Shown here: piece by piece, positions 1-64,000 of the stretch
Layout of the letters: the number at the start of each line of letters is the position of its first letter
How positions within the stretch are numbered: position 1 is the stretch's first letter
Assembly (NCBI RefSeq): GCF_023705585.1
Contig: NZ_BOQE01000001.1
Location: 650,501-714,500, forward strand
DNA: 64,000 nucleotides
Reading direction: 5' to 3'
Origin: Collibacillus ludicampi
GTDB lineage: Bacteria; Bacillota; Bacilli; Tumebacillales; BOQE01
Made by a program: the position numbers and the translations under genes
The notes under the pieces: generated by a model
Seen by the model: the letters and a program-made list of their open reading frames with translations, nothing else
Told to the model about the DNA's origin: nothing
Database searches by the model: none

Positions 1-22
1 CCTTCACCGTATATTCGGTCAT
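1..22 (-). CDS. Start of a gene cut by the window edge
   Basis: An ATG at 22 on the minus strand overlaps the MarR stop codon (ATGA arrangement) and follows GAGGGAGAAAA, a good ribosome binding site. Only seven codons (MTEYTVK) lie in the window. The overlap suggests translational coupling to the MarR gene, so this is probably the regulated partner, commonly a transporter or detoxification enzyme. The product cannot be identified. Confidence 0.5.
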
Positions 23-465
23 TTTTCTCCCTCGCTTTTGGAGAAGTAATTCGCGACTTTTCTCAATAACTCGATAAAGATTGTCTGTTCTTCATATGTC
101 AGTTGATCAAACGGCTCAGATAGCCTTTCCATCCACAAGGCTTCGACCTGTCGAATGAGTTCGGCACCTTCTTCCGTTAAACGAACGATTTTCGCGCGAG
201 TATCGGTTACATCGGTGACACGATAGACTAAACGCTCTTTTTCGAGCCGATCAAGCATTTGCGACATCGTGCTCGGTCGAACATTTAAATGTTCTGCCAG
301 TTGCCCGATGGTGCATCGGTCACTCCGCTGTATATGTCGCAAAATGAGCCATTGTACTCGCGTCAACTGTTTTTCTCCCTGAACAAGGGATCCTCTTCTC
401 AGGTGACGATTGATGGTTTGTAAATAGACTAAAAATTGTTCGAGTGATTTTTTCTTTTCCAACAT
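19..465 (-). CDS. MarR family transcriptional regulator
   Basis: A 148-residue winged-helix protein of normal MarR length. The DNA-binding part (about residues 50-85) contains the recognition-helix region NVRPSTMSQMLDRLEKERLV followed by a wing with TDTRAK, typical of MarR proteins. The flanking N- and C-terminal helices would form the dimer interface. It is the first gene of a minus-strand unit whose next gene starts at 22 with an overlap, so it probably autoregulates and controls that gene. The inducing ligand cannot be told. The start at 465 follows GAGGAACAGG. Confidence 0.88.
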   Translation of the reverse strand: MLEKKKSLEQFLVYLQTINRHLRRGSLVQGEKQLTRVQWLILRHIQRSDRCTIGQLAEHLNVRPSTMSQMLDRLEKERLVYRVTDVTDTRAKIVRLTEEGAELIRQVEALWMERLSEPFDQLTYEEQTIFIELLRKVANYFSKSEGEK

Positions 466-653
466 CCTGTTCCTCTTTTTTATATTTATTTAGCGACACT
501 ATCTAAATTCGATTTACTATCATTATATAACGATCCTTTATAAAAAATCACCAATTATTTTAATACATTAAAGCATATATGCGACAACGCGCATTCGTGC
601 ATACCTTTCCCCTCCATGTTATATTTATTCACATGAATACGGAGGAGGCAGTC

Positions 654-1265
654 GTGAAAATGATACGCAGCTTGTACGTAGTACTAGCATGTCTATTGGT
701 CGCATTCGGTGTCATGATTCTAAATTTTTCCCATCTCGTTACAGGGGGAACAGCTGGTCTGGCTTTATCTCTCAGTTATTTGTTACATGTACCGTTTTTC
801 ATTAATTTCTTCTTGATCAATATCCCTTTCTACATGCTCTCCGTCTTACGCATGGGATGGAATTTTACCCTTTCCACGATTTTTTCGGTTACTGCTCTTT
901 CAATACTTACAGGTTTTGGAAAGTTGGTTCATCCGATTTCGATTCCTCCCTTTGTTGGCGCAATCGCAGGCGGCATCGCCATTGGGGTCGGATTAATCGT
1001 ACTCTTTTATAACCAATCGTCTCTCGGCGGTGCGAACATTCTAGCGCTCTATTTGCAACGTAAACTGGGCTGGGATCCTGGGAAGACCAATTTTGCATTT
1101 GATTTTGTGGTCGTATCGATCGGGTTTTATAGCGTGGGATTGTGGAGAGGACTCGCTTCGATCCTCAGTATTGTTGTCATCGGTATGATTATCAGCCGCT
1201 TCAAGAATCTCTTTGCGGGTGAAGCAAGAAAACGAAACCCCGATCAATTGGCCGTTAAAATATGA
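654..1265 (+). CDS. YitT family integral membrane protein
   Basis: A hydrophobic protein of about 203 residues with five to six predicted membrane segments. It has the family features: a Gly-rich stretch GGTAGLALSLS after the first helix and LGGANILAL before the fifth. YitT/YczE-type proteins are widespread in Firmicutes and their transport role is not settled. The GTG at 654 is chosen because GGAGGAGG lies five bases upstream; an in-frame ATG at 660 is also possible. An in-frame ATG at 579 is less likely because it has no ribosome binding site. Monocistronic, with a hairpin terminator directly after it. Confidence 0.82.
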   Translation: MKMIRSLYVVLACLLVAFGVMILNFSHLVTGGTAGLALSLSYLLHVPFFINFFLINIPFYMLSVLRMGWNFTLSTIFSVTALSILTGFGKLVHPISIPPFVGAIAGGIAIGVGLIVLFYNQSSLGGANILALYLQRKLGWDPGKTNFAFDFVVVSIGFYSVGLWRGLASILSIVVIGMIISRFKNLFAGEARKRNPDQLAVKI

Positions 1266-1304
1266 GAAAAAGCTGGTTGGCAAGATTTCCAACCAGCTTT
1301 TTTC
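1266..1304. terminator. Bidirectional terminator between the YitT gene and aroF
   Basis: Inverted repeat AAGCTGGTTGG / CCAACCAGCTT around an eight-base loop. T-run follows on the plus strand and an A-run precedes, so it can serve both converging genes. Confidence 0.85.
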
Positions 1305-1349
1305 GTCGGCTTATATCATTGATTAGGCTCTTATTCTTTCGGAGCATCG

Positions 1350-2384
1350 TTAATGACTCGAAACCATTGATTCAATTCCCCTGCCTAAAGCATGTGCCAA
1401 TTGTTTGAGTTCCTGCATCAGGATATGGAACTGTTCCGGATCGAGGGATTGTGCCCCATCGGAAAGCGCTTTGGACGGATCCGGATGCATCTCCATGATC
1501 AAACCGTCCGCGCCTGCTGCCAATCCCGCTTTAGCCGCCGGCGGAACATAGGCGCGCACGCCTGTCGCATGGGAAGGATCGACGATGATCGGCAGATGGC
1601 TGAGATGTTTGACAACGGGAACCGCATTGATATCCAGCGTATTCCTGGTCGCGGTTTCGAATGTGCGGATCCCGCGTTCACATAAGATGACGTTCGGGTT
1701 CCCTTCTGCCATGATATATTCAGCGGACATTAACCATTCCTCGATCGTTGCCGACAACCCGCGTTTCAGAAGGACAGGTTTTTGCGTTTTGCCGACCGCT
1801 TTTAATAAGGGGAAGTTTTGCATATTGCGTGCCCCAAGCTGAATCACGTCGACATACTCTTCAAATAATGGCAAATGTTCGATATCCATTAGCTCTGTCA
1901 CCACGGGCAAACCCGTTCGTTCTCTCGCTTCCGCAAGAATTTTCAAACCCTCTTCTTTTAATCCCTGGAACGAATAAGGGGATGTACGCGGTTTGAATGC
2001 GCCGCCGCGCAACATTTGAGCGCCAGCTGCTTTGACGATTTCAGCTGCGGTAAACAATTGATCACGGCTTTCGACCGAACAGGGACCCGCGATCACGACA
2101 AGCTGATCGCCCCCGATTTCCACATCTCCTACGCGAATCCGCGTGTCGTCCGGATGGAAATCGCGGCTTGCCAGCTTGAACGGATGTGTAACATGCACAG
2201 ATCTTTCCACGCCTGGCAGCGTTTCTACGGGAAGTTCTTTCAAGATTTTCTTGTCACCAATCATTCCGATAATCGTGCGTTCTTCCCCTTTTGAAAGATG
2301 TACGCGCACGTGATGGGACTCGAGAAACGATATGACCGCTTGAATCTGTTCCTCCGTAACGTTCGATTTCATGACCAAGATCAT
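1350..2384 (-). CDS. aroF: 3-deoxy-7-phosphoheptulonate synthase (DAHP synthase, type I-beta)
   Basis: Condenses phosphoenolpyruvate and erythrose 4-phosphate, the first step of the shikimate pathway. The 344-residue protein has an N-terminal ferredoxin-like regulatory domain of about 70 residues, then the TIM barrel with IAGPCSVES near residue 100, [17 protein letters not shown], and the late metal-binding IVDPSHATG. The N-terminal domain is the allosteric module known from Thermotoga-type enzymes; the feedback ligand (often Tyr or Phe) is inferred. The start at 2384 is chosen because GGGGAG lies eight bases upstream; a GTG three codons earlier overlaps that site. Expression is under the T-box leader upstream. 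Confidence 0.95.
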
Positions 2385-2429
2385 GGCTTCCACTCCCCTT
2401 TTATCGTGTTAGGATGTATGGTTTGGCAA

Positions 2430-2457
2430 AATGAGTGCTTGGGCGGGTGTATCGCAG
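2430..2457. repeat. Fragment of the dispersed hairpin repeat (left arm only)
   Basis: ATGAGTGCTTGGGCGGGTGT followed by ATCGC matches the left arm of the large hairpin elements near 9.0 and 23.6 kb with a single substitution. The rest of the element is absent. It lies between the T-box terminator and aroF, so it would be transcribed in the leader when the T-box reads through. Confidence 0.6.
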
Positions 2458-2461
2458 CAAT

Positions 2462-2720
2462 AAAAAAGAGTTTCACATCCTAAAGGACGAGAAACTCGCG
2501 GTACCACCTTTATTGGTTCCAGAAGAACCCACTTTCACGCATGAGACTCATGCGGCTTGATTTGATAACGGGGCAAGACTCCCGGCTGGGTCTACTGCGA
2601 TTCGACCTGCTGCTCCGAGGGGTAATTCGCATGATCGGCCGTCCTGGTTTCCACCAACCACCAGGTCTCTGTACAACGGGAGCGATCTGCTACTGATCCT
2701 CTTCATCGCTTTTATGCATA
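2462..2720 (-). promoter_or_regulatory. T-box riboswitch leader of aroF
   Basis: Read on the minus strand, the leader contains the canonical T-box core AAAGGTGGTACCGCG (2499-2513), which pairs with the uncharged tRNA acceptor end. It is followed by a terminator hairpin with arms GAGTTTC / GAAACTC and a T6 run (2462-2497). Upstream are Stem I features: a GATGAAGAGGATCAGTAG segment and a long hairpin with AAACCAGG. The probable specifier region reads GAATTACCCC; TAC (Tyr) at 2622-2624 is biologically sensible for DAHP synthase, but ATT or TTA are alternative registers. Tyrosine control is therefore an inference. Confidence 0.92.
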
Positions 2721-2872
2721 TATGCTTTTTAGTGTGAAAGATTGTTTGTATTTTATAACGATTGAAAATAAAATGCAAGCCCCCATCTCCAAATAAAGTT
2801 GGTTCCATAGGGGTATACTTGCAAAGAACGAACAAGCGGCCTGCCATGAAGAATGACAGGAGGGATCTTGTT

Positions 2873-4099
2873 TTGTCTTTTCGTGAATTGCCTTACTCGC
2901 TCCGTGTCCTTCTCGTGATCAGTGCTTTGTTTACATTGGCAACGGCCTTATCGAGTGCCTTCGTTAACGTGTACTTATGGAGGCAGAATCAAAGCCTCGT
3001 CATCCTTGCAGTCTATAACGGATTGCAGTTTCTGATGATGCCCCTGATGTTTTATCTGGGGCGCATCCTTCGTCCGAAACGCATGGAACCCTATCTTCGC
3101 TTAGGTATTTTCTTTCATGCGCTCTTCTACGCGTCTGTCTTGTTTATCGGTAACCGCTCCCTTTCTTATTTGCTCGGACTTGTTTTAGGGATCGGAGCAG
3201 GTTTCTACTGGTTTTCCTTCAATCTCTTGGTTGTGCGTATCGCACGCGGAAAATGGCGAATCGTCTTCAACAGCTTCATGGGCGTTCTCAGTTCATTGGC
3301 CAACATGGCTGCACCCTTGCTTTCAGGATTTCTTATCGCAAGGATCCATAAAGAAATCGGATACAGTTTGATTTTCGCCTCATCTCTCACATTATTCGCG
3401 ATCGCATTTTTTATCAGCGCCCGATTACGAGGTGAACTCTTTGAAGAAAGGCCTGCCCCTCTTTTTTGCAGACGCCATCCCAACTGGAATCGTGTATTGA
3501 TCGGCAGTTTCTTTCAGGGGTTACGGGAAGGAGTGTTCACTTTCCTGGCGGTGATTCTTGTCTATCTTGCGACAAAAAACGAAGTATCGCTCGGACAGTA
3601 CGCCGCTTTGACGTCGCTGATCTCTAGTTTATCGTTTTTCTTTGTGGGAAAAATCCTGAAATGGAACTGGTACAACGAATCGATGCTCATTGGTTCCTTC
3701 TTCTCAACGGGAGCGATCGCATTATTCGTACTGAATATGAACTATTCCACGATTTTGTGGTACGGTATCATGACCGCGTTATTCACTCCCCTGTTTGCCG
3801 TTCCTTTCGGTACTCGCGTCTATCAGGTGATCGATGAGGCACATCATCTGTTTGAACGGGAGTACATCGTTGAACGCGAGATCACATTAAACCTAGGACG
3901 CATTTTGAGTATCGCTAGCTTTATTGCCGCTTACACATTTTTGCGCAAGGAATGGATTCCCTTGTACCTGGTCATCATCGGGTTCATGCAAATCGTGGCC
4001 GTTTTGATATTAAGAACGGTGCGGATGAACGGTCCGAGCGGACAGGATCATTGCTTGGGGGTAGACATTCCAAAACGAAAAAAAGGGACTCTTTCATAA
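2873..4099 (+). CDS. MFS transporter, YqgE-like, substrate unknown
   Basis: A membrane protein of about 408 residues with roughly twelve hydrophobic segments and the MFS layout of two six-helix halves joined by a basic loop around ARLRGELFEERPAPLFCRRH. It resembles the poorly characterised YqgE-type MFS proteins of Bacillales. I prefer the TTG at 2873 because AGGAGGG sits eight bases upstream; the ATG at 2846 has no visible ribosome binding site. It lies divergent to the aroF T-box leader and upstream of thiC, but a terminator and riboswitch separate it from thiC, so no functional link is implied. Confidence 0.78.
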   Translation: MSFRELPYSLRVLLVISALFTLATALSSAFVNVYLWRQNQSLVILAVYNGLQFLMMPLMFYLGRILRPKRMEPYLRLGIFFHALFYASVLFIGNRSLSYLLGLVLGIGAGFYWFSFNLLVVRIARGKWRIVFNSFMGVLSSLANMAAPLLSGFLIARIHKEIGYSLIFASSLTLFAIAFFISARLRGELFEERPAPLFCRRHPNWNRVLIGSFFQGLREGVFTFLAVILVYLATKNEVSLGQYAALTSLISSLSFFFVGKILKWNWYNESMLIGSFFSTGAIALFVLNMNYSTILWYGIMTALFTPLFAVPFGTRVYQVIDEAHHLFEREYIVEREITLNLGRILSIASFIAAYTFLRKEWIPLYLVIIGFMQIVAVLILRTVRMNGPSGQDHCLGVDIPKRKKGTLS

Positions 4100-4132
4100 A
4101 AATACTTTCATCGAGTCGTACGTTAAAACTAG

Positions 4133-4162
4133 TTGCGTTTTTTCGCTGTAACGTGATATGGT
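4133..4162 (+). promoter_or_regulatory. Candidate sigma-A promoter of thiC
   Basis: TTGCGT at 4133 and TATGGT at 4157 are separated by 18 bases and lie about 20 bases before the TPP riboswitch begins. The -10 matches the consensus TATAAT in four of six positions. Confidence 0.4.
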
Positions 4163-4179
4163 AGTAGTGGCAACTGAAT

Positions 4180-4275
4180 CATAGCGGGAGCTTGGAAGAG
4201 CCAGGCTGAGAGGGTAGCCGCATCTGCTACCGACCGTTGAACCTGAACTGGGTAATGCCAGCGGAGGGATTGCTT
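4180..4275 (+). promoter_or_regulatory. TPP riboswitch (THI element) controlling thiC
   Basis: The conserved TPP aptamer blocks are present: GGCTGAGAGGG at about 4204, TTGAACCTGAACTGGGTAAT at 4238-4257 and CCAGCGGAGGGA at 4258-4269. When TPP binds, the downstream terminator hairpin should form. The arrangement before thiC is the classic one. Confidence 0.97.
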
Positions 4276-4294
4276 ATACACCCATCGTGTATCC

Positions 4295-4329
4295 AAGACC
4301 GCATATTACCCTTTATGCGGTCTTTTTTG
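4295..4329 (+). terminator. Expression-platform terminator of the TPP riboswitch
   Basis: AAGACCGCAT / ATGCGGTCTT with a T6 run, 20 bases after the aptamer and about 90 bases before the thiC start. Confidence 0.88.
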
Positions 4330-4330
4330 A

Positions 4331-6199
<1,869 letters not shown>

Positions 6200-6205
6200 T
6201 AAGGA

Positions 6206-6238
6206 AACCCGGGGACGACTTCCTCCCCGGGTTTATAT
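6206..6238. terminator. Terminator of thiC and of the convergent AAA+ gene
   Basis: AAACCCGGGG / CCCCGGGTTT hairpin with a ten-base loop, immediately after the thiC stop and just before the end of the converging gene. Confidence 0.82.
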
Positions 6239-6240
6239 GT

Positions 6241-8892
6241 TTAATCATCCTCAAACGTAACATCTTCCTCTGTGATCATGATCAGCGATTCTTTGTCTAC
6301 CTCTTGCATCCCGTTGATTCGCGTCGACAGATTCATTTTGGCACGTTCGAATACCCGCTCTGCAAGTCTCCCGTTCCCGAAACTTTCATCCGCCTCCGAA
6401 CACTTGTGAATAAAATATTCCCACAATTTTTCCTCGGCCGCGTTCGTCAAACGATAATCAGACATGTGCGCTTTCCGCTTTACAATTTCAACGAGTTCAC
6501 TGGCTGAAAAATCGGGAAACTGGAGAGTAAAACGGATCCTGCTTTTCAAACCCGGATTGACCTTCAGCAATTCTTCCATTTCATCGGTGTATCCGGCAAA
6601 AATGACTGTGAATAGACCTTTTTTCTCTTCCATTTCTTTGATGAGCGTCGCCAGCGCTTCGGCACCAAAATCCTCTCGGTTACGCGCGAGGGCATACGCT
6701 TCATCGATAAAAAGGATCCCCCCTAACGCTTCCTTCACCTTCTCAGCGGTTTTTAACGCAGTTTGCCCCATGTATCCAGCAACCAGATCTTTGCGCGTCG
6801 CTTCGACGAAATGCCCTCGAGGCAAGATGTTCATGACCCGCAGGATCCTTCCAAGTAAACGGGCCACCGTTGTCTTTCCGGTTCCCGGATTTCCTGTGAA
6901 GGCCATATGAAAGGTGAGCGGTTCATCTTCCAATCCATGTTCCAGGCGCTTTTTTTCCAAAGCAATAACATCGATGACCTGTTTCACCCAACGCTTGACT
7001 TCGTCCAATCCCACGAGTCGTTCCAATTCATCCAATACACTTTCCAATGTCTCACCCTTGGCATCGCCTTCTTCCACAAAGTCTTCTGCCGTCAACGTTG
7101 TCCATGTGTCTTTCGACTTCCCTAGTTCCTTGGCGCGAACGGCATGGCGGATCTTCGCTTTTTCCATGCAATTCCGCACGGTTCGCGCATTGCCAAACGT
7201 TTCATCCAGCTTATGACGAAGCACTTGTTTCAACAACGCGTCTTTGGCGTCATCACTCAAGACATATTGATCGTTCTCCGCGAGAAACTCGGCAATCTGG
7301 ATCAATTCTTCATTTGTATAATCCGGAAACTCGAGATGAAACGGAATACGTTCGCGGAGTCCGGGGTTGTACGACAGAAACTCGAACATTTCCCTCTTAT
7401 AGCCCGCCAAGATCACGATCATTTGATCACGATAATCCTCCATCAGCTTGACCAACCCGTTAATGGCAGTGAGACCGAAATCTTTGCCCGAATCTTTTTT
7501 GTAGAGGGCATACGCTTCATCAATGAAGAGAATTCCTCCCATGGCACGTTTCACGTATTTGAGCAGATTGGCTTCCGTATGTCCCATATAAGCGCCTACA
7601 AGAACTTGCCGATCTACCTCTACCACGTGTCCTTTGGCAAGTACATTCAGTTCCTTAAAGATATTCCCAAGCATGCGCGCCACCATGGTTTTCCCTGTTC
7701 CGGGATTCCCAAGAAAGCACATGTGCAATGTAGGGAGTTTCATTGGAATTCCAAGGATGCCCATGCGTTCCTTTTCAAAAATGGCAAAATCGGCAATCTC
7801 TCGAATTTGCTTTTTTATAAGCGAAAGGCCAGGGAGTTTCTCCAGCAAAGCCAAGGTTGTCTCTTTCTCATTCGCTGATATTTGTTTTTCTATCGGTTCG
7901 CTCTTCTCTAACATAAGCTTCCATGGTTCGTCGGAGTCGGACAGTTCGTCGATACGAAGGTCATGGAGATTCTCTTCCGGATCTCCTGACAATGAATCTT
8001 CCGAATCGATGGGATAAGAGGGGCGGTTTTCTTTCTTCTCTTTGACAGGTAGGAGAGAAGCGTTCGACCATAATAGATGATCCCTCTGACCGGGCTTTAT
8101 CCCAGCATCTCCTTTCGAGATATAGAGAGTCGTTGCGGGAAGGGGTTTCAACAAAATCTCCCTTCCCATACCTAGGGAAACTGACTTTCCTTGCCATTGC
8201 AAACTTGAATGAACGGCCAAATAGACATGACGATTCTCGGTAAACACCACATCGACCACGGCTTCCCCGGGCAGTTGGGAAAGACGCTGATACAACGCTT
8301 CATACGGCCACAGGTAGACACCAGTTCTACGAGAGTCCGTAGGATATTCAACATGATGAATGCGGACTCTGCCGTCACTGACATGAACCTTGACTGTCGT
8401 ATCCGGGTAAACTTTTAATGTATCCAGCAAAGGGGCGAGAGCGGGAATCGTGAATCGGACGACACGATCGGGATCGTAATGGCGCTTGTAAAAAGAGATC
8501 GTATAGTCTTTTTCACAATCCGGCGCATGGATGATATGATTGGGTATGAGGAAATGTTTTTTCCCATGGGTAAAAGACAGAGTTGTGCTGCGAAAGCCCA
8601 ATGTGATCTTTCCGCATACCGTGTGAAAAAGTTCGATCATGTTTTTGAGTTTATGGACGAAGACACGACAATACAAGGCGGAAACGGCGGGAGATTCCCT
8701 GTCTCTCCGTTCGATCGGGATCGTTGCCCGATACACACTGTCCGAATCTTCATCAATGACCGTTAATGTCTCCTTCGTGAGATCGAGACGTAAAAAAATC
8801 GTTGTTTCATAAACCGGTTCTTTCACGTTCATGATTTCTTGCAAAGCGGACAACCAATGTTTTGCATCCACTGTGACTTTTACCGCTTGCAT
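6241..8892 (-). CDS. Double AAA+ ATPase (CbbX/SpoVK type) with a clamp-like N-terminal region
   Basis: An 883-residue protein with two CbbX/SpoVK-class AAA+ modules. Walker A GNPGTGKT occurs near residues 395 and 667, each followed by Walker B GGILFIDEAYAL near 450 and 725 and a sensor-1-like VIFAGY / VILAGY. About 290 N-terminal residues have no AAA+ character. They alternate beta-strand-like stretches in a pattern resembling DNA polymerase III beta-clamp domains (for example LTVIDEDSDSVYRATIPI, then KITLGFRSTTLSF). That resemblance is my inference. Bacillus SpoVK has one AAA+ domain, so the double arrangement is distinct. The ATG at 8892 follows AAGGGAAGG; longer reading into 9123 passes through a hairpin repeat and is rejected. 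Function unknown; such ATPases often remodel protein complexes. Confidence 0.82.
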   Translation of the reverse strand: MQAVKVTVDAKHWLSALQEIMNVKEPVYETTIFLRLDLTKETLTVIDEDSDSVYRATIPIERRDRESPAVSALYCRVFVHKLKNMIELFHTVCGKITLGFRSTTLSFTHGKKHFLIPNHIIHAPDCEKDYTISFYKRHYDPDRVVRFTIPALAPLLDTLKVYPDTTVKVHVSDGRVRIHHVEYPTDSRRTGVYLWPYEALYQRLSQLPGEAVVDVVFTENRHVYLAVHSSLQWQGKSVSLGMGREILLKPLPATTLYISKGDAGIKPGQRDHLLWSNASLLPVKEKKENRPSYPIDSEDSLSGDPEENLHDLRIDELSDSDEPWKLMLEKSEPIEKQISANEKETTLALLEKLPGLSLIKKQIREIADFAIFEKERMGILGIPMKLPTLHMCFLGNPGTGKTMVARMLGNIFKELNVLAKGHVVEVDRQVLVGAYMGHTEANLLKYVKRAMGGILFIDEAYALYKKDSGKDFGLTAINGLVKLMEDYRDQMIVILAGYKREMFEFLSYNPGLRERIPFHLEFPDYTNEELIQIAEFLAENDQYVLSDDAKDALLKQVLRHKLDETFGNARTVRNCMEKAKIRHAVRAKELGKSKDTWTTLTAEDFVEEGDAKGETLESVLDELERLVGLDEVKRWVKQVIDVIALEKKRLEHGLEDEPLTFHMAFTGNPGTGKTTVARLLGRILRVMNILPRGHFVEATRKDLVAGYMGQTALKTAEKVKEALGGILFIDEAYALARNREDFGAEALATLIKEMEEKKGLFTVIFAGYTDEMEELLKVNPGLKSRIRFTLQFPDFSASELVEIVKRKAHMSDYRLTNAAEEKLWEYFIHKCSEADESFGNGRLAERVFERAKMNLSTRINGMQEVDKESLIMITEEDVTFEDD

Positions 8893-8970
8893 AAAATCCT
8901 TCCCTTCGACAATCTTCCAACCTCTCTCCTTATACCATATGCAAAAATGGAGACCCGTGCCCAAAAAGAA

Positions 8971-8995
8971 ATCCGTCTTCATCACTCGTGAAGAC
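8971..8995. other. Short hairpin upstream of the AAA+ gene
   Basis: CCGTCTTCA / TGAAGACGG with a seven-base loop, immediately before the large hairpin repeat. It lies in the 5' leader region of the AAA+ gene on the minus strand, so it may be a terminator or part of the repeat insertion. Confidence 0.5.
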
Positions 8996-9223
8996 GGAAG
9001 AGTGCTTGGGTGGATGTATCGCTTTGCGCTTGGGTTCGGAGAAGGTCGTCCCGCCCGGATTCTATACAGAGGTTGCGGAACGACCTTCAACTCACCTCTG
9101 CGCTGCAAAGCGATACAATCCACCCAAAAGTCACTCTGTTGCTTATGGCAGCTTCAAATCTCTCTTCCTGCACAAGATACTTTTCATCCTCTGATGGCGC
9201 CGCCCATGCGGCATGGAGGGCTA
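8996..9223. repeat. Dispersed nested-hairpin element, copy A (family II)
   Basis: The left arm GAGTGCTTGGGTGG with TATCGCTTTGCGC pairs with the right arm GCGCTGCAAAGCGATAC with CCACCC and CACT. The inner stem is GAAGGTCGT / ACGACCTTC. After the hairpin comes the shared 3' module TTTTCATCCTCTGATGGCGC through GCGGCATGGAGGGCTA. The same architecture occurs at 23.4-23.8 kb and 57.7-58.1 kb. The element end coincides with the TAG stop codon of the thioredoxin-domain gene on the minus strand, so insertion or retention right at a gene end seems tolerated. Confidence 0.85.
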
Positions 9224-11317
9224 TTTTTCCTTTGACTCCGACTGTAATAGGGTCATGAATTGTTCCACATCGGTGGTCGGCGACTTACAAGCGTAATTTT
9301 CACAGACAAATGCGGTTGCACGGCCTTCAATCGCTTTTTGTTCTTTGATGAATGGCACGAGCCGTTCGATTTCCCGCGCTTCCGGCCCCTCCGGACGGAA
9401 GAGCCGGACAGCCTGCGGAAGAAAGACTTGATGAACCGCCCGTAACATCCGCTTTGTATCTTCCGCATCGCGGCTTCCCGCCACGACGATTTCTTTTCCC
9501 GGATAATAGGCAAATTGTAAGGCCATGAGAAAATGGGTATACCCGGGCGGATACGATCCGACGTTGCCTGAAAACGCCTGTATCTGCTTCTGCGCCAGTT
9601 CTTCTAGACGGGTTTCCCCTGTGATCCTCGCCAGCCGCAAGAGATTCAATGCAGCGACAGAATTTCCGGATGGAAGTGCCCCATCATACACTTCTTTGGG
9701 ACGCGCCAATAGCTGTTCCGCATCCGATCCGTTGAGGTAAAATCCTCCTTCCCTGTCATCCCAGAATAAACGAACCATTTCTTCCGTATAATGTTTGGCC
9801 AATCCCAGATACTCGGCTGAAAAAGAGGCTTCATACAGTTCCAGAAGTCCCCATGTGAGAAACGCATAATCATCGAGATAGGCCAAAAACGCAGCCTCCC
9901 CGTCCCGATAGCGGGCCAAAAGCCGTCCGTCATCACGAACAAGGTGTTTTTGGATAAAAGAAACCGCCCGTTTTGCCGCTTCCTCATATGAAGGATCCTG
10001 CAAGATCTGTGCACCTTTGGCCAGCGCGGCGATCATGAGGCCGTTCCACGCGGTGAGAATTTTATCATCTTTATGCGGATGAATCCGCTTCTCCCTGTAC
10101 GCGAAAAGTTTTTGACGGAACCCTTCCATTTGCGACTCGAGTTGTTCTACGGAAAGTCCTGCCTCTCGTACAATGGATACCGGGTCTGTATGGATGATGT
10201 TCAAGATGCTCGTTCCTTCGAAATTTCCTTTTTCCGTTACATCATAGTAACGACAGAACAAAGTCCCTTCTTTTTCCCCCAAAACATGTTTGATTTCAGC
10301 GGGGGTGAATACGTAAAACTTGCCCTCCACTCCTTCCGAATCGGCGTCCTCCGCCGAATAAAATCCGCCATCGGGTGATGTCATATCCCGTAAGATATAC
10401 GTGAAAATCTCCCGGGCGATGCGTGCATATGTCTCCTTCCCCGTAACCTGAAACGCCTCCAAATAAGCGATGGCAAGGAGAGCGTTATCATATAACATTT
10501 TTTCAAAATGAGGCACGAGCCATTTGTCATCCGTTGAATAACGCGCAAATCCATATCCCAGGTGGTCATAAATTCCCCCGCGGTGCATCGCCTCCAACGT
10601 TTTCTCGACCATCGCGAGCGCCTTTGTTTTTCCCGTTTGCTTCCAGTATCGCAGCAAGAAAGTCAGGTTATGAGGGGTTGGAAATTTGGGGGCATCTGAA
10701 AACCCGCCATATCTTGTATCGAAATGATCGCAGAACATCTGAAACGCTTGATGCAGAATCTCTTCCGACAGTTTTCCTTCGTTCGATGCTCCGAATCTCG
10801 GCTGCAACGCTTCCGTCAGGCGCTCACTGGAACGGATGAGCCGCTCACGATCCTCTTTCCACAACTTTGCGATTTGTGTGAGAATCTCGATCAGACCACT
10901 GTGACCGTAACGCCCATGCTTGGGAAAATACGTCCCGGCGAAAAACGGCTTCTTCTCCGGTGTCAAAAACACAGTGAGAGGCCATCCTCCATGACCGGTC
11001 ATCGCCTGGCAAACGGTCATATAGATATGATCCACATCGGGCCGTTCTTCACGATCCACTTTAATGGCCACAAAGTGGCGATTGAGTAGCTCTGCGACTT
11101 CTTCGTCTTCGAACGATTCTCTTTCCATGACGTGACACCAATGACATGTGCTGTATCCCACACTCAGAAATATCGGCTTATTTTCCCTTTTCGCTTTCTC
11201 AAAAGCCTCTTGACTCCATGGGAACCAGTCTACAGGATTGTAAGCGTGTTGAAGCAGATAAGGAGACTTCTCATGAATCAGCCGGTTAGGCTTTTTTCCC
11301 TGATTCGGAGCACCCAT
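9221..11317 (-). CDS. yyaL: Thioredoxin domain-containing protein, YyaL/DUF255 family
   Basis: A 698-residue protein made of an N-terminal thioredoxin-like domain with [14 protein letters not shown] (Cys58 and Cys61 in CHWC) and a long C-terminal (alpha/alpha)6-barrel-like region typical of the family also found in eukaryotic SSP411/SPATA20. Family function is not well established; a redox or sugar-related role has been suggested from the fold. The ATG at 11317 is chosen because GGAAGGGG lies eight bases upstream. The stop codon is formed by the last bases of repeat copy A. Confidence 0.9.
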
Positions 11318-11742
11318 TCTTATATCCCCTTCCAATAATTTCTGTCGATAGTATACACGAAAAGAAGGGAACAGTATAAGTCAATAATCTCTAGAACGTG
11401 CTTAGAAAAATACATTCTACTTGAAAGGGTTTTAACGAATATGATCCCTTTACTTCACGAGCAGGTTGCAGTCCCCTATTCAATTCCTTCAATCGCTTCC
11501 TTTAACCACTCTTTGATCTGTTCATCACTCGCTTTATATCCACTGAAGGTTGTCTATTTTAAACGCAAGTGAGGGATACCGGCGGCGGCGGTCGGCGGGT
11601 GGCTTTCTTATCGTCTCTTTCGCTTCTTTCTTCGTTTTCTTTCGCATTGAATCTCTTTATTATCAATTATTACTTCGTAATTTTTAGTGTAATAGATTAG
11701 TATATTTATCCATTTCAATATAAAAACTTGCAATAAAGCGGA
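11318..11742. other. Gene-free stretch with a possible gene fragment
   Basis: No intact gene was found here. On the minus strand, about 11478-11550 encodes SGYKASDEQIKEWLKEAIE, a plausible helical C-terminus ending at a TAG, with an in-frame stop just upstream, so it looks like the tail of a lost gene. A GC-rich run CGGCGGCGGCGGTCGGCGGG lies at about 11580-11600 in otherwise AT-rich DNA. Confidence 0.35.
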
Positions 11743-12723
11743 TCAGTCCCTGGAATCTACCGAAACGGAGATTCCCGTTTTGATCGTAATCTGTTCCCCC
11801 GGAGCCAGCACCCGCAATCCGGTCAAGGACGGCGGGAGATCCAAATGCGGGGCATTGGTCACCCATGTGTAAGGTTCCGGACAAACAAATCCCTGCTTGC
11901 CATCCGCGTTGTAAACCACCCAATGCTTGAAGTTTTCATCTGCCCAATAAGTGATGCGCAAACCCAGTCTCTCATTCGCAATGACCGCTTCATTCCTTCC
12001 CCTCGGGGAAGCGGAAGAAAGAAACGCGTCGTCCAACGCCCGCTCTTTCAGTCGGATCCCTTTTTGCCATTGCTCCCGATCTTCTATCTCCTCCAACTCA
12101 CCCGTCGGCAACAACCGTTCATTCAAAATCCAGCGCTTTTCGGCTGTCAGCGAAAAGGTGCATGCATCTTCCGGGAAGAGAAACGTTGTATGGTAGCCCA
12201 ATCCCCAAGGAAAAGCCTCCTTGTCCCGGTTCAGGATCGTCGCGTTTTGTTGGATCCTCTCCCCTTCCAAAAGATAGGTCATGCGCACGGTAAAAGGATG
12301 CGGAAATTGACGAACAATCTCCGGGTGAACGGTGGAATCGATTTCCGTTTCCAGAACGACGCGATCGTTCTTGACCTCTGCCCGCACCCGTTCCCACTTT
12401 TCCCGATAGAGGAATCCATGAAGGTGGTTTCGTTTGTCTTTTTCGTTCATATCAAAATGATAGGTGCGTCCGTTGAATGTAAACCTTCCATCACCGATCC
12501 GGTTGGGAGGGAACAAAATCGGCGTGCCGTATAAGACGGGATTCTCCCAAAATTCTTCCCGCGACTTTGGGGTTCTCAACAGGCTGGCGTTTTTCTCCTT
12601 GTGAAAAATGGAGATCAGATTGCTTCCCCACCCCGGAACCAAAATGATTTCCATCCGCTCGTTTCCCGCCCGAATCGCCGGTTCTCCCAAATAGGTCATG
12701 TTTTCTACATATGCCGTGGCCAT
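11743..12723 (-). CDS. Aldose 1-epimerase (mutarotase) family protein
   Basis: A 326-residue galactose-mutarotase-like beta-sandwich protein. NHLHGFLYREKWE and GLGYHTTFLF carry the expected catalytic-type histidines, and a Glu-containing FVCPEPYTWVTNAP occurs near the C-terminus as in the family. It would interconvert alpha and beta anomers of an aldose, here probably xylose, because it follows xylA and xylB on the same strand. The spacing to xylB (12799) is short with no terminator, so co-transcription is likely. Confidence 0.88.
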   Translation of the reverse strand: MATAYVENMTYLGEPAIRAGNERMEIILVPGWGSNLISIFHKEKNASLLRTPKSREEFWENPVLYGTPILFPPNRIGDGRFTFNGRTYHFDMNEKDKRNHLHGFLYREKWERVRAEVKNDRVVLETEIDSTVHPEIVRQFPHPFTVRMTYLLEGERIQQNATILNRDKEAFPWGLGYHTTFLFPEDACTFSLTAEKRWILNERLLPTGELEEIEDREQWQKGIRLKERALDDAFLSSASPRGRNEAVIANERLGLRITYWADENFKHWVVYNADGKQGFVCPEPYTWVTNAPHLDLPPSLTGLRVLAPGEQITIKTGISVSVDSRD

Positions 12724-12798
12724 CGGTTCATGAACTCCTCTTCAAAAATTCTGTGTCTGTTGGCTTACACCTATGACAGAATTCTGATGGAGATCCTT

Positions 12799-14292
12799 TT
12801 ACTTTCTATATTTCGCCAATTTTCGGCTCAGCTCCTTGGTTTGATGGTAAATCTCCTGATAGATCGGAAAGAGATCCCGATAGATCTCTACCTGTTCCCG
12901 GCGCGGCGCAAATTCCATAGATGGCCGTATCCATTGTGCGGCACATTCCTCTAAAGATTCGAACCATCCGCATCCATAGGCGGCCAACATGGCCGCTCCC
13001 ATCCCTGGGCCCTGTTCATTTTCCAGTTTCACGATTTTTGCATTGAAGATGTCCGCCTGGATTTGCAGCCAAACCGGATTTTTCGCCCCTCCCCCGATCG
13101 AGACGATCGTATCGACCGTTTTTCTTTCCTGTCTGAACCATTCGATCGATTCATGAAGGGAGAATGTAATTCCCTCGATCACCGCTCTGACAAAATCGCT
13201 GCGCTGGTGGGAACTATCAACCCCGATAAAACTGCCACGAATGGTCGAATCCGCATGTGGCGATCTCTCGCCGAACAGATACGGGGTAAACAGCAACCCG
13301 CGGGAACCGGCGGGGATCTGCGCGACGCCGTGGAGGAATTCATCAAAGCTCTCCTCTTTGGCGAACGTCTCCTTGAACCAGCTCAAGCTGTACCCGGCAG
13401 AAAGCGTCACCCCCATGGCATAGAAGGCATCTTCTTTCCCATGGTTAAAGAAATGCACCTTTCCTTGATAATCCCGCTCTTTCTCCTCATAAGACAAAAT
13501 CACGCCTGAAGTCCCGATGCTGCAAAGCGTTTTTCCGTCCGACAATATCCCCGCCCCGATCGCGCCGCAAGCGTTGTCGGCACCACCGGCAAACACTTTG
13601 GTGGTTTCCTTCAGGCCTGTTTGCCGGCAAATCTCAGGCAAGAGCGTTCCGACGCAATGAGAGGACTCCACCAAAGGCGGACAAATCGTCAACGGGATCT
13701 CCAACCGCTCGCAGATTTCCTCGCTCCACTGTTTTCGGGCTACATCCAGCAGCAGGGTTCCTGCCGCATCGGAATATTCGCTATTGACCGTACCTGTCAT
13801 CCTGAATCTCAGATAATCTTTCGGGAGCATAAACACGGCTGTGTCCGTAAAAACATCCGGTTCATGTTCTTTCACCCACAACAGTTTGGGGAGCGTAAAC
13901 CCTTCCAGCGCAGTATTTTTCGTGATTTGCACCAGCCGTTCTCCCAATTTCTCTTCGATCTCCCGGCATTGCCAGGTGGTCCGCGTATCGTTCCAAAGGA
14001 TCGCGGGCCGCAGAACCTGATATTGCTGATTGAGCAGGACAAGACCGTGCATCTGTCCGGAAAAGCTGATCCCTTCGATGTCTTCCGGATTTACCTTCCT
14101 GGCTGAGACCAGTTCCGCCAAGGCCTGCACAGTCATTTTCACCCACTCTTCCGGAACTTGTTCACTGAAGCCAGACTTCGCCTGGATTAAAGGGTACGAT
14201 TTGGAAACCGCCTGACATACCTCTCCCTTTTGATTAACCAAAAGAACTTTCACCGCACTCGTTCCCAGATCAATCCCGATAACATATTTCAT
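12799..14292 (-). CDS. xylB: Xylulokinase
   Basis: FGGY-family kinase of 497 residues that phosphorylates D-xylulose to feed the pentose phosphate pathway. It starts MKYVIGIDLGTSAVKVLLVN (phosphate-1 motif) and contains SGQMHGLV, AILWNDTRT, FAGGADNACGAIGAG and the C-terminal FGGY-type signature VSIGGGAKNPVWLQIQADIF. The ATG at 14292 follows AAAGGGGGAC. A 13-bp perfect hairpin separates it from xylA. Confidence 0.96.
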   Translation of the reverse strand: MKYVIGIDLGTSAVKVLLVNQKGEVCQAVSKSYPLIQAKSGFSEQVPEEWVKMTVQALAELVSARKVNPEDIEGISFSGQMHGLVLLNQQYQVLRPAILWNDTRTTWQCREIEEKLGERLVQITKNTALEGFTLPKLLWVKEHEPDVFTDTAVFMLPKDYLRFRMTGTVNSEYSDAAGTLLLDVARKQWSEEICERLEIPLTICPPLVESSHCVGTLLPEICRQTGLKETTKVFAGGADNACGAIGAGILSDGKTLCSIGTSGVILSYEEKERDYQGKVHFFNHGKEDAFYAMGVTLSAGYSLSWFKETFAKEESFDEFLHGVAQIPAGSRGLLFTPYLFGERSPHADSTIRGSFIGVDSSHQRSDFVRAVIEGITFSLHESIEWFRQERKTVDTIVSIGGGAKNPVWLQIQADIFNAKIVKLENEQGPGMGAAMLAAYGCGWFESLEECAAQWIRPSMEFAPRREQVEIYRDLFPIYQEIYHQTKELSRKLAKYRK

Positions 14293-14315
14293 CCGACGTC
14301 CCCCTTTTGAAAGAG

Positions 14316-14347
14316 GGGTATTGTGTTTGTGCTTGAAACACAATACC
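14316..14347. terminator. Intercistronic hairpin between xylA and xylB
   Basis: Perfect arms GGGTATTGTGTTT / AAACACAATACCC around a seven-base loop. There is no T-run on the minus strand, so it is more likely an mRNA-stabilising or partial-attenuation element that raises xylA over xylB than a full terminator. Confidence 0.6.
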
Positions 14348-14356
14348 CATTTCGGT

Positions 14357-15670
14357 TTAAACCTCCAGGATGTATTGATTCAGAATGGCTTTTAGTTTCT
14401 CTTGCCGGCCCGATTCGTTTTTGATTTCCCGGTTTTGCAACGCATAGGCTTCTAAAGTGTGGAAGTTCGCACGTCCGGAAACGATCTCCAAGCCGATCCC
14501 TTCTTTGAAACTGCGGTAACGATAATCGATGAAATTTTCGAATACGCGGTCTTCGATCAGTTTGGCGGCCACTTTTAATCCTCTGGCAAAGCTGTCCATA
14601 CCGGCAATATGGGCGTAGAATAAATCTTCCGGTTCAAAGGAACCCCTTCTCGTCTTGGCGTCAAAATTGAGTCCCCCCTTGCCTAAACCTCCGTTCTGCA
14701 GGATTTCGTACATGGCCAGTGTCGTTTCATATAAATCGGTAGGAAATTCATCCGTATCCCATCCCAGCAAGGGATCTCCCTGGTTTGCATCCACCGAGCC
14801 CAACATCCCGTTGATCCTGCACCATCTTAATTCATGCTGGAAGGAATGACCGGCAAGAGTCGCGTGATTGGCCTCGATGTTCAATTTGAAAGAATCCTTG
14901 AGGCCATATTTGAATAAAAACGCCACCGCTGAAGCCGCATCAAAATCATATTGATGCTTGGTGGGTTCTTTCGGTTTCGGTTCTATCAGGAACTGCCCTG
15001 CAAATCCGATTTCCTTCGCATAATCATTCGCCATGTGCAGGAATCGGGCCAAGTTGTCGAATTCCAGCTCGAGGTTGGTATTTAGCAGCGTTTCGTATCC
15101 TTCCCGTCCTCCCCAGAATACGTAGTTTTCCGCCCCGAGTTCTTTGGCAATCTCGAGTCCTTTTTTCACTTGGGCGGCGCTATAGGCAAATACGTCAGCA
15201 TTACAAGCGGTCGCAGCACCATGAACAAACCGGGGATGGGTAAAGAGATTGGCGGTATTCCAAAGAAGCTTGACCTTGCTCGTCGCCATATATTCCTTCA
15301 TGAGTGAAACGATTTCATCCAGATTTTTATTGGTTTCCTGCAAGGTATCTCCTTCCGGTGCAATATCCCGGTCATGGAAAGTGAAGTAAGGGACGTTCAA
15401 TTTTTCAAAGAATTCGAACGCGGCTTCCAATCTGGCTTTTGCCAAATCCATGCCCGTATAGGATTTCCAGGGCCGAATCATTGTGCCATTCCCAAAGGGG
15501 TCAGACCCTTCCCCGGTAAACGTATGCCAGTAGGCAACAGAAAACCGCAGGTGTTCTTCCATCGTTTTTCCTGCTACGATCTCTTTTGGATTATAATATT
15601 TAAAAGCCAAAGGATTCTTTGAATCTTTCCCCTCATATTGAATTGTACCGATATTTTTGAAATATGCCAC
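14357..15670 (-). CDS. xylA: Xylose isomerase
   Basis: Converts D-xylose to D-xylulose in the cytoplasm. The 437-residue protein has the metal and substrate signatures [27 protein letters not shown] and [17 protein letters not shown], and [20 protein letters not shown]. The GTG at 15670 ([14 protein letters not shown]) is chosen because GGAGGG lies seven bases upstream and the length then equals that of other class II isomerases. Upstream in-frame codons belong to decayed xylH sequence. Regulated by the XylR-type operator at 15925. Confidence 0.96.
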
Positions 15671-15710
15671 GACGGCTCCCTCCTCATTCGTTTGTTCCCC
15701 ATTCCTTTCG

Positions 15711-15875
15711 CTACGCCCGCTTCTTGCTTGAAATGTCCAACCACACCGCCAAAACCAGGATCGTTCCTTTGACGATATACTGCCAGTAAGGGTCAATGTT
15801 CATCATGCTCATTCCGTTGTCTACACAAAACCAGGGCGATAATTAAGGCATAAGGTCCTGAGATCGAAGTTGACC
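15711..15875 (-). pseudogene. xylH: C-terminal remnant of xylose ABC permease XylH
   Basis: The minus strand encodes [18 protein letters not shown] continuing to [13 protein letters not shown] and a stop at 15711. This is the characteristic C-terminus of XylH-type sugar ABC permeases. Further upstream the match continues as ALIIALVLC, but in another frame, so a frameshift has occurred, and the rest of the gene is missing. The fragment lies where xylFGH would be expected, between the xyl operator and xylA. I read this as a deletion of xylFGH that brought xylA next to the operator. Confidence 0.8.
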
Positions 15876-15924
15876 CTCTTTACGAATGATTTAAAAATTA
15901 CAAATATATCGTAACACCCTTTAA

Positions 15925-15950
15925 TTAGTTTGTCTACTAAACAAACTAAG
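15925..15950. promoter_or_regulatory. XylR operator (xyl box)
   Basis: TTAGTTTGT then seven bases then ACAAACTAA: the perfect inverted repeat known for ROK-family XylR in Bacillales. It lies between the divergent xylR and xylA, placed to control both. Confidence 0.9.
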
Positions 15951-16089
15951 TTTTTTGTCTTTTTCTCCAATTTCTTTCGTGTTAGAATGAAAAAGTGCAG
16001 TGGATTAGGTTTTTTAACTCCGTATAAGTTCCTTGTCTTTACTTCGTCGTCTTCAATTTATACATCCATTAAACAAAGTGAGGATAGCT

Positions 16090-17275
16090 ATGAAAACAAC
16101 TGGCGACCAGTCTCTTGTCAAAAAAATAAATAAATCGATCGTCCTGGAGACGATCAAAAATAACTTCCCCTTATCCCGTTCCCAAATTTCGGAGATGACC
16201 GGCCTGAATAAGGGAACCGTTTCTTCGCTGGTCAATGAATTGATTGCTGAAGATCTTGTTTACGAGGTGGGGCCGGGTCAATCAAACGGCGGGAGAAGAC
16301 CCGTGATGCTCCTGTTCAACAAGGTTGCTGGCTATGCGATTGGAGTCGATCTGGGGGTTAATTACATCTTAACCGTGTTAACGAACCTGCGAGGGGAAAT
16401 TGTCAAGGAACATATGACTTCTTTGAACCAGACCTCCTTCGCTTTCATCTTTAACACCTTGAAGCAGTCTATTCAAACCATGATTGACCATACCCCTCCG
16501 AGCCCGTATGGGATTGTGGGGATTGGCATCGGGATCCGGTATAATCGATGACAAAGGCACCATATTGTTCGCCCCCAATTTAAAATGGGAGAATATCGAT
16601 TTAAAAAGCATGATCGCCAACGAGTTTCCTTTTCCCGTCGCCATTGATAATGAGGCGAACTCCGGAGCGCTCGGAGAAAAACTGTTTGGTGTCGGCAAGG
16701 ATGCTTCCAACCTCATTTATGTCAGCGCCGGGATCGGAATAGGGACAGGAATTATCATCGACAATGAATTGTATAAAGGAAGCTCAGGGTTTTCCGGGGA
16801 AATGGGGCATCTGACTATTGAGGTAAACGGAAAAAAATGCAGCTGCGGAAACAGAGGTTGTTGGGAAATGTACGCTTCCGAAAATGCCCTCTTGGAACAG
16901 GCGAAATCCTTGTCCATCCATTCTGATCGAGCAGATAAACCGCTCGATATCGAATCATTGGTAAAAATGGCTGACGACGGACACGTAGAAGTCATTCACC
17001 TTTTTAATACAATCGGCGAATACCTGGGCATCGGTCTGACCAACATCATCAATACATTGAATCCGGAACTGATTATTATCGGCAATCGTCTTTCCGCTGC
17101 AAAAAATTGGTTGATAAATCCGATCAGGAGAGTCATTGAAAATCGTGCTTTACCCTTTCACCGCAAACAATTGCGGATCGAGTTTTCCGGATTGAACATT
17201 TATTCCTGTGCTTTGGGTGCTTCATCGATTGCAGTTTCTCATTTCTTTTCGGAAAACAACATCACCGTGGAATGA
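16090..17275 (+). pseudogene. xylR: Xylose repressor XylR, frameshifted
   Basis: ROK-family repressor split into two frames. Residues 1-about 150 (start ATG 16090 after GTGAGGA) give the winged helix SRSQISEMTGLNKGTVSSLV and the start of the ROK fold (GYAIGVDLGVNYIL). The frame changes near 16540, where the family's conserved GIGxPGIxDD loop should be. The downstream frame continues IIDDKGTILFAPNLKW through GEMGHLTIEVNG and the ROK zinc site CSCGNRGCWEMYASE. The frame offset fits a two-base loss. Together the parts give about 395 residues, the normal XylR length. Either a real inactivation (giving constitutive xylAB) or a sequencing error. Confidence 0.9.
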
Positions 17276-17281
17276 TTACGA

Positions 17282-17429
17282 GAATCGAGTAGGAAGGGGC
17301 GCATGATATTCGCGAGGATTGGGCTTAAAGGTCTGCCTTGCGGCGGAGACCCTTGCCTTGAGCAATGGCTACTGCTACCTTCGCCATTCGGGACTCCCAC
17401 CCTATAGACAACGCCCATGCCGGGCACAC
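17282..17429 (-). mobile_element. Internally deleted group II intron remnant
   Basis: Read on the minus strand, the segment opens with GTGTGCCCGGCATGGGCGTT and GTCTATAGGGTGGGAGTCCC, matching the 5' domain I start of bacterial group II introns. It then jumps to coding sequence for GSPPQGRPLSPILANIM, the reverse-transcriptase domain 4 motif of LtrA-type maturases. The segment ends at about 17282, immediately after the xylR stop codon. Most of the ribozyme and the maturase are gone. I infer an old insertion downstream of xylR that collapsed by internal deletion. Confidence 0.78.
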
Positions 17430-17526
17430 TGAACAGCGGGCAGGCCATCGATGACCTGCCCTTTCCTATTTTACCTATTGTTCATATTGTCAAAGAACAT
17501 TGTGCCTTTAAGCGCACATGTTACTT

Positions 17527-18864
17527 TCAGATTGCCCTGTTGTCGGACAGCGAGCGCATTTCATCTTCGAGCTCAGATTCGATCTGGGAGACCTTCGAAG
17601 TCTCCCCCATACGCCAGTAGACGATGAGGCTCATAGCAATACAGGCAGCTACGTAGTAGTAGAAGAGCGACTCGGAGCCAACGCTCTTGAACCATAACGC
17701 GATGAACTCTGCCGTCCCGCCGAACACCGCCACGGTGACTCCATAGGGGAAACCTACGCCAAGGGCACGGACTTCTGTCGGAAAGAGCTCGGCTTTCACG
17801 ATCGCATTAATGGAAGTGTAACCCGTGACAACGATGAGACCCACCATCATGAGCAAGAAAGCACCGACAGGGTTTTTCGTGTGTTCCAAGATCAGGAACA
17901 GTGGCACTGTCAGCAACGTTCCAAGGATACCGAAACTAATCAATAGCGGACGCCGTCCAATCCGGTCGGACAGCATGCCGGCGAAAGGTTGAAGGATCAC
18001 GAATACCAGCAGGGCAACAAAATTGATCCAGCTGACGACCTCCTTTGGGAGTCCCTCTGTATTCACCATGAACTTCTGTAAATACGTCGTGTATGTATAG
18101 AAGGCGACTGTTCCGCCGAGCGTGAGTCCGACGACTGTCAGTACCGCCTTGGGGTGCTTCATCAGAGCTCGAATCGTTCCGGCGCTAGCCCGGCTTTCAG
18201 CACCCATTTTTGAAAACTGCTCGGATTCGTCCATCGTGCGGCGCATCCACAATACGGCCAATGCCCCCATGGCTCCGATAACGAAGGGAATACGCCAGCC
18301 CCAGGACTTCATTTCGGGTTCGCTGAGTATTTGTTGGAGGATGATCTGGACACCCAGTGCCACCAGCTGTCCGGCAACTAGTGTGACATACTGAAAGCTC
18401 GAGTAGAAGCCCCGGCGGCCGCTGCTGGCCATCTCGGACAGGTACGTTGCCGAGGTTCCGTATTCTCCACCGAGCGACAACCCTTGGAGAAGGCGTGCAA
18501 GAACCAGAATGATAGGAGCCCACACGCCAATGGTACCATAGCCAGGAGTGCAGGCAATGATCAGAGAACCACCGGCCATGACGGAAATGGAAAGCGTCAG
18601 CGCAGCACGGCGGCCATGACGATCGGCGTACCGGCCCAGCAGCAGGCTCCCTATCGGGCGCATCAGGAAGCCGACGGCGAAGATTGCCGCTGTGTTAAGC
18701 AGTTGGCTTGTCGGGTCTCCCTTGGGGAAAAACGCGGCCGAGAAATACACCGCGAAAGCCGTATAAACGTACCAATCATACCATTCGATCAGATTCCCAA
18801 CCGAACCTTTGAAGATGTTGCTTGCAATGCGTCGCGTATTTGAGCGCTCAATGGATGGAGTCAA
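17527..18864 (-). CDS. MFS metabolite:H+ symporter (MHS family, KgtP/ShiA-like)
   Basis: A 445-residue protein with twelve predicted helices. Features of the metabolite:H+ symporter family are the N-terminal GNLIEWYDWYVYTAFAVYF, GRYADRHGRRAALTLSI after helix 2 and LLQGLSLGGEYGTSATYLSE in helix 4. Known members move alpha-ketoglutarate, citrate, shikimate or proline/betaine; the substrate here cannot be assigned. The TTG start at 18864 follows AGGAGG. By eye this gene is more GC-rich than its neighbours and sits next to the intron remnant, which suggests an acquired segment. No adjacent catabolic gene points to a substrate. Confidence 0.88.
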   Translation of the reverse strand: MTPSIERSNTRRIASNIFKGSVGNLIEWYDWYVYTAFAVYFSAAFFPKGDPTSQLLNTAAIFAVGFLMRPIGSLLLGRYADRHGRRAALTLSISVMAGGSLIIACTPGYGTIGVWAPIILVLARLLQGLSLGGEYGTSATYLSEMASSGRRGFYSSFQYVTLVAGQLVALGVQIILQQILSEPEMKSWGWRIPFVIGAMGALAVLWMRRTMDESEQFSKMGAESRASAGTIRALMKHPKAVLTVVGLTLGGTVAFYTYTTYLQKFMVNTEGLPKEVVSWINFVALLVFVILQPFAGMLSDRIGRRPLLISFGILGTLLTVPLFLILEHTKNPVGAFLLMMVGLIVVTGYTSINAIVKAELFPTEVRALGVGFPYGVTVAVFGGTAEFIALWFKSVGSESLFYYYVAACIAMSLIVYWRMGETSKVSQIESELEDEMRSLSDNRAI

Positions 18865-19018
18865 TGTAAAACCTCCTTTTGAAGTACCGGTGTTTGACGC
18901 TTCTTTATTAGCTTCGTCAATACTCTGATACTTTGATAGCTAACATAAACTCTATTTCCTTTTTAAATCATATCATATCTCATACGGAAATGATAGTTTT
19001 GAATTTATAGTTAATTTA

Positions 19019-19642
19019 TTAGCCCGTTAAAAGTGAATAACCAATATAAATCGCCGCCCCCCACATCACCAAAGCGGAAATTTTGTTCAAAATCCCCATG
19101 AATCGTCCAGATTTGTCCAACTCGCCCGTAGCTCGACCTGCCACGGCCAATCCCGTGAACCAAATCCAAGAAACCAGAATAGCGGCAAGTGCAAAGGCCA
19201 CTTTTTCCGCCCCGGTGTAATTGAGTGAACTGGTTCCGATGACCCCAACCGTATCCATGATCGCATGGGGATTCAGAAGCGACACCGATGCCGCAAACGC
19301 AATTTGTTTGCGGGGGGTAAAAGTCTCTGAAGCATGACTTTCGCTGTTGTCATTTTCAGGTGCGCTCTTCCAGGTACTCCATCCCATATACAGCAAAAAC
19401 ACAATCCCGCAACTCAAGAGAATCGTTTTGACCCAAAACGAACCCAAAATCACCAAAGAAACCCCTAGAACCGCAAGGGTTATTAAAAAGGTATCGCACA
19501 GTGAGGCAGTCAGTATAACCGGGAGCGTATGGATGAATCGTTTCTGAAGGGCCCCTTGATTAAAAACAAAAACGTTCTGGACGCCGAGCGGAAGAATGAG
19601 TCCAAACGCGAGAATGAATCCGTGAATAAAAGCTGTTACCAT
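19019..19642 (-). CDS. LysE/ArgO family amino-acid exporter
   Basis: A 207-residue membrane protein with about six helices and the LysE-family hallmarks: the N-terminal GFILAFGLILPLGVQNVFVF and the central SLLNPHAIMDTVGVIG. Family members export basic or other amino acids. The ATG at 19642 is chosen because AGGGAGGA precedes it by six bases; longer starts lack a site. It is divergent from a MocR-type regulator across about 140 bases, a layout that suggests control by that regulator. Confidence 0.9.
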   Translation of the reverse strand: MVTAFIHGFILAFGLILPLGVQNVFVFNQGALQKRFIHTLPVILTASLCDTFLITLAVLGVSLVILGSFWVKTILLSCGIVFLLYMGWSTWKSAPENDNSESHASETFTPRKQIAFAASVSLLNPHAIMDTVGVIGTSSLNYTGAEKVAFALAAILVSWIWFTGLAVAGRATGELDKSGRFMGILNKISALVMWGAAIYIGYSLLTG

Positions 19643-19781
19643 TCGAGTTCCTCCCTTTGCATGACGTATGAGTACAATGATACTCAGATCTCGGCCGCTG
19701 TCTCCAACCAATTGGATGGATTCCGAACCAACCAAGATGTAAAATAAAGTGGAATAGAAAACCTATGAGGGTGGATCATCG

Positions 19782-21233
19782 ATGTTGAATCTGGATTGGA
19801 AGCCGGACAAATCCTCTCCAATACCTCTGTATGTACAGATCAAGAAATACATCAAAAACAAAATTGAAACCGGCGAATGGCCTGTAGGCAGCAAAATTCC
19901 TACGCAACGTACTTTGGCGAAAGTATGGAAAGTCAACCGCAGCACGATCGTTACGGCTATGGAAGAATTGATCGCAGAGGGATTGCTGGAAGGCAAAAGT
20001 GGAAGCGGTACGAGGATTATTAACAATACGTGGTCCTTAATGACTTCTACCCCGCCCTCTGACTGGAACTCGTATGTCCACGCGGGAATTCATCAACCGA
20101 ATCTACCTACCATACAAGAAATCAACAAAGCGGAATTTGATCCAGATATCATCCGATTGGGTACGGGAGAGCCTTCCCCCGACTTATTTCCTCGTGACAT
20201 GATGAAAAACGTTTTTCATCGGTTGACGGACCACATCGATTCACTTGGCTACGAAGAACCAAAAGGGTCGCTCTATCTCAGAGAACAACTCAGCAAGCAT
20301 TTGAAAAGACTCGGGATTGATGCCTCCCCTTCTTCCATTTTGATCGTTTCGGGAGCCCTGCAAGCATTGCAATTGATATCGATAGGTCTCTTACAACGAA
20401 GTTCTACAATCTTTCTTGAAAAACCCTCTTACTTATATTCCCTTCATGTGTTTCAATCGGCCGGAATGCGATTATTCGGACTTCCGTTGGATGAAAACGG
20501 AATTCACGCCAAAACGATTGCGTATCAAAAAAAGAGGCAAAATGCTGCATTACTCTATACGATTCCCACCTTCCATAATCCAACAGGGATCTTGATGTCG
20601 GAAGAAAGACGAAGGGAACTTTTAGAGATTTGTGAAAAGGAACGGCTTCCGATCATTGAAGATGACGTATACCGGGAGCTGTGGCTGGATTCCCCACCGC
20701 CTCCACCATTGAAATCTATGGATAAAAATGGTCTGGTTCTGTATCTTGGCAGCATATCCAAGACATTGAGCCCAGGGTTCAGAATCGGTTGGGTTGTTGC
20801 CCCGGAACCGGTCATTGAACGACTGGCCGATATCAAAATGCAAACCGATTATGGATCCAGTTCCCTCTCTCAGTGGGCTGTAGCGGAATGGTTATCGAGC
20901 GGGCTTTATCACCAACATTTAGAAAAGGTCCGGGAAGAATTGCGAACTCGGAGAGCAGTCATGATCGATGCATTGCAAAAGTATTTATCAGACATTGCTA
21001 CCTGGACGATTCCAAAAGGCGGTTTTTATATCTGGTTACGAATATTGCCTTCGCTCTCCATCCGGGATCTGTTTGAAAAAGCATTGGATCGGGGAATTCT
21101 ATTGAATCCGGGGAATGTATACGATCAATATGCAACACAGTATCTTCGGCTTTCTTATTCCTATGCTTCTTTGGCTGATTTGAACAAGGGGATCTTTCGT
21201 CTTGCGGAAGTGATTCGGCAATTAAAGTCATAA
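19782..21233 (+). CDS. MocR-type regulator (GntR winged helix fused to PLP aminotransferase fold)
   Basis: A 483-residue fusion. Residues about 10-80 are a GntR winged helix (PVGSKIPTQRTLAKVWKVNR then TIVTAMEELIAEGLLEGKSGSGT). Residues about 120-483 are a fold-type I aminotransferase domain with YTIPTFHNPTGILMS, IIEDDVYRELW and the PLP-lysine region YLGSISKTLSPGFRIGWV (Lys in SISKT). Such proteins sense PLP or amino-acid conjugates. Divergent from the LysE exporter, which is its likely target. Start ATG 19782 follows GAGGGTGG. Confidence 0.93.
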   Translation: MLNLDWKPDKSSPIPLYVQIKKYIKNKIETGEWPVGSKIPTQRTLAKVWKVNRSTIVTAMEELIAEGLLEGKSGSGTRIINNTWSLMTSTPPSDWNSYVHAGIHQPNLPTIQEINKAEFDPDIIRLGTGEPSPDLFPRDMMKNVFHRLTDHIDSLGYEEPKGSLYLREQLSKHLKRLGIDASPSSILIVSGALQALQLISIGLLQRSSTIFLEKPSYLYSLHVFQSAGMRLFGLPLDENGIHAKTIAYQKKRQNAALLYTIPTFHNPTGILMSEERRRELLEICEKERLPIIEDDVYRELWLDSPPPPPLKSMDKNGLVLYLGSISKTLSPGFRIGWVVAPEPVIERLADIKMQTDYGSSSLSQWAVAEWLSSGLYHQHLEKVREELRTRRAVMIDALQKYLSDIATWTIPKGGFYIWLRILPSLSIRDLFEKALDRGILLNPGNVYDQYATQYLRLSYSYASLADLNKGIFRLAEVIRQLKS

Positions 21234-21544
21234 GTATCATCTAGACTGAAAAATAAAGTGTAAGACTGGGTTAACCTTTTTTGCTAACGGGCAGGATAGT
21301 TTAAAAAGAGGGTTTGTTATCATTCGGATAGAAAGTACGATGAACCAACAATTATATAAAACGATAGGGAGTTTGATAACGATGCCAAAAATCACGACTT
21401 TTTTGGCATATCGATGAACAAACAAACCCATTATTTTGATTGAAAATTCTTCTTCATTTTTAAAAACAATCTTCATGAGAATTTCATTTTTGGTTGATAT
21501 CCTGAAAACGTAAGGTTCAAAAATTTTTCCGAGGTGGACGTAAA
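21234..21544. other. AT-rich gap with no recognised feature
   Basis: About 310 bases of AT-rich DNA between the MocR gene and a small zinc-finger-like gene. A 79-codon hydrophobic reading frame on the minus strand (21237-21476) has no ribosome binding site and no recognisable motif, so I do not call it. I see no terminator or operator here. Confidence 0.4.
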
Positions 21545-21772
21545 ATGGAACGATGCTCGTTTCCAGGATGCAATTACATGGCTGAAGTGGTTTTGAATCG
21601 TCATACCCTCACTGCACATGGCATGAAAAAATCAGACGTTATAAAAAAATTCGGTTCTTTTACGGTCAAATTTCAGGTTCTCGATAAACGAATCAACCGA
21701 TGGTTACAAGAAGTAGCCCCGAGCATAACCTATAATTCCTTCAGTCGACCTCAAATTTTGAGTGTGAAATAA
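21545..21772 (+). CDS. Small protein with a C2H2-like zinc-finger motif
   Basis: A 75-residue protein starting MERCSFPGCNYMAEVVLNRH then TLTAHG. Cys4 and Cys9 followed by His20 and His25 form a C-x4-C-x10-H-x4-H pattern, close to a C2H2 finger, which is rare in bacteria. The rest contains FGSFTVKFQVLDKRINRW. A good site GAGGTGG precedes the ATG by seven bases. Part of the C-terminal half (TTTACGGTCAAATTTCAG) recurs at about 22490 in degenerate DNA. Function unknown; a DNA- or RNA-binding role would be a guess. Confidence 0.55.
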   Translation: MERCSFPGCNYMAEVVLNRHTLTAHGMKKSDVIKKFGSFTVKFQVLDKRINRWLQEVAPSITYNSFSRPQILSVK

Positions 21773-21879
21773 CAAGAGAGGTGCGAGCATCATTTGGAGC
21801 AAGAAATCATACGGGGTTCACACACCAAGCAGTATGAAAAGATTATTGCATGATAAATATTGTGGGGGATTCCCCTCTT

Positions 21880-21937
21880 CAGACTGCGGACAAACTCCTT
21901 CGTCACAGTAGCAGAAAGGAATTTTGTCTGCAGTCTG
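21880..21937. repeat. Imperfect inverted repeat
   Basis: CAGACTGCGGACAAA-CTCCTT pairs with AAGGAATTTTGTCTGCAGTCTG around a loop of about 14 bases. No T-run follows directly. It lies between a small gene and the decayed VOC gene and could be a terminator-like hairpin or an insertion remnant. Confidence 0.5.
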
Positions 21938-21971
21938 TAAACTGTACAAAAAAGTTCAGTTTATTCATTAA

Positions 21972-22338
21972 TTATTTTGCATCAGGATTAATCTCAGATA
22001 CTCCAAAAAGAAGTCCTTGGTTATCTGTACAATACGCAAAGTATCCCATCCCAGGTACAGGCGTTTTAGGTACAACTACATTTCCACCATTTTCGACTAT
22101 CTTGTTAAGATATTCATCAACAGAATGGACTTCAATGGAGTTTATAGTTCTTGTGGCCGTCAGGAGACTTCATCAATCCTCCATCTATACCTGGTTCACC
22201 ACTCTCGCCTGTGATCATGAACCAACAATCATGTGGTCCAGGCATCTTTTCAAATTTCCACCCAAAACAATTAGAATAAAACTGTATAGCTTGTTCAGGA
22301 TTTGGAACCTGAAACTCAAATCTTAATACCTTGCCCAT
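21972..22338 (-). pseudogene. VOC/glyoxalase family protein, frameshifted
   Basis: The N-terminal frame reads MGKVLRFEFQVPNPEQAIQF then GWKFEKMPG and DGGLMKSPDGHKN, then breaks near 22135. Shifting frame by one base restores EVHSVDEYLNKIVENGGNVV, VPGMGYFAYCTDNQGLLFGV and a stop at 21972. The two parts form one VOC domain of about 122 residues with the usual paired beta-alpha-beta-beta-beta modules. A one-base loss explains the break. Substrate unknown. Confidence 0.85.
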
Positions 22339-22809
22339 TTAAATGCCTCCCTCAATGAAAGAATCACTTTTTTCGTTTTCTTCTAAATTTCACGTTCTAT
22401 GATTCGAATGTCATTTTCCATTTAGTTATTGATTGAACAAATGTATAACAATAGTCAGAGAATAAAGCGGAATAGAGGATCCTTTGGTCCATTTACGGTC
22501 AAATTTCAGTTCCTCTATAATGGCAAGGCGGCTGGGTTTAAACCTGTGACCGCCCATTCACAGTCGAATGCCCTACTGACTAAGCTACGACACATTGTAT
22601 TGAATTTCCACAAGGATTATCATTGGATTACAAGAATATATTTTATACGCCGAATCTGAAACAATTCCTTCCTTTCCAGTTCCGTGACCACAGCGGCTAA
22701 GATTCGGATCGTGGCGGTGTTCCCCTACCGAACGAAGTGGGGAAACCCTAAAATAATAAAGACATCTGTACTGTGTACACATTGTAAGGCGTCTACCGAA
22801 TATAAGGTG
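22339..22809. other. Degenerate stretch with a tRNA-like relic
   Basis: No intact gene. Bases 22488-22505 repeat a piece of the small zinc-finger-like gene at 21545. The minus strand at about 22521-22592 resembles a decayed tRNA: TAGCTTAGTCAGTAGGGCA fits a D arm and CTGTGAA an anticodon loop with GTG (His), but the anticodon, T and acceptor stems do not pair properly. I treat it as a relic, not a functional tRNA. Confidence 0.4.
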
Positions 22810-23391
22810 TCAATAATAAATGAAGTCCATCATTTTCCAACTTGAAAGAAATGAAACAGAACCAAGCATCAACATTACCACACACAAAACTATGGTGTTT
22901 CTTACTTTGTGGGAAGAGGACTGTTCCAATAAGACATATTTGTAGATGGAAACTGAGTATATGGGAAATAATATGATTCCTGTAATAAGGCAACTAAAGT
23001 CGAATTCCGTTGGTATAGGTATCATAGCCATAGGGTCAGGTTGAGGATTAAACATAATTAACATGATTACAAGAGGTAGAGTAGCAAAGGCTACTCTCCA
23101 ATAAAACCACTTAATCCCCTCTTCTTTAAATAACACTAACCAATATACAAACCACACAAAAGCATAAACACTAAAAATAATAGCACAACTAAGTATAGGA
23201 GCAATCATTAAACCTAACTGGGCGTTTCCAGAAACTTGCCAAATAAATTGTCCTGAAAAAAAACCTATAAAAAACAATAAAACACCCAAAATAAAAAGTA
23301 CTATTATTTGAACAAAACTACATGCAATATTTATCGTTAAAAATTGTATAAAATTTAATGCTTTTTCCTTTTTTGTTTCCATTTTCACCAT
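22810..23391 (-). CDS. Unknown integral membrane protein
   Basis: A 193-residue, AT-rich, Ile/Phe-rich protein with five or six predicted membrane helices and a short basic N-terminus (METKKEKALN). No family motif recognised. The ATG at 23391 lies very close to GAGG, so the ATG at 23382 may be the real start. The next feature downstream of its start is a pair of hairpin repeats. Composition differs from the core genes, which fits an accessory gene. Confidence 0.6.
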   Translation of the reverse strand: MVKMETKKEKALNFIQFLTINIACSFVQIIVLFILGVLLFFIGFFSGQFIWQVSGNAQLGLMIAPILSCAIIFSVYAFVWFVYWLVLFKEEGIKWFYWRVAFATLPLVIMLIMFNPQPDPMAMIPIPTEFDFSCLITGIILFPIYSVSIYKYVLLEQSSSHKVRNTIVLCVVMLMLGSVSFLSSWKMMDFIYY

Positions 23392-23407
23392 TGCCTCTTT
23401 TGACTAC

Positions 23408-23590
23408 CTTGAAAATGTGTAGTTTGGCGGGCGTATGCTTTGCGTTCGCGCTCCGTGGAGGTCGTCTCGCATGGAACAATGATCAGATGTGGCGAGACAA
23501 CCTCCAAAGTCGCTGTCTCACGCAAAGCATTACGCCCATTCGAAGACACTTTTCATCCTCTGATGGTGCCGCTTGCGGCATGGGGGACTA
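23408..23590. repeat. Dispersed nested-hairpin element, copy B1 (family I)
   Basis: Outer arms GGGCGTATGCTTTGCGT / ACGCAAAGCATTACGCCC; inner arms GGAGGTCGTCTCGC / GCGAGACAACCTCC. It is followed by the common 3' module CTTTTCATCCTCTGATGGTG with the palindrome GCCGCTTGCGGC. It is directly abutted by copy B2. Confidence 0.85.
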
Positions 23591-23593
23591 TTT

Positions 23594-23821
23594 TGAAAAT
23601 GAGTGCTTGGGTGGGGGTATCGCTTTGCGCTTGGGTTCGATGAAGGTCGTCCCGCCCGGATTCTTAATAGAGGTTGCGGAACGACCTTCAACTCACCTCT
23701 GCGCTGCAAAGCGATACAACCCACCCAAAAGATACTCCGTTTCATAAGGCAGCTTAAATCTCTCTTCCCGCACAAGAAACTTTTCATCCTCTGATGGTGC
23801 CGCTTGCGACATGGAGGGCTA
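23594..23821. repeat. Dispersed nested-hairpin element, copy B2 (family II)
   Basis: Nearly the same as copy A: left arm GAGTGCTTGGGTGG with TATCGCTTTGCGC, inner GAAGGTCGT / ACGACCTTC, right arm GCTGCAAAGCGATAC, then the 3' module ending GGAGGGCTA. The end abuts the stop codon (23822) of the VOC gene on the minus strand, as copy A does with its neighbour. Confidence 0.87.
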
Positions 23822-24235
<414 letters not shown>

Positions 24236-24412
24236 TCACATGAAATCGCGGCCAGATCCTTGACTAAATTCTAACATAAAAAATATTACCTATTCTACCA
24301 ATTTTTAATTTTATCGAATTACAACATTATCACTCTGGAATATACTGCTGTATCAAAGGATATGCACACGAAAAAGAGGTTTATTTCTCCATTTAGAGGG
24401 ATATTCCGAGAC

Positions 24413-24454
24413 AAAAAAAGTAGACCTATGACATGAAACATGCAAAGGTCTACT
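24413..24454 (-). terminator. Terminator of the gamma-glutamyltransferase-like gene
   Basis: On the minus strand GTAGACCT / AGGTCTAC with an 18-base loop is followed by T7. It lies just beyond the stop at 24465. Confidence 0.85.
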
Positions 24455-24464
24455 ATACATTCCC

Positions 24465-26078
24465 TTACCAAGCTGCAATCTGCCCATCGGTTCTCGGTTC
24501 CGTTCCTCCGACGAGCACTCCATTCTCGTTATTTCTCCATATGATCTGTCCTCGTCCGAAACTGTCGGAGCCTGATGCCCACTTGATGTCATGTCCCATG
24601 CGGGCCAACGCCTCCGCTAGAGATGGCGGGAATGAATGCTCGAGCTCCACTGTTTTCCACTCGATCCACTGCCATCTTGGAACGTCAAGCGCAGCCTGTG
24701 GATTCAAATGGAAATCAATCGTGTTCATGATCACCTGTACATGACCCTGTGGCTGCATAAATGCTCCCATGACGCCGAAAGGTCCGACAGGCTGTTCATC
24801 TTTTGTCAAGAAACCGGGAATAATGGTGTGATACGGTCTCTTTCCCGGTTCCAGCGCGTTATCATGTTTGGGGTCAAACGAGAAATTATGCCCTCGGTTA
24901 TGCAAGGCGATACCTGTCCCAGGCACAACTACTCCTGATCCGAAGCCCATGTAATTGCTCTGGATAAACGAAACCATGTTTCCATCCCTGTCGGCCGTCG
25001 CCAAATATACGGTGCCTCCTTTTGGAGGTTGGCCGGGCTCAGGTTCTAAAGCTTCTTTTCCGATCAATTTTCTTCTTTCTTCCGCATACGCATCTGACAA
25101 TAGGTCTTCCACGCGCACGGACATGTTGCGTGGATCGGCGATATACTTTTTCCCATCCGCATATGCCAGTTTGATCGCCTCAATTTGCTTATGAAACGTA
25201 TCGACCGTATCGCGCTCCGAAAAATCGAATCCCTTTAAAATGTTCAGTGCCATCAAAGCGACCAATCCATGTCCGTTGGGGGGAATTTCCCAAACGTCAT
25301 ATCCGCGGTAATTGACACCAATCGGTGTGACCCATTCCGGCCGGTAAGCTTCCAGATCTTCTTTCCTAAGATATCCTCCATGCTTCCTAAAGAAGCGATC
25401 AATCTTCTCGGCAATCTCACCCCGATAAAATGACTCGGCTTTCGTTTCCGCAATCGCCTGCAGTGTTTTCGCGTGATCGGAGGAGCGCCAGATTCCCCCG
25501 ATTTCGGGTGCTCTTCCTTCCGGAGCAAACGTTTGGAACCATCCTTGAAAAACTTCACTTTTTAATATCTGTTTGTAATGATCAAACGATCGCTTCCAAT
25601 TTACCCCTAGAATTGGGGTTATCGGGAAACCGCTCTCCGCATATGTAATCGCAGGAGCCAGGACTTCTGTCAGCGGCAGTTTTCCAAAGCGCTCGGACAG
25701 TGCAGCCCATGCGGAGGGAGCACCCGGAACAGTTACCGGAAGTAAGCCGTATTTAGGGATTTCCGATAACCCTTTTCTTTGCAAGACTTCAATGGAAATG
25801 CCTTGTGGAGCCGGACCGCTTGCATTCAGTCCGTGCAATTTACCGTTTGTCCACACGAGTGCAAACGCATCTCCGCCGATCCCGTTGGATGTCGGTTCCA
25901 CCACCGTTAGGCAAGCGGCCGTCGCGATCGCCGCATCGATCGCATTCCCGCCTTTTTTGAGCATTTCGAGGCCTGCTTGCGCCGCCAATGGTTGCGATGT
26001 AGCCACCATGCCGTTTTTTGCAAACACGATGGAGCGGCGTGACGGATAAGGATAATGTATGGGATCATAGTTCAACAT
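24465..26078 (-). CDS. Gamma-glutamyltransferase family protein (YwrD-like)
   Basis: N-terminal nucleophile hydrolase of 537 residues. GGNAIDAAIATAACLTVVEP and SNGIGGDAFALVW identify the family, and the autoprocessing threonine is Thr356 in GGTVYLATADRDGNMVSFIQ. No signal peptide is seen, as in YwrD, so it is likely cytoplasmic and may hydrolyse gamma-glutamyl compounds. Start ATG 26078 after AAAGGGGG. The stop of the upstream chromate-transporter-like gene (26094) is only about 15 bases away, so the Lrp-type gene at 27731, both transporter halves and this gene could form one operon. Confidence 0.92.
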   Translation of the reverse strand: MLNYDPIHYPYPSRRSIVFAKNGMVATSQPLAAQAGLEMLKKGGNAIDAAIATAACLTVVEPTSNGIGGDAFALVWTNGKLHGLNASGPAPQGISIEVLQRKGLSEIPKYGLLPVTVPGAPSAWAALSERFGKLPLTEVLAPAITYAESGFPITPILGVNWKRSFDHYKQILKSEVFQGWFQTFAPEGRAPEIGGIWRSSDHAKTLQAIAETKAESFYRGEIAEKIDRFFRKHGGYLRKEDLEAYRPEWVTPIGVNYRGYDVWEIPPNGHGLVALMALNILKGFDFSERDTVDTFHKQIEAIKLAYADGKKYIADPRNMSVRVEDLLSDAYAEERRKLIGKEALEPEPGQPPKGGTVYLATADRDGNMVSFIQSNYMGFGSGVVVPGTGIALHNRGHNFSFDPKHDNALEPGKRPYHTIIPGFLTKDEQPVGPFGVMGAFMQPQGHVQVIMNTIDFHLNPQAALDVPRWQWIEWKTVELEHSFPPSLAEALARMGHDIKWASGSDSFGRGQIIWRNNENGVLVGGTEPRTDGQIAAW

Positions 26079-26093
26079 CGTTACGTGCCCCCT

Positions 26094-26636
26094 TTAACTC
26101 ATGGTATGGGATAACACCAAACCACCGTACGCAAATGCGGCAACGATCACTAAAGCGGGATGCATGCGGCCTTTTGTCATCGCCCAAAACGAGACCGCTG
26201 CGATTCCAAGAGATTGCCAAATACCTATCGACTGGATGGATACTTCCCCCATGTCCCAGGTTAAAAGAACCATCATGATGGCAATGACAGGTTGGATGAA
26301 CGAGGTCATTCCTTTAACCACCGACGACCCGCGAAAACGATTCAGAATACTCAAGAGTGCGATTAATGCGACAGCTGAAGGTGCGACTGTGGCGACTGTT
26401 GCCGCGACCAAACCGATCCATCCGTCGACTTGATAACCCACATAAGCCGCAATCTTCGTGGCAATCGGTCCGGGAAGAGCGTTCCCTACCGCAAGCACAT
26501 CGGCAAATTGTTCATTCGTTAACCAATGGTAATAATTGACGATTTGATCTTGCATGAGAGGGATCGAAGAAGGGCCTCCTCCGTACCCAAGAACGTTAGC
26601 GACAAAGAATCCCCAAAACAAATCCCACCCGGTCAT
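26094..26636 (-). CDS. Chromate transporter family protein, half-size (second of pair)
   Basis: A 180-residue membrane protein with one CHR domain: MTGWDLFWGFFVANVLGYGG with GPSSIPLM, then NALPGPIATKIAAYVGY. It belongs to short-chain ChrA-type proteins that work as pairs. The start at 26636 is chosen because AAAGGAGC precedes it and it overlaps the stop of the partner gene by four bases (ATGA). Real substrates of half-size CHR proteins are often unproven; chromate is a family name here. Confidence 0.88.
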   Translation of the reverse strand: MTGWDLFWGFFVANVLGYGGGPSSIPLMQDQIVNYYHWLTNEQFADVLAVGNALPGPIATKIAAYVGYQVDGWIGLVAATVATVAPSAVALIALLSILNRFRGSSVVKGMTSFIQPVIAIMMVLLTWDMGEVSIQSIGIWQSLGIAAVSFWAMTKGRMHPALVIVAAFAYGGLVLSHTMS

Positions 26637-27229
26637 GAGGAAGCTCCTTTCTTTCCCCTTCTCCTGTTCATGATGGAAGCGCACAATTTCAAATGAACGG
26701 CTCCATAAGCGAGAAATACCGCTACGACAATCGCTTGATTCAGATGGATGACTGTAAGAAGGAGAAAAGCCACAAGGGCACTTACAAGCCCCCAAACTTT
26801 CCCGAGACCTTTCCACGTTTTTTCCGCGAATTCATAAGCCATGAGACCAAGCATAACCGCAATGACCGGGCGGACGGCGCCGATCATCCCCGCTACCACT
26901 TTTGAATGTTTGAGCGCATAAAGTGCACCCAGTAAGGCTACCATCGCTACACTTGTGGGCAAAATGTGAGCAAGTACCGCCACGATGGCACCAGGAGCCC
27001 CCTTTTTTCGATACCCAAGATACGCTGCCATTTTCGGTGCAATCGGCCCTGGTAGAGCATTCGCTAATGCGAGGATTTCGCCGAATTCCTCATCTTTCAC
27101 CCATTGGTATCGGATCACTGCCTCATATCGTATGAGCGGGATGACAGAAGGACCTCCTCCATATCCCAATATACCCGTTCGCACCATCCCCATCACGAGC
27201 TCATTGTACAGGCACATTCCCTTCGACAT
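26633..27229 (-). CDS. Chromate transporter family protein, half-size (first of pair)
   Basis: A 198-residue membrane protein with the same CHR layout as its partner: GMVRTGILGYGGGPSVIPLI and NALPGPIAPKMAAYLGY. It overlaps the second half by four bases, so the two are translationally coupled and probably form a heterodimer. Start ATG 27229 follows GAGGTG. The Lrp-type regulator gene ends about 14 bases upstream and is transcribed the same way. Confidence 0.88.
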   Translation of the reverse strand: MSKGMCLYNELVMGMVRTGILGYGGGPSVIPLIRYEAVIRYQWVKDEEFGEILALANALPGPIAPKMAAYLGYRKKGAPGAIVAVLAHILPTSVAMVALLGALYALKHSKVVAGMIGAVRPVIAVMLGLMAYEFAEKTWKGLGKVWGLVSALVAFLLLTVIHLNQAIVVAVFLAYGAVHLKLCASIMNRRRGKKGASS

Positions 27230-27242
27230 GGATTTCACCTCT

Positions 27243-27731
27243 TTACAACTTCATGCCCATCCGGCTTTTATAACGTTTCAGCAACATTTGGGTCTCTACA
27301 CGAATGATCCCCGGCATTGTGTAAAGTTTTTCTAGCAAGAAATTCTCCATATCTTTCATGTTTGCAAATATCCCATGCATATGTAATGTGCTTGGGCCCG
27401 TCATGTGATACAGACTGGTGACAGCCGGTTCCATGGCCAACTTTTCAGCGACTTCATGAAGGTATTTCGGTTCAATGTCCACGTTAAAAAATGCGGACAC
27501 ATTCATTCCAACCTTTACGGGATTGATGACGACAGTAAACCGCTCGATAACCCCCTCCTCGATTAAAGCACTGATACGAGACTGGACAGCCACGCGTGAT
27601 AATCCGATTTGTTTCCCCAGATCCGTATAGGATATGCGGCTGTTTTCGTGCAACGCCTCCAGGATGCTACGATCGATCTCATCAAGTGTCATCTGTGGAA
27701 GTTCATTCGATTCGGTATAGACGTAAACCAT
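27243..27731 (-). CDS. Lrp/AsnC family transcriptional regulator
   Basis: A 162-residue protein. Residues about 15-60 form the Lrp winged helix ([20 protein letters not shown] then [20 protein letters not shown]), followed by a RAM/AsnC ligand-binding domain with the alpha-beta pattern of the family. The length and layout are normal. It leads an apparent operon with two CHR transporter halves and a gamma-glutamyltransferase-like gene, so it may respond to an amino acid or glutathione-like compound; this is inferred only from context. Start ATG 27731 follows GGAGGG. Confidence 0.92.
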
Positions 27732-27950
27732 ACGCACCCTCCGTTTTTATCATTTCGAAGGTTAAAAGAAAAAAATACTTTCGTTTTGTATAAATATATC
27801 TGAAATTTACTTGCATATCAACAGATAATTCAATTATATCCAAACGTTTCTTTCTCACTTTCATTTGATTGAAATCGAATACTCCTTCCCTGAACGGTGT
27901 ACCCTATGTCTGTGTTTATCATTCCCTGTTCCTCGGATAGGAGGCCTCGT

Positions 27951-28283
27951 ATGACAAATCGTGAGATTCTTGAACAAACGTTGCGTAGCTACGAAGCGGC
28001 CAACAATGCTTTGCTTTCCGTATGGGACCAATTGAGTCCGGATACATTGGACTTTATTCTTGAAAAACAGCAACACCGTTTGGAACAAATCGCAGACCGG
28101 ATGTATCATGAAGAAAAATTGGAAAGCGAGAACGAATTGATCCAGAATACTTTAGCTCGTTATGAATGGGCGAATCAGTATTTATTCGAACATTGGGATA
28201 CGTTACCTCCCGAGGAGCGGATATCGCTTATGCGAAAACAATGGAACCGTTTGCAGGAATTAAGAAACCGCAATGTACAATAA
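27951..28283 (+). CDS. Small helical protein made of two similar repeats, function unknown
   Basis: A 110-residue charged protein with no membrane segment. Two repeats of about 42 residues are visible: LRSYEAANNALLSVWDQLSP and LARYEWANQYLFEHWDTLPP occupy matching positions, each followed by a helix rich in Gln/Arg/Leu (HRLEQI and NRLQEL). The pattern suggests two helical hairpins. No known family recognised. The ATG at 27951 follows TAGGAGG by seven bases. It sits beside a germination-protein gene, but no link is proven. Confidence 0.7.
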   Translation: MTNREILEQTLRSYEAANNALLSVWDQLSPDTLDFILEKQQHRLEQIADRMYHEEKLESENELIQNTLARYEWANQYLFEHWDTLPPEERISLMRKQWNRLQELRNRNVQ

Positions 28284-28440
28284 GCGCCGTGAACGCTAAC
28301 TTACCATCCAGTCGAGGATGGCCGGTTTCGAAATCCTTCTGCCTGTTCTCCATCAACCAAATTTTCAGCAAACGAACAAAAGTTTATGCCAGGAGAGCCG
28401 GACTTGCATAGAATGGGGACAAGGAAAGAAGGTGAACTCC

Positions 28441-28689
28441 ATGCCATCGTCTGTTGGAGCTTTTAGAGTCAATACGAACTCTGGCCAGATCGTAATCGGT
28501 GATTCGTTTCTCATTAGTCCAAGATCCGCATCGAAGACTTATAACGGGGCTGGAGCGGGGAATACAGGGGATTTTGCCGCATCGTTCAACTATTTTAGCT
28601 GGACAAACACGATTGATCCTGATGGCAACGATCAACAAGTGGTTGGCTTACCTCTTCCTCTGTTAAGAGTCAGCCACAGGAGATGGTGA
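28441..28689 (+). CDS. Spore germination protein, GerPA/GerPF family
   Basis: An 82-residue protein with family features: MPSSVGAFRVNTNSGQIVIG, DSFLISPRSASKTYNGAGAG, NTGDFAASFNYFS and TNTIDPDGNDQ. GerP proteins are needed for spore-coat permeability to germinants. Typical members are about 70-75 residues and end soon after the DPD motif; here a different tail (VVGLPLPLLRVSHRRW) replaces it, perhaps after a frameshift. Start ATG 28441 after GAAGGTGAAC. It stands alone, not within a gerPABCDEF operon. Confidence 0.88.
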   Translation: MPSSVGAFRVNTNSGQIVIGDSFLISPRSASKTYNGAGAGNTGDFAASFNYFSWTNTIDPDGNDQQVVGLPLPLLRVSHRRW

Positions 28690-28876
28690 ACGTTGTAGAC
28701 CGATACAGACTCTTTCTTTGGAGCTTCGTTTTCCTGCGGAAGAGTCGGTATCGGTTCTTTACTTGCGGTACATACATATATACCCTCCATGAAAATAGCT
28801 CCATTGGGCTATAATAAGTTTCCTTGATTTAACTATATTTATTATGAATGATTGCCAGAAAGGGTAATAAACGAAG

Positions 28877-29353
28877 GTGTTGATCGATGCAATGAGCTGG
28901 ATATCTCTCATTTTTGTTGCTATCGTTTCTATTTACGTTTTTCGGTTGACGACCAAACGGAAAACAGAAATGTCGATTATGACAGGGATGATAGTTGCGA
29001 TGTCAAACGCGATGATGTCCAGTGTTGTCGTGGGAACCATCATCGCAATGATGATCATGAAAATGTTTGTTCCGACTGTCGTTGGGGTTCTGATGGGTAT
29101 GATCGTTGGATACCTGACGGGGAAGCCTTTAGGCTTTATGGCAATCATAGATGGCATAATGGCAGGGATCATGGGTGGTATGATGGGAGCTATGCTAGGC
29201 GTCATGACCATGGATGATCATCCTCTTTATATGGTTTTATTTGTGGATCTCGTTTATATCCTAATGATGGCATTTTTGTGGGGATTTCTTTCAAAGGAAT
29301 CAGCAAACAAAAGTAACGATCAGGATTCTATTCATCACAATATGGTATCTTGA
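28877..29353 (+). CDS. Methionine-rich membrane protein, function unknown
   Basis: A 158-residue protein (less if the ATG at 28892 is used) with four or five hydrophobic segments and an exceptional methionine content, about one residue in six, for example MIVAMSNAMMSSVVVG and IMGGMMGAMLGVMTMDDHP. Gly/Met-rich helices with glycine spacing suggest tight packing. Met clusters can bind copper or silver, but no CxxC or His cluster is present, so that is a guess. The GTG at 28877 and the ATG at 28892 are both possible; GAAGGTG lies at 28873. Confidence 0.65.
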   Translation: MLIDAMSWISLIFVAIVSIYVFRLTTKRKTEMSIMTGMIVAMSNAMMSSVVVGTIIAMMIMKMFVPTVVGVLMGMIVGYLTGKPLGFMAIIDGIMAGIMGGMMGAMLGVMTMDDHPLYMVLFVDLVYILMMAFLWGFLSKESANKSNDQDSIHHNMVS

Positions 29354-29395
29354 AGTAAACAAAGATTTCTCGTTTCATAAAAAGGAAGTCACACA

Positions 29396-29432
29396 TAAAA
29401 GAGAGGTGATCGATATCAATCACCTCTTTCAT
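29396..29432 (+). terminator. Terminator of the Met-rich protein gene
   Basis: AGAGGTGAT / ATCACCTCT around a short loop, followed by a broken T-run. Confidence 0.65.
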
Positions 29433-29816
29433 TTATGACTGTAACTTCATAATGTATCCGTTACGGCTCGATATCCTGAAAACTTATGAGCGATAACCAC
29501 AAGCGTGACGGTTTTTCCTTCGGTCTCCAATTGATCAATCATATGAATCAGCTAGAATGGGATTAGTAAGTATGAACATATGATTCGCTATCAGGTGAGA
29601 TTCATCTGTCACAGGAATACTTCGACATTTAGTTAAGCAGTATTTTTGTTCACTTTTTTGGCAGGTATTTCTTTTGGAATAAAGATTTTAATTTGGACAT
29701 ACTTGATAAATTATACTCCTTTTAACTGCCAGGTAATATGTTGAGAGGTGTCACAATAGATCCACTCCACATGCAATACCAAAATGACAAAGCATCATTA
29801 GGAGTAGGAGGATCCC
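29433..29816. other. Gap with a probable gene relic
   Basis: No intact gene. The minus strand at about 29455-29550 reads LIHMIDQLETEGKTVTLVVI then AHKFSGYRA, a protein-like stretch with no start or continuation, so a gene fragment is likely. An AT-rich promoter-like region (29690-29740) precedes bdbD. Nothing else was recognised. Confidence 0.35.
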
Positions 29817-30563
29817 ATGGTGAAAACAAATATGGCAAAGAAAATAAAAAAACATCAGCGACAAATGGAACTCGAAACAACGAGAAAAACACAACGGTTG
29901 ATAGAATGGACTCTAGCGGTTATCTTTGTTGTTAGCGTTGCACTAATCATTATGCATGCGATTTCCCGTCCACAAGATGATCAAACGGTTGATGTGAAAG
30001 AATTCCAGTATGATAAACATCCATCAATAGGATCGAAGGATGCTCCTGTGAAGATCGTCGAATTTGCCGATTTCAAATGTCCTGCCTGCAAGGAATTTGA
30101 TCAAACGATCCTACCGCAGTTAAAAAAAGACTTTATAGATAACGGAACGGTACAGTTCTATTATATCAACGATCCGATTATTAGTCCCAATGCAGATTCG
30201 AGAACGGCGGCAATGGCCGGTGAAGCCGTTTACCGCCAGAACCCGGAGGAATTCTGGAAGTTTTACGAAGCGGTTTTCGCTCACCAGGGCGATGAACACA
30301 CCAACTGGGCCACATCGGATTTTCTCGTTCAAATTGCTAAACAGTCCAATCTTAAGGTAGATTACGATAAACTGAAAAAGGACATCGATAACAATACTTT
30401 TGCTCAGGATGTAAAAAACGATGAAGACATTGCCGAGAAACTGGGCGTAAACAGTACCCCAACGATCTATATTAATGGAAAAGAAGTTTCTGATAACGAT
30501 ACGTTTACTTACAGTGCGATTAAAGAAGCGATTTTGAAGGCCAAAGGAGAAACCGGTCAATGA
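29817..30563 (+). CDS. bdbD: Membrane-anchored DsbA-like thiol-disulfide oxidoreductase (BdbD type)
   Basis: A 248-residue protein with a basic N-terminus and one membrane anchor (about residues 30-48, WTLAVIFVVSVALIIMHAI), then an extracytoplasmic thioredoxin fold with an inserted helical domain. The active site FADFKCPACKEFDQ holds Cys88 and Cys91 (CPAC), and the cis-Pro loop is VNSTPTIYING. It introduces disulfides into exported proteins and is reoxidised by its partner BdbC, whose gene overlaps its stop by four bases. Start ATG 29817 follows GGAGTAGGAGG. Confidence 0.93.
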   Translation: MVKTNMAKKIKKHQRQMELETTRKTQRLIEWTLAVIFVVSVALIIMHAISRPQDDQTVDVKEFQYDKHPSIGSKDAPVKIVEFADFKCPACKEFDQTILPQLKKDFIDNGTVQFYYINDPIISPNADSRTAAMAGEAVYRQNPEEFWKFYEAVFAHQGDEHTNWATSDFLVQIAKQSNLKVDYDKLKKDIDNNTFAQDVKNDEDIAEKLGVNSTPTIYINGKEVSDNDTFTYSAIKEAILKAKGETGQ

Positions 30564-30991
30564 TGCGCGATCGAGCAATCCGATTCTTCAGAACGTATAG
30601 CCTGTATCTGGCATGGTTAGTATCCGTCGTTTCGCTCTGTGGCAGTTTATATGTAAGTGAGATTATGCGGCTCGAGCCTTGTAAGTTATGCTGGTTCCAG
30701 CGCATTTGCATGTATCCGCTCGCCATACTGCTGGGGATTGCCTCTTACAAAAACGACCGCGGAATTATCCCGTATGCCAAAACTTTAAGCGTCATTGGGA
30801 TGTGCATTTCCCTGTTTCATTATTTGGAGCAGAAAATACCGGGCATGCAGAAAGTGCTTCCCTGTACCGTAGGAGTTCCCTGCAGCAGTCAGTACATGAA
30901 TTGGCTGGGGTTTATTACGATCCCGTTTTTGGCACTCCTCGGTTTTTTCGTCATTACGATCCTGTTGTCGATCGGGAAGGAGGATGAATAA
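30560..30991 (+). CDS. bdbC: DsbB-like disulfide oxidoreductase (BdbC)
   Basis: A 143-residue protein with four membrane helices and two cysteine pairs: Cys41 and Cys44 in EPCKLCWFQRICMYPLAI and a second pair in VLPCTVGVPC near residues 102-108. It passes electrons from BdbD to quinone. The ATG overlaps the bdbD stop (ATGA), a typical coupled pair. Family length is normal. Confidence 0.93.
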   Translation: MMRDRAIRFFRTYSLYLAWLVSVVSLCGSLYVSEIMRLEPCKLCWFQRICMYPLAILLGIASYKNDRGIIPYAKTLSVIGMCISLFHYLEQKIPGMQKVLPCTVGVPCSSQYMNWLGFITIPFLALLGFFVITILLSIGKEDE

Positions 30992-31016
30992 GGGATATAA
31001 AATCCTCCTAAATAAG

Positions 31017-31045
31017 CAGGGTAGGGCTAAGAAGCCCTACCCTCG
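31017..31045. terminator. Hairpin between bdbC and rbsB
   Basis: GGGTAGGGCT / AGCCCTACCC with a four-base loop between two converging genes. T-runs are weak on both sides, but stability and position support a shared terminator. Confidence 0.75.
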
Positions 31046-31063
31046 GCATTTGATTTGAAGTCA

Positions 31064-32044
31064 TTAATCACGAGTTTTGACAGAATCTACGTTTTCTTTT
31101 GTGACAAGATCAGCTTTTAAGATTACATCTTTTTCTAACTTTTTGCCATCGATTAAGTCTTTTGCTGCGTTCACAGCATCTTTACCCAAAAAGTAAGGAG
31201 GATTAGCAACAGTTGCCTGAGCTTTTCCAGATTTAATCAGTTCCTTCATAGGATCGGTATCATCCGTTCCAACGATCTTAACTTTACCTGTCAAGTGAGC
31301 AGCCTCTAAAGCCTGTTCCGCTCCAATCGCCATTTCATCGTTGGCTGCATATACGCCATCAATATTTGGATTCGCTTGGATAATATTTTCCATGACTTTC
31401 AAAGCCTCACCGCGATCAAAATTTGCAGTTTGTTTAGCAACAATCTTAATATCCGGGTAATTTTTCATTACTTCCGTAAACCCTTTATCACGATCTTGAG
31501 CTACGTTTGTTCCCATAATACCCGTGATTTCAACTACATTTCCTTTTCCATTTAATGCTTTCGCTAACCATTCACCCGCCATTTTCCCTGCTTCTACAGC
31601 GTCGAATCCGACGTGTGCAATAACGTTCCCGCCATTCGCTCTTCGGTCAATCGTAATAACCGGGATATTTGCGTTGTTTGCCTCTTGCACTGCTTGAACT
31701 ACGGCATCAGAATCAGCGGGGTCAATAATTAGAACATCAGGTTTCTGTTGGATCATGCTCTCAATATTACTCAATTGGGTTCCTACATTGTTCTGAGCAT
31801 CAGTAACAATAAGATCTGCTCCGATTTCCTTCGCACGAGCTTCAGCCCCTTCCTTCACTGCAACAAAGAAAGGATTATTTAATGTATTCATAGCAAGCCC
31901 TATTTTAATTTTCTTAGAAGAAGCCGGGGTAGATGCAGATTGACTGGATGTTGATTCTTTTGAGCTACCACAACCGACTAATGATGAAGCCAACACAACG
32001 CATGTTACAATGGAAAATGCCAGTGTTTTTCTTCCTTTTTTCAT
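31064..32044 (-). CDS. rbsB: Ribose ABC transporter substrate-binding lipoprotein
   Basis: A 326-residue periplasmic-binding-type protein. The N-terminus has a lipoprotein signal with lipobox LVGC (Cys25), then a low-complexity linker (STSSQSASTPASS). The sugar-binding fold contains IGLAMNTLNNPFFVAVKEGA, VITIDRRANGGNVIAHVGFD and NPNIDGVYAANDEMAIGA, as in RbsB. It delivers ribose to the RbsAC transporter. Last gene of the rbs operon; start follows AGGGGGAA. Confidence 0.94.
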   Translation of the reverse strand: MKKGRKTLAFSIVTCVVLASSLVGCGSSKESTSSQSASTPASSKKIKIGLAMNTLNNPFFVAVKEGAEARAKEIGADLIVTDAQNNVGTQLSNIESMIQQKPDVLIIDPADSDAVVQAVQEANNANIPVITIDRRANGGNVIAHVGFDAVEAGKMAGEWLAKALNGKGNVVEITGIMGTNVAQDRDKGFTEVMKNYPDIKIVAKQTANFDRGEALKVMENIIQANPNIDGVYAANDEMAIGAEQALEAAHLTGKVKIVGTDDTDPMKELIKSGKAQATVANPPYFLGKDAVNAAKDLIDGKKLEKDVILKADLVTKENVDSVKTRD

Positions 32045-32081
32045 GTTTTATTCCCCCTAATTTATAATTGAATTTCATCAC

Positions 32082-33083
32082 TTATCCGTTAACTTTCACT
32101 TCTTGAATTTCATTGATCTCATTTGTTTGTTCAATTTGAGATTGAGATTTATAACGAGAGAGTGCCATCGAAGAAAATTTGTTATCAGCAAATACCGCCA
32201 AAATAATTACCAAAGCTTTAACAAGTCCTTGATAATATGGATTAACATCCAAAAGGTTTAAAATATTGTCCAGAATCCCCATGATAAAGGCGCCAATTAA
32301 TGTCCCTACAACTCCTCCTTGTCCGCCCATTAGACTTGTTCCACCTAAAATGACAGCTGCAATTGCATCAAGTTCAAGCCCTGTCCCCGCTGAAGGTTGA
32401 GCAGAACTAAGCCTAGCGGTATATATTAAGGAAGCAATACCTGTAAATAATCCACTGAGTATGAATGTCGCCATGATGATGCGGTGCGTATTGATTCCTG
32501 TTAGCCGGCTGGCTGTTTCATTCCCACCAACTGCGTAAATGTAGCGCCCTAGTTTCGTGTGCTTAAGCATCACATATAGAAGCGCAAAGATTATTATCAT
32601 CAGAATCACCGGTATTGGAATCCCCAAAATGTATCCGTTACCAATCTTAAGGAATGAGGCATTTCGGATAACAAGAGGATAGCCGCCTGTAAATACTAAT
32701 GTAAGAGCTCTTGCGGCTGCCATAGTTGCCAACGTCACAATAAAGGATGGCATCTTCCCTTTTGTTGATAAGAAACCATTAATAACACCAAAGATGCATC
32801 CGACAAATAAACTTGCAAAAATAGCAAATACAACATTGTTTGTGGATGATAACACTTTTGAAACGACTGCACCCGAAATGGCGAGTACAGATCCTACTGA
32901 TAAATCAATTCCGGCAACTAGGATAACCAAAGTCATCCCAGCTGCTACAATGGCAGTGACTGAAACTTGACGCGCTATATTAAGCAAGTTCGTTGTTGTA
33001 AAGAATGCACTACTCAACAAGGAAGCAAAAATGATTATAATTAGCAAAACCAATAAAGTACGATATTTCCTAAGCAACTCCAC
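32082..33083 (-). CDS. rbsC: Ribose ABC transporter permease
   Basis: A 333-residue membrane protein with eight to ten helices of the BPD_transp_2 family. Signatures: GMTLVILVAGIDLSVGSVLA, YAVGGNETASRLTGINTHRI and LDAIAAVILGGTSLMGGQGG. The GTG at 33083 is preferred because AGGGGGTG lies just upstream; it overlaps the rbsA stop by 14 bases, indicating translational coupling. Confidence 0.94.
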   Translation of the reverse strand: MELLRKYRTLLVLLIIIIFASLLSSAFFTTTNLLNIARQVSVTAIVAAGMTLVILVAGIDLSVGSVLAISGAVVSKVLSSTNNVVFAIFASLFVGCIFGVINGFLSTKGKMPSFIVTLATMAAARALTLVFTGGYPLVIRNASFLKIGNGYILGIPIPVILMIIIFALLYVMLKHTKLGRYIYAVGGNETASRLTGINTHRIIMATFILSGLFTGIASLIYTARLSSAQPSAGTGLELDAIAAVILGGTSLMGGQGGVVGTLIGAFIMGILDNILNLLDVNPYYQGLVKALVIILAVFADNKFSSMALSRYKSQSQIEQTNEINEIQEVKVNG

Positions 33084-34578
33084 TCGTTTCACCCCCTGTT
33101 GCACAAATCATAATCTTTTCTTGTGTCGCTTCTTCTCTACTAAATTCACCTGTGATACGCCCTTCGTGCATGACTAGAATTCGGTGACTCATGCCAAGTA
33201 ATTCCGGTAACTCGGAAGAAATCAAGATGATCGTAACCCCTTGTTCGGCGAGTTTTTTCATTAATTGATAAATCTCCGCTTTCGCTCCAACATCGATTCC
33301 ACGGGTTGGCTCATTTAATATAAATATCTTAGGGTCTGTTTCAAGCCATTTCCCGATGACTACCTTTTGCTGATTTCCGCCACTTAAATACTTCACTTCC
33401 AAACTTGGATTAGACGTCTTAATTTTCAGGAATCTAACATTGCGTTCCACTAATTCTTTTTGCTTTTTTTGATTGATAAATAATGAACTCATGATTAAAT
33501 CCATATTCGCAAGGGAAATATTTTCCTCAATAGACATAGATAAAACTAACCCTTCATTTTTCCTGTCATCTGACACCAAAGCAATCCCATGGCGAATAGC
33601 ATCTTTCGTATTTTTTAATGTGATTTTCTTCCCATCCAATATCATTGTTCCTCGAATGATTGGAAGCGCCCCAAACAAAGCTTTGGCTAGCTCGGAGCGA
33701 CCTGATCCCATAAGCCCTGCAATCCCTAAAATTTCACCTTCATAGGCTTGAAACGATACCCCCTTTACTTTGTCTCCAACAAAAATGTTATTAACTTCTA
33801 TTTTCACTTTAGTTTTTGGCTCAACTAAACTTGGATAGTAATCGGTTAATTTTCGTCCTACCATTAGTGAAACGATTCTTTCCCTATTGGTTTCTTTCGT
33901 TTTCAAACGGTCTATGTATCTCCCGTCTCGCAGAACCATAATGCTATCGGATATCTCAAAAATCTCTTCCATTCGATGAGAGATATAAATGACACCAACT
34001 CCTCTTTTTTTTAAATCTTTAATAATATTAAATAAATTATTCGTTTCCTCGTCATTCAAAGCAGCCGTAGGCTCATCCATAATGATGACTTTTGATTTAA
34101 ACGAAAGTGATTTTGCGATCTCAACCATTTGTTGTTCAGCAACATTGAGCGAACTTACGAGTCGTTTTGGATTGACGGATAAGCCAACTTGTTGAAGCAA
34201 TTTTTTCGTGTCATCTATCATCCTTGACCAATCAATAAAGAGACGTCCCCGTTTCATCGGTTCCCTACCAAGAAATATATTTTCAGCAACACTGAGGTGA
34301 GGAATTAAGTTGAATTCTTGATGAATAATGGATATTCCAAGATTTTGTGCATCAACCGTATTTTTGATTGTAACTGATTTTCCTTCAATAAGAATTTCCC
34401 CTTCATCTGGTTGATATACTCCTGCAATGATTTTCATCATGGTAGACTTTCCGGCACCGTTTTCACCAAGAACCGCAAGTACCTCCCCCTTCCCTACTTG
34501 AAGATTCATACCATCCAGTGCCTTTACTCCGTAAAAGGACTTTTTAATACCTCGTAATTCAAGCAAGAATTCACCCAT
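33070..34578 (-). CDS. rbsA: Ribose ABC transporter ATPase (two nucleotide-binding domains)
   Basis: A 502-residue tandem ABC ATPase. The first domain has Walker A LGENGAGKST near residue 37 and Walker B VIIMDEPTAAL; the second has a degenerate Walker A (GLMGSGRSELAKALFG) and the signature YLSGGNQQKVVIGKWL with FILNEPTRGIDVGAK. This is the usual RbsA arrangement. The ATG at 34578 (MGEFLLELRGIKKSF) is 25 bases beyond the rbsD stop; upstream in-frame codons lie inside rbsD and are not used. Confidence 0.95.
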   Translation of the reverse strand: MGEFLLELRGIKKSFYGVKALDGMNLQVGKGEVLAVLGENGAGKSTMMKIIAGVYQPDEGEILIEGKSVTIKNTVDAQNLGISIIHQEFNLIPHLSVAENIFLGREPMKRGRLFIDWSRMIDDTKKLLQQVGLSVNPKRLVSSLNVAEQQMVEIAKSLSFKSKVIIMDEPTAALNDEETNNLFNIIKDLKKRGVGVIYISHRMEEIFEISDSIMVLRDGRYIDRLKTKETNRERIVSLMVGRKLTDYYPSLVEPKTKVKIEVNNIFVGDKVKGVSFQAYEGEILGIAGLMGSGRSELAKALFGALPIIRGTMILDGKKITLKNTKDAIRHGIALVSDDRKNEGLVLSMSIEENISLANMDLIMSSLFINQKKQKELVERNVRFLKIKTSNPSLEVKYLSGGNQQKVVIGKWLETDPKIFILNEPTRGIDVGAKAEIYQLMKKLAEQGVTIILISSELPELLGMSHRILVMHEGRITGEFSREEATQEKIMICATGGETSGVA

Positions 34579-34603
34579 TTTTCTCAACTCGCTTTCCGTA
34601 CTA

Positions 34604-34999
34604 TCAGTAAACAACACCTGCAACAAGAATAACGTTGGCATATGGTGTAAACTCACCTGATCGTATAGCAGCTTTTGCTTCTTTCGTCTTCTTCTTAAAA
34701 TCCACATGAGGCATGGTTTCAATTGGTATACCAGGAAAGAGACTTACGATTTCTCTATACATATGTGGGCTAATTTTTTCAGTCTCTTCAGCAAGAATGA
34801 TTTTCTCCACCGCGAGCTCTTTAATGACTTCCTTTAAGACATCTAAGAAGGCTGGTTTACCGGCAACAAGAGAAAGATCAACACGTTCGATTTCTTGTGG
34901 AATGGGAAGACCAGCGTCCGTAACGACCAAAAGATCCTTGTGTCCCGTTTCCGCAATGACTCTGGATAATTGCGGATTTAAGATTCCTGACTTTTTCAT
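34604..34999 (-). CDS. rbsD: D-ribose pyranase
   Basis: A 131-residue RbsD/FucU-fold protein that interconverts beta-pyranose and furanose forms of ribose, supplying the form ribokinase uses. MKKSGILNPQLSRVIAETGH contains the catalytic-type His20, and the C-terminus EFTPYANVILVAGVVY is the family active-site tail. Start follows AAGGAGG. Located between rbsK and rbsA. Confidence 0.95.
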   Translation of the reverse strand: MKKSGILNPQLSRVIAETGHKDLLVVTDAGLPIPQEIERVDLSLVAGKPAFLDVLKEVIKELAVEKIILAEETEKISPHMYREIVSLFPGIPIETMPHVDFKKKTKEAKAAIRSGEFTPYANVILVAGVVY

Positions 35000-35028
35000 G
35001 TGAATTCCTCCTTGACTGATTTTTTAAT

Positions 35029-35967
35029 TTAGGCTTGGGAAAGGCTCGCTTTTATAAATTCATTTACTTCTTGTAAAGAGGGGAGAGACGATTGAGCTCC
35101 GAATTTTGTGACAGCCAGTGTTCCGACAATTCCACCATATTGAACAGCTTCTTTTAATGACATCCCTTTCGCTAATCCTACCGCCATGCCTCCGTTAAAT
35201 GCATCGCCTGCTGCTGTAGTGTCTACCACTTCTACCTTACGGGCAGTTATATGATGGTAATCCTCACCGTCGGCCAAAAGGCATCCATTTTCACCAAGAG
35301 TAATAACGACATTTTTTACCCCGCGGTTCAATAATTCTTTTGCCGCAAATTTTGCAGACTCAATATCAGTTAATTTAATCCCGGTAAGAATTTCCGTCTC
35401 CGTTTCGTTGGGAGTCAAATAATCGATATATGAATACATTTCATCAGGAAGAGGTTGCGCCGGTGCTGGATTTAGAATGACAGGAATTCCATATCTTTTA
35501 GCAACTTTTGTTGCGTAAAAAACAGTTTCAACCGGAATTTCTAACTGCATCATCAGAAGCGTCGATCTAGAAATAAGTTCCTCAACCTCATCTACGTCTT
35601 GTTGATTGACATTTGCATTCGCAAGCGGAACCATAATGATGCTATTATCCCCCTGAGCATCTACGCTGATATGAGCAATTCCCGTAGCAGAGTTTTCATC
35701 GACTTTAATGAAATCCGTAACCACACCTTCGCTTCGTAAATTATCCAAGATTGGACTCGTAAACAAATCTTTTCCTAACCGTCCAACCATATAAGTTTTG
35801 ATTCCCAGTTTGGCTGCAGTTACCGCCTGATTGGCGCCCTTTCCTCCTGGGACCATCCCAAAGTCTTTTCCGAGAATCGTTTCTCCTTTAATGGGTCTTC
35901 TTTGAGCGGTGGCAACTAAATCCATCGTCATACTGCCTAACACTGTGATAATCGGTTCCTTTAACAT
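35029..35967 (-). CDS. rbsK: Ribokinase
   Basis: PfkB-family kinase of 312 residues that phosphorylates ribose at O-5. The N-terminal substrate motif GGKGANQAVTAAKLG and the C-terminal anion-hole/catalytic motif VVDTTAAGDAFNGGMAVGLA (catalytic Asp near residue 255) are clear. First structural gene of the rbs operon; start follows GGAGGTACTGTC. A RbsR-type operator lies about 20 bases upstream of the start. Confidence 0.95.
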   Translation of the reverse strand: MLKEPIITVLGSMTMDLVATAQRRPIKGETILGKDFGMVPGGKGANQAVTAAKLGIKTYMVGRLGKDLFTSPILDNLRSEGVVTDFIKVDENSATGIAHISVDAQGDNSIIMVPLANANVNQQDVDEVEELISRSTLLMMQLEIPVETVFYATKVAKRYGIPVILNPAPAQPLPDEMYSYIDYLTPNETETEILTGIKLTDIESAKFAAKELLNRGVKNVVITLGENGCLLADGEDYHHITARKVEVVDTTAAGDAFNGGMAVGLAKGMSLKEAVQYGGIVGTLAVTKFGAQSSLPSLQEVNEFIKASLSQA

Positions 35968-35982
35968 GACAGTACCTCCAAA

Positions 35983-35996
35983 TCTAAACGTTTACA
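35983..35996. promoter_or_regulatory. RbsR-type operator upstream of rbsK
   Basis: CTAAACGTTTACAT contains TAAACGTTTA, the LacI/GalR-family palindrome with central CG. Position near the rbsK start suits repression. Confidence 0.75.
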
Positions 35997-36127
35997 TTTT
36001 ATTTATGAATAATTTAAAGTAAACATTCTTTTTGTTGTATTCCAATAGAACCTTCTAATTCTTTGCGCTTTTTGTAGGTTAAATAATAATATACCAATCA
36101 TTCAGAACATAGTGTTTATTAAAAAAT

Positions 36128-36139
36128 GTAAACGTTTAC
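36128..36139. promoter_or_regulatory. RbsR-type operator between rbsR and rbsK
   Basis: Perfect 12-base palindrome GTAAACGTTTAC just downstream of the rbsR stop and about 160 bases before rbsK. Together with the site at 35985 it could allow looping. Catabolite control protein CcpA recognises related sites, so dual use is possible. Confidence 0.75.
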
Positions 36140-36167
36140 ACTAAGGATTAAAAAAATTTATTTACTG

Positions 36168-37157
36168 TTACGGCTCTCGAACTAATAGCTGAGGAACAAG
36201 CACGATCTTACGTGGTTCTGTCGATTCCAATCCGTTAATTCTATCGATGAGTAAATTAGCCGCTACTTCTCCCATATATCGCATCGGACGAGACACCACG
36301 GTTAGTGGAGGCTTGATAAAATTCGCGATATCTAGATCATCAAAACCTATTACAGTAACATCCTCTTTTAATCGAAGACCTTGATCCTGAATATATTTGA
36401 GCAAACCAAGTGTCATTAAGTTGTTGCATGAGAATATAGCAGTAGGAGGAGATGGCATGGAAAGTAATTCACTTCCTAGCCGATAGCCGCTCTCTTCCTT
36501 GAAATCTCCTTCTCGGATATAATCTGGATTCACTTGAATGCCAAAGTCTTTAAGAGCCTTCAGGTACCCTTTTGTTCGATCCCGTCCAGGAGTAACACTA
36601 GACGGCCCTGCGATTAAACCTATTTGGCTATGCCCCTCTGTTATCAAATGTTTAACCGCTGCGTATGCCCCTCCAACGTTATCTATTATAACAGCATCAT
36701 AAGAACTTCCTTCGATATCCCTGTCTAACAAAACAATCGGTATTTCGTCAGATTCGAACTGTAATAGTGGGCTTTCCAATTCATTTGATGTAGTCACGAT
36801 AAGACCATCTACACGTCTTTTACGAAGAACATGAAGGATTCTTGATTCTTCTGCTACTGATTCATTACTATTGGCTAAAAAAGTGGTAAACCCATGCTTC
36901 CTTGCGCTCACCTCAATCCCTTTAATAACTTCAGGGAAAAACGGATTGGTAATATCGGGAACAATTACCCCGATCGTATCCGTACGTTTCTTGACCATGC
37001 TTCTTGCTAAGTGATTGGGTAAGTAATTCATTTCTTTAATCGCTTTCAATATACGCTTCTCTGTATCAGGTTTAACTCCTCCCAATCCATTAATGACTCG
37101 AGAAACGGTTGCGATTGATACATTTGCTTTTTTTGCAACATCCTTAATGGTTGACAT
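36168..37157 (-). CDS. rbsR: Ribose operon repressor, LacI family
   Basis: A 329-residue LacI/GalR regulator: helix-turn-helix and hinge MSTIKDVAKKANVSIATVSR, then a periplasmic-binding-like ligand domain (IGVIVPDITNPFFPEVIKGI, GLIAGPSSVTPGRDRTKGYL, VTVIGFDDLDIANFIKPPLT). It sits directly upstream of rbsK in the same direction, so RbsR identity is well supported. The three TAAACGTTTA sites around the locus are likely its operators, one of them in front of its own gene. Confidence 0.93.
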   Translation of the reverse strand: MSTIKDVAKKANVSIATVSRVINGLGGVKPDTEKRILKAIKEMNYLPNHLARSMVKKRTDTIGVIVPDITNPFFPEVIKGIEVSARKHGFTTFLANSNESVAEESRILHVLRKRRVDGLIVTTSNELESPLLQFESDEIPIVLLDRDIEGSSYDAVIIDNVGGAYAAVKHLITEGHSQIGLIAGPSSVTPGRDRTKGYLKALKDFGIQVNPDYIREGDFKEESGYRLGSELLSMPSPPTAIFSCNNLMTLGLLKYIQDQGLRLKEDVTVIGFDDLDIANFIKPPLTVVSRPMRYMGEVAANLLIDRINGLESTEPRKIVLVPQLLVREP

Positions 37158-37221
37158 AATTCTTCCTCATCATTTCATTCATCTTGTTAGTTTTGCTGTA
37201 TAAAAGGTAAAAATCAAAAAT

Positions 37222-37233
37222 CTAAACGTTTAT
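37222..37233. promoter_or_regulatory. RbsR-type operator upstream of rbsR
   Basis: CTAAACGTTTAT contains the same TAAACGTTTA palindrome found twice near rbsK. It lies about 65 bases before the rbsR start, which suggests autoregulation. Confidence 0.7.
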
Positions 37234-37239
37234 ATTTTG

Positions 37240-37633
37240 TAATTATATACTAGTTTGAATATATATTTTTGTCAATCATTTATGATAACGAATGTATATC
37301 GTCACCTTCTGTTGTAGATCCTTTTTTACGGTATCGTTCTTCAAGCTCAAGAACGATATATGTATTTTGCAGCTCAGAAATGCAGAGTTTGGCGGCCAAT
37401 TGTACAAAGTAGGCTATGGCCGCCGAAACTGGTGTGTCCCGCCGCCGCTCAACGATACACCTATTCACCAATCATAAGATAACCCCAAGGGCATATAGCT
37501 AGCTGAATAATCTGACGTGGCCTGGCAGCAAAACGCTGATTTTGTACGTTAATGATTTATTCTTTCATTAAATTCATCAAGTAAGACTCAGGACGATTCA
37601 ATAACTGTTACAAATGATATCAACAAGCTTTAA
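37240..37633. other. Gap between the rbs and zinc loci
   Basis: No confident gene. A 63-codon minus-strand frame (37280-37471; LQNTYIVLELEERYRKKGST near its end) is protein-like but lacks a ribosome binding site. It contains an inverted repeat GGCGGCCA / TGGCCGCC (37391-37424). It may be a fragment of a lost gene. Confidence 0.3.
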
Positions 37634-38563
37634 TTAATCTCGAACTTTCAATGCGTTCTCTACTTCATTCAGTTGATCCATCATCCATTGCAGATAATTT
37701 TTACCTTCCGGCTCTGTTTCGGTGACTTTCACAACAGGAATTCCCGCTGAATTTGCAAGCTTCACGATATTATCCACTGTCGCGCTCGAATTTTGGATGT
37801 TATAGACGAAAAATTTGACTTTCTTGTTTTTCATATCGTTTTGTAACTGAATCAGATCGGCGGGAATCGGGTCGCTCCCCTCTTCGATTGCCTTCGCAAA
37901 ATTTGGATCGTTAATGTTTAAGTTAAGATCCTTGAGCATGTAATCAAAAACAGGCTCCGATACATCAATCGGCGTTGGTGAAGCTTGTTTTAATTGCTGG
38001 ATTTTCTTATTTAAAGGATCCAGCGTAGCGATATAGTCTTTCGCCCTTTGATGGAAAGCTTGATCTTGGCTTGGATCGATCTTTGATAGATCGTCAGCAA
38101 TCTTATTGGCCAATTTAGGCATGATTTCTGGGGCATACCAAACATGCGGATTATCTCCTACTTTTTTCCCTAATAAATCGTTACCTACGTTAATAACAGT
38201 TTTCGTATTTGTGGAAGATCCCGCTTTCAAAATCTTATCCATCCAGTCATCATACCCGATGCCGTTGTAGACGATCACCTGAGCGTCTGTAATTTCCTTC
38301 GCTACCTCAGGAGTGGGTTCATATTCATGGGGATCCACATTCGGATTGGTAAGAATGGATTTGACCTCAACACGATCCCCGCCAACCGCCTGAGCCACTT
38401 CTCCGTAAAAATTCTCGGCTGCTATGACTTTAATCTTCTTGTCAGGTGTAGTAGAGGGGGAAGATGATGCAGTATTTGTAGAATGGGTTGAACAGCCTGA
38501 GAGTAAAAGTGCCGTAGTGAATGCCAATGAACAACCGGTCATCAGTAATTTATTGTGTTTCAA
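37634..38563 (-). CDS. znuA: Zinc ABC transporter substrate-binding lipoprotein (ZnuA/AdcA-like)
   Basis: A 309-residue cluster A-I metal-binding lipoprotein. Signal with lipobox LLSGCS (Cys24), then the fold with VIAAENFYGEVAQAVGGDRV, VDPHEYEPTPEVAKEITDAQ (His ligand), GDNPHVWYAPEIMPKLANKI (His ligand) and a C-terminal EGSDPIPADLIQLQ. No long His-rich loop is present. The TTG at 38563 is chosen because GGAAGGGAG lies eight bases upstream. No permease or ATPase gene follows, so partners must be elsewhere. A Zur-type palindrome upstream supports zinc over manganese. Confidence 0.88.
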   Translation of the reverse strand: MKHNKLLMTGCSLAFTTALLLSGCSTHSTNTASSSPSTTPDKKIKVIAAENFYGEVAQAVGGDRVEVKSILTNPNVDPHEYEPTPEVAKEITDAQVIVYNGIGYDDWMDKILKAGSSTNTKTVINVGNDLLGKKVGDNPHVWYAPEIMPKLANKIADDLSKIDPSQDQAFHQRAKDYIATLDPLNKKIQQLKQASPTPIDVSEPVFDYMLKDLNLNINDPNFAKAIEEGSDPIPADLIQLQNDMKNKKVKFFVYNIQNSSATVDNIVKLANSAGIPVVKVTETEPEGKNYLQWMMDQLNEVENALKVRD

Positions 38564-38605
38564 TTTGTGAACTCCCTTCCTCATCAATCGAAATCGTAGT
38601 CATTA

Positions 38606-38638
38606 CAATCTAAATCGTAATCTTTACGATTTAGATTG
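38606..38638. promoter_or_regulatory. Zur-type operator upstream of the znuA-like gene
   Basis: A perfect 15-base inverted repeat, CAATCTAAATCGTAA / TTACGATTTAGATTG, with a three-base spacer. Its core AAATCGTAAT(n)TTACGATTT matches the Bacillus Zur box. A weaker related half (AAATCGTAGTCATTACAAT) lies next to it at 38591-38609. Confidence 0.88.
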
Positions 38639-38769
38639 TCAAGAATGGTTTTATATACCATCTGAAACCCACGAATCATTTTTCGTGTTCAGTTTACATC
38701 TTTTGAAGTCCCGTTGAGTAAATAGACAAACAAGTGGTCTTAATGTTTCTCTTTTATCATTATCTTTTA

Positions 38770-38927
38770 GTATACTTAGTGAGGGTGCAGATCTGCTGTG
38801 AATGAAAGAATTTTCAAACACCCACTTTGTTTTACAACGGGCCGCAGATCCACCGTTTTTATGAAGCGATTACCTTCAAACTGCGCAATGTGATGAGTGC
38901 TACATTCAGAAGATGAGGTGATAGCGA
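38770..38927. other. Leader region of the TIGR03943 gene with a possible relic
   Basis: The plus strand reads TPTLFYNGPQIHRFYEAITF then KLRNVMSATFRR and a TGA at 38914, just before the TIGR03943 gene. There is no start codon with a site, and an in-frame stop lies shortly upstream, so this looks like the tail of a deleted gene. The Zur palindrome is about 290 bases upstream. Confidence 0.35.
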
Positions 38928-39854
38928 ATGAAGAGTCAACGATTGGATTCCGGAAGATTACTGCAGGCATTGATTTTATTTGGTTTTTCGATTTATCTGA
39001 TCAAGCTTTTTGAGACAGGGGAAATCCATAGATTAGTAGCCCCTCACATTGCGGTTTTATTAAAACTGACTCTGGGCGTCCTCATTGTGATGACCTTATA
39101 TGCGCTCTTTTCATTCTTTACGAACCGGTCCGCTTGTGAGTGCGCCCATGATCATGATCATCATCATGGGCATACAATGAGTCCGGGAATCGTGTCGCTC
39201 TTGTTAGTTGTCCCCGTCGCTTTGGGATTGTTGGTGCCTACTCAAGCATTAGGAGCCTCAACGATGAATAATGGTCTACAAGCGTTATCCAAAGAAAGTG
39301 CCAATGGCTCCGTGATAAAGCAGGAGAAATCTACAGACACGCTTTCATCAACGAGTCATGATGAAAACAATGATAAAGTCGACTTATCGAAGGTTCCCCG
39401 CGCAGACATGAAAGGTATTCCAAAACCTCCGAAACCCAAAGAGGGAGCGGAATTATCCTTACTCGATGTGGAGGCTAATATCCTGATTGCGCCGGAGTAT
39501 TATTTTAATCGGAGGTTCAAATTCACTGGGTTTGTTTATCATCCCGAGGGTTGGCCGGCAAATCGCATGATCTTGTGTCGCTACTTAATTACCTGCTGTG
39601 CCGCAGATGCCACCCCGATTGGAATTACGGTAGAGACGAATGACGCTTCGAAGTACAAAAATAACTCTTGGGTAGAAATTGACGGGACGATCTCAACACG
39701 GAAGATTCCTGAAGCCGACAAAATTGCAGCAACCAGTTGGTATTACGGGTACCCGAATAAACCTGTATTGATCGGTCATGCTATTCACCCCATTCAGGAA
39801 CCAGCAGATCCTTATATGTACCCCGTTACAATGGATATTACGGGGGGCAACTAA
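38928..39854 (+). CDS. TIGR03943/YcgQ family membrane protein
   Basis: A 308-residue protein with two N-terminal membrane helices, a metal-binding-type cluster CECAHDHDHHHGH near residues 66-78, another hydrophobic segment, a charged Ser/Lys linker and a C-terminal soluble domain containing FKFTGFVYHPEGWPANRMIL and CRYLITCCAADATPIGI. It is always paired with a YcgR-type permease in Bacillales. The pair is thought to act in metal homeostasis; the His cluster and the neighbouring Zur box support zinc. Start ATG 38928 follows GAGGTG. The permease begins two bases after its stop. Confidence 0.88.
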   Translation: MKSQRLDSGRLLQALILFGFSIYLIKLFETGEIHRLVAPHIAVLLKLTLGVLIVMTLYALFSFFTNRSACECAHDHDHHHGHTMSPGIVSLLLVVPVALGLLVPTQALGASTMNNGLQALSKESANGSVIKQEKSTDTLSSTSHDENNDKVDLSKVPRADMKGIPKPPKPKEGAELSLLDVEANILIAPEYYFNRRFKFTGFVYHPEGWPANRMILCRYLITCCAADATPIGITVETNDASKYKNNSWVEIDGTISTRKIPEADKIAATSWYYGYPNKPVLIGHAIHPIQEPADPYMYPVTMDITGGN

Positions 39855-39856
39855 GC

Positions 39857-40771
39857 ATGTGGCAAGCAGCACAAACGATCTTCCTGTCCATTGTCCTTGA
39901 GTCGTTGCCTTTCATTTTATTCGGTGTATTGCTTTCTTCGTTGATTCAGGAACTCGTGCCACAAGAGAGAATGTTACGTCTGATACCGAAAAATGGCATA
40001 CTAGCGGTTATCGTCTCCTCTCTTTTCGGACTGGTTCTGCCCGTTTGTGATTGCGGAACGATTCCAGTGGCTCGTAGCCTGATAAAAAAAGGAGTCCCAA
40101 CGTCTGTAGCCCTGTCCTTTACACTATCAGCGCCTGTCGTCAATCCGTTATCCATGTTTGCCACTTATGTCGCATTTGGCATGCAGTCTTCCATGATGTG
40201 GTTGCGGGTGACTACGACATTTGTGATTTCTGTCGTGATCGGATGGACACTCTTATCATTTGAACAGAAGAAAAGTGAACGGCCGAGAATGAGGGGATTT
40301 GAGCTTCCGTTGGCAGAAATTGCGACCACCCGTCTCGCACCACGAAGACGATCCGTTTCACAAATCCTAAGTTCTGTCATTGGACACGCCATTCTCGAGT
40401 TTTTTGAAGTTGGTGGATTTGTCGTAGTCAGCGCCGCAGTTGCCGCTCTGTTACAAACATGGGTACCTGCATCCGTTTTATCTCCGATTGGAAAACATCC
40501 CATTGGATCCGTTATAGGGATGATGGTACTCGCGATCCTGTTATCCCTCTGTTCAGAAGCGGATGCTTTTGTTGCCAGATCCTTAGCGGGATTGACAACA
40601 AGTGGAGGAGTATTAGGTTTTTTAGTGATTGGACAAATGATTGATATGCGAAATCTGTTCTTACTCCCAAGCGTTTTTCCCCGTAGGATCGTAGTCATTA
40701 CCTTTTTCCTAGCTATGATCCTGACTCTATGCGGAGGCATTCTGATCAATCACATAGGATTGAACATTTAA
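39857..40771 (+). CDS. Permease of the UPF0718/YcgR family
   Basis: A 304-residue membrane protein with eight to nine helices. Family signature VLPVCDCGTIPVARSLIKKG followed by PTSVALSFTLSAPVVNPLSM, and LCSEADAFVARSLAGL in the second half. It is the partner of the TIGR03943 protein and probably moves a metal ion or metal complex. The two genes are two bases apart, so co-translation is likely. Confidence 0.9.
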   Translation: MWQAAQTIFLSIVLESLPFILFGVLLSSLIQELVPQERMLRLIPKNGILAVIVSSLFGLVLPVCDCGTIPVARSLIKKGVPTSVALSFTLSAPVVNPLSMFATYVAFGMQSSMMWLRVTTTFVISVVIGWTLLSFEQKKSERPRMRGFELPLAEIATTRLAPRRRSVSQILSSVIGHAILEFFEVGGFVVVSAAVAALLQTWVPASVLSPIGKHPIGSVIGMMVLAILLSLCSEADAFVARSLAGLTTSGGVLGFLVIGQMIDMRNLFLLPSVFPRRIVVITFFLAMILTLCGGILINHIGLNI

Positions 40772-40800
40772 TGGGATAACCAATAAAATTCAATAGAAAG

Positions 40801-40859
40801 CATCCTTCAAAAGAAGATCCCTCATCGTAATCGAAGAGGGATCTTCTTTTTGAAGGATG
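40801..40859. terminator. Long bidirectional terminator between permease and arsC
   Basis: Arms of about 23 bases, CATCCTTCAAAAGAAGATCC-CTC and GAG-GGATCTTCTTTTTGAAGGATG, around a 12-base loop. T-runs lie within both arms, so it can stop both converging units. Confidence 0.9.
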
Positions 40860-40879
40860 TATATAATTTCTACTTGCAA

Positions 40880-41305
40880 TTATTTGCTTTCCTCAGCAAA
40901 GCGTTTGATTCTCTCTTCAATTTGATCGCGTACACGTTGAAAGACGGCCCATTTTTCTTCTTCTGTACCGGTCGCTTTTGCTGGATCTTCAAATCCCCAA
41001 TGCTCACGTTTGACATGAGGAGGAGTCATCGGACATTTATCGTTCGCATCCCCGCAAAGCGTGATTACGTAATCCGCTTTGTTCAGTAAATCAGGATCGA
41101 TCCTATCGGATGTCTGGCTTGAAATATCAATTCCTATCTCAGCCATTGCTTTGACCGCGTTGGGATTCAATCCGTGCGCTTCGATCCCCGCGCTGTAGAC
41201 TTCAAATGTATCCCCCAAATATTTTTTCCCGAATCCTTCAGCCATCTGACTGCGGCATGAGTTCCCCGTGCAAAGGAAATACATGATTTTTTTCTTATCC
41301 GTCAT
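40880..41305 (-). CDS. arsC: Arsenate reductase, thioredoxin-coupled
   Basis: A 141-residue low-molecular-weight phosphatase-fold enzyme that reduces arsenate to arsenite. The P-loop [16 protein letters not shown] carries Cys12 and Arg18; the redox relay cysteines Cys84 and Cys91 are in [11 protein letters not shown]. Asp106 is within GFEDPAKA. All three catalytic cysteines of the Bacillus/Staphylococcus type are present. Last gene of an ars operon that has an aquaporin but no efflux pump. Confidence 0.95.
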
Positions 41306-41320
41306 TGCATATTCCTCCGA

Positions 41321-41785
41321 TTATTTGAGTTCTTCCAAACCGATCAGTTCAGAAGAGGGAGACGGGGCGCAGCAAACGCCTGGAATCGCAGCTTCGCCCG
41401 CCGATTCAAATTCGGAATCCTCTTTGGTGTAGAAGATCTCCCAAGCGTTCCCCTCAGGATCACGCACCCAAATCTTGTCTTGCACCGCGTAGCAGCAAGT
41501 GGTGCCCATTTCGTCTATGGGTACGAGACCGGCTTTTTGCAAGCGCTCTTTCACCGCCAAAACGGCTTCGGTATTTTCCACCTGGAACCCCAAATGATTC
41601 AAGACACCTTTCTTTTCGTGCGGACGCACATTCATCGAAAAATGAAGGGGTGGATTGTTCAGTTCGAACTTCGCGTAATTCTCTTTCACTTTCGTAGGTT
41701 CTGCTCCGAAGAACGCACGGTAAAACTTCAAATTCTCCTCGAGATTTTCGACGTTAATCGCGACGTGCATGCGAAAAGTTGTCAT
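41321..41785 (-). CDS. arsI: ArsI/CadI family VOC protein (C-As lyase type)
   Basis: A 154-residue vicinal-oxygen-chelate protein starting MTTFRMHVAINVENLEENLK. It keeps the vicinal cysteine pair in TTCCYAVQDKIWVRDPEGNA and the metal-type Glu in WEIFYTKED. ArsI cleaves the C-As bond of trivalent methylarsenicals using Fe(II) and oxygen. A second Cys pair lies in the C-terminal tail (GVCCAP). The ATG at 41785 follows AGGGGAGA; longer reading runs into the aquaporin gene. Gene order with arsR, aquaporin and arsC supports the arsenic role over cadmium. Confidence 0.88.
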   Translation of the reverse strand: MTTFRMHVAINVENLEENLKFYRAFFGAEPTKVKENYAKFELNNPPLHFSMNVRPHEKKGVLNHLGFQVENTEAVLAVKERLQKAGLVPIDEMGTTCCYAVQDKIWVRDPEGNAWEIFYTKEDSEFESAGEAAIPGVCCAPSPSSELIGLEELK

Positions 41786-41798
41786 ACTCCAATCTCCC

Positions 41799-42437
41799 CT
41801 ATTCGTGAAGAATTTTATAGACAATTGCAGCAACAATTGCGCCTAAGATCGTTGCGACAATGTAAATCCAAAGATATTCCAACGTACCGGATACAAGAGC
41901 CGGTCCTATCGAACGGGCGGGATTCATCGAAGCACCGCTTATGGGTCCCCCGAACATCGCTTCAAGTCCTACGGTCGCTCCGATGGCAACGCCCGCAAAG
42001 GATTTGTCGGCTTTTCCATGAACCGCGGATCCAAGAATCACGATCATGAGAACAAAGGTAAGTATGAATTCCAAAGCAAACGACTGCTGCCACGAAAACC
42101 TCGGCAAAGTGGCTCCCAAATTCGCCACGTTCCCAAACATGAGAAGAAGTGATCCGCTCGACGCAATCGCTGCGAGCACCTGCGTAACGATATAAAGGAT
42201 CGCCTCCTGGAGTCGAATATCACCCGTTGTCAGAAATCCCAGCGTCACGGCAGGGTTGAAATGAGCCCCCGAAATATGACCAAAAGTGTAGATCATAGCC
42301 ATTACCACAAGACCAAAAGTCAAAGCGATTCCCACGTGAGTCAGGCTTTTGGTGAGTTCGTTTATTACAACGGCGCCAGTCCCCGCGAACACGAGAAAAT
42401 ACGTTCCAATAAACTCAGAAATCAGTTTCCTTCTCAT
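41799..42437 (-). CDS. Aquaporin/glycerol-facilitator family channel in an ars operon (AqpS-like)
   Basis: A 212-residue MIP-family channel with six membrane helices and two NPA boxes: HISGAHFNPAVTLGF (NPA at 61-63) and ISGASMNPARSIGPAL (NPA at 172-174). It lies between arsR and arsI in the same direction. In Sinorhizobium meliloti an aquaporin in this operon position lets arsenite made by ArsC leave down its gradient; by analogy this channel may do the same. General water or glycerol channelling is the alternative. Confidence 0.9.
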   Translation of the reverse strand: MRRKLISEFIGTYFLVFAGTGAVVINELTKSLTHVGIALTFGLVVMAMIYTFGHISGAHFNPAVTLGFLTTGDIRLQEAILYIVTQVLAAIASSGSLLLMFGNVANLGATLPRFSWQQSFALEFILTFVLMIVILGSAVHGKADKSFAGVAIGATVGLEAMFGGPISGASMNPARSIGPALVSGTLEYLWIYIVATILGAIVAAIVYKILHE

Positions 42438-42448
42438 CTCTCTACTCC

Positions 42449-42772
42449 CTACTCACAGTTCACGAGTAAACCTTTTTCTTCAAGTTTTCTAAGTTCTTCC
42501 GATACATCCGGTAAGTTTTTTAATGCAAGTCCAATGGATTCCAAGCGCTCCCGATTTAAAGAGTAAAATACCCATTGTCCTTTTCGGTTCTCCGTGACTA
42601 ATTCCACACTTTTAAGACGGCTCAGATGCTTCGAGATGGCGGGCTGTGAAATGTTAAAAATAGGAATAAATTCACAGACACAAAAGTCCCGAAGATTGAG
42701 TAAAGCAATCATTTTTAATCGCGTAGGGTCTCCAAGCGCCTTGAAACAGTCTGCTAATTTATGGATCTCCAT
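42449..42772 (-). CDS. arsR: ArsR family arsenic-responsive repressor
   Basis: A 107-residue winged-helix protein: GDPTRLKMIALLNLRDFCVC with Cys31 and Cys33 in the classic CVC arsenite-binding motif, then FNISQPAISKHLSRLKSVEL as recognition helix and a wing with ENRKGQWVFYSL. First gene of the ars operon and its probable autorepressor. A short palindrome lies upstream. Confidence 0.94.
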   Translation of the reverse strand: MEIHKLADCFKALGDPTRLKMIALLNLRDFCVCEFIPIFNISQPAISKHLSRLKSVELVTENRKGQWVFYSLNRERLESIGLALKNLPDVSEELRKLEEKGLLVNCE

Positions 42773-42806
42773 TCGTTCTTTTTCCTCCTTTCAAAATATA
42801 ATTATA

Positions 42807-42826
42807 ATATAACAATATGGTTATAT
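42807..42826. promoter_or_regulatory. Candidate ArsR operator
   Basis: Inverted repeat ATATAAC-AATATG-GTTATAT about 35 bases upstream of the arsR start. ArsR-family boxes have this size and AT-rich form. Confidence 0.7.
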
Positions 42827-42889
42827 CAATATGATAGGCTTCATGAATAGTCATCCACTTACTAATTTACAAAAAAAGGAATATAATCA

Positions 42890-42903
42890 AGAACATACGT
42901 TTG
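42890..42903. promoter_or_regulatory. LexA box 1 upstream of the Y-family polymerase gene
   Basis: AGAACATACGTTTG matches the Bacillus LexA consensus CGAAC-N4-GTTCG in 8 of 10 fixed positions. Confidence 0.65.
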
Positions 42904-42938
42904 CATAGATCGAACCCAATACAATATAATAAAGAACA

Positions 42939-42952
42939 CAAACATTTGTTCG
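42939..42952. promoter_or_regulatory. LexA box 2 upstream of the Y-family polymerase gene
   Basis: CAAACATTTGTTCG matches CGAAC-N4-GTTCG with one mismatch in ten fixed positions. It lies 34 bases before the start codon, near the expected promoter. Confidence 0.8.
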
Positions 42953-42985
42953 TATTTTAGAGAGGACATACAGGGTTAGGTGACT

Positions 42986-44245
42986 ATGCCCATGAAGTGG
43001 ATTTACGGTCTCGTGGATATGCAAAGCTTCTATGCATCATGCGAAGCCGCCAGCCGGTCGGAGTTCGCATTGACCCGCCGTGAAAATGACGATTCCACCG
43101 ACCCGCTCCTGGTGGTTTCGGGCGATCCGGAAAGGAGATCCGGGATCATTTTGGCGGCAACACCTACGGCGAAGAGAGCCGGGGTTGAAAATGCGATGCG
43201 GCTTGGGGAAGCGTTACAGCGTTGCCCTAGGGCGATCGTTGTAAAACCCCGCATGCGGTTTTATCTGGAAACCAGCGTTCGCATCCAGAAGGTGATTCAA
43301 TCGATGTTCCCTTTGCACGAGCAATTTTCGGTTGATGAAGCGTTTTTTGCATTTCCTTATCCGTCACTCCTGTTTCCCGATCCGCTGGCAGCGGCCCGCG
43401 AGCTGAAGAAAGCCATCTGGGATCTCTTTCGCATCCGCTGCCGCATCGGTCTTTCGTATAACAAATGGATGGCGAAAATGGCAAACAAACAAGCAAAAAA
43501 ACACCCCGACGGAATCGTGTGGTGGACGGAGGAAGATGTCCCGACCCAACTGCATCCGTTATCCGTGTTCGAGATGTGGGGACTGAAGCGGAGGGCGGAG
43601 GCTTTGTATTATGAGTTCGGTGCAAAAACGATCGGCGATGTGGCGCAGATCCCGGAGATCGATCTGTTGAAAAGATTCGGCGTGTGGGGCACGGTCATTC
43701 ACCGATGGAGCCACGGCCAGGACTATTCACCGATCAATCCCGGAGCCTATGACGCGCCGCACAAGGGGCTGTCCCACCGTACGACGTTACCGCGGGATTT
43801 TTATCAACGGGAGGACATCGCTGTCGTCATTTTGGAACTGCTCGATGAAGTTTGCCAACGGGCGCGGCATTTCGGGCAGAAAGGCAGACGGATTGGGCTC
43901 GGTCTCACGTACGCAGGTTTTAAAGGTGGCTTTTACAAAGCGAAAACGCTTGATTTTTATTCGGATGAAGCGGATGACCTGTATCCTTACCTGTTGCATT
44001 TACTGGATCGCTGGTGGAAAGGGGAGGGTGTCCGTGCGGTTCATGTGTCGCTCGATCAGTTGCAGTTATCGAATGCTGTACAATTGTCACTCTTTCACGA
44101 TGTGGTGAAACGGAACCGCTTGTCACAGACAGTGGATACGATTCGCATGAAATATGGCGAGACGAGTATCATGCGAGCCGTAAGCCTAAAAGAAGCTGGA
44201 CAATTGTTGGATCGCAGCCGTAAGATTGGCGGGCATTATATATAA
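42986..44245 (+). CDS. Y-family DNA polymerase (UvrX/YqjW-like, UmuC type)
   Basis: A 419-residue translesion polymerase. The palm begins IYGLVDMQSFYASCEAASRS with the metal Asp, and the second acidic pair is in FSVDEAFFAF. RCRIGLSYNKWMAKMANKQA and the little-finger region (GRRIGLGLTYAGFKGGFYKA) follow. It is the type found in Bacillales with a YolD-like partner. The ATG at 42986 is chosen because AGGGTTAGG lies five bases upstream. Two LexA boxes place it in the SOS response. A YolD-like gene follows 39 bases downstream. Confidence 0.93.
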   Translation: MPMKWIYGLVDMQSFYASCEAASRSEFALTRRENDDSTDPLLVVSGDPERRSGIILAATPTAKRAGVENAMRLGEALQRCPRAIVVKPRMRFYLETSVRIQKVIQSMFPLHEQFSVDEAFFAFPYPSLLFPDPLAAARELKKAIWDLFRIRCRIGLSYNKWMAKMANKQAKKHPDGIVWWTEEDVPTQLHPLSVFEMWGLKRRAEALYYEFGAKTIGDVAQIPEIDLLKRFGVWGTVIHRWSHGQDYSPINPGAYDAPHKGLSHRTTLPRDFYQREDIAVVILELLDEVCQRARHFGQKGRRIGLGLTYAGFKGGFYKAKTLDFYSDEADDLYPYLLHLLDRWWKGEGVRAVHVSLDQLQLSNAVQLSLFHDVVKRNRLSQTVDTIRMKYGETSIMRAVSLKEAGQLLDRSRKIGGHYI

Positions 44246-44284
44246 ACCTATGGGGTAGTCATTACAGTCATTGGGGGAGCTAGC

Positions 44285-44605
44285 ATGAAAATCATGGACG
44301 GAAACATCTTTGAGGCGATGCGACTTGTGTTGCCGGAGCACAGGGAATTGATGAGACAGTCCCAACAGGAGTGGACCAAACAAGAGCAACCCATTCTGTC
44401 CGAAGATGAATGGACGGAAATGGGATATATTCTTGGAGAAGCGTTGCAATATCAATACAAAATTCGTGTGACAATCTTTGATCCTACTCAAAATGTTGTA
44501 TGGGAAGGGGTGCCGGTCATAAAGTATGGAGAATTACGCCTTCAAACAGATGAAGGGATGTACCGAGTGCCCATGAAAAAAGTGGTGAAGATCGAGACAA
44601 TTTAA
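44285..44605 (+). CDS. YolD-like family protein
   Basis: A 106-residue acidic protein: MRLVLPEHRELMRQSQQEWT, then LSEDEWTEMGYILGEALQYQ and a C-terminal beta-rich half ending MKKVVKIETI. YolD proteins are small partners of UvrX/YqjW polymerases, proposed to act like UmuD. The location directly after the Y-family polymerase fits. Start ATG 44285 after GGGGGAGC. Confidence 0.9.
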   Translation: MKIMDGNIFEAMRLVLPEHRELMRQSQQEWTKQEQPILSEDEWTEMGYILGEALQYQYKIRVTIFDPTQNVVWEGVPVIKYGELRLQTDEGMYRVPMKKVVKIETI

Positions 44606-44718
44606 TCTCGTTACAAATCCTAATTACAGGATGTTCTCTGATTCTGCTAAACAAAAAAATTCTCAAATGAAGCGCGATGGGTATTAAACTACAGGTAATC
44701 CGATGGTGTCTGAACGGT

Positions 44719-45837
44719 TCAACTTGCCTGACCTCCTTTTCCCTGCATTCGTTTACGCAGGACAGAGAGCGGAAGCAGGAAAACAGGAATCACAGTAAAG
44801 AGAAGCGTTACCTCAAAAATATCGGCTTTTTCAATAAATTCACCTAGTTTCTGGTAGGATGGAGCAATCCAAAATGTGAATAAGATCATCAAAAAGCCAT
44901 ACGGGAGCACGAGCGGGCGGTGATCGGACAGCTTTAGCCACTGAGCGGTACCGAGCACCAACGCATAATAGTAAACGGAGACCTTCACGAACATACCTGC
45001 TACCCATACGGCCATCACAAACAGATCCAGATGTTCAATAAAGTCAGCCAGACTCGCATAGCGGACCGCATCCATGGTCGGATAGGTCAGCATCGATGTA
45101 ACTTCCTGTCCAAACAGGAACAAGACGGTCAATTTGATCATCAACAGATTCAACATGATGAAAAGAACGGTGATCATCCCCCATTTCTTTCCTTTTGCAC
45201 GATCGACGACATAAGGAAGAAAAAAGGCACCTAAAAAGACTTGACAATACCAACTTTGACTGACAAACGCTCCCTTTATGGTCGGCATGATCCCATGCGC
45301 CAAGATTGGAAACATATGCCTAACGTGTAAGTCAGGGAGAAGGAACAATACGACCAAGAAAATGGTAATGATAAAAAGAGCGAAGAATGACTGCGCGCTT
45401 CTTCCTATTACTTCTACCCCTCCCCGTACAGCACAGGCGCAAACGAAAACGAGACCTCCCACGATGACAAAAGACGGGGTATGGCTGAGGAATGCTTCAT
45501 TCACAAATTCCGCATATTCCCTCAGTATGATCCCTTCTGCAAAAAGGAAATAAAACAGGTAGATCAATCCAAGGAACTTCCCCGGTAGTACGCCGAGAAT
45601 GTGTTCACAGTATTGAATGAACGTTTGCCCAGGGTACAGTTTGTTCAATCGGTCGATCACATACACCACCAAGAAGCCGACCAGAGAAGCCCAGATCGTC
45701 GACAACCACAAGTCACGTCCCGCATATTTTATGCTGATGGCCGGTACAGTGATAATGTCGGTTGCGATCACCGTCGGATAGAGCATGATCCACATCTGCA
45801 ATGCGGAAATCCTGCCTTTCTCAATCATTTGCTTCAC
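44719..45837 (-). CDS. GerAB/YndE-type spore germination permease, orphan
   Basis: A 372-residue membrane protein of the amino-acid/polyamine/organocation superfamily with about ten helices. ISALQMWIMLYPTVIATDII at the N-terminus and a late TFWIAPSYQKLGEF match the endospore-germination permease family (B subunits of germinant receptors). No A or C subunit gene is adjacent, so it is an orphan or a permease acting outside germination. The start at 45837 (GTG) or 45828 (ATG) cannot be decided; GGGGGG precedes both. Confidence 0.88.
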   Translation of the reverse strand: MKQMIEKGRISALQMWIMLYPTVIATDIITVPAISIKYAGRDLWLSTIWASLVGFLVVYVIDRLNKLYPGQTFIQYCEHILGVLPGKFLGLIYLFYFLFAEGIILREYAEFVNEAFLSHTPSFVIVGGLVFVCACAVRGGVEVIGRSAQSFFALFIITIFLVVLFLLPDLHVRHMFPILAHGIMPTIKGAFVSQSWYCQVFLGAFFLPYVVDRAKGKKWGMITVLFIMLNLLMIKLTVLFLFGQEVTSMLTYPTMDAVRYASLADFIEHLDLFVMAVWVAGMFVKVSVYYYALVLGTAQWLKLSDHRPLVLPYGFLMILFTFWIAPSYQKLGEFIEKADIFEVTLLFTVIPVFLLPLSVLRKRMQGKGGQAS

Positions 45838-46110
45838 GTCACCCCCCGCATGCTGCTTGCTGTTTTTTCTTCTTTTAATCGCCTCCTTAGTCAGAACCCG
45901 GTTTGAACCCGGGAGACTGCGTATATTTCACCTGTCAAGTGTGTGCGCGTATATCCCTCCAGGTGTCCGAAGGACGTATCAAGCCATCCGCTTACTTGCA
46001 CTGGTGCAAGCCGTTTTAAGTCATGAACACCTAACTTTTGCACTCACTACCAATGTAGAATGTGCAAAAATCTCCTCTCCATTCCTACCCAAGAATCCGC
46101 CTCTGAACGA
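45838..46110. other. Gene-free region upstream of the GerAB-like gene
   Basis: No gene seen. It contains a hairpin CCCGG / CCGGG with a T-loop-like TTTGAAC (45898-45914) that is not part of a tRNA, and a palindrome CTTGCACTGGTGCAAG at about 45997-46012 that could be a regulatory site. Confidence 0.4.
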
Positions 46111-46153
46111 AAACAAACTCCCTCTGCTGCTGTGGCAACGAGGGAGTTTGTCG
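46109..46153 (-). terminator. Terminator downstream of the phosphoesterase gene
   Basis: ACAAACTCCCTC / GAGGGAGTTTGT with a 15-base loop, 20 bases after the stop at 46174. On the minus strand a short T-rich tail follows. Confidence 0.8.
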
Positions 46154-46173
46154 TTACAAGTGAATTCAAGGGA

Positions 46174-47727
46174 TTACTGCTCGTCATCCTTTATGGGTTC
46201 GCCCGTAACCGGATCCAAGAAGAGCTTGTTATTTCTAGGACCATGGGAGAAATCAAACATGTTCTCTAAAGAACCGGCAATGGCGTCAAAGGAACCGTCA
46301 CCGATCCGCCCCAACTTCCAATTATCCTCAATAAAGCGCAAGATCGATGCCTGGTCGGTAACGGTGTGATCGACGAAATTCTTCTTCGCATACGGTGAGA
46401 TGACCAGCAATGGCAAGCGCGGCCCATATCCTGCACGATCTAGGTACGGGGCAATGATAGGTTTACCGGCATTTCCGGGTCCAAATAAAGCATCATATTG
46501 CGGGTCATTCGATCCATTCACAAGCGGCCCCATAACATGATCATACCAGCCGTCGGAATCATCGTATGCGATAATAACCGCTGTATCTTTCCATTCAGGA
46601 AGTTTTTGCAAATGATTGATCGTGTCTACGATAAAGTGCTGCTCATCAAGCGGATCCGAATATCCGGCATGACCGTCCTGATAGTTAGCGGCTTTCAGGA
46701 AACTAACTGCTGGAAGGTTTCCTGCCTCCGCAGCTTTCCAAAAGTCTTCAAGATCGTATTGATGATTCGCCTGATCGGTATGCCCGATCATTTGAACGGA
46801 AGTGGGCGGTAGGTGATCAGGATTCGCTGTAGACTGATAGTATTGGAACGGTTCATGATGGGGATTATAATCCGTGATCCATTTCCCCGCTATATTTTGA
46901 TGCTTCGCTTGAGTATCGCGGAATCCACCTTGGAACCAGCCCCAGGTGATACCTTTCGCATTCAACAGGTCACCGATATTTTTTCCGCTCATGGCCGCTT
47001 GTGCTCTCTTTGGATCGGACGCTTTGTCATAATACGGATCCGGATCACCGATGACAGTACCGTTTGCCACATTATCCTTGATATCTCCAACCTTCACTCC
47101 ATTCAGATATCCGGTGGCACCATGCGTTTGCCCGGAAATCAGGTTGAGCGCCCCTACAGTAGATGGGCCAAACGATGTGCCAAAGGAGTTATCGCTCATG
47201 GCGTAATGTTGCGCATAATTCCACAGGGCGGTTACTGTGTTGCCGTCGTAATAATCCATGACCAGCGACTTGTCTTTTCCACCCGATGTATATTCAACGA
47301 ATTTATCCATTTTACCGCCGTCAAATGCTTTTTGTTCATCCGTATATTCATGATCCATATCATCGGTCATCGCTTGGGAGCGATCGAGACGTTTGGGATT
47401 ATATTGATTCGGGTTCTTTGTCAAAAGCTCTTCTGTCAATCCATTGATGCGTGGAGTATCCTTTTTCGCTGTGAATTTCGGCTCGCCCGGAGGATTTGCA
47501 GCATGGGGATATGTACCGAAGTAATGGTCAAAAGAAACATTCTCGTCGAAAAGGACAACGAGGTGTTTAATGGGCGTTGTTGTAGGAGCGGAATGTTTTT
47601 CATTTGCATCGACAGAATCCTGATGATCGAATTTCTCGGAAGCATGTGTTGATACAGGTACAGCAAAAACAGAACTTAACGCTACAATACCGCTGGCAAG
47701 ACCAATGGCCGTTTTCTTCGCTTTCAC
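46174..47727 (-). CDS. Secreted phosphoesterase (phospholipase C / acid phosphatase family)
   Basis: A 517-residue protein with a cleavable signal peptide (MKAKKTAIGLASGIVALSSV to STHASE, about residue 30). The phosphoesterase domain shows HLVVLFDENVSFDHYFGTYP, MSDNSFGTSFGPSTVGALNL and TAVIIAYDDSDGWYDHVMGP, and RLPLLVISPYAKKNFVDHTV: the metal-site motifs of the family that includes bacterial non-haemolytic phospholipase C and AcpA-type acid phosphatases. The family's usual nucleophile and metal residues are plausibly present (Asp/Glu-Asn, Asp-Asp, His). Substrate not assignable. The GTG start at 47727 follows AGGAG by ten bases. Confidence 0.9.
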   Translation of the reverse strand: MKAKKTAIGLASGIVALSSVFAVPVSTHASEKFDHQDSVDANEKHSAPTTTPIKHLVVLFDENVSFDHYFGTYPHAANPPGEPKFTAKKDTPRINGLTEELLTKNPNQYNPKRLDRSQAMTDDMDHEYTDEQKAFDGGKMDKFVEYTSGGKDKSLVMDYYDGNTVTALWNYAQHYAMSDNSFGTSFGPSTVGALNLISGQTHGATGYLNGVKVGDIKDNVANGTVIGDPDPYYDKASDPKRAQAAMSGKNIGDLLNAKGITWGWFQGGFRDTQAKHQNIAGKWITDYNPHHEPFQYYQSTANPDHLPPTSVQMIGHTDQANHQYDLEDFWKAAEAGNLPAVSFLKAANYQDGHAGYSDPLDEQHFIVDTINHLQKLPEWKDTAVIIAYDDSDGWYDHVMGPLVNGSNDPQYDALFGPGNAGKPIIAPYLDRAGYGPRLPLLVISPYAKKNFVDHTVTDQASILRFIEDNWKLGRIGDGSFDAIAGSLENMFDFSHGPRNNKLFLDPVTGEPIKDDEQ

Positions 47728-47847
47728 CTTTTCTCAACTCCTCGCTCACTCGTTCTCAGGGTTCCCTCATTACTAACCCCTCTTCCTTTTCCATCATAAT
47801 CGATGATTTTTAACAACATATTAAAGTCGTGTAGAGTTTTGTTGTAT

Positions 47848-47894
47848 AACAAGAAAGCCCTTGCCCTCACCCTTTGGCGAGAACAAGGACTGAT
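47848..47894 (-). terminator. Terminator downstream of the DUF3501 gene
   Basis: Imperfect hairpin, AGTCCTTGTTCTC on the minus strand pairing with GAGGGCAAGGGCT, followed by TTCTTGTT. It lies 105 bases beyond the DUF3501 stop. Confidence 0.6.
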
Positions 47895-47998
47895 GCACCC
47901 TTTTCGCTTTCTATCGGTCACGATCGATATTTGGTTCTCCGTTCCACTCTCTGATCATAGATCCAGCGGAGACCGCATAACGCCTCCCGCCGCAAAGA

Positions 47999-48595
47999 TC
48001 AGTGTTGGTATGAATCGCGCAAATCTTCACGGAGAGACGCAATGATTTCCGGTGGAAGCGCAAGCTCCGCCGAGAGTTTGGGGTGTGTGAGCACGACTCT
48101 TACATTGGCTTGATCAGCCGGAGTGCTGCAAAGATAGTTTCTTGCCTGCTCATCTAATGGGAATTTAAGATAATGCACGCTCGATGTCACATCACCCGTA
48201 TGTTCTTCTTCGAAGACTCCCTGTATCTGCTTATCGCCGGTTACAAGATAGAGGTGATGTTCAATCCCCCGCAAATCGGTTAATAACCTTTCCAAAAGAG
48301 CCTGATTGTCCGCTTCGATAAACAGGGTGGCGGAGAGTTCCTGTTCGCCCGGAATCATCGGATTGTATATATCGAGATACTCAGCAATTTCCCTTTGATC
48401 GGTCAGATCTTCGGAATGAACAAGCTCTAAGACCTGAAAAAGAACGGTTTGGCGATTTTCAAAGAGAAGCGAAACATGTTCGGCCAAGGAGACCCTGCGT
48501 TTCGCTTTATAAGCGATCATTTTTTTCACGTACGGATCGCGGTTTTTACGGTACGTGGACAAAGGAACGACATCCTGCAATGTTAGAAGTTCCAT
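47999..48595 (-). CDS. DUF3501 family protein
   Basis: A 198-residue soluble protein beginning LTLQDVVPLSTYRKNRDPYV and containing AEHVSLLFENRQTVLFQVLE, which identify the DUF3501 family. Its biochemical role is unknown. In many bacteria DUF3501 genes neighbour rubrerythrin and an Fe-S oxidoreductase; here it directly follows a rubrerythrin gene (29 bases), so a link to peroxide or oxygen stress is likely. Start ATG 48595 after GGAGG. Confidence 0.88.
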   Translation of the reverse strand: MELLTLQDVVPLSTYRKNRDPYVKKMIAYKAKRRVSLAEHVSLLFENRQTVLFQVLELVHSEDLTDQREIAEYLDIYNPMIPGEQELSATLFIEADNQALLERLLTDLRGIEHHLYLVTGDKQIQGVFEEEHTGDVTSSVHYLKFPLDEQARNYLCSTPADQANVRVVLTHPKLSAELALPPEIIASLREDLRDSYQH

Positions 48596-48624
48596 TCACT
48601 AAACCTCCATAGGTATGTCTTGAA

Positions 48625-49050
48625 TTATTCGAGAGAATCAAGCATTTTTTGAAATCTTTGTGCATGTACGCGTTCCGCTTTGGCCATGACTTCCATCCAT
48701 TCCCCGATTTCCGGGAATCCTTCTTCGCGTGCGGTGGCAGCAAATCCCGGATACATTTCCGTATATTCGTATTTTTCGCCGGCAATGGCCGATTCGAGCA
48801 TTTCCCTCGTGTTTCTCACCTGCAGACCTGTCGCCGGGTCGCCCACTCCACCTTCGCAAAGATGGTCAAAATGGCCGAATGCGTGTTTCGTTTCCCCCTT
48901 CGAGATCGCACGGAAGAGTTCCGCAACGTCCGACAAGCCTTCCGCGTCTGCCTTTTCGGCAAAATACAAGTAACGACGATTGGCCTGTGATTCACCCGCA
49001 AATGCGACCTTCAAGTTTTCCGCTGTTTTCGTGCCCACTAAATTTGTCAT
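48625..49050 (-). CDS. Rubrerythrin-like diiron protein (no rubredoxin domain)
   Basis: A 141-residue four-helix protein with paired diiron motifs: AFAGESQANRRYLYFAEKAD then GETKHAFGHFDHL, and AGEKYEYTEMYPGFAATARE then KAERVHAQRF (EExxH-like). The C-terminal rubredoxin CxxC pairs of classical rubrerythrin are absent, as in sulerythrin-type proteins. It likely reduces peroxide with an external electron donor. The ATG at 49050 is chosen because GGAGGAAA is seven bases upstream. Followed by the DUF3501 gene. Confidence 0.9.
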   Translation of the reverse strand: MTNLVGTKTAENLKVAFAGESQANRRYLYFAEKADAEGLSDVAELFRAISKGETKHAFGHFDHLCEGGVGDPATGLQVRNTREMLESAIAGEKYEYTEMYPGFAATAREEGFPEIGEWMEVMAKAERVHAQRFQKMLDSLE

Positions 49051-49077
49051 GTTGATTTCCTCCATTCATCATCTTTT

Positions 49078-49092
49078 ATAGAATTATTCTAA
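49078..49092. promoter_or_regulatory. Candidate PerR box upstream of rubrerythrin
   Basis: Read on the minus strand, TTAGAATAATTCTAT resembles the Per box TTATAATnATTATAA, with three of fourteen fixed positions different. The distance of 28 bases from the start suits a PerR-repressed promoter. Confidence 0.5.
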
Positions 49093-49204
49093 ACTGATAA
49101 TAACTCTAAATTAGTTCCCGGAATGTAAGCGAGCTTACATTTGTTGATGATTTTGCTGTCCTAATACATCTTTGAGGTGTTTAGCACTCTCATAAGGCAA
49201 GGAA

Positions 49205-49236
49205 CAAAAAAGACCTTCCCCATGACAGGAAGGTCT
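49205..49236 (-). terminator. Terminator of metH
   Basis: On the minus strand GACCTTCC / GGAAGGTC with an eight-base loop followed by T6. It lies 57 bases beyond the metH stop. Confidence 0.9.
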
Positions 49237-49291
49237 CAACCTATTAACAATATGTCAAAGCAGACTGGGATACTTCCATCAGTCCCCTCTT

Positions 49292-52200
49292 CTACTCCAC
49301 ATTGAAGTATCGTGCTTCCGGATGGGAGAACACCAACGCGGAAACGGACGCTTCCGGATCCATCATACATTCATCCGTTAATTGGACACCGATGTCTTCC
49401 GGGTGCATCAACCGGAAAAGTTGACGTTGATCGTCAAGATTCGGACATGCAGGATAACCGAACGAGACGCGGATCCCTTGATACCTCGCCCCAAATCGTT
49501 CCAACATGGTCATCTCCGGCGGATCGGGGAATCCCCATGCATCACGAATGATCTGATGGATCCGTTCGGCGAACGCCTCCGCCAGCTCGAGTGCCAACGC
49601 TTGCAGAACGTGTGAGCGCAAGTAATCTCCCTGGTCTTTCCACTGGGTAGCCAGTTCACGAATACCATGACCCGCGGTAACAACGAGGAACGCCACATAA
49701 TCCATGACGCAACTTTCCACCGGCTGCAGGAAGTCTGCCAGACACAAGTAGGGGCTTTTCTTTTGTCTTGGGAAGGAAAAACGTTCAATCACGCGCGAGT
49801 GATCATTCGGATCATAGATCAAAACATCATTTCCCGAAGACTGGGCCGGAAAATAGCGGTACATTCCGTGTGCGCGGATGATTCCGTTCGTCTCCGCTTC
49901 CGTGTATAACTGATCGACGATTTCCTTCAGTTCAAGCGCCTTTTCATCTCCTTCTGCCAGAAGCTGATCCACGTTTCCGCGCAGCCCGAGATGCTTGCCC
50001 AAGAGCATGCGCATATTCACATACGGCTTCAGATAGCGCAAAGGATAATCCCGCAAGATATGGCGTTCAAAATCAGGTGGCTGAAATACAGGGGCATCCC
50101 TGCGCACATCCGACGTTTGAGGCAGTGCAGCGGTATGTCCCGCTCCTTTGTCTTTGTCCGCATCCGCCAGATGGGCGTTCATACTTTTCCTGATCTCTTG
50201 AACCAAAAGTTCTTTCTGTTCCGGATCACTCAGCCGGTTCGCCAGTTCCAATCCTTCCATCGCATCTTTTGCGTAGAGGACGATTCCGTCATACTCAGGC
50301 GCGATTCTCGTCATCGTGAACTTGCGTGTGAGAGCCGCACCGCCGACGAATAAAGGCACATCGATCCCGGCAGCGCGCAAATCTTGTGCGGTGACAACCA
50401 TTTGCTGCGCCGATTTGACAAGCAAGCCTGATAACCCGATCGCATCCGGCTTCTCTTCATGATACGCGCGAATCAGTTGTTCCGGCGGCACTTTGATCCC
50501 CAGGTTGACCACCTGATAACCATTGTTAGACAGAATGATCTCCACGAGGTTTTTCCCGATATCGTGGACATCCCCTTTGACCGTCGCCAGAAGGATCTTT
50601 CCTTTCACCGCCGTTTCCGTGCGTTCCATATACGGCTCAAGAAAAGCAACGGACGCTTTCATCACTTCCGCACTCTGCAACACCTCAGCGACGATCAGTT
50701 CATTGTCATTAAACAAGCGTCCCACTTCTTCCATGCCCGCCATCAATGGACCGTTGATGATTTCCAACGGCGAATATTTCTTCAACGCCTCCTGTAAATC
50801 ATCAATCAACCCGTCTTTCGCCCCTTCGATCACATAGCGCGCAAGCCTTTCTTCCAAAGACAGCAACGAGTTATCTGCCGCTTTTTGGCTGACTTTCTTT
50901 TCCCGGTAAAACGCCGTAAACGTGGCGAGCGTTTCGGGGCTTGTACGGAACAACAGATCCTCCGCCAAGCGTCTCTCCTCTTCCGGAACGGAAGCGTAGC
51001 GCTCCAATTTCTCCGTATTCACAATCGCGTAATCCAATCCGGCACGCGTACAGTGATAGAGAAAAACGGCATTCAACACTTCACGGCCCGCGGGAGGAAG
51101 TCCAAAGGAGACGTTGCTAATGCCGAGAATCGTCTGGCATTCGGGCATCGCCTCTTTGATCAGACGAATGCCTTCCACCGTTTCCGCCGCCGAACCGATG
51201 TACGCTTCATCTCCAGTCCCCACCGGAAAGACGAGTGGATCGAAGATGATGTCTTGCGGCTGCAAACCGTATTTTTTTGTAAGCAAATCATAGGAACGTT
51301 TGGCAATCTCCAATTTCCGCTCTTTCGTGGTCGCCATGCCCGCTTCATCGATCGTACCGACGACAACTGCCGCACCAAACTGGTGAATCAGGGGAATGAT
51401 TTCGGCAAACCGCTTTTCGCCGTCCTCCAGGTTAATGGAGTTGATGATCGCTTTTCCCTGGGAATACTTGAGAGCTGTCTCGATGACTTTCGCATCTGTC
51501 GAGTCGAGCATGAGAGGCACTTTCACTTTTTTGACGACGAACTGCAGAAATTTCTCCATATCGGCCAATTCATCACGATCAGGGTCGGCCAGGCAGATAT
51601 CGATCACGTGCGCTCCCCGCTTCACCTGCGTCCGCGCGATTTCCGATGCCTCTTCATATTTGCCCGCTGCAATCAGTTCGCGAAACTTTTTGGAACCAAT
51701 GACATTCGTGCGCTCTCCTACGAGGACCGGGCGGTTATCCGCCTCCACGTATACCGGTTCAATCCCCGAAACGGCGGGAGGATGGTTCCCCGCTTTCTTT
51801 CGAGGGGTATACTCTTTCATCGCCTCTGCAAGGGCACGAATGTGTTCCGGAGTTGTCCCGCAGCAACCTCCCGCAATATTGATCCATCCCTGTTCGGCAA
51901 AGCCGGCCATTTTTTTGGCCAACGCGGCGGGTGTTTCATGATAATGCCCATCCTCATCCGGCAAACCCGCATTCGGATAACAACTGACACCGCATCGGGC
52001 GAGATCCGACAATGTGCGCAGGTGATCGCGCATGAATTCCGGACCCGTCGCGCAGTTCAAACCTACGGACAGAGGGTGCAGATGTTCGATCGAAATGTAA
52101 AAAGCTTCGATATTTTGGCCCGCCAGTGTGGTACCCATCGGTTCGATCGTTCCTGAAATCATGATCGGGAGTTCACGATCCAACTCTTGAAAAGCTCGCC

Positions 52201-52735
52201 GGATTCCGATCGTCCCCGCTTTCACGTTCAACATATCCTGAGAAGTCTCCAGCAACAAGACATCGACTCCGCCCTGAATCAAGGCACGCGCCTGTTCATA
52301 ATAACTTTCAACCAATTGATCGAACGTGATCCCGCCGGTAACTGACAATGTTTTCGTTGTCGGGCCCATGGATCCCGCCACAAAGCGCGGCCACTCGGGA
52401 GTGGACCATTTTCGGGCCGCTTCGACAGCCAATTTCGCCGCTGCCCGATTGATTTCCTCAGCACGCGATTGCAAATCGTACTCCGCCAAAACGACGCTCG
52501 TCGCTCCGAACGTGTTCGTTTCAATGATATCGGCTCCCGCCTCCAGATATGCCTCATGGATTTTGCGGATCACATCCGGACGGGTCAGGTTCAACATTTC
52601 ATTGCAACCTTCATACTGCTCGCCGCCAAAATCTTCTGAAGACAGCGCTTCTCGTTGTATCATCGTTCCCATAGCCCCGTCCAAGACGAGGATTTTCTTT
52701 TCCATCTGTTTCTCGATTCGTGTAGGTTCGCGCAC
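49292..52735 (-). CDS. metH: Cobalamin-dependent methionine synthase
   Basis: A 1147-residue modular enzyme that methylates homocysteine from methyltetrahydrofolate via methylcobalamin. Modules in order: homocysteine/zinc domain (about 1-310) with GLNCATGPEFM and INIAGGCCGTTPEH supplying zinc cysteines; pterin-binding domain (about 330-610; LVGERTNVIGSKKFRELIAA); B12 cap and Rossmann domain with the cobalt-ligand motif GDVHDIGKNLVEIIL (His724); and a C-terminal reactivation domain that binds SAM. All parts are intact. The start at 52735 follows AGGGAGAGG. Expression is controlled by the SAM-I leader upstream. Confidence 0.97.
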   Translation of the reverse strand: MREPTRIEKQMEKKILVLDGAMGTMIQREALSSEDFGGEQYEGCNEMLNLTRPDVIRKIHEAYLEAGADIIETNTFGATSVVLAEYDLQSRAEEINRAAAKLAVEAARKWSTPEWPRFVAGSMGPTTKTLSVTGGITFDQLVESYYEQARALIQGGVDVLLLETSQDMLNVKAGTIGIRRAFQELDRELPIMISGTIEPMGTTLAGQNIEAFYISIEHLHPLSVGLNCATGPEFMRDHLRTLSDLARCGVSCYPNAGLPDEDGHYHETPAALAKKMAGFAEQGWINIAGGCCGTTPEHIRALAEAMKEYTPRKKAGNHPPAVSGIEPVYVEADNRPVLVGERTNVIGSKKFRELIAAGKYEEASEIARTQVKRGAHVIDICLADPDRDELADMEKFLQFVVKKVKVPLMLDSTDAKVIETALKYSQGKAIINSINLEDGEKRFAEIIPLIHQFGAAVVVGTIDEAGMATTKERKLEIAKRSYDLLTKKYGLQPQDIIFDPLVFPVGTGDEAYIGSAAETVEGIRLIKEAMPECQTILGISNVSFGLPPAGREVLNAVFLYHCTRAGLDYAIVNTEKLERYASVPEEERRLAEDLLFRTSPETLATFTAFYREKKVSQKAADNSLLSLEERLARYVIEGAKDGLIDDLQEALKKYSPLEIINGPLMAGMEEVGRLFNDNELIVAEVLQSAEVMKASVAFLEPYMERTETAVKGKILLATVKGDVHDIGKNLVEIILSNNGYQVVNLGIKVPPEQLIRAYHEEKPDAIGLSGLLVKSAQQMVVTAQDLRAAGIDVPLFVGGAALTRKFTMTRIAPEYDGIVLYAKDAMEGLELANRLSDPEQKELLVQEIRKSMNAHLADADKDKGAGHTAALPQTSDVRRDAPVFQPPDFERHILRDYPLRYLKPYVNMRMLLGKHLGLRGNVDQLLAEGDEKALELKEIVDQLYTEAETNGIIRAHGMYRYFPAQSSGNDVLIYDPNDHSRVIERFSFPRQKKSPYLCLADFLQPVESCVMDYVAFLVVTAGHGIRELATQWKDQGDYLRSHVLQALALELAEAFAERIHQIIRDAWGFPDPPEMTMLERFGARYQGIRVSFGYPACPNLDDQRQLFRLMHPEDIGVQLTDECMMDPEASVSALVFSHPEARYFNVE

Positions 52736-52769
52736 ATGCCTCTCCCTTTCTTGCCACTTCCCTGTATAA

Positions 52770-52800
52770 GAAAACCCTCACCTGATCAAGGAGAGGGCTC
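52770..52800 (-). terminator. Expression-platform terminator of the SAM-I riboswitch
   Basis: On the minus strand GCCCTCTCCTTGATCAGGTG-AGGGTTTTCTT forms a hairpin with a T-rich tail between the aptamer and metH. Confidence 0.85.
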
Positions 52801-52926
52801 AACTGTCAAAAGCGACAACTCTCCTATCTTCCAGAAACGCATTCTGCTGGAATTAGCACCGTATGAAAACACCGGTTGCTGTGGTTTCACAGGGCCAGTT
52901 CCCTCCACCACTCTGGATAGAAGTGT
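52801..52926 (-). promoter_or_regulatory. SAM-I riboswitch (S-box) controlling metH
   Basis: The conserved S-box blocks are present on the minus strand: TATCCAGAGTGGTGGAGGGA, ACTGGCCCTGTGAAACCACA, GCAACCGGTG and CGGTGCTAATTCCAGCAGA. SAM binding should favour the downstream terminator, so metH is expressed when methionine/SAM is low. Confidence 0.97.
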
Positions 52927-52987
52927 TCTACTATTCATATCATTGTACTCTAGTTTGACTGCCAGCGCGAATCTTGTCAAGAGAAAA

Positions 52988-53021
52988 CGGTGAATTTCCG
53001 CTTTTGGGAAATTCACCGTTT
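52988..53021 (-). terminator. Terminator of the flavin reductase gene
   Basis: GGTGAATTTCC / GGAAATTCACC hairpin with a T-rich end on the minus strand, just beyond the stop at 53028. Confidence 0.88.
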
Positions 53022-53027
53022 CCTCAG

Positions 53028-53573
53028 TCAGAAGGTCGACCGATTTCCTCGCAAAGCTTTACCTATTTGTACGATTTGATCGACGAGAGCCGAGAGATTC
53101 TGTTTCAGCAAGGAATTCGTGATCTGGCCGTTCTCCACATACGCTTTATCGACAACCACTTGTCCGGGCATGACGAGCGCATAGAGTCCCCGCAGCACGA
53201 TGCGCATATTATTGAGGGCATTGATACCGCCTTTGCCGCCACCGGCAACGGCCACGATACCTACCGGTTTATCACGGAAATGAGTGTTGCTCAAGAAATC
53301 CAACGCATTTTTTAAAGCGCCCGACATCCCATTATGATACTCGGGTGTGCAGATGATAAATGCGTCTGCTTCGAGGGCAATTTTGTGTAAATACTGTACA
53401 TGGGGATCGTTGCTTTGTGCTTCATCTCCTTGAAAGATCGGCAACATATGTTCACGAACATCAAAGAGATCGACCGTTACCCCGTGGTTCGCGAGTTCCG
53501 TCCGAATGTATTCGGCTACCGTTTTTGTGTTGGCGCCTACCCTGGCGCTTCCGTTCATAACAACGACCTTCAC
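53028..53573 (-). CDS. NADPH-dependent FMN reductase family protein
   Basis: A 181-residue flavodoxin-fold protein. VKVVVMNGSARVGANTKTVA binds the FMN phosphate, and CTPEYHNGMSGALKNALDFL is the family signature near the isoalloxazine. Members act as FMN reductases, azoreductases or quinone reductases; the specific substrate cannot be told. The GTG at 53573 is chosen because GAGG lies eight bases upstream and the fold begins directly there; a TTG eight codons earlier has no site. Monocistronic. Confidence 0.9.
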   Translation of the reverse strand: MKVVVMNGSARVGANTKTVAEYIRTELANHGVTVDLFDVREHMLPIFQGDEAQSNDPHVQYLHKIALEADAFIICTPEYHNGMSGALKNALDFLSNTHFRDKPVGIVAVAGGGKGGINALNNMRIVLRGLYALVMPGQVVVDKAYVENGQITNSLLKQNLSALVDQIVQIGKALRGNRSTF

Positions 53574-53772
53574 ATTTGGCACCTCACTCTTCGTCAAGTT
53601 ATCAATTTTTTAAATCTTTTCCCTCTATGATACATATTCTAACTTTTCGTCCACAGAATAGCACGATCCATTCAGGAAAATTTTTATTTCATGTAGTAAG
53701 AAAAGGGATTGGCACTAGAACTTGTGACCCAATTCACTTATAATCTTACATAGAAAGACAGGGGGCTAGGAT

Positions 53773-54243
53773 ATGACGATTTCAACATGGATTTGGATTC
53801 TCATTCCAATCGCACTGCTCATCGGTTTATATATATATGCGTTTCGCCGGTTCCAAAAGCAGAAAGAGCAGTTCGACGTACAGTATAACACGTACAAAGA
53901 AACGAAGGAGATCTTCGTACTCGGGAAGAAAATCGTACGACAGCCCGTACGTGAGGAAGGACCTTTCCGTTTCTTGAAAGTCAAGACCTACCAGGTCGTG
54001 GCACGATTGATGATTTCACAGACGATCAAGGGTATCAATCGGAGTATGATGCATACGATGACGTTCACCCTTGATAAAAAAGAGTACCAAAAAATTGAGC
54101 CCAATCGAAAGTACCGGGTAGAATTGGCAGGCAACTATATCGGAAAAGTCTTCGCTCCCGCACCCGAAAAGAAAGAGAAGAAAAAAGGTACCGAGAAAGA
54201 AAAAGGCAAAGAGCAAGCACAAGAGAAAAAGAAGAAAAAATGA
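53773..54243 (+). CDS. Small membrane-anchored protein with a lysine-rich tail, unknown
   Basis: A 156-residue protein: one N-terminal membrane helix (about 5-24), then a basic soluble part with beta-strand character, ending in an extremely charged KEKKKGTEKEKGKEQAQEKK tail. By orientation rules the basic part would be cytoplasmic. No known family recognised. The tail could bind nucleic acid, phospholipid or ribosomes, or be unstructured; this is a guess. Start ATG 53773 follows AGGGGGCTAGGA. A terminator follows the stop. Confidence 0.65.
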   Translation: MTISTWIWILIPIALLIGLYIYAFRRFQKQKEQFDVQYNTYKETKEIFVLGKKIVRQPVREEGPFRFLKVKTYQVVARLMISQTIKGINRSMMHTMTFTLDKKEYQKIEPNRKYRVELAGNYIGKVFAPAPEKKEKKKGTEKEKGKEQAQEKKKKK

Positions 54244-54258
54244 GCAGTTAGAAGTTGT

Positions 54259-54288
54259 TTAAAAAGCCACCTCAAGGTGGCCATTTTT
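54259..54288 (+). terminator. Terminator of the Lys-rich protein gene
   Basis: GCCACCT / AGGTGGC with a two-base loop, flanked by A5 and T5, so it could work both ways. Confidence 0.85.
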
Positions 54289-54413
54289 GTTGTTATCTTC
54301 CTATGCTTCCCGCAACAAGATGACACTTAAGAGTACGACATGTATCATCGTAAAGGGACATTACTAGCCATGCTCGTATATAAAAATTTGCCTCTTGGAG
54401 AAAGGGTGATCGC

Positions 54414-55607
54414 ATGAATCGGCAACTCATCGTTTATCTCGTATCATTCGCCGCTTTCCTCGGACCGTTTACACAAACGATCTATGCTCCGATTCTTCCG
54501 GAGATACAAAGCGATTTTCGTACGTCCCAGTTTCTTGTGAATTTGAGCATCTCCATTTTCACAATCTTTTTAGCACTCATGCAGATGATCTACGGACCGT
54601 TGACAGATACGAAAGGAAGACGAACCGTACTGCTTCCCGGTATCGCATTATATGTCGCCGCATCGTTCGGATGCGCTTATTCCCATTCGATCACCCAATT
54701 GCTTTTGTTCCGCATGATTCAGGCGATCGGGATTGCGACGGGCACGATCGTCGCCACAACAGTCATCAGCGATCTGTTCACGGGAAAATCACGCGGACGG
54801 GCGATGGGAACCTTTCAAATGCTAATGGCTTTGGGACCTGTCCTCGGCCCTGTCATCGGCGGGTTTGTCGGCGGCAAAACCGGGTATCACGGGGTTTTTC
54901 TCGTCTTGACGGCCACTGGGTTGCTCATGCTTGTTGCGAATGCGAGTTTGCTGCCGGAAACGAAGCCGGACAGCGCAACCGACGATCGTTTTCAGATCCG
55001 GGATTTCTATTCGATCCTCACGCACAAAACAGGTTTACCGGTAATTCTTCTCGGATTCGTCCAATATTACACGTTCTATAACTTTCTTGTGTTTCTGCCA
55101 GACATTCTCACAAGCCATTATAACCTCCGAGCGGAAGAAAAAGGGATCGTCTTTCTCCCGTTATCCCTCTTCCTGGTCATCGGAAGCTATTTGGGAGGAC
55201 GCTTGCAAGAAAAAGTAGAAGCAAGAAAAAGCCTTATTGTCACTTCCTTCTTGAATGTATTCGCTACGCTCATGTTTATTCTCTCGGCCAAAATTTCATT
55301 GGCTTCACTTATCGTTAACATCGCATTGTTCGGTCTCTTTCTCGGACTTTCCCTTCCGGTACAGACGACGTTGCTGACCGAATTTTTCACTCGTCAGCGG
55401 GCGACAGCCATCGGCGTGTATAACTTTTTTCGCTATATGGGAATGGCCTCCGGTCCGTTCATTGGAAGTTACTTGTATCAACTTGGACATATCCCTCTGC
55501 TCTATGGCTTTGCCGCGCTTGTCTTTTTCGCTGTCGTCTTGTACACCCGCAGACAGTTGATGAGCGGTCACACCTTGATGGCAAGCGGTCGTGGAGAAAC
55601 GAAGTAA
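54414..55607 (+). CDS. MFS multidrug-type transporter (DHA1 family)
   Basis: A 397-residue protein with twelve predicted helices. Motif A is YGPLTDTKGRRTVLLPGIAL after helix 2, and the antiporter motif C is in LMALGPVLGPVIGGFVGGKT of helix 5, marking a drug:H+ antiporter of the 12-helix class. The substrate is unknown. Start ATG 54414 follows AGAAAGGGTGA. No regulator gene is adjacent. Confidence 0.9.
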   Translation: MNRQLIVYLVSFAAFLGPFTQTIYAPILPEIQSDFRTSQFLVNLSISIFTIFLALMQMIYGPLTDTKGRRTVLLPGIALYVAASFGCAYSHSITQLLLFRMIQAIGIATGTIVATTVISDLFTGKSRGRAMGTFQMLMALGPVLGPVIGGFVGGKTGYHGVFLVLTATGLLMLVANASLLPETKPDSATDDRFQIRDFYSILTHKTGLPVILLGFVQYYTFYNFLVFLPDILTSHYNLRAEEKGIVFLPLSLFLVIGSYLGGRLQEKVEARKSLIVTSFLNVFATLMFILSAKISLASLIVNIALFGLFLGLSLPVQTTLLTEFFTRQRATAIGVYNFFRYMGMASGPFIGSYLYQLGHIPLLYGFAALVFFAVVLYTRRQLMSGHTLMASGRGETK

Positions 55608-55698
55608 TGAAATCGGGGGGCTAGCATGGACTTGAACCACAAATTATTTTTCCGTCGTCCATGTAATCTAATTGGAGACTAATGAAAAGGGTACAGAA

Positions 55699-55724
55699 GA
55701 AAAGGCCGGATAAGCCTTTTTAAA
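55699..55724 (+). terminator. Terminator after the MFS transporter
   Basis: AAAAGGC / GCCTTTTT with a seven-base loop, about 95 bases after the MFS stop. Confidence 0.7.
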
Positions 55725-55765
55725 ACGAAAAATGTAACATGAAGTGAAAAATTCAAATATAAAGT

Positions 55766-55814
55766 GGGGCTATCCCCAGTAGATTTTATCTACTTTTGGG
55801 ACAGCCCCTTTTTT
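55766..55814 (+). repeat. Long perfect-type hairpin with T-run, insertion-end-like
   Basis: GGGGCT-TCCC-AGTAGAT pairs with ATCTACT-GGGA-AGCCCC around TTT, followed by T6. It would act as a terminator, but no gene precedes it directly. The GGGGCTGTCCCAAAAGT form of its right arm on the minus strand is reminiscent of the ends of some Firmicutes insertion sequences; a collapsed insertion is possible. Confidence 0.55.
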
Positions 55815-56221
55815 ACCATAAATATGACCTCTTTGAACGCGGCAAATTCGATTTTTATAAGCTATTTCACGTTTCCGAGAGAGGAACTTTCTTACATCAC
55901 CGCCAAATGGTGTTCATGCCGATCGAAGAAAATATCCTCTAACGTTGCTTTGGCAGGTTGAATTTCAAAAATTTCTATTCCTTTACCTGCTAGGTAAAAT
56001 ACTATTTTCGGTATACAACCGTTATCATATAATTGATTGCAAATAGTTATAATTTGTTGTAAAATTTGTTCTTTAAAATAAAATATATCAAATTAAAGGA
56101 ATACTAGTATATTAGGTTTCGTCAATAACTCGTGGATTGAAGTGATGTAGTGTATAAACGCGAAAGTAGCGGCACCCTTTGGACGTAATAGAAAACATGT
56201 ATTTTTTAGGGAACAGCTGAG

Positions 56222-56584
56222 TTAGCGCTGTTCCCCTTCCCCTCTTCTTTTCATCATGGCAGCATGGGCAAATTCTATGATCGGCCGTAAATCTTCCGGT
56301 TGTATGCGGTTCGCCGATAGATAAACGGAGGATTTGCGTCTGCTTACAATGTCCCGTTGCACCGTGCTGCACAATCGCTGAAATTCCTCTGTATCTTCTT
56401 CGCTGCATTTCACTTCCAGCATGGATCGGTTGTATTCGAAAGTGAATGAACAAAATGCCATTTGTTTTTCCTGAACCCCATAACTCCACCCGTCATACGG
56501 ATCGTTTTTATGAAACCAGAAATAGACGTTGGGGCGATCTTTCAGCACATCGTTGATGAAGAAACGCAGTTCCTTTTCGGTCAT
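56222..56584 (-). CDS. Small protein of unknown function
   Basis: A 120-residue soluble protein: MTEKELRFFINDVLKDRPNV, then YFWFHKNDPYDGWSYGVQEK, ending in a helix with Met/Lys/Arg. A mixed alpha/beta content is suggested. I do not recognise the family. Start ATG 56584 follows AGGGGGAAG by eight bases, which supports expression. No terminator or partner gene seen. Confidence 0.7.
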   Translation of the reverse strand: MTEKELRFFINDVLKDRPNVYFWFHKNDPYDGWSYGVQEKQMAFCSFTFEYNRSMLEVKCSEEDTEEFQRLCSTVQRDIVSRRKSSVYLSANRIQPEDLRPIIEFAHAAMMKRRGEGEQR

Positions 56585-56848
56585 CGATCAACTTCCCCCT
56601 TTTCTGTCGGACATCCCCTAACTGATGAATATTCCGTTCATATCCTCCATATTCCGTTTCTACCGATCGTGTGGCAGGCGTAGCTTGTGCATCCGAGCTG
56701 ACCTGGAGGTCTTTACGGACAATTGCTTTCTATTCGTGCTCCCTGGTAGACTCCATGGGAAAACTGTGATGTGACTTTCTTGATTCAACCCAACCCTTCC
56801 CATACACTGTAGGTAGAATCAAATTCTTCTTTGTCAGGGGATGAACGA

Positions 56849-57625
56849 ATGGAGTTTATCACTTCAGATGGAGCCAAATTGTATTACAGAAGGGAAGGCC
56901 AAGGAGAACCGCTTCTTTTCATCCATGGTCTCGCCAGCAATCTTCAATCCTGGAACTATCAACTCCGGTATTTTCGTAATTTCTATGATACGTTGGCGTA
57001 CGACTGCAGGGGCCACGGCCGTTCTACGATCCCGCGTACGTTAGACATGAGTGATCACTCTCGCGATGCATATGAGCTTTGTTCCTTGTTCGATCAACCG
57101 GTAACTGTCGTCGGTATATCGATGGGCGGTTATATTGCCCAACGCCTGCTGATTGAACATCCTCAGGTAGTCAAAAGGGCCGTATTGATCGCCACTAAAT
57201 CACACGGCGAAAAACCGGCAACCGCCGCGGCCGACGATCATACGGAAAACATAGAAAATCCGAAAGAAGCGAGATTTCGGTTTATGCGCGACTATATTTT
57301 CGGCCCGGACACCTCTGATGAGAAAGTGGCAGAACTCGTGCGTTTGGAACCGACGATGCCCGAGGAGCAGTTTGATTTGGTAAAAAACGCGATTGGAGCA
57401 TTTGATCACCGTCCGCAACTAGCCGCTTGCACGCAGCCGGTGCTCGTGCTTCACGGTGATCATGATCGCCTCATTCCGCCCTCATATGGAGAAGAATTGG
57501 CACATCTATTGCCGAACGCTACTTTTGTAATGATCGAACGCGGTGGACATGCTTTGATGATCGAGAAACATCAGGAGGTCAATGAGGCGATCCATCATTG
57601 GTTGAAACGTGTGTCAGTCGAGTGA
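56849..57625 (+). CDS. Alpha/beta hydrolase
   Basis: A 258-residue hydrolase. Oxyanion-hole region LLFIHGLASNLQSW, nucleophile elbow VVGISMGGYIAQRL with Ser91, acid in VLVLHGDHDRLIP (Asp204 or Asp206) and base His234 in RGGHALMIEK complete the triad. An insertion of about 40 residues after strand 6 forms a lid. It may be an esterase, lactonase or similar; the substrate is not assignable. The ATG at 56849 is chosen because AGGGGATG lies upstream; an earlier in-frame start at 56831 overlaps that site. Confidence 0.9.
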   Translation: MEFITSDGAKLYYRREGQGEPLLFIHGLASNLQSWNYQLRYFRNFYDTLAYDCRGHGRSTIPRTLDMSDHSRDAYELCSLFDQPVTVVGISMGGYIAQRLLIEHPQVVKRAVLIATKSHGEKPATAAADDHTENIENPKEARFRFMRDYIFGPDTSDEKVAELVRLEPTMPEEQFDLVKNAIGAFDHRPQLAACTQPVLVLHGDHDRLIPPSYGEELAHLLPNATFVMIERGGHALMIEKHQEVNEAIHHWLKRVSVE

Positions 57626-57650
57626 GCAAGCTTGATCGCGGTAGATAATA

Positions 57651-57684
57651 AAACCACCGGGTTCAACACATGTCCCGGTGGTCA
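57651..57684. terminator. Hairpin after the alpha/beta hydrolase gene
   Basis: ACCACCGGG / CCCGGTGGT with a 12-base loop. A T-rich tail is present only on the minus strand (TTTTATTAT), so it would best stop transcription coming from the repeat side. Confidence 0.65.
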
Positions 57685-57717
57685 CAAAACGATATTCAGG
57701 TACGGATTATCTTGAAA

Positions 57718-58135
57718 AAAGTGTAATTTGGCGGGCGTATGCTTTGCGTTCGCGCTCCGTGGAGGTCGTTTCAGCGGGTATATGCATTGCGCTCATGCTC
57801 CGTGAAGGTCGTTTCAGCGGGTATATGCATTGCGCTCATGCTCCGTGAAGGTCGTTTCAGCGGGTATATGCATTGCGCTCATGCTCCGTGAAGGTCGTTT
57901 CAGCGGGTATATGCATTGCGCTCATGCTCCGTGAAGGTCGTCTCGCATGGAATCATCATCAAATGTTGCGAGACGACCTTCAAAGTCGCTATTACGCGCA
58001 ATGCATATACCCTTTTACGTCCGAAAGGAAGCGAGACGACCTCCAAAGTCACTGTCTCACGCAAAGCATTACGCCCACTCAAAGACACTTATCATCCTCT
58101 GATGGCGCCGTTTACGTCATGAGAGGCTACCATGG
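57718..58135. repeat. Dispersed nested-hairpin element, copy C, with amplified left arm
   Basis: Outer arms GGGCGTATGCTTTGCGT / ACGCAAAGCATTACGCCC as in copy B1. Inside are a second arm pair GGGTATATGCATTGCGC / GCGCAATGCATATACCC and an inner stem GAAGGTCGTCTCGC / GCGAGACGACCTTC. The shared 3' module TCATCCTCTGATGGCGCCG closes the element. The left inner arm is repeated four times (57764-57935), while its partner occurs once. Confidence 0.87.
57764..57935 (+). repeat. Four tandem copies of a 43-bp unit inside copy C
   Basis: GGTCGTTTCAGCGGGTATAT followed by GCATTGCGCTCATGCTCCGT and GAA repeats exactly at 57764, 57807, 57850 and 57893. The four units appear identical, which implies recent slippage or unequal exchange. 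Confidence 0.95.
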
Positions 58136-58138
58136 TTA

Positions 58139-58184
58139 TAAAACGTGTACCGCCTTACGTATTTCCTTAGGTGGTACACGTTTA
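58139..58184 (-). terminator. Terminator of the YciI gene
   Basis: AAACGTGTACCGCC / GGTGGTACACGTTT with a 15-base loop and a short T-run on the minus strand, 27 bases beyond the YciI stop. Confidence 0.75.
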
Positions 58185-58210
58185 TGTGATACTGTTTCCG
58201 GGACGATTCC

Positions 58211-58471
58211 TCATTCAAAAAGCGGGTTCCATTCACGCAGCTCGAGCGTGCGAACACCTTCTTTGATCACCGGATCCTCTTGTGCCAACGCTTTCGCCTC
58301 TTCATAAGAAGCGGCTTCATATATCACCATCCCACCCTTACCATCGGTGAAAGGCCCGGCTGCATATACTTTTCCTTCCTCTTTCAAACGTTTCAAGTAA
58401 TCCAGATGAGCAGGACGAACCCGCTTGTTTCCTTCCTCGTCGATGATCGTTAATAAAGCCACATATTTCAT
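58211..58471 (-). CDS. YciI family protein
   Basis: An 86-residue ferredoxin-like (dimeric alpha-beta barrel) protein: MKYVALLTIIDEEGNKRVRP, AHLDYLKRLKEEGKVYAAGP with the conserved His22-Asp region and GMVIYEAASYEEAKALAQED. YciI-like proteins have proposed enzymatic roles, mostly unproven. The ATG at 58471 is chosen because ATAGGAGGAG precedes it; longer reading adds 15 residues without a site. Monocistronic. Confidence 0.88.
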   Translation of the reverse strand: MKYVALLTIIDEEGNKRVRPAHLDYLKRLKEEGKVYAAGPFTDGKGGMVIYEAASYEEAKALAQEDPVIKEGVRTLELREWNPLFE

Positions 58472-58550
58472 GGTGACTCCTCCTATGAAATAATCCATTC
58501 CCCTATTCTGTATCACGATTCAAATCTTCCGACAATATCAATGAAGCTGT

Positions 58551-59549
58551 TCAACCGTCGGCTTTTATTTTCCGGGTTCTGTTTCTATACTGAAACTCGA
58601 ACACTTCTTCCTTTGTCGGCAATGCTGGAACAGCCCCCATTCTCGTGGTGGTCAATGCCCCAACCGCATTCGCGTAGCGGATCATCTCCCGCAATTCTTC
58701 TTCAAATCCGATCGCTTGCTCAAAACTTCTACCCTCTACGTGGTCAGTCAACTGGCGTAAGAAACCGCCGACAAACCCGTCACCGGCTCCCGTCGTGTCG
58801 ACGACATTCACGTTGTAAGCCGGAACGTTTCCGGAAAGTTCTCGCGTGCGATAATAAGTCCCCTTCTCCCCTCGTGTAACGAGAATGAGGTCTGGTCCCA
58901 TTTCCAGCAAGCAAGCCGTACCTTTACTGAGGTCTGTCGTATGGGTCAACCATTCCATTTCTTTGAACGACACTTTCAACACATGCGCATAGGGAATCGC
59001 CAGTCTGATCTGTTCAATGCATGCTTGCTCACTCGGCCATAAGGGAAAGCGCATATTCACGTCAAAAGAGAGAATCGACCCTCGCTCGCGGGCGATTGTT
59101 GCCGCCCGGATGGTCGCTGCTCTCGCATCCGGATGAATCAAAGTGTTCGAGCCAAAATGAAAAATCACCGATGTTCCGAGCAATGACTCGTCAATATCGC
59201 TACATGAAAGCGACATATCTGCGGTCTTTTCGCGATAGAAAAGGAAGCTTCGCTCCCCGCTCTCGGTCCTCTGGACAAAAGCAACTCCCGTCGGATGATC
59301 ATGGGTATGAATGAGACCGCTTGTATCCACCCCTTCTTTCTCTAACACATGACGCAAAAAATAACCGAACTCGTCTTCCCCCACTTTTCCGATAAACGAT
59401 GAACGCCCTCCCAAGCGGGAAACGGCGACCGCAACATTGGCGGGCGCGCCCCCCGATGCTTTGGCAAAATTCGTGATCCCCCTGATCCGTCCTGCACGTT
59501 CGGGAAGAAAGTCAACGACCATATCGCCAAAAGAAATGACGTCAATCAC
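58551..59549 (-). CDS. PfkB family sugar kinase (fructokinase-like)
   Basis: A 332-residue ribokinase-fold kinase. The N-terminal substrate loop reads ASGGAPANVAVAVSRLGGRS and the C-terminal anion hole VVDTTGAGDGFVGGFLRQL with the catalytic Asp of GAGD. The sequence is closest to fructokinases by the SGGAPANVA form, but 2-keto-3-deoxygluconate or 5-dehydro-2-deoxygluconate kinases are alternatives. The GTG at 59549 is chosen because AAAGGAGG precedes it by seven bases. No sugar transporter is adjacent. Confidence 0.9.
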   Translation of the reverse strand: MIDVISFGDMVVDFLPERAGRIRGITNFAKASGGAPANVAVAVSRLGGRSSFIGKVGEDEFGYFLRHVLEKEGVDTSGLIHTHDHPTGVAFVQRTESGERSFLFYREKTADMSLSCSDIDESLLGTSVIFHFGSNTLIHPDARAATIRAATIARERGSILSFDVNMRFPLWPSEQACIEQIRLAIPYAHVLKVSFKEMEWLTHTTDLSKGTACLLEMGPDLILVTRGEKGTYYRTRELSGNVPAYNVNVVDTTGAGDGFVGGFLRQLTDHVEGRSFEQAIGFEEELREMIRYANAVGALTTTRMGAVPALPTKEEVFEFQYRNRTRKIKADG

Positions 59550-59633
59550 GAGGAGGCCTCCTTTACGTATACATTCGTGTCCTAGGCGGGTATTCTGATG
59601 ACCGGGCTCGTGAATATCATCCTGTAGCGTGTT

Positions 59634-59675
59634 GAAAAAGGGGCATCGCATGTAGCGAAGAACCCCGTTTTCATT
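59634..59675 (-). terminator. Terminator of the hemEHY operon
   Basis: On the minus strand CGGGG-TTCGC / GCGAT-GCCCC with a five-base loop followed by T5, starting at the hemY stop. Confidence 0.88.
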
Positions 59676-61106
59676 TCACGCACGTTTTTGGAGTATATAT
59701 TCTAACACTTGCTCGGCCGTTTTCTTCCCTTCCAGAATACAATCAGGCACTCCGAGTCCCTTGTAACCGGCACCCGCAATCAACAAACCTGGCCATCTGT
59801 TCATGATTTCCGTTTCGATTTCCTGCAAGCGATTCAGATGGCCTACTGTGTATTGCGGCATCGACTGTTTCCAACGGGTCAATCGCGTAAATAAAGGTTC
59901 CGCCGTGATTCCCATGATATCCGACAGATCTTGGCGCACTTTGGCTATGATTTCTTCTTCCGGCCGGTCTACAATCGCTTCATCCCCGGCTCGTCCCACA
60001 TAACAGCGCAAGAGTTTGTGCCCTTCAGGTGCCGTGTGCAGCCATTTCGATGAAACCCATGTGCACGCGGTAATCGTACGCCCCTCTTTCCTCGGAACGA
60101 CAAAACCGGTGCCATCCAAGGGAAAGGAAACCGCGTCTTGGGGAAAAGCCAGAACGATGGTCGCTACCGATACATAGGGGATCTGTTGTAAGACCTCGCT
60201 GATTGTATCCCTATGCGGAAAAATCTCTGCAGCGGAAAATGCCGGTGTTGTGATGACAACCGCATCAGCCGGAACATGCTCTCCATGATCCAGATGGATC
60301 GTATACTCGAATCTTTCCTCTCTCATGCGAGCTGTAATCTGTGTGACCTTACTCTTTGTGCGTAGCGTTTCTGCCCCCAACTCTTCTGTGAGTCTCTTGA
60401 CGATGGTGCCAAGGCCGCTTTTTACCGTGAGAAACACGCTTCCGTGCTTGGTTGCGGAAGAAGGGGATTGGACCGCTCTTTTTTGCGCGAGAATTCCCAA
60501 GATTAAACTGCGATATTTCTTTTCGATCATCTCAAATTGCGGAAATGTAGCGCGGAGGCTCAATTTCCGGGCATCCCCAGCATAAATGCCCGCTAGTAAC
60601 GGTTCCGCAATCGCCTCGAGCACTTCGTCTCCCAGTCTTCTGGCGAGAAATCCGCCGAGGGACTGATCCCCATCCGTTTCGTTCCTCGGCAAGACCAGAT
60701 CCATCAATGCGCGAGCCTTTCCCTTCACAGAGAGCAACCCCGTTGTGGCGAACGGACCGAATTGCGTAGGAATCCCCATTTGGGTTCCAGGGGGCAAACG
60801 ATGCAGTTTTCCTTTATGGAGAATATACGTCTTTCTTGCATTCGGATTGGTGCCCACCAATTCTCCTTCCAGCCCGAGCTCACGGCAAAGATCGGTCGCT
60901 GCCGTCTTGCGCGCCAGGAATGAATCAGGTCCTTTTTCAAGCACAAATCCATCGATATTCTCCGTTTGTATTTTCCCTCCCAGTTTCTCATCCTTTTCCA
61001 GAACGAGACAGCGGATAGACACACCGTCCCGTCTCGCCCTCTGTTGCAGATAGTATGCGGTACTGAGTCCCGTAATCCCGCCACCGATGATGACTACGTT
61101 CTTCAT
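59676..61106 (-). CDS. hemY: Coproporphyrinogen III oxidase HemY (CgoX)
   Basis: A 476-residue FAD enzyme. MKNVVIIGGGITGLSTAYYL is the FAD-binding motif, followed by EKDEKLGGKIQTENIDGFVL (GG motif), and the C-terminal AGAGYKGLGVPDCILEGKKT contacts FAD. In the Firmicutes coproporphyrin-dependent pathway it oxidises coproporphyrinogen III to coproporphyrin III, using oxygen, rather than acting on protoporphyrinogen. It overlaps hemH by four bases. The presence of hemQ nearby supports this route. Confidence 0.95.
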   Translation of the reverse strand: MKNVVIIGGGITGLSTAYYLQQRARRDGVSIRCLVLEKDEKLGGKIQTENIDGFVLEKGPDSFLARKTAATDLCRELGLEGELVGTNPNARKTYILHKGKLHRLPPGTQMGIPTQFGPFATTGLLSVKGKARALMDLVLPRNETDGDQSLGGFLARRLGDEVLEAIAEPLLAGIYAGDARKLSLRATFPQFEMIEKKYRSLILGILAQKRAVQSPSSATKHGSVFLTVKSGLGTIVKRLTEELGAETLRTKSKVTQITARMREERFEYTIHLDHGEHVPADAVVITTPAFSAAEIFPHRDTISEVLQQIPYVSVATIVLAFPQDAVSFPLDGTGFVVPRKEGRTITACTWVSSKWLHTAPEGHKLLRCYVGRAGDEAIVDRPEEEIIAKVRQDLSDIMGITAEPLFTRLTRWKQSMPQYTVGHLNRLQEIETEIMNRWPGLLIAGAGYKGLGVPDCILEGKKTAEQVLEYILQKRA

Positions 61107-62047
61107 AACTCATTCGAGCCTCTTTTCACATATTGCAAAATGGTTGCAGTAAGCGCTTTAAGAAAATCTTCATCCGCATTCAACGAACGGGTTCGCACCA
61201 CGTTCATTCCCAATCGTTTCGCGAGTGCCTGGCACTCGATGTCAATATCGTAGAGAATCTCCAAATGATCGGAAACAAAACCGATGGGACAGATCACTGC
61301 GGAACGAGTCCCTTCCGTATACAATTGCTTCAATAGATCCAAAATATCAGGACCCAACCACGGTTCCGGGGTCCGCCCTGCACTTTGCCATCCGCATTGC
61401 CAACGTGCATGGCCCACTTTCTCCGCCACAGCGGCTGCCGTTTCCCTCAATTGCTCCACATAAGGATCGTCCATCTTGAGAATGCGTTCAGGCAGACTAT
61501 GTGCGGTAAAGATCACAGGAACCTGTGCCCGCTCTCCTTCCGGAAAAGCGTGTAACGCTTCCCGAAGACGAGTTGCGATCGCTTCAATGAAAGGAGGAAC
61601 CAGATGCCATTGCTTGATAAAAGTGATCTCGGGGCCGTTCCATTTCTCGATCGCGGCCTGCGCGCTTTCCATATAGCTTCCGACGCTCATCACCGAATAA
61701 TGAGGAGCCAGCACGAGGCCGATTGCCTGCCGAATGCCTTCTTCCGCCATCGTCCGCACCGCTTCTTCAATGAAAGGAGAAGCGTGTTTCATGCCGATAT
61801 AGACCCGGTACTCTCGTTCGGGATCCAACTGCCGCAAGAGCCGTTCCACTCCCTGTGCCTGCCGGTTGGTGATGGCAAGGAGCGGCGAGAGACCGCCGAT
61901 CGCTTCATAGCGGGAGATCAATTCCTGCAATTGCTCTTCTGTCGGCTTCCTTCCTCTGCGGATATGTGTATAATAAGCTTCAACTTCATCAAGGGTTTGG
62001 GGAGTCCCGTACGCCATGAGCAAAACCCCGAACGCTTCGCTTTTCAT
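61103..62047 (-). CDS. hemH: Coproporphyrin III ferrochelatase
   Basis: A 314-residue chelatase that inserts iron into coproporphyrin III. GVLLMAYGTPQTLDEVEAYY and TPEPWLGPDILDLLKQL are family blocks, and the metal-site His is in VPVIFTAHSLPERIL, with a Glu in SDHLEILYDIDIEC. The protein has the monomeric soluble Bacillus form without membrane anchor. ATGA overlap with hemY and two bases from hemE indicate one operon. Confidence 0.95.
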   Translation of the reverse strand: MKSEAFGVLLMAYGTPQTLDEVEAYYTHIRRGRKPTEEQLQELISRYEAIGGLSPLLAITNRQAQGVERLLRQLDPEREYRVYIGMKHASPFIEEAVRTMAEEGIRQAIGLVLAPHYSVMSVGSYMESAQAAIEKWNGPEITFIKQWHLVPPFIEAIATRLREALHAFPEGERAQVPVIFTAHSLPERILKMDDPYVEQLRETAAAVAEKVGHARWQCGWQSAGRTPEPWLGPDILDLLKQLYTEGTRSAVICPIGFVSDHLEILYDIDIECQALAKRLGMNVVRTRSLNADEDFLKALTATILQYVKRGSNEL

Positions 62048-62048
62048 A

Positions 62049-63104
62049 TCATGCCATCCTTCCCGTCTCTCTCAGCCGGTTGGAACTGTATGTGTGCACG
62101 AACTCTGTGAGCCGTTGCAACGTTTCCACCCGTACTTCAGGAAACACGCCATGTCCCAAGTTGAAGATAAACCCGGGTTTCTCCATTCCCTGATCCAGAA
62201 TTTCTTTGGCTCGTTCTTCGATAACTTCCCAGGGTGCGAGCAAAATCGCCGGATCGAGATTGCCTTGGATAGCAAAAGAAGACCCTACTCGGTTTCGCGC
62301 TTCCGGAATGCTGATTCGCCAATCGATTCCGATCACATCGACAGATAATTCTCGCCAAATCGGGAGCAATTCCGCTGTGTTCACCCCGAAATAAATGAGC
62401 GGTGCATGGAGATCGCTTAATCCTTCCGCGATGCGTTTCATTGTCGGAAACACGTATCGGCGATAATCTTGGGGGGACAAGCTACCGACCCAACTATCAA
62501 ACATTTGAACCGCTTCCGCCCCGGCCTCCACCTGCGCGCGCGCATAGGTGATCACCATGTCTGCCAAACGGTCCATTAACGCATTCCAAAGTTCCGGGGA
62601 ACTGAACATCATGCTCTTGGTTTTCAGATAGTTGCGAGAAGGTCCTCCTTCCACCAGATAACTCGCAAGCGTGAAAGGGGCTCCGGTAAAACCGATTAAA
62701 GGCACTTTCAGCTCACGCCGCAAGATGCGAATCGTCTCAAGTGTTTTGGGGAGATCCTCTTCCGGTTCCACACGGCGAAGCTTTTGCAAATCGGACATTT
62801 GCCGAATGGGATGTTCAATGACAGGTCCATATCCGCCCTTGATATCCACCTGACATCCCATCGCTTTGATCGGGATCATAATATCGGAAAATAAGATGGC
62901 CGCATCCACTCCCAGTTGTTGTACAGGCAAAAGCGTCACTTCCGCACAAACATCCGGGATCTCACATATCTCCATTAGGCTGTATTTTTCACGTATCTTG
63001 CGATATTCAGGCTGATAACGTCCCGCCTGGCGCATATACCATACGGGAATCTGGTCCACGGGCGCTCGATTACATGCATATAAAAACCGTTCATTCCGCT
63101 CCAA
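62049..63104 (-). CDS. hemE: Uroporphyrinogen III decarboxylase
   Basis: A 351-residue TIM-barrel enzyme converting uroporphyrinogen III to coproporphyrinogen III. VWYMRQAGRYQPEYRKIREK is the N-terminal substrate loop with conserved arginines; FSDIMIPIKAMGCQVDIKGG and GFTGAPFTLASYLVEGG are further signatures, and FNLGHGVFPEV is near the C-terminus. First gene of hemEHY. The TTG at 63104 is chosen because GAAGG lies upstream by eight to nine bases; a GTG at 63113 is possible. Confidence 0.95.
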   Translation of the reverse strand: MERNERFLYACNRAPVDQIPVWYMRQAGRYQPEYRKIREKYSLMEICEIPDVCAEVTLLPVQQLGVDAAILFSDIMIPIKAMGCQVDIKGGYGPVIEHPIRQMSDLQKLRRVEPEEDLPKTLETIRILRRELKVPLIGFTGAPFTLASYLVEGGPSRNYLKTKSMMFSSPELWNALMDRLADMVITYARAQVEAGAEAVQMFDSWVGSLSPQDYRRYVFPTMKRIAEGLSDLHAPLIYFGVNTAELLPIWRELSVDVIGIDWRISIPEARNRVGSSFAIQGNLDPAILLAPWEVIEERAKEILDQGMEKPGFIFNLGHGVFPEVRVETLQRLTEFVHTYSSNRLRETGRMA

Positions 63105-63454
63105 ACTATTCACCTTCTCTTTGCGGGAGATCACTTTTTTACAACCTATACCGTACATGATCATGAAGCCGGAATCAAGAAATTCCGGTCGTTATCCTCT
63201 TAAATTCATATCTACGCCACATTTTGTCCATAGATTCGAAAAAGATCGATACGATCCAAGACAAGGTTCACAAAAACGCCGTTTTCGAGAAAATACCACG
63301 CAGTTTCAGTGATCCGTAACTGTGTTATACTATTTTTGACAATCCTTCGCTTAACATTCATCTTTTGCGTGTCTGACAGGGTTCCTGACGAATCCTTTTC
63401 GCGTGAAGGCAGGGAAGCTTTCCCGTCGACTAAAAAAACAAGGAGTGAATCTGT
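63105..63454. promoter_or_regulatory. Divergent regulatory region between hemEHY and hemQ
   Basis: About 350 bases without a gene. It contains a small inverted repeat CCGGAAT / ATTCCGG (63172-63190) and, on the plus strand, a possible -10 TATACT at 63326 for hemQ with only a weak -35. TTGACA at 63336 is another candidate without a clear -10. No riboswitch or Fur-like palindrome was recognised. Confidence 0.4.
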
Positions 63455-64000
63455 ATGAGTGAAGCAATACACACACTGGAGGGTTGGTTTGCCCTGCACG
63501 ATTTTCGTTCGATCGACTGGTCTGCCTGGAAGGCGCTTTCTCTGGAAGAAAGAAAGGCCGCTCTCGATGAAGTGCTCACACTTCGACGTGCGTGGGGCCA
63601 AACGCAAGAACAGAAGCAGGGAAGTTCAGGATTGTATTCAATCGTCGGACAGAAGGCGGATCTCGTATTTGTACATTTCCGGCCCACCTTGCAAGAGCTG
63701 AACGAATTGGAAACGGAATTGAATAAAACGCTTTTCGCGGAGATCACCGTTCCCGCTTATTCGTACGTATCGGTCGTCGAGTTGAGTAATTATGTTGCAA
63801 AAGAAGGTGTGGACCCGGAAACAGACCCTTACATTCAAGGGCGACTCAAACCGACTTTGCCGGAAACGGAACACATTTGCTTTTATCCCATGAACAAGAA
63901 ACGGGAAGGAAACGATAACTGGTATATGCTCTCCATGGAAGAACGCCGTGAAATGATGAGAAGCCATGGCATGATCGGACGCAAATATGCAGGCAAGGTC
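63455..64000 (+). CDS. hemQ: Coproheme decarboxylase HemQ (partial, 3' end outside window)
   Basis: The first 182 residues of a chlorite-dismutase-fold protein that converts coproheme to haem b using peroxide. Key residues are in place: catalytic Tyr144 and Lys148 in [14 protein letters not shown] and the proximal haem ligand His171 in [16 protein letters not shown]. The usual length is about 250 residues, so roughly 70 are missing. Start ATG 63455 follows AAGGAGTG. Divergent from hemEHY; together they complete the coproporphyrin-dependent pathway. Confidence 0.96.

Follow-up and report, generated by a model that had tools for sequence, protein, structure and literature searches.

The window analysed here, a 64,000-nucleotide stretch of the Collibacillus ludicampi genome, carries on its minus strand a gene for an 883-residue protein in which an N-terminus of predicted sliding-clamp fold is joined by a linker to two AAA+ modules (6241..8892; open frame, translation and family matches). 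The frame begins with an ATG at 8892 and ends with a stop codon at 6243-6241, exactly where the earlier note had placed it, and all features described below lie on the same strand. Predicted clamp domain 1 (residues 1-121, 8530..8892), delimited from the AF2 model, an alignment with DnaN domain I and a PDB profile search, comprises two beta-alpha-beta-beta-beta repeats, and predicted domain 2 (residues 145-250, 8143..8460; AF2 and Foldseek/VIA) comprises two further ones. Between them lies an interdomain loop (residues 122-144, 8461..8529) of partly low AF2 confidence (pLDDT < 50 at 125-137), which we take to correspond in position to the interdomain connecting loop of PCNA. A variable linker taken as disordered (residues 251-343, 7864..8142), recognised from the orthologue alignment and from the full-length AF2 model, in which it has low confidence and hardly any structure, leads to modules D1 (residues 344-604, 7081..7863) and D2 (residues 615-878, 6259..7050), both delimited by Pfam, NCBIfam and alignment. 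Their Walker A motifs, each GNPGTGKT in the alignment, are at residues 395-402 (7687..7710) and 667-674 (6871..6894).

The proposal that the protein contains two complete AAA+ modules is borne out by two stretches each of Pfam AAA and AAA_lid_6, a match to NCBIfam spore_V_K and the two Walker A motifs. The spore_V_K model (TIGR02881) scored 550.4 bits and TIGR02880 scored 469.9 bits, both above their cut-offs (422.95 and 459.25), and the EccA model TIGR03922 scored 408.7 bits, below its cut-off of 466.65. Walker A and Walker B motifs are intact in the tandem core. Two marks of the SpoVK/CbbX/EccA clade are the GY signature, with a tyrosine in sensor 1, and an asparagine four residues ahead of the first arginine finger (PMC10659427). 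The sensor 1 tyrosine occurs as AGY at residues 496-498 in D1 and 766-768 in D2, invariant in three aligned sequences. D1 has N509 and R513 in all three; D2 has N779 in all three, the residue four positions on being lysine in the window protein and T. avium and arginine in T. lacus. A candidate second arginine finger, GNAR570 and GNGR842, is also invariant in the three and, by its position, is presumably sensor 2. From the model scores and the sensor 1 signature we assign the AAA+ core to the SpoVK/CbbX/EccA clade. Clamp loaders such as RFC and DnaX are likewise AAA+ proteins and act on clamps, but they belong to another AAA+ family, as had been said from the sequence: the clamp-loader model dnaX_nterm gave 22.4 bits against a cut-off of 250, which is no membership, and on this difference from the 550.4 bits with spore_V_K a clamp-loader identity was rejected.

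Within its clade the protein is distinct from the proteins with which we compared it. Bacillus subtilis SpoVK belongs to the same clade (spore_V_K, 550 bits for the window protein), but its N-terminal domain is short, with three strands and a helix (PMC10659427), and precedes a single AAA+ module, so that the window protein, with two modules and about 250 residues of predicted clamp fold, is not SpoVK proper; apart from this gene, the genome encodes a SpoVK-like frame of 332 aa with one module. At its N-terminus EccA carries TPRs together with a beta-helix (PMC10659427). In other Bacilli, tandem CbbX-like AAA+ proteins share the tandem core (43-44% identity for five proteins with helical N-termini), but their N-termini look, by eye, helical at five loci and beta-helical at one (G040), and hhalign found no similarity between the five helical ones and the clamp part. 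In a tree of 34 modules, the clamp-bearing D1 and D2 each fell on one side of a branch (support 99/97 and 100/99), and their grouping with the same module of the proteins with helical N-termini had support of 97/95 and 87/81.

Structure prediction and sequence comparison support a two-domain sliding-clamp (PCNA/DnaN) fold for residues 1-250. The earlier note had described a clamp-like region of about 290 residues and suggested fold prediction with Foldseek as a check; the fold was supported, all 50 PDB matches listed being clamp-containing, whereas the length was slightly off, because residues 251-343 form the variable, low-confidence and nearly structureless linker. AF2, given residues 1-260 and three orthologues, produced a best model (pLDDT 73.3, pTM 0.73) with four beta-alpha-beta-beta-beta units, and the five models were uneven (mean pLDDT 73, 65, 63, 52 and 41). 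Foldseek against the PDB returned 1378 matches at E<=10 and 517 at E<=0.001, and each of the best 50 of the 1378 was PCNA, 9-1-1, DnaN, a viral clamp or a clamp with its loader, the matching chain being judged by title and length; the best match listed was PCNA 5a6d (E 3.0e-10, probability 1.00, TM 0.61/0.64). The 50 entries listed by VIA had Z scores of 17.5-18.9 across 215-238 residues, the top one among them being 8fs5_G (18.9), with DnaN 8dt6_B at 18.6 across 225 residues and PCNA 3v61_B at 18.2 (rmsd 2.8 across 216 residues). A viral structure library gave 27 matches named PCNA, beta-clamp or processivity factor among the 50 listed, the other 23 being unnamed, uncharacterised or otherwise named. 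In the full-length AF2 model most of domain 2 was below pLDDT 50, and this model (pTM 0.36) was too weak for positioning the clamp on the AAA+ part.

Family models and sequence profiles were compared with the same region. No Pfam or NCBIfam family matched residues 1-250; none of the seven orthologues matched a Pfam clamp family at E<=1, no NCBIfam clamp family matched the N-terminal region of the window protein, and PHROGs gave unrelated rows only (E 0.14 or worse). A profile of the seven orthologues against 177,635 PDB sequences returned four matches at E<=10, all of them DnaN (E 0.57-0.88) and none significant singly. By hhalign, the N-terminal region scored 35.5 against 21 DnaNs (the frames of suitable length among 32 DnaN-type frames extracted), a score reached by none of 200 column shuffles (maximum 27.6); a control with the N-terminal regions of five tandem AAA+ relatives scored 15.2, and addition of the distant G004 relative lowered the score to 31.0. 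The hhalign probability was 33% for the whole region and 78% for domain 1 alone. Residues 2-67 are in register with DnaN domain I, which is the best-matching of the three DnaN domains (P 1.8e-5 for domain 1 against domain I), and domain 2 had no signal of its own against DnaN. In the profile-profile alignment, the segment LTVIDEDSDSVYRATIPI, previously likened to a clamp pattern, indeed falls in register opposite VILTGSDSEISIEITIPK of a DnaN domain I.

The predicted fold has the two beta-alpha-beta-beta-beta repeats per domain of DnaN, PCNA and 9-1-1, and two domains as in PCNA, where DnaN has three. It differs from these proteins in that identity in structural alignments is 5-16%, in that it is fused to a motor and without a Pfam match, and in that it is basic rather than acidic: the pI of the N-terminal region is 8.64-9.33 in all seven orthologues versus 4.68-6.04 in the 21 DnaNs. 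The genome encodes one normal DnaN and a second, divergent DnaN; descent from the latter was rejected, as hhalign gave no signal.

The fusion was found in 8 of 14 examined genomes of one order, relatives of Tumebacillus. A search of the class, in which only part of the candidates were scored and G004 was missed, found it in 7 of 398 genomes, all seven of the same order, and a search of the phylum gave matches in 9 of 398 genomes at E<=0.1. The eight phylum matches besides the window's genome were taken as noise because they were short (E 0.006-0.09) and four had internal stops; with the class matches all in one order, a wider spread was rejected. The third of three loci from the contig search, in an Oscillospiraceae MAG, matched at 45% in its AAA+ piece and was rejected, having no clamp-like N-terminus by eye. 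The eight loci compared had no neighbour in common between genera, and one membrane-protein gene was common within Tumebacillus. Searches by tblastn at 1e-5 matched none of the 50,697 phage records and none of the 72,556 plasmid records, and a phage or plasmid gene was rejected on this ground; also rejected was an anti-phage system, for which PADLOC gave partial AAA+ matches only (e.g. IetA, E 2.6e-15) and the neighbours were not conserved. The predicted clamp part was shown to be under purifying selection, with dN/dS of about 0.32-0.45 in three Tumebacillus pairs, and 0.12-0.16 for the AAA+ part. The G004 relative has an N-terminus of 514 residues, 258 of them extra, which is acidic (its halves have pI values of 5.99 and 5.38); its extra residues gave no hhalign signal, and phmmer with all 514 found no match in the PDB. 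By eye, its strand-helix rhythm looks clamp-like.

Upstream of the gene is a sigma-E/sigma-K-like -10 element, GCATATGGTA (8933..8942), which starts 50 nt ahead of the ATG and is present in all eight orthologues as GCATANNNT with its first base at -50 to -40; we take GCATANNNT to be a form of the sigma-E/sigma-K -10 motif. In 2000 trials with shuffled upstream regions, GCATANNNT occurred in a mean of 0.023 of the eight and a maximum of two. Upstream comparison also identified a -35-like GCAC of sigma-K type (8957..8960) at a gap of 13 nt; GCAC is at the -35 place in five of the eight orthologues, with gaps of 13-16 nt, and was not found there in the other three (G002, G008 and G004). As described in PMC517825, sigma-E and sigma-K have one -10 in common, and sigma-K is set apart from sigma-E by a cytosine at the fourth -35 position, with a gap of 14-16 nt; in the 5-nt/10-nt convention of that source, the gap in the window is one below consensus. 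Genome-wide, exact GCAC-N14-17-GCATANNNTA showed no excess, with four sites versus five for the reversed control. One of the four lies 5' of this gene, and the others lie 5' of genes for an asparagine synthase, an Hsp20-family protein and a glycosyltransferase-like protein; asnO and cotM of B. subtilis are mother-cell genes (PMC517825). Among 18 SpoVK-like control genes, for which mechanical starts were used, GCATANNNT occurred in one (at -45) and CATANNNT beginning at -50 to -40 in four, and the genome's own SpoVK-like gene had no such -10 motif within 200 nt upstream. The eight loci contain 269 mechanical ORFs of 150 aa or more; four of these carry the motif at -55 to -40, and locus, strand and start identify each of the four as the clamp-AAA+ gene, whose mechanical start differs in the remaining four loci. 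The promoter class is like that of B. subtilis spoVK, which has one sigma-E and one sigma-K promoter (PMC517825). Because the sigma-E/sigma-K-type -10 is present in all eight orthologues and GCAC in five, the promoter suggests mother-cell expression during sporulation, rather than a role in replication.

We consider it reasonably likely that the protein is a tandem SpoVK/CbbX/EccA-type remodeller, produced by the mother cell in the course of sporulation, whose clamp-fold N-terminal domain recruits substrates. By analogy with CbbX, the AAA+ part would form a hexamer that tugs a partner protein, and the partner would be chosen by the clamp domain on its flexible linker, as is thought for N-terminal domains in this clade, where "a diversity of N-terminal domains ... 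might help recruit distinct substrates" (PMC10659427). Partner binding, and possibly DNA contact, is the probable use to which the clamp has been exapted, rather than service as a replicative processivity ring. The whole protein is best read as a dedicated late-sporulation chaperone with an exapted clamp as its recruiting domain.

Herpesvirus UL42 binds DNA by a basic face, and PCNA-like rings or such a face could instead keep the motor attached to the chromosome of the mother cell, there to strip or reshape DNA-bound proteins. The predicted clamp fold and the basic N-terminal region of all seven orthologues are consistent with this, but the net charge of the four would-be ring-lining helices is low (0 to +6 in the seven sequences), the strands have a higher net charge than the helices in five of the seven, the G004 relative is acidic and the promoter is of a sporulation type. 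A hexamer would have 12 clamp domains, against six in known clamp rings, which also speaks against a single ring per hexamer; we regard this explanation as unlikely. DnaN domain I provides half of the dimer interface, and the closeness of residues 2-67 to this domain raises the more doubtful prospect that the clamp part forms pairs with DnaN subunits or is a competitor for clamp-binding peptides, the motor unloading or inactivating replication clamps once the mother cell stops replicating; against this, the likeness to DnaN is weak and the neighbours are not conserved. Slightly less probable still is a self-loading DNA clamp and remodeller, in which the motor would open, close or drive its own clamp on the mother-cell chromosome without a clamp-loader complex. 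A wrong AF2 model from three sequences, with some other alpha/beta domain in place of a clamp, would suit the shallow alignment, the uneven quality of the five models and the lack of a Pfam family, but it is very improbable, since the Foldseek matches of the model, the blind search of PDB sequences with the profile and the register found by hhalign agree on a clamp fold.

Sliding clamps are best known as rings of replication and repair, which are opened by AAA+ loaders that are separate proteins and belong to another clade. If a SpoVK/CbbX-type chaperone contains a clamp fold, clamp and AAA+ proteins would have come together a second time, and a DNA-replication fold would enter the list of N-terminal domains of the clade. 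Those on record are TPR, beta-helix, beta-prism and helicase domains (PMC10659427), and the main text of that source does not contain the word "clamp". Among the matches listed from the open-access literature, no paper on a clamp-AAA+ fusion was found by title or abstract start, and no open-access papers were found that bring a sliding clamp together with CbbX or with SpoVK. The substrate-recruiting chaperone favoured here would offer a testable entry to a sporulation-linked remodeller, the relatives of its recruiting domain binding DNA and short peptides. It would also be a case in which a structurally clear predicted clamp escapes the curated family models tried.

The gene runs on the minus strand from an ATG at window position 8892 to a stop codon ending at 6241, an open frame of 883 codons plus stop that reproduces exactly the coordinates proposed in the earlier note; a AAGGGAAGG stretch lies 5' of the ATG. 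The last 540 residues of the product form two AAA+ modules, D1 and D2, where Pfam marks two stretches of AAA and two of AAA_lid_6, a lid for each module. The product scores 550 bits with the SpoVK model, above its cut-off of 423, and 470 bits with the CbbX model, above its cut-off of 459. In three aligned proteins, the Walker A GNPGTGKT is kept in both modules, the sensor 1 GY and the GNxR arginine are both conserved, and Walker B is FIDEA, with the variant FVDEA in D2 of Tumebacillus lacus. Because D2 has Lys at position +4 from the conserved Asn in the window protein, as in Tumebacillus avium (Arg in T. lacus), one arginine contact of this module may be weakened. The union of a clamp-fold N-terminus with tandem AAA+ modules is a new domain architecture inside a known clade; searches of an open-access library of 5.39 million papers listed none on such a fusion, nor any that pairs a sliding clamp with either CbbX or SpoVK, and "clamp" is absent from the main text of a survey of the clade (PMC10659427).

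AlphaFold2, run on residues 1-260 with three sequences only, gave a best of five models with mean pLDDT 73.3 and pTM 0.73 (means of 65, 63, 52, and 41 for the remaining four). The predicted order, a strand, a helix, and three strands, occurs four times: at residues 4-9/10-21/31-37/42-48/52-62; 72-78/79-89/95-100/104-109/112-117, plus a short 119-121; 145-149/152-160/166-172/175-178/181-185; and 191-196/197-206/212-217/223-228/243-248. Sliding clamps have the same repeat, two per domain, and PCNA has two domains, like the predicted clamp part. The earlier note had proposed a DnaN-like N-terminus and suggested checking it with AlphaFold and Foldseek, and the proposal held up: Foldseek against the PDB returned 1378 matches at E<=10 (best E, 3.0e-10), the best 50 of which were all PCNA, 9-1-1, DnaN, or viral clamp entries, some with their loader. 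VIA-align, for its own 50 listed entries, gave Z scores of 17.5-18.9. In a viral structure library, 27 of the 50 rows listed were named PCNA, beta-clamp, or processivity factor, and the other 23 had no name, were uncharacterized, or bore another name. A full-length prediction reproduced the element order of domain 1 and left domain 2 mostly below pLDDT 50.

Family models gave only chance rows for residues 1-253, a single one in Pfam (NTF2_SigF, E 0.17) and a single one in NCBIfam (DNA polymerase III delta-prime model, E 0.039, 13 bits versus a cut-off of 263), and the N-termini of seven orthologues, each scanned alone, did no better against Pfam and PHROGs. A profile of seven N-termini, searched blind against 177,635 PDB sequences, reached E<=10 with four entries (E 0.57-0.88), each of them a bacterial beta clamp; none is significant singly, and the weight of this sequence search is in the one fold that all four share. 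Aligned with 21 DnaNs by hhalign, the profile scored 35.5 (probability 33%, P 0.00045) in the register proposed in the earlier note, a score reached by 0 of 200 column shuffles (mean, 15.4; maximum, 27.6); a control made from the N-terminal regions of five tandem AAA+ relatives scored 15.2. Inclusion of the divergent sequence of relative G004 lowered the score to 31.0. Restricting the comparison to domain 1 and DnaN domain I raised the probability to 78% (P 1.8e-5); domain 2 alone gave no hhalign signal to DnaN.

Orthologues occur in 8 of 101 relatives (own genome counted) and in 8 of the 14 genomes examined of the same order, where a ninth row (E 0.156) was taken as noise; they are 32-38% identical to the window protein. 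A search of contigs names two carriers, T. avium and T. lacus, whose proteins are identical to those of genomes G013 and G007. For the clamp part, three Tumebacillus pairs give dN of 0.13-0.28 and dS of 0.40-0.82, a ratio of ~0.32-0.45 versus ~0.12-0.16 for the AAA+ part; by these rates the clamp part is under selection, looser than that on the motor. The linker changes fastest (dN 0.40-0.78); by eye, a short Trp-centered motif (WSN, WTN, or WKS; window ~8020-8110) recurs in 7/7 orthologues and the rest of the linker is variable. Other Bacilli tandem AAA+ proteins have unrelated N-termini, by eye helical at five loci and beta-helical at one (L044, in genome G040, and L039-L043 encode such SpoVK/CbbX-type proteins, beta-helix-like or helical in front), and the tandem core seems to exchange its front-end domains. 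A phylogeny of 34 AAA+ modules, whose midpoint root serves drawing only, puts clamp-bearing D1 on one side of a branch (99/97), and likewise D2 (100/99); each joins its counterpart from the proteins with helical N-termini (97/95 and 87/81). Given this grouping by position and the unrelated N-termini, the tandem core is probably older and the N-termini were swapped later. The N-terminus of the G004 relative (locus L100, 8335-11565) is twice as long, with 514 residues ahead of the AAA+ part. By hhalign (P 1.7e-8), homology to the clamp part covers the first 256 of these; the following 258 have no sequence signal, but judged by eye their rhythm is similar, and they may form another two clamp domains. 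Directly upstream in four Tumebacillus-type loci is a membrane-protein gene of TVP38/DedA-like appearance (L063 7812-8453, L064 7794-8420, L098 7421-8059, L099 7648-8277), absent from that place in the window.

A sigma-E/sigma-K-like promoter element lies 5' of the gene (window 8933-8960) and in the same place at seven other loci. The sequence GCATANNNT precedes the start in 8/8 orthologues, its first base at -50 to -40; in 2000 trials with dinucleotide-shuffled upstreams, it appeared in 0.023 of 8 on average and in 2 at most, a comparison in which the eight upstreams are related, not independent, and the motif was noticed beforehand. The -10 form for sigma-E/sigma-K is gCATAnnnTa. GCAC stands at a gap of 13-16 nt in five of the eight (the window, at 13, T. 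avium, T. lacus, G011, and G012) and is absent from the -35 place in the remaining three; as described in PMC517825, sigma-K and sigma-E promoters share the -10 and differ in one -35 base, C in sigma-K. Across the whole genome, GCAC-N14-17-GCATANNNTA has 4 sites versus 5 for a reversed control, i.e., no excess. The other three sites (G000, the same genome, contig 1, 731581-731608, 2605216-2605245, and 3007491-3007521) include one 88 nt 5' of an asparagine synthase gene (343 bits; cut-off 267), one ~21 nt from the likely start of an Hsp20-family gene (Pfam 40.6 bits; cut-off 20.8), and one 285 nt 5' of a glycosyltransferase-like gene (matches all below cut-offs). These are possibly sporulation genes; CotM is Hsp20-like. 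In Bacillus subtilis, PMC517825 places asnO under sigma-E and sigma-K control and cotM in the sigma-K regulon. The case for mother-cell expression during sporulation, built on these upstream sequences, is good; it falls short of proof because SpoVK-like control loci are mixed (GCATANNNT in 1/18 and CATANNNT in 4/18 at that distance) and the genome's own SpoVK-like gene has no such motif within 200 nt upstream.

By the pattern of its AAA+ clade, in which varied N-terminal domains may bring in different substrates (PMC10659427), the protein would be a chaperone dedicated to sporulation, in which the clamp-fold domain, tethered by a flexible linker, selects a partner protein. We lean toward this exaptation of the clamp as a recruiting module. 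A ring in which the clamp domains hold the motor on DNA seems unlikely: DNA contact is possible, the clamp-fold domain being basic in 7/7 (pI 8.64-9.33 versus 4.68-6.04 in 21 DnaNs), but the would-be DNA-facing helices are barely positive (0 to +6), the G004 relative is acidic, and the twelve clamp domains of a hexamer misfit one six-domain ring. A remodeller of DnaN is a reading we consider more doubtful still. Separately, an 88-kb contig of the genome encodes a second DnaN, which is divergent and 382 aa long (contig 2, 55484-56557; locus L102 5410-6558, minus strand; hhalign P 6.8e-43 to DnaN); with the SSB-like frame seen by eye close to it, it may represent the replication module of a plasmid or prophage.
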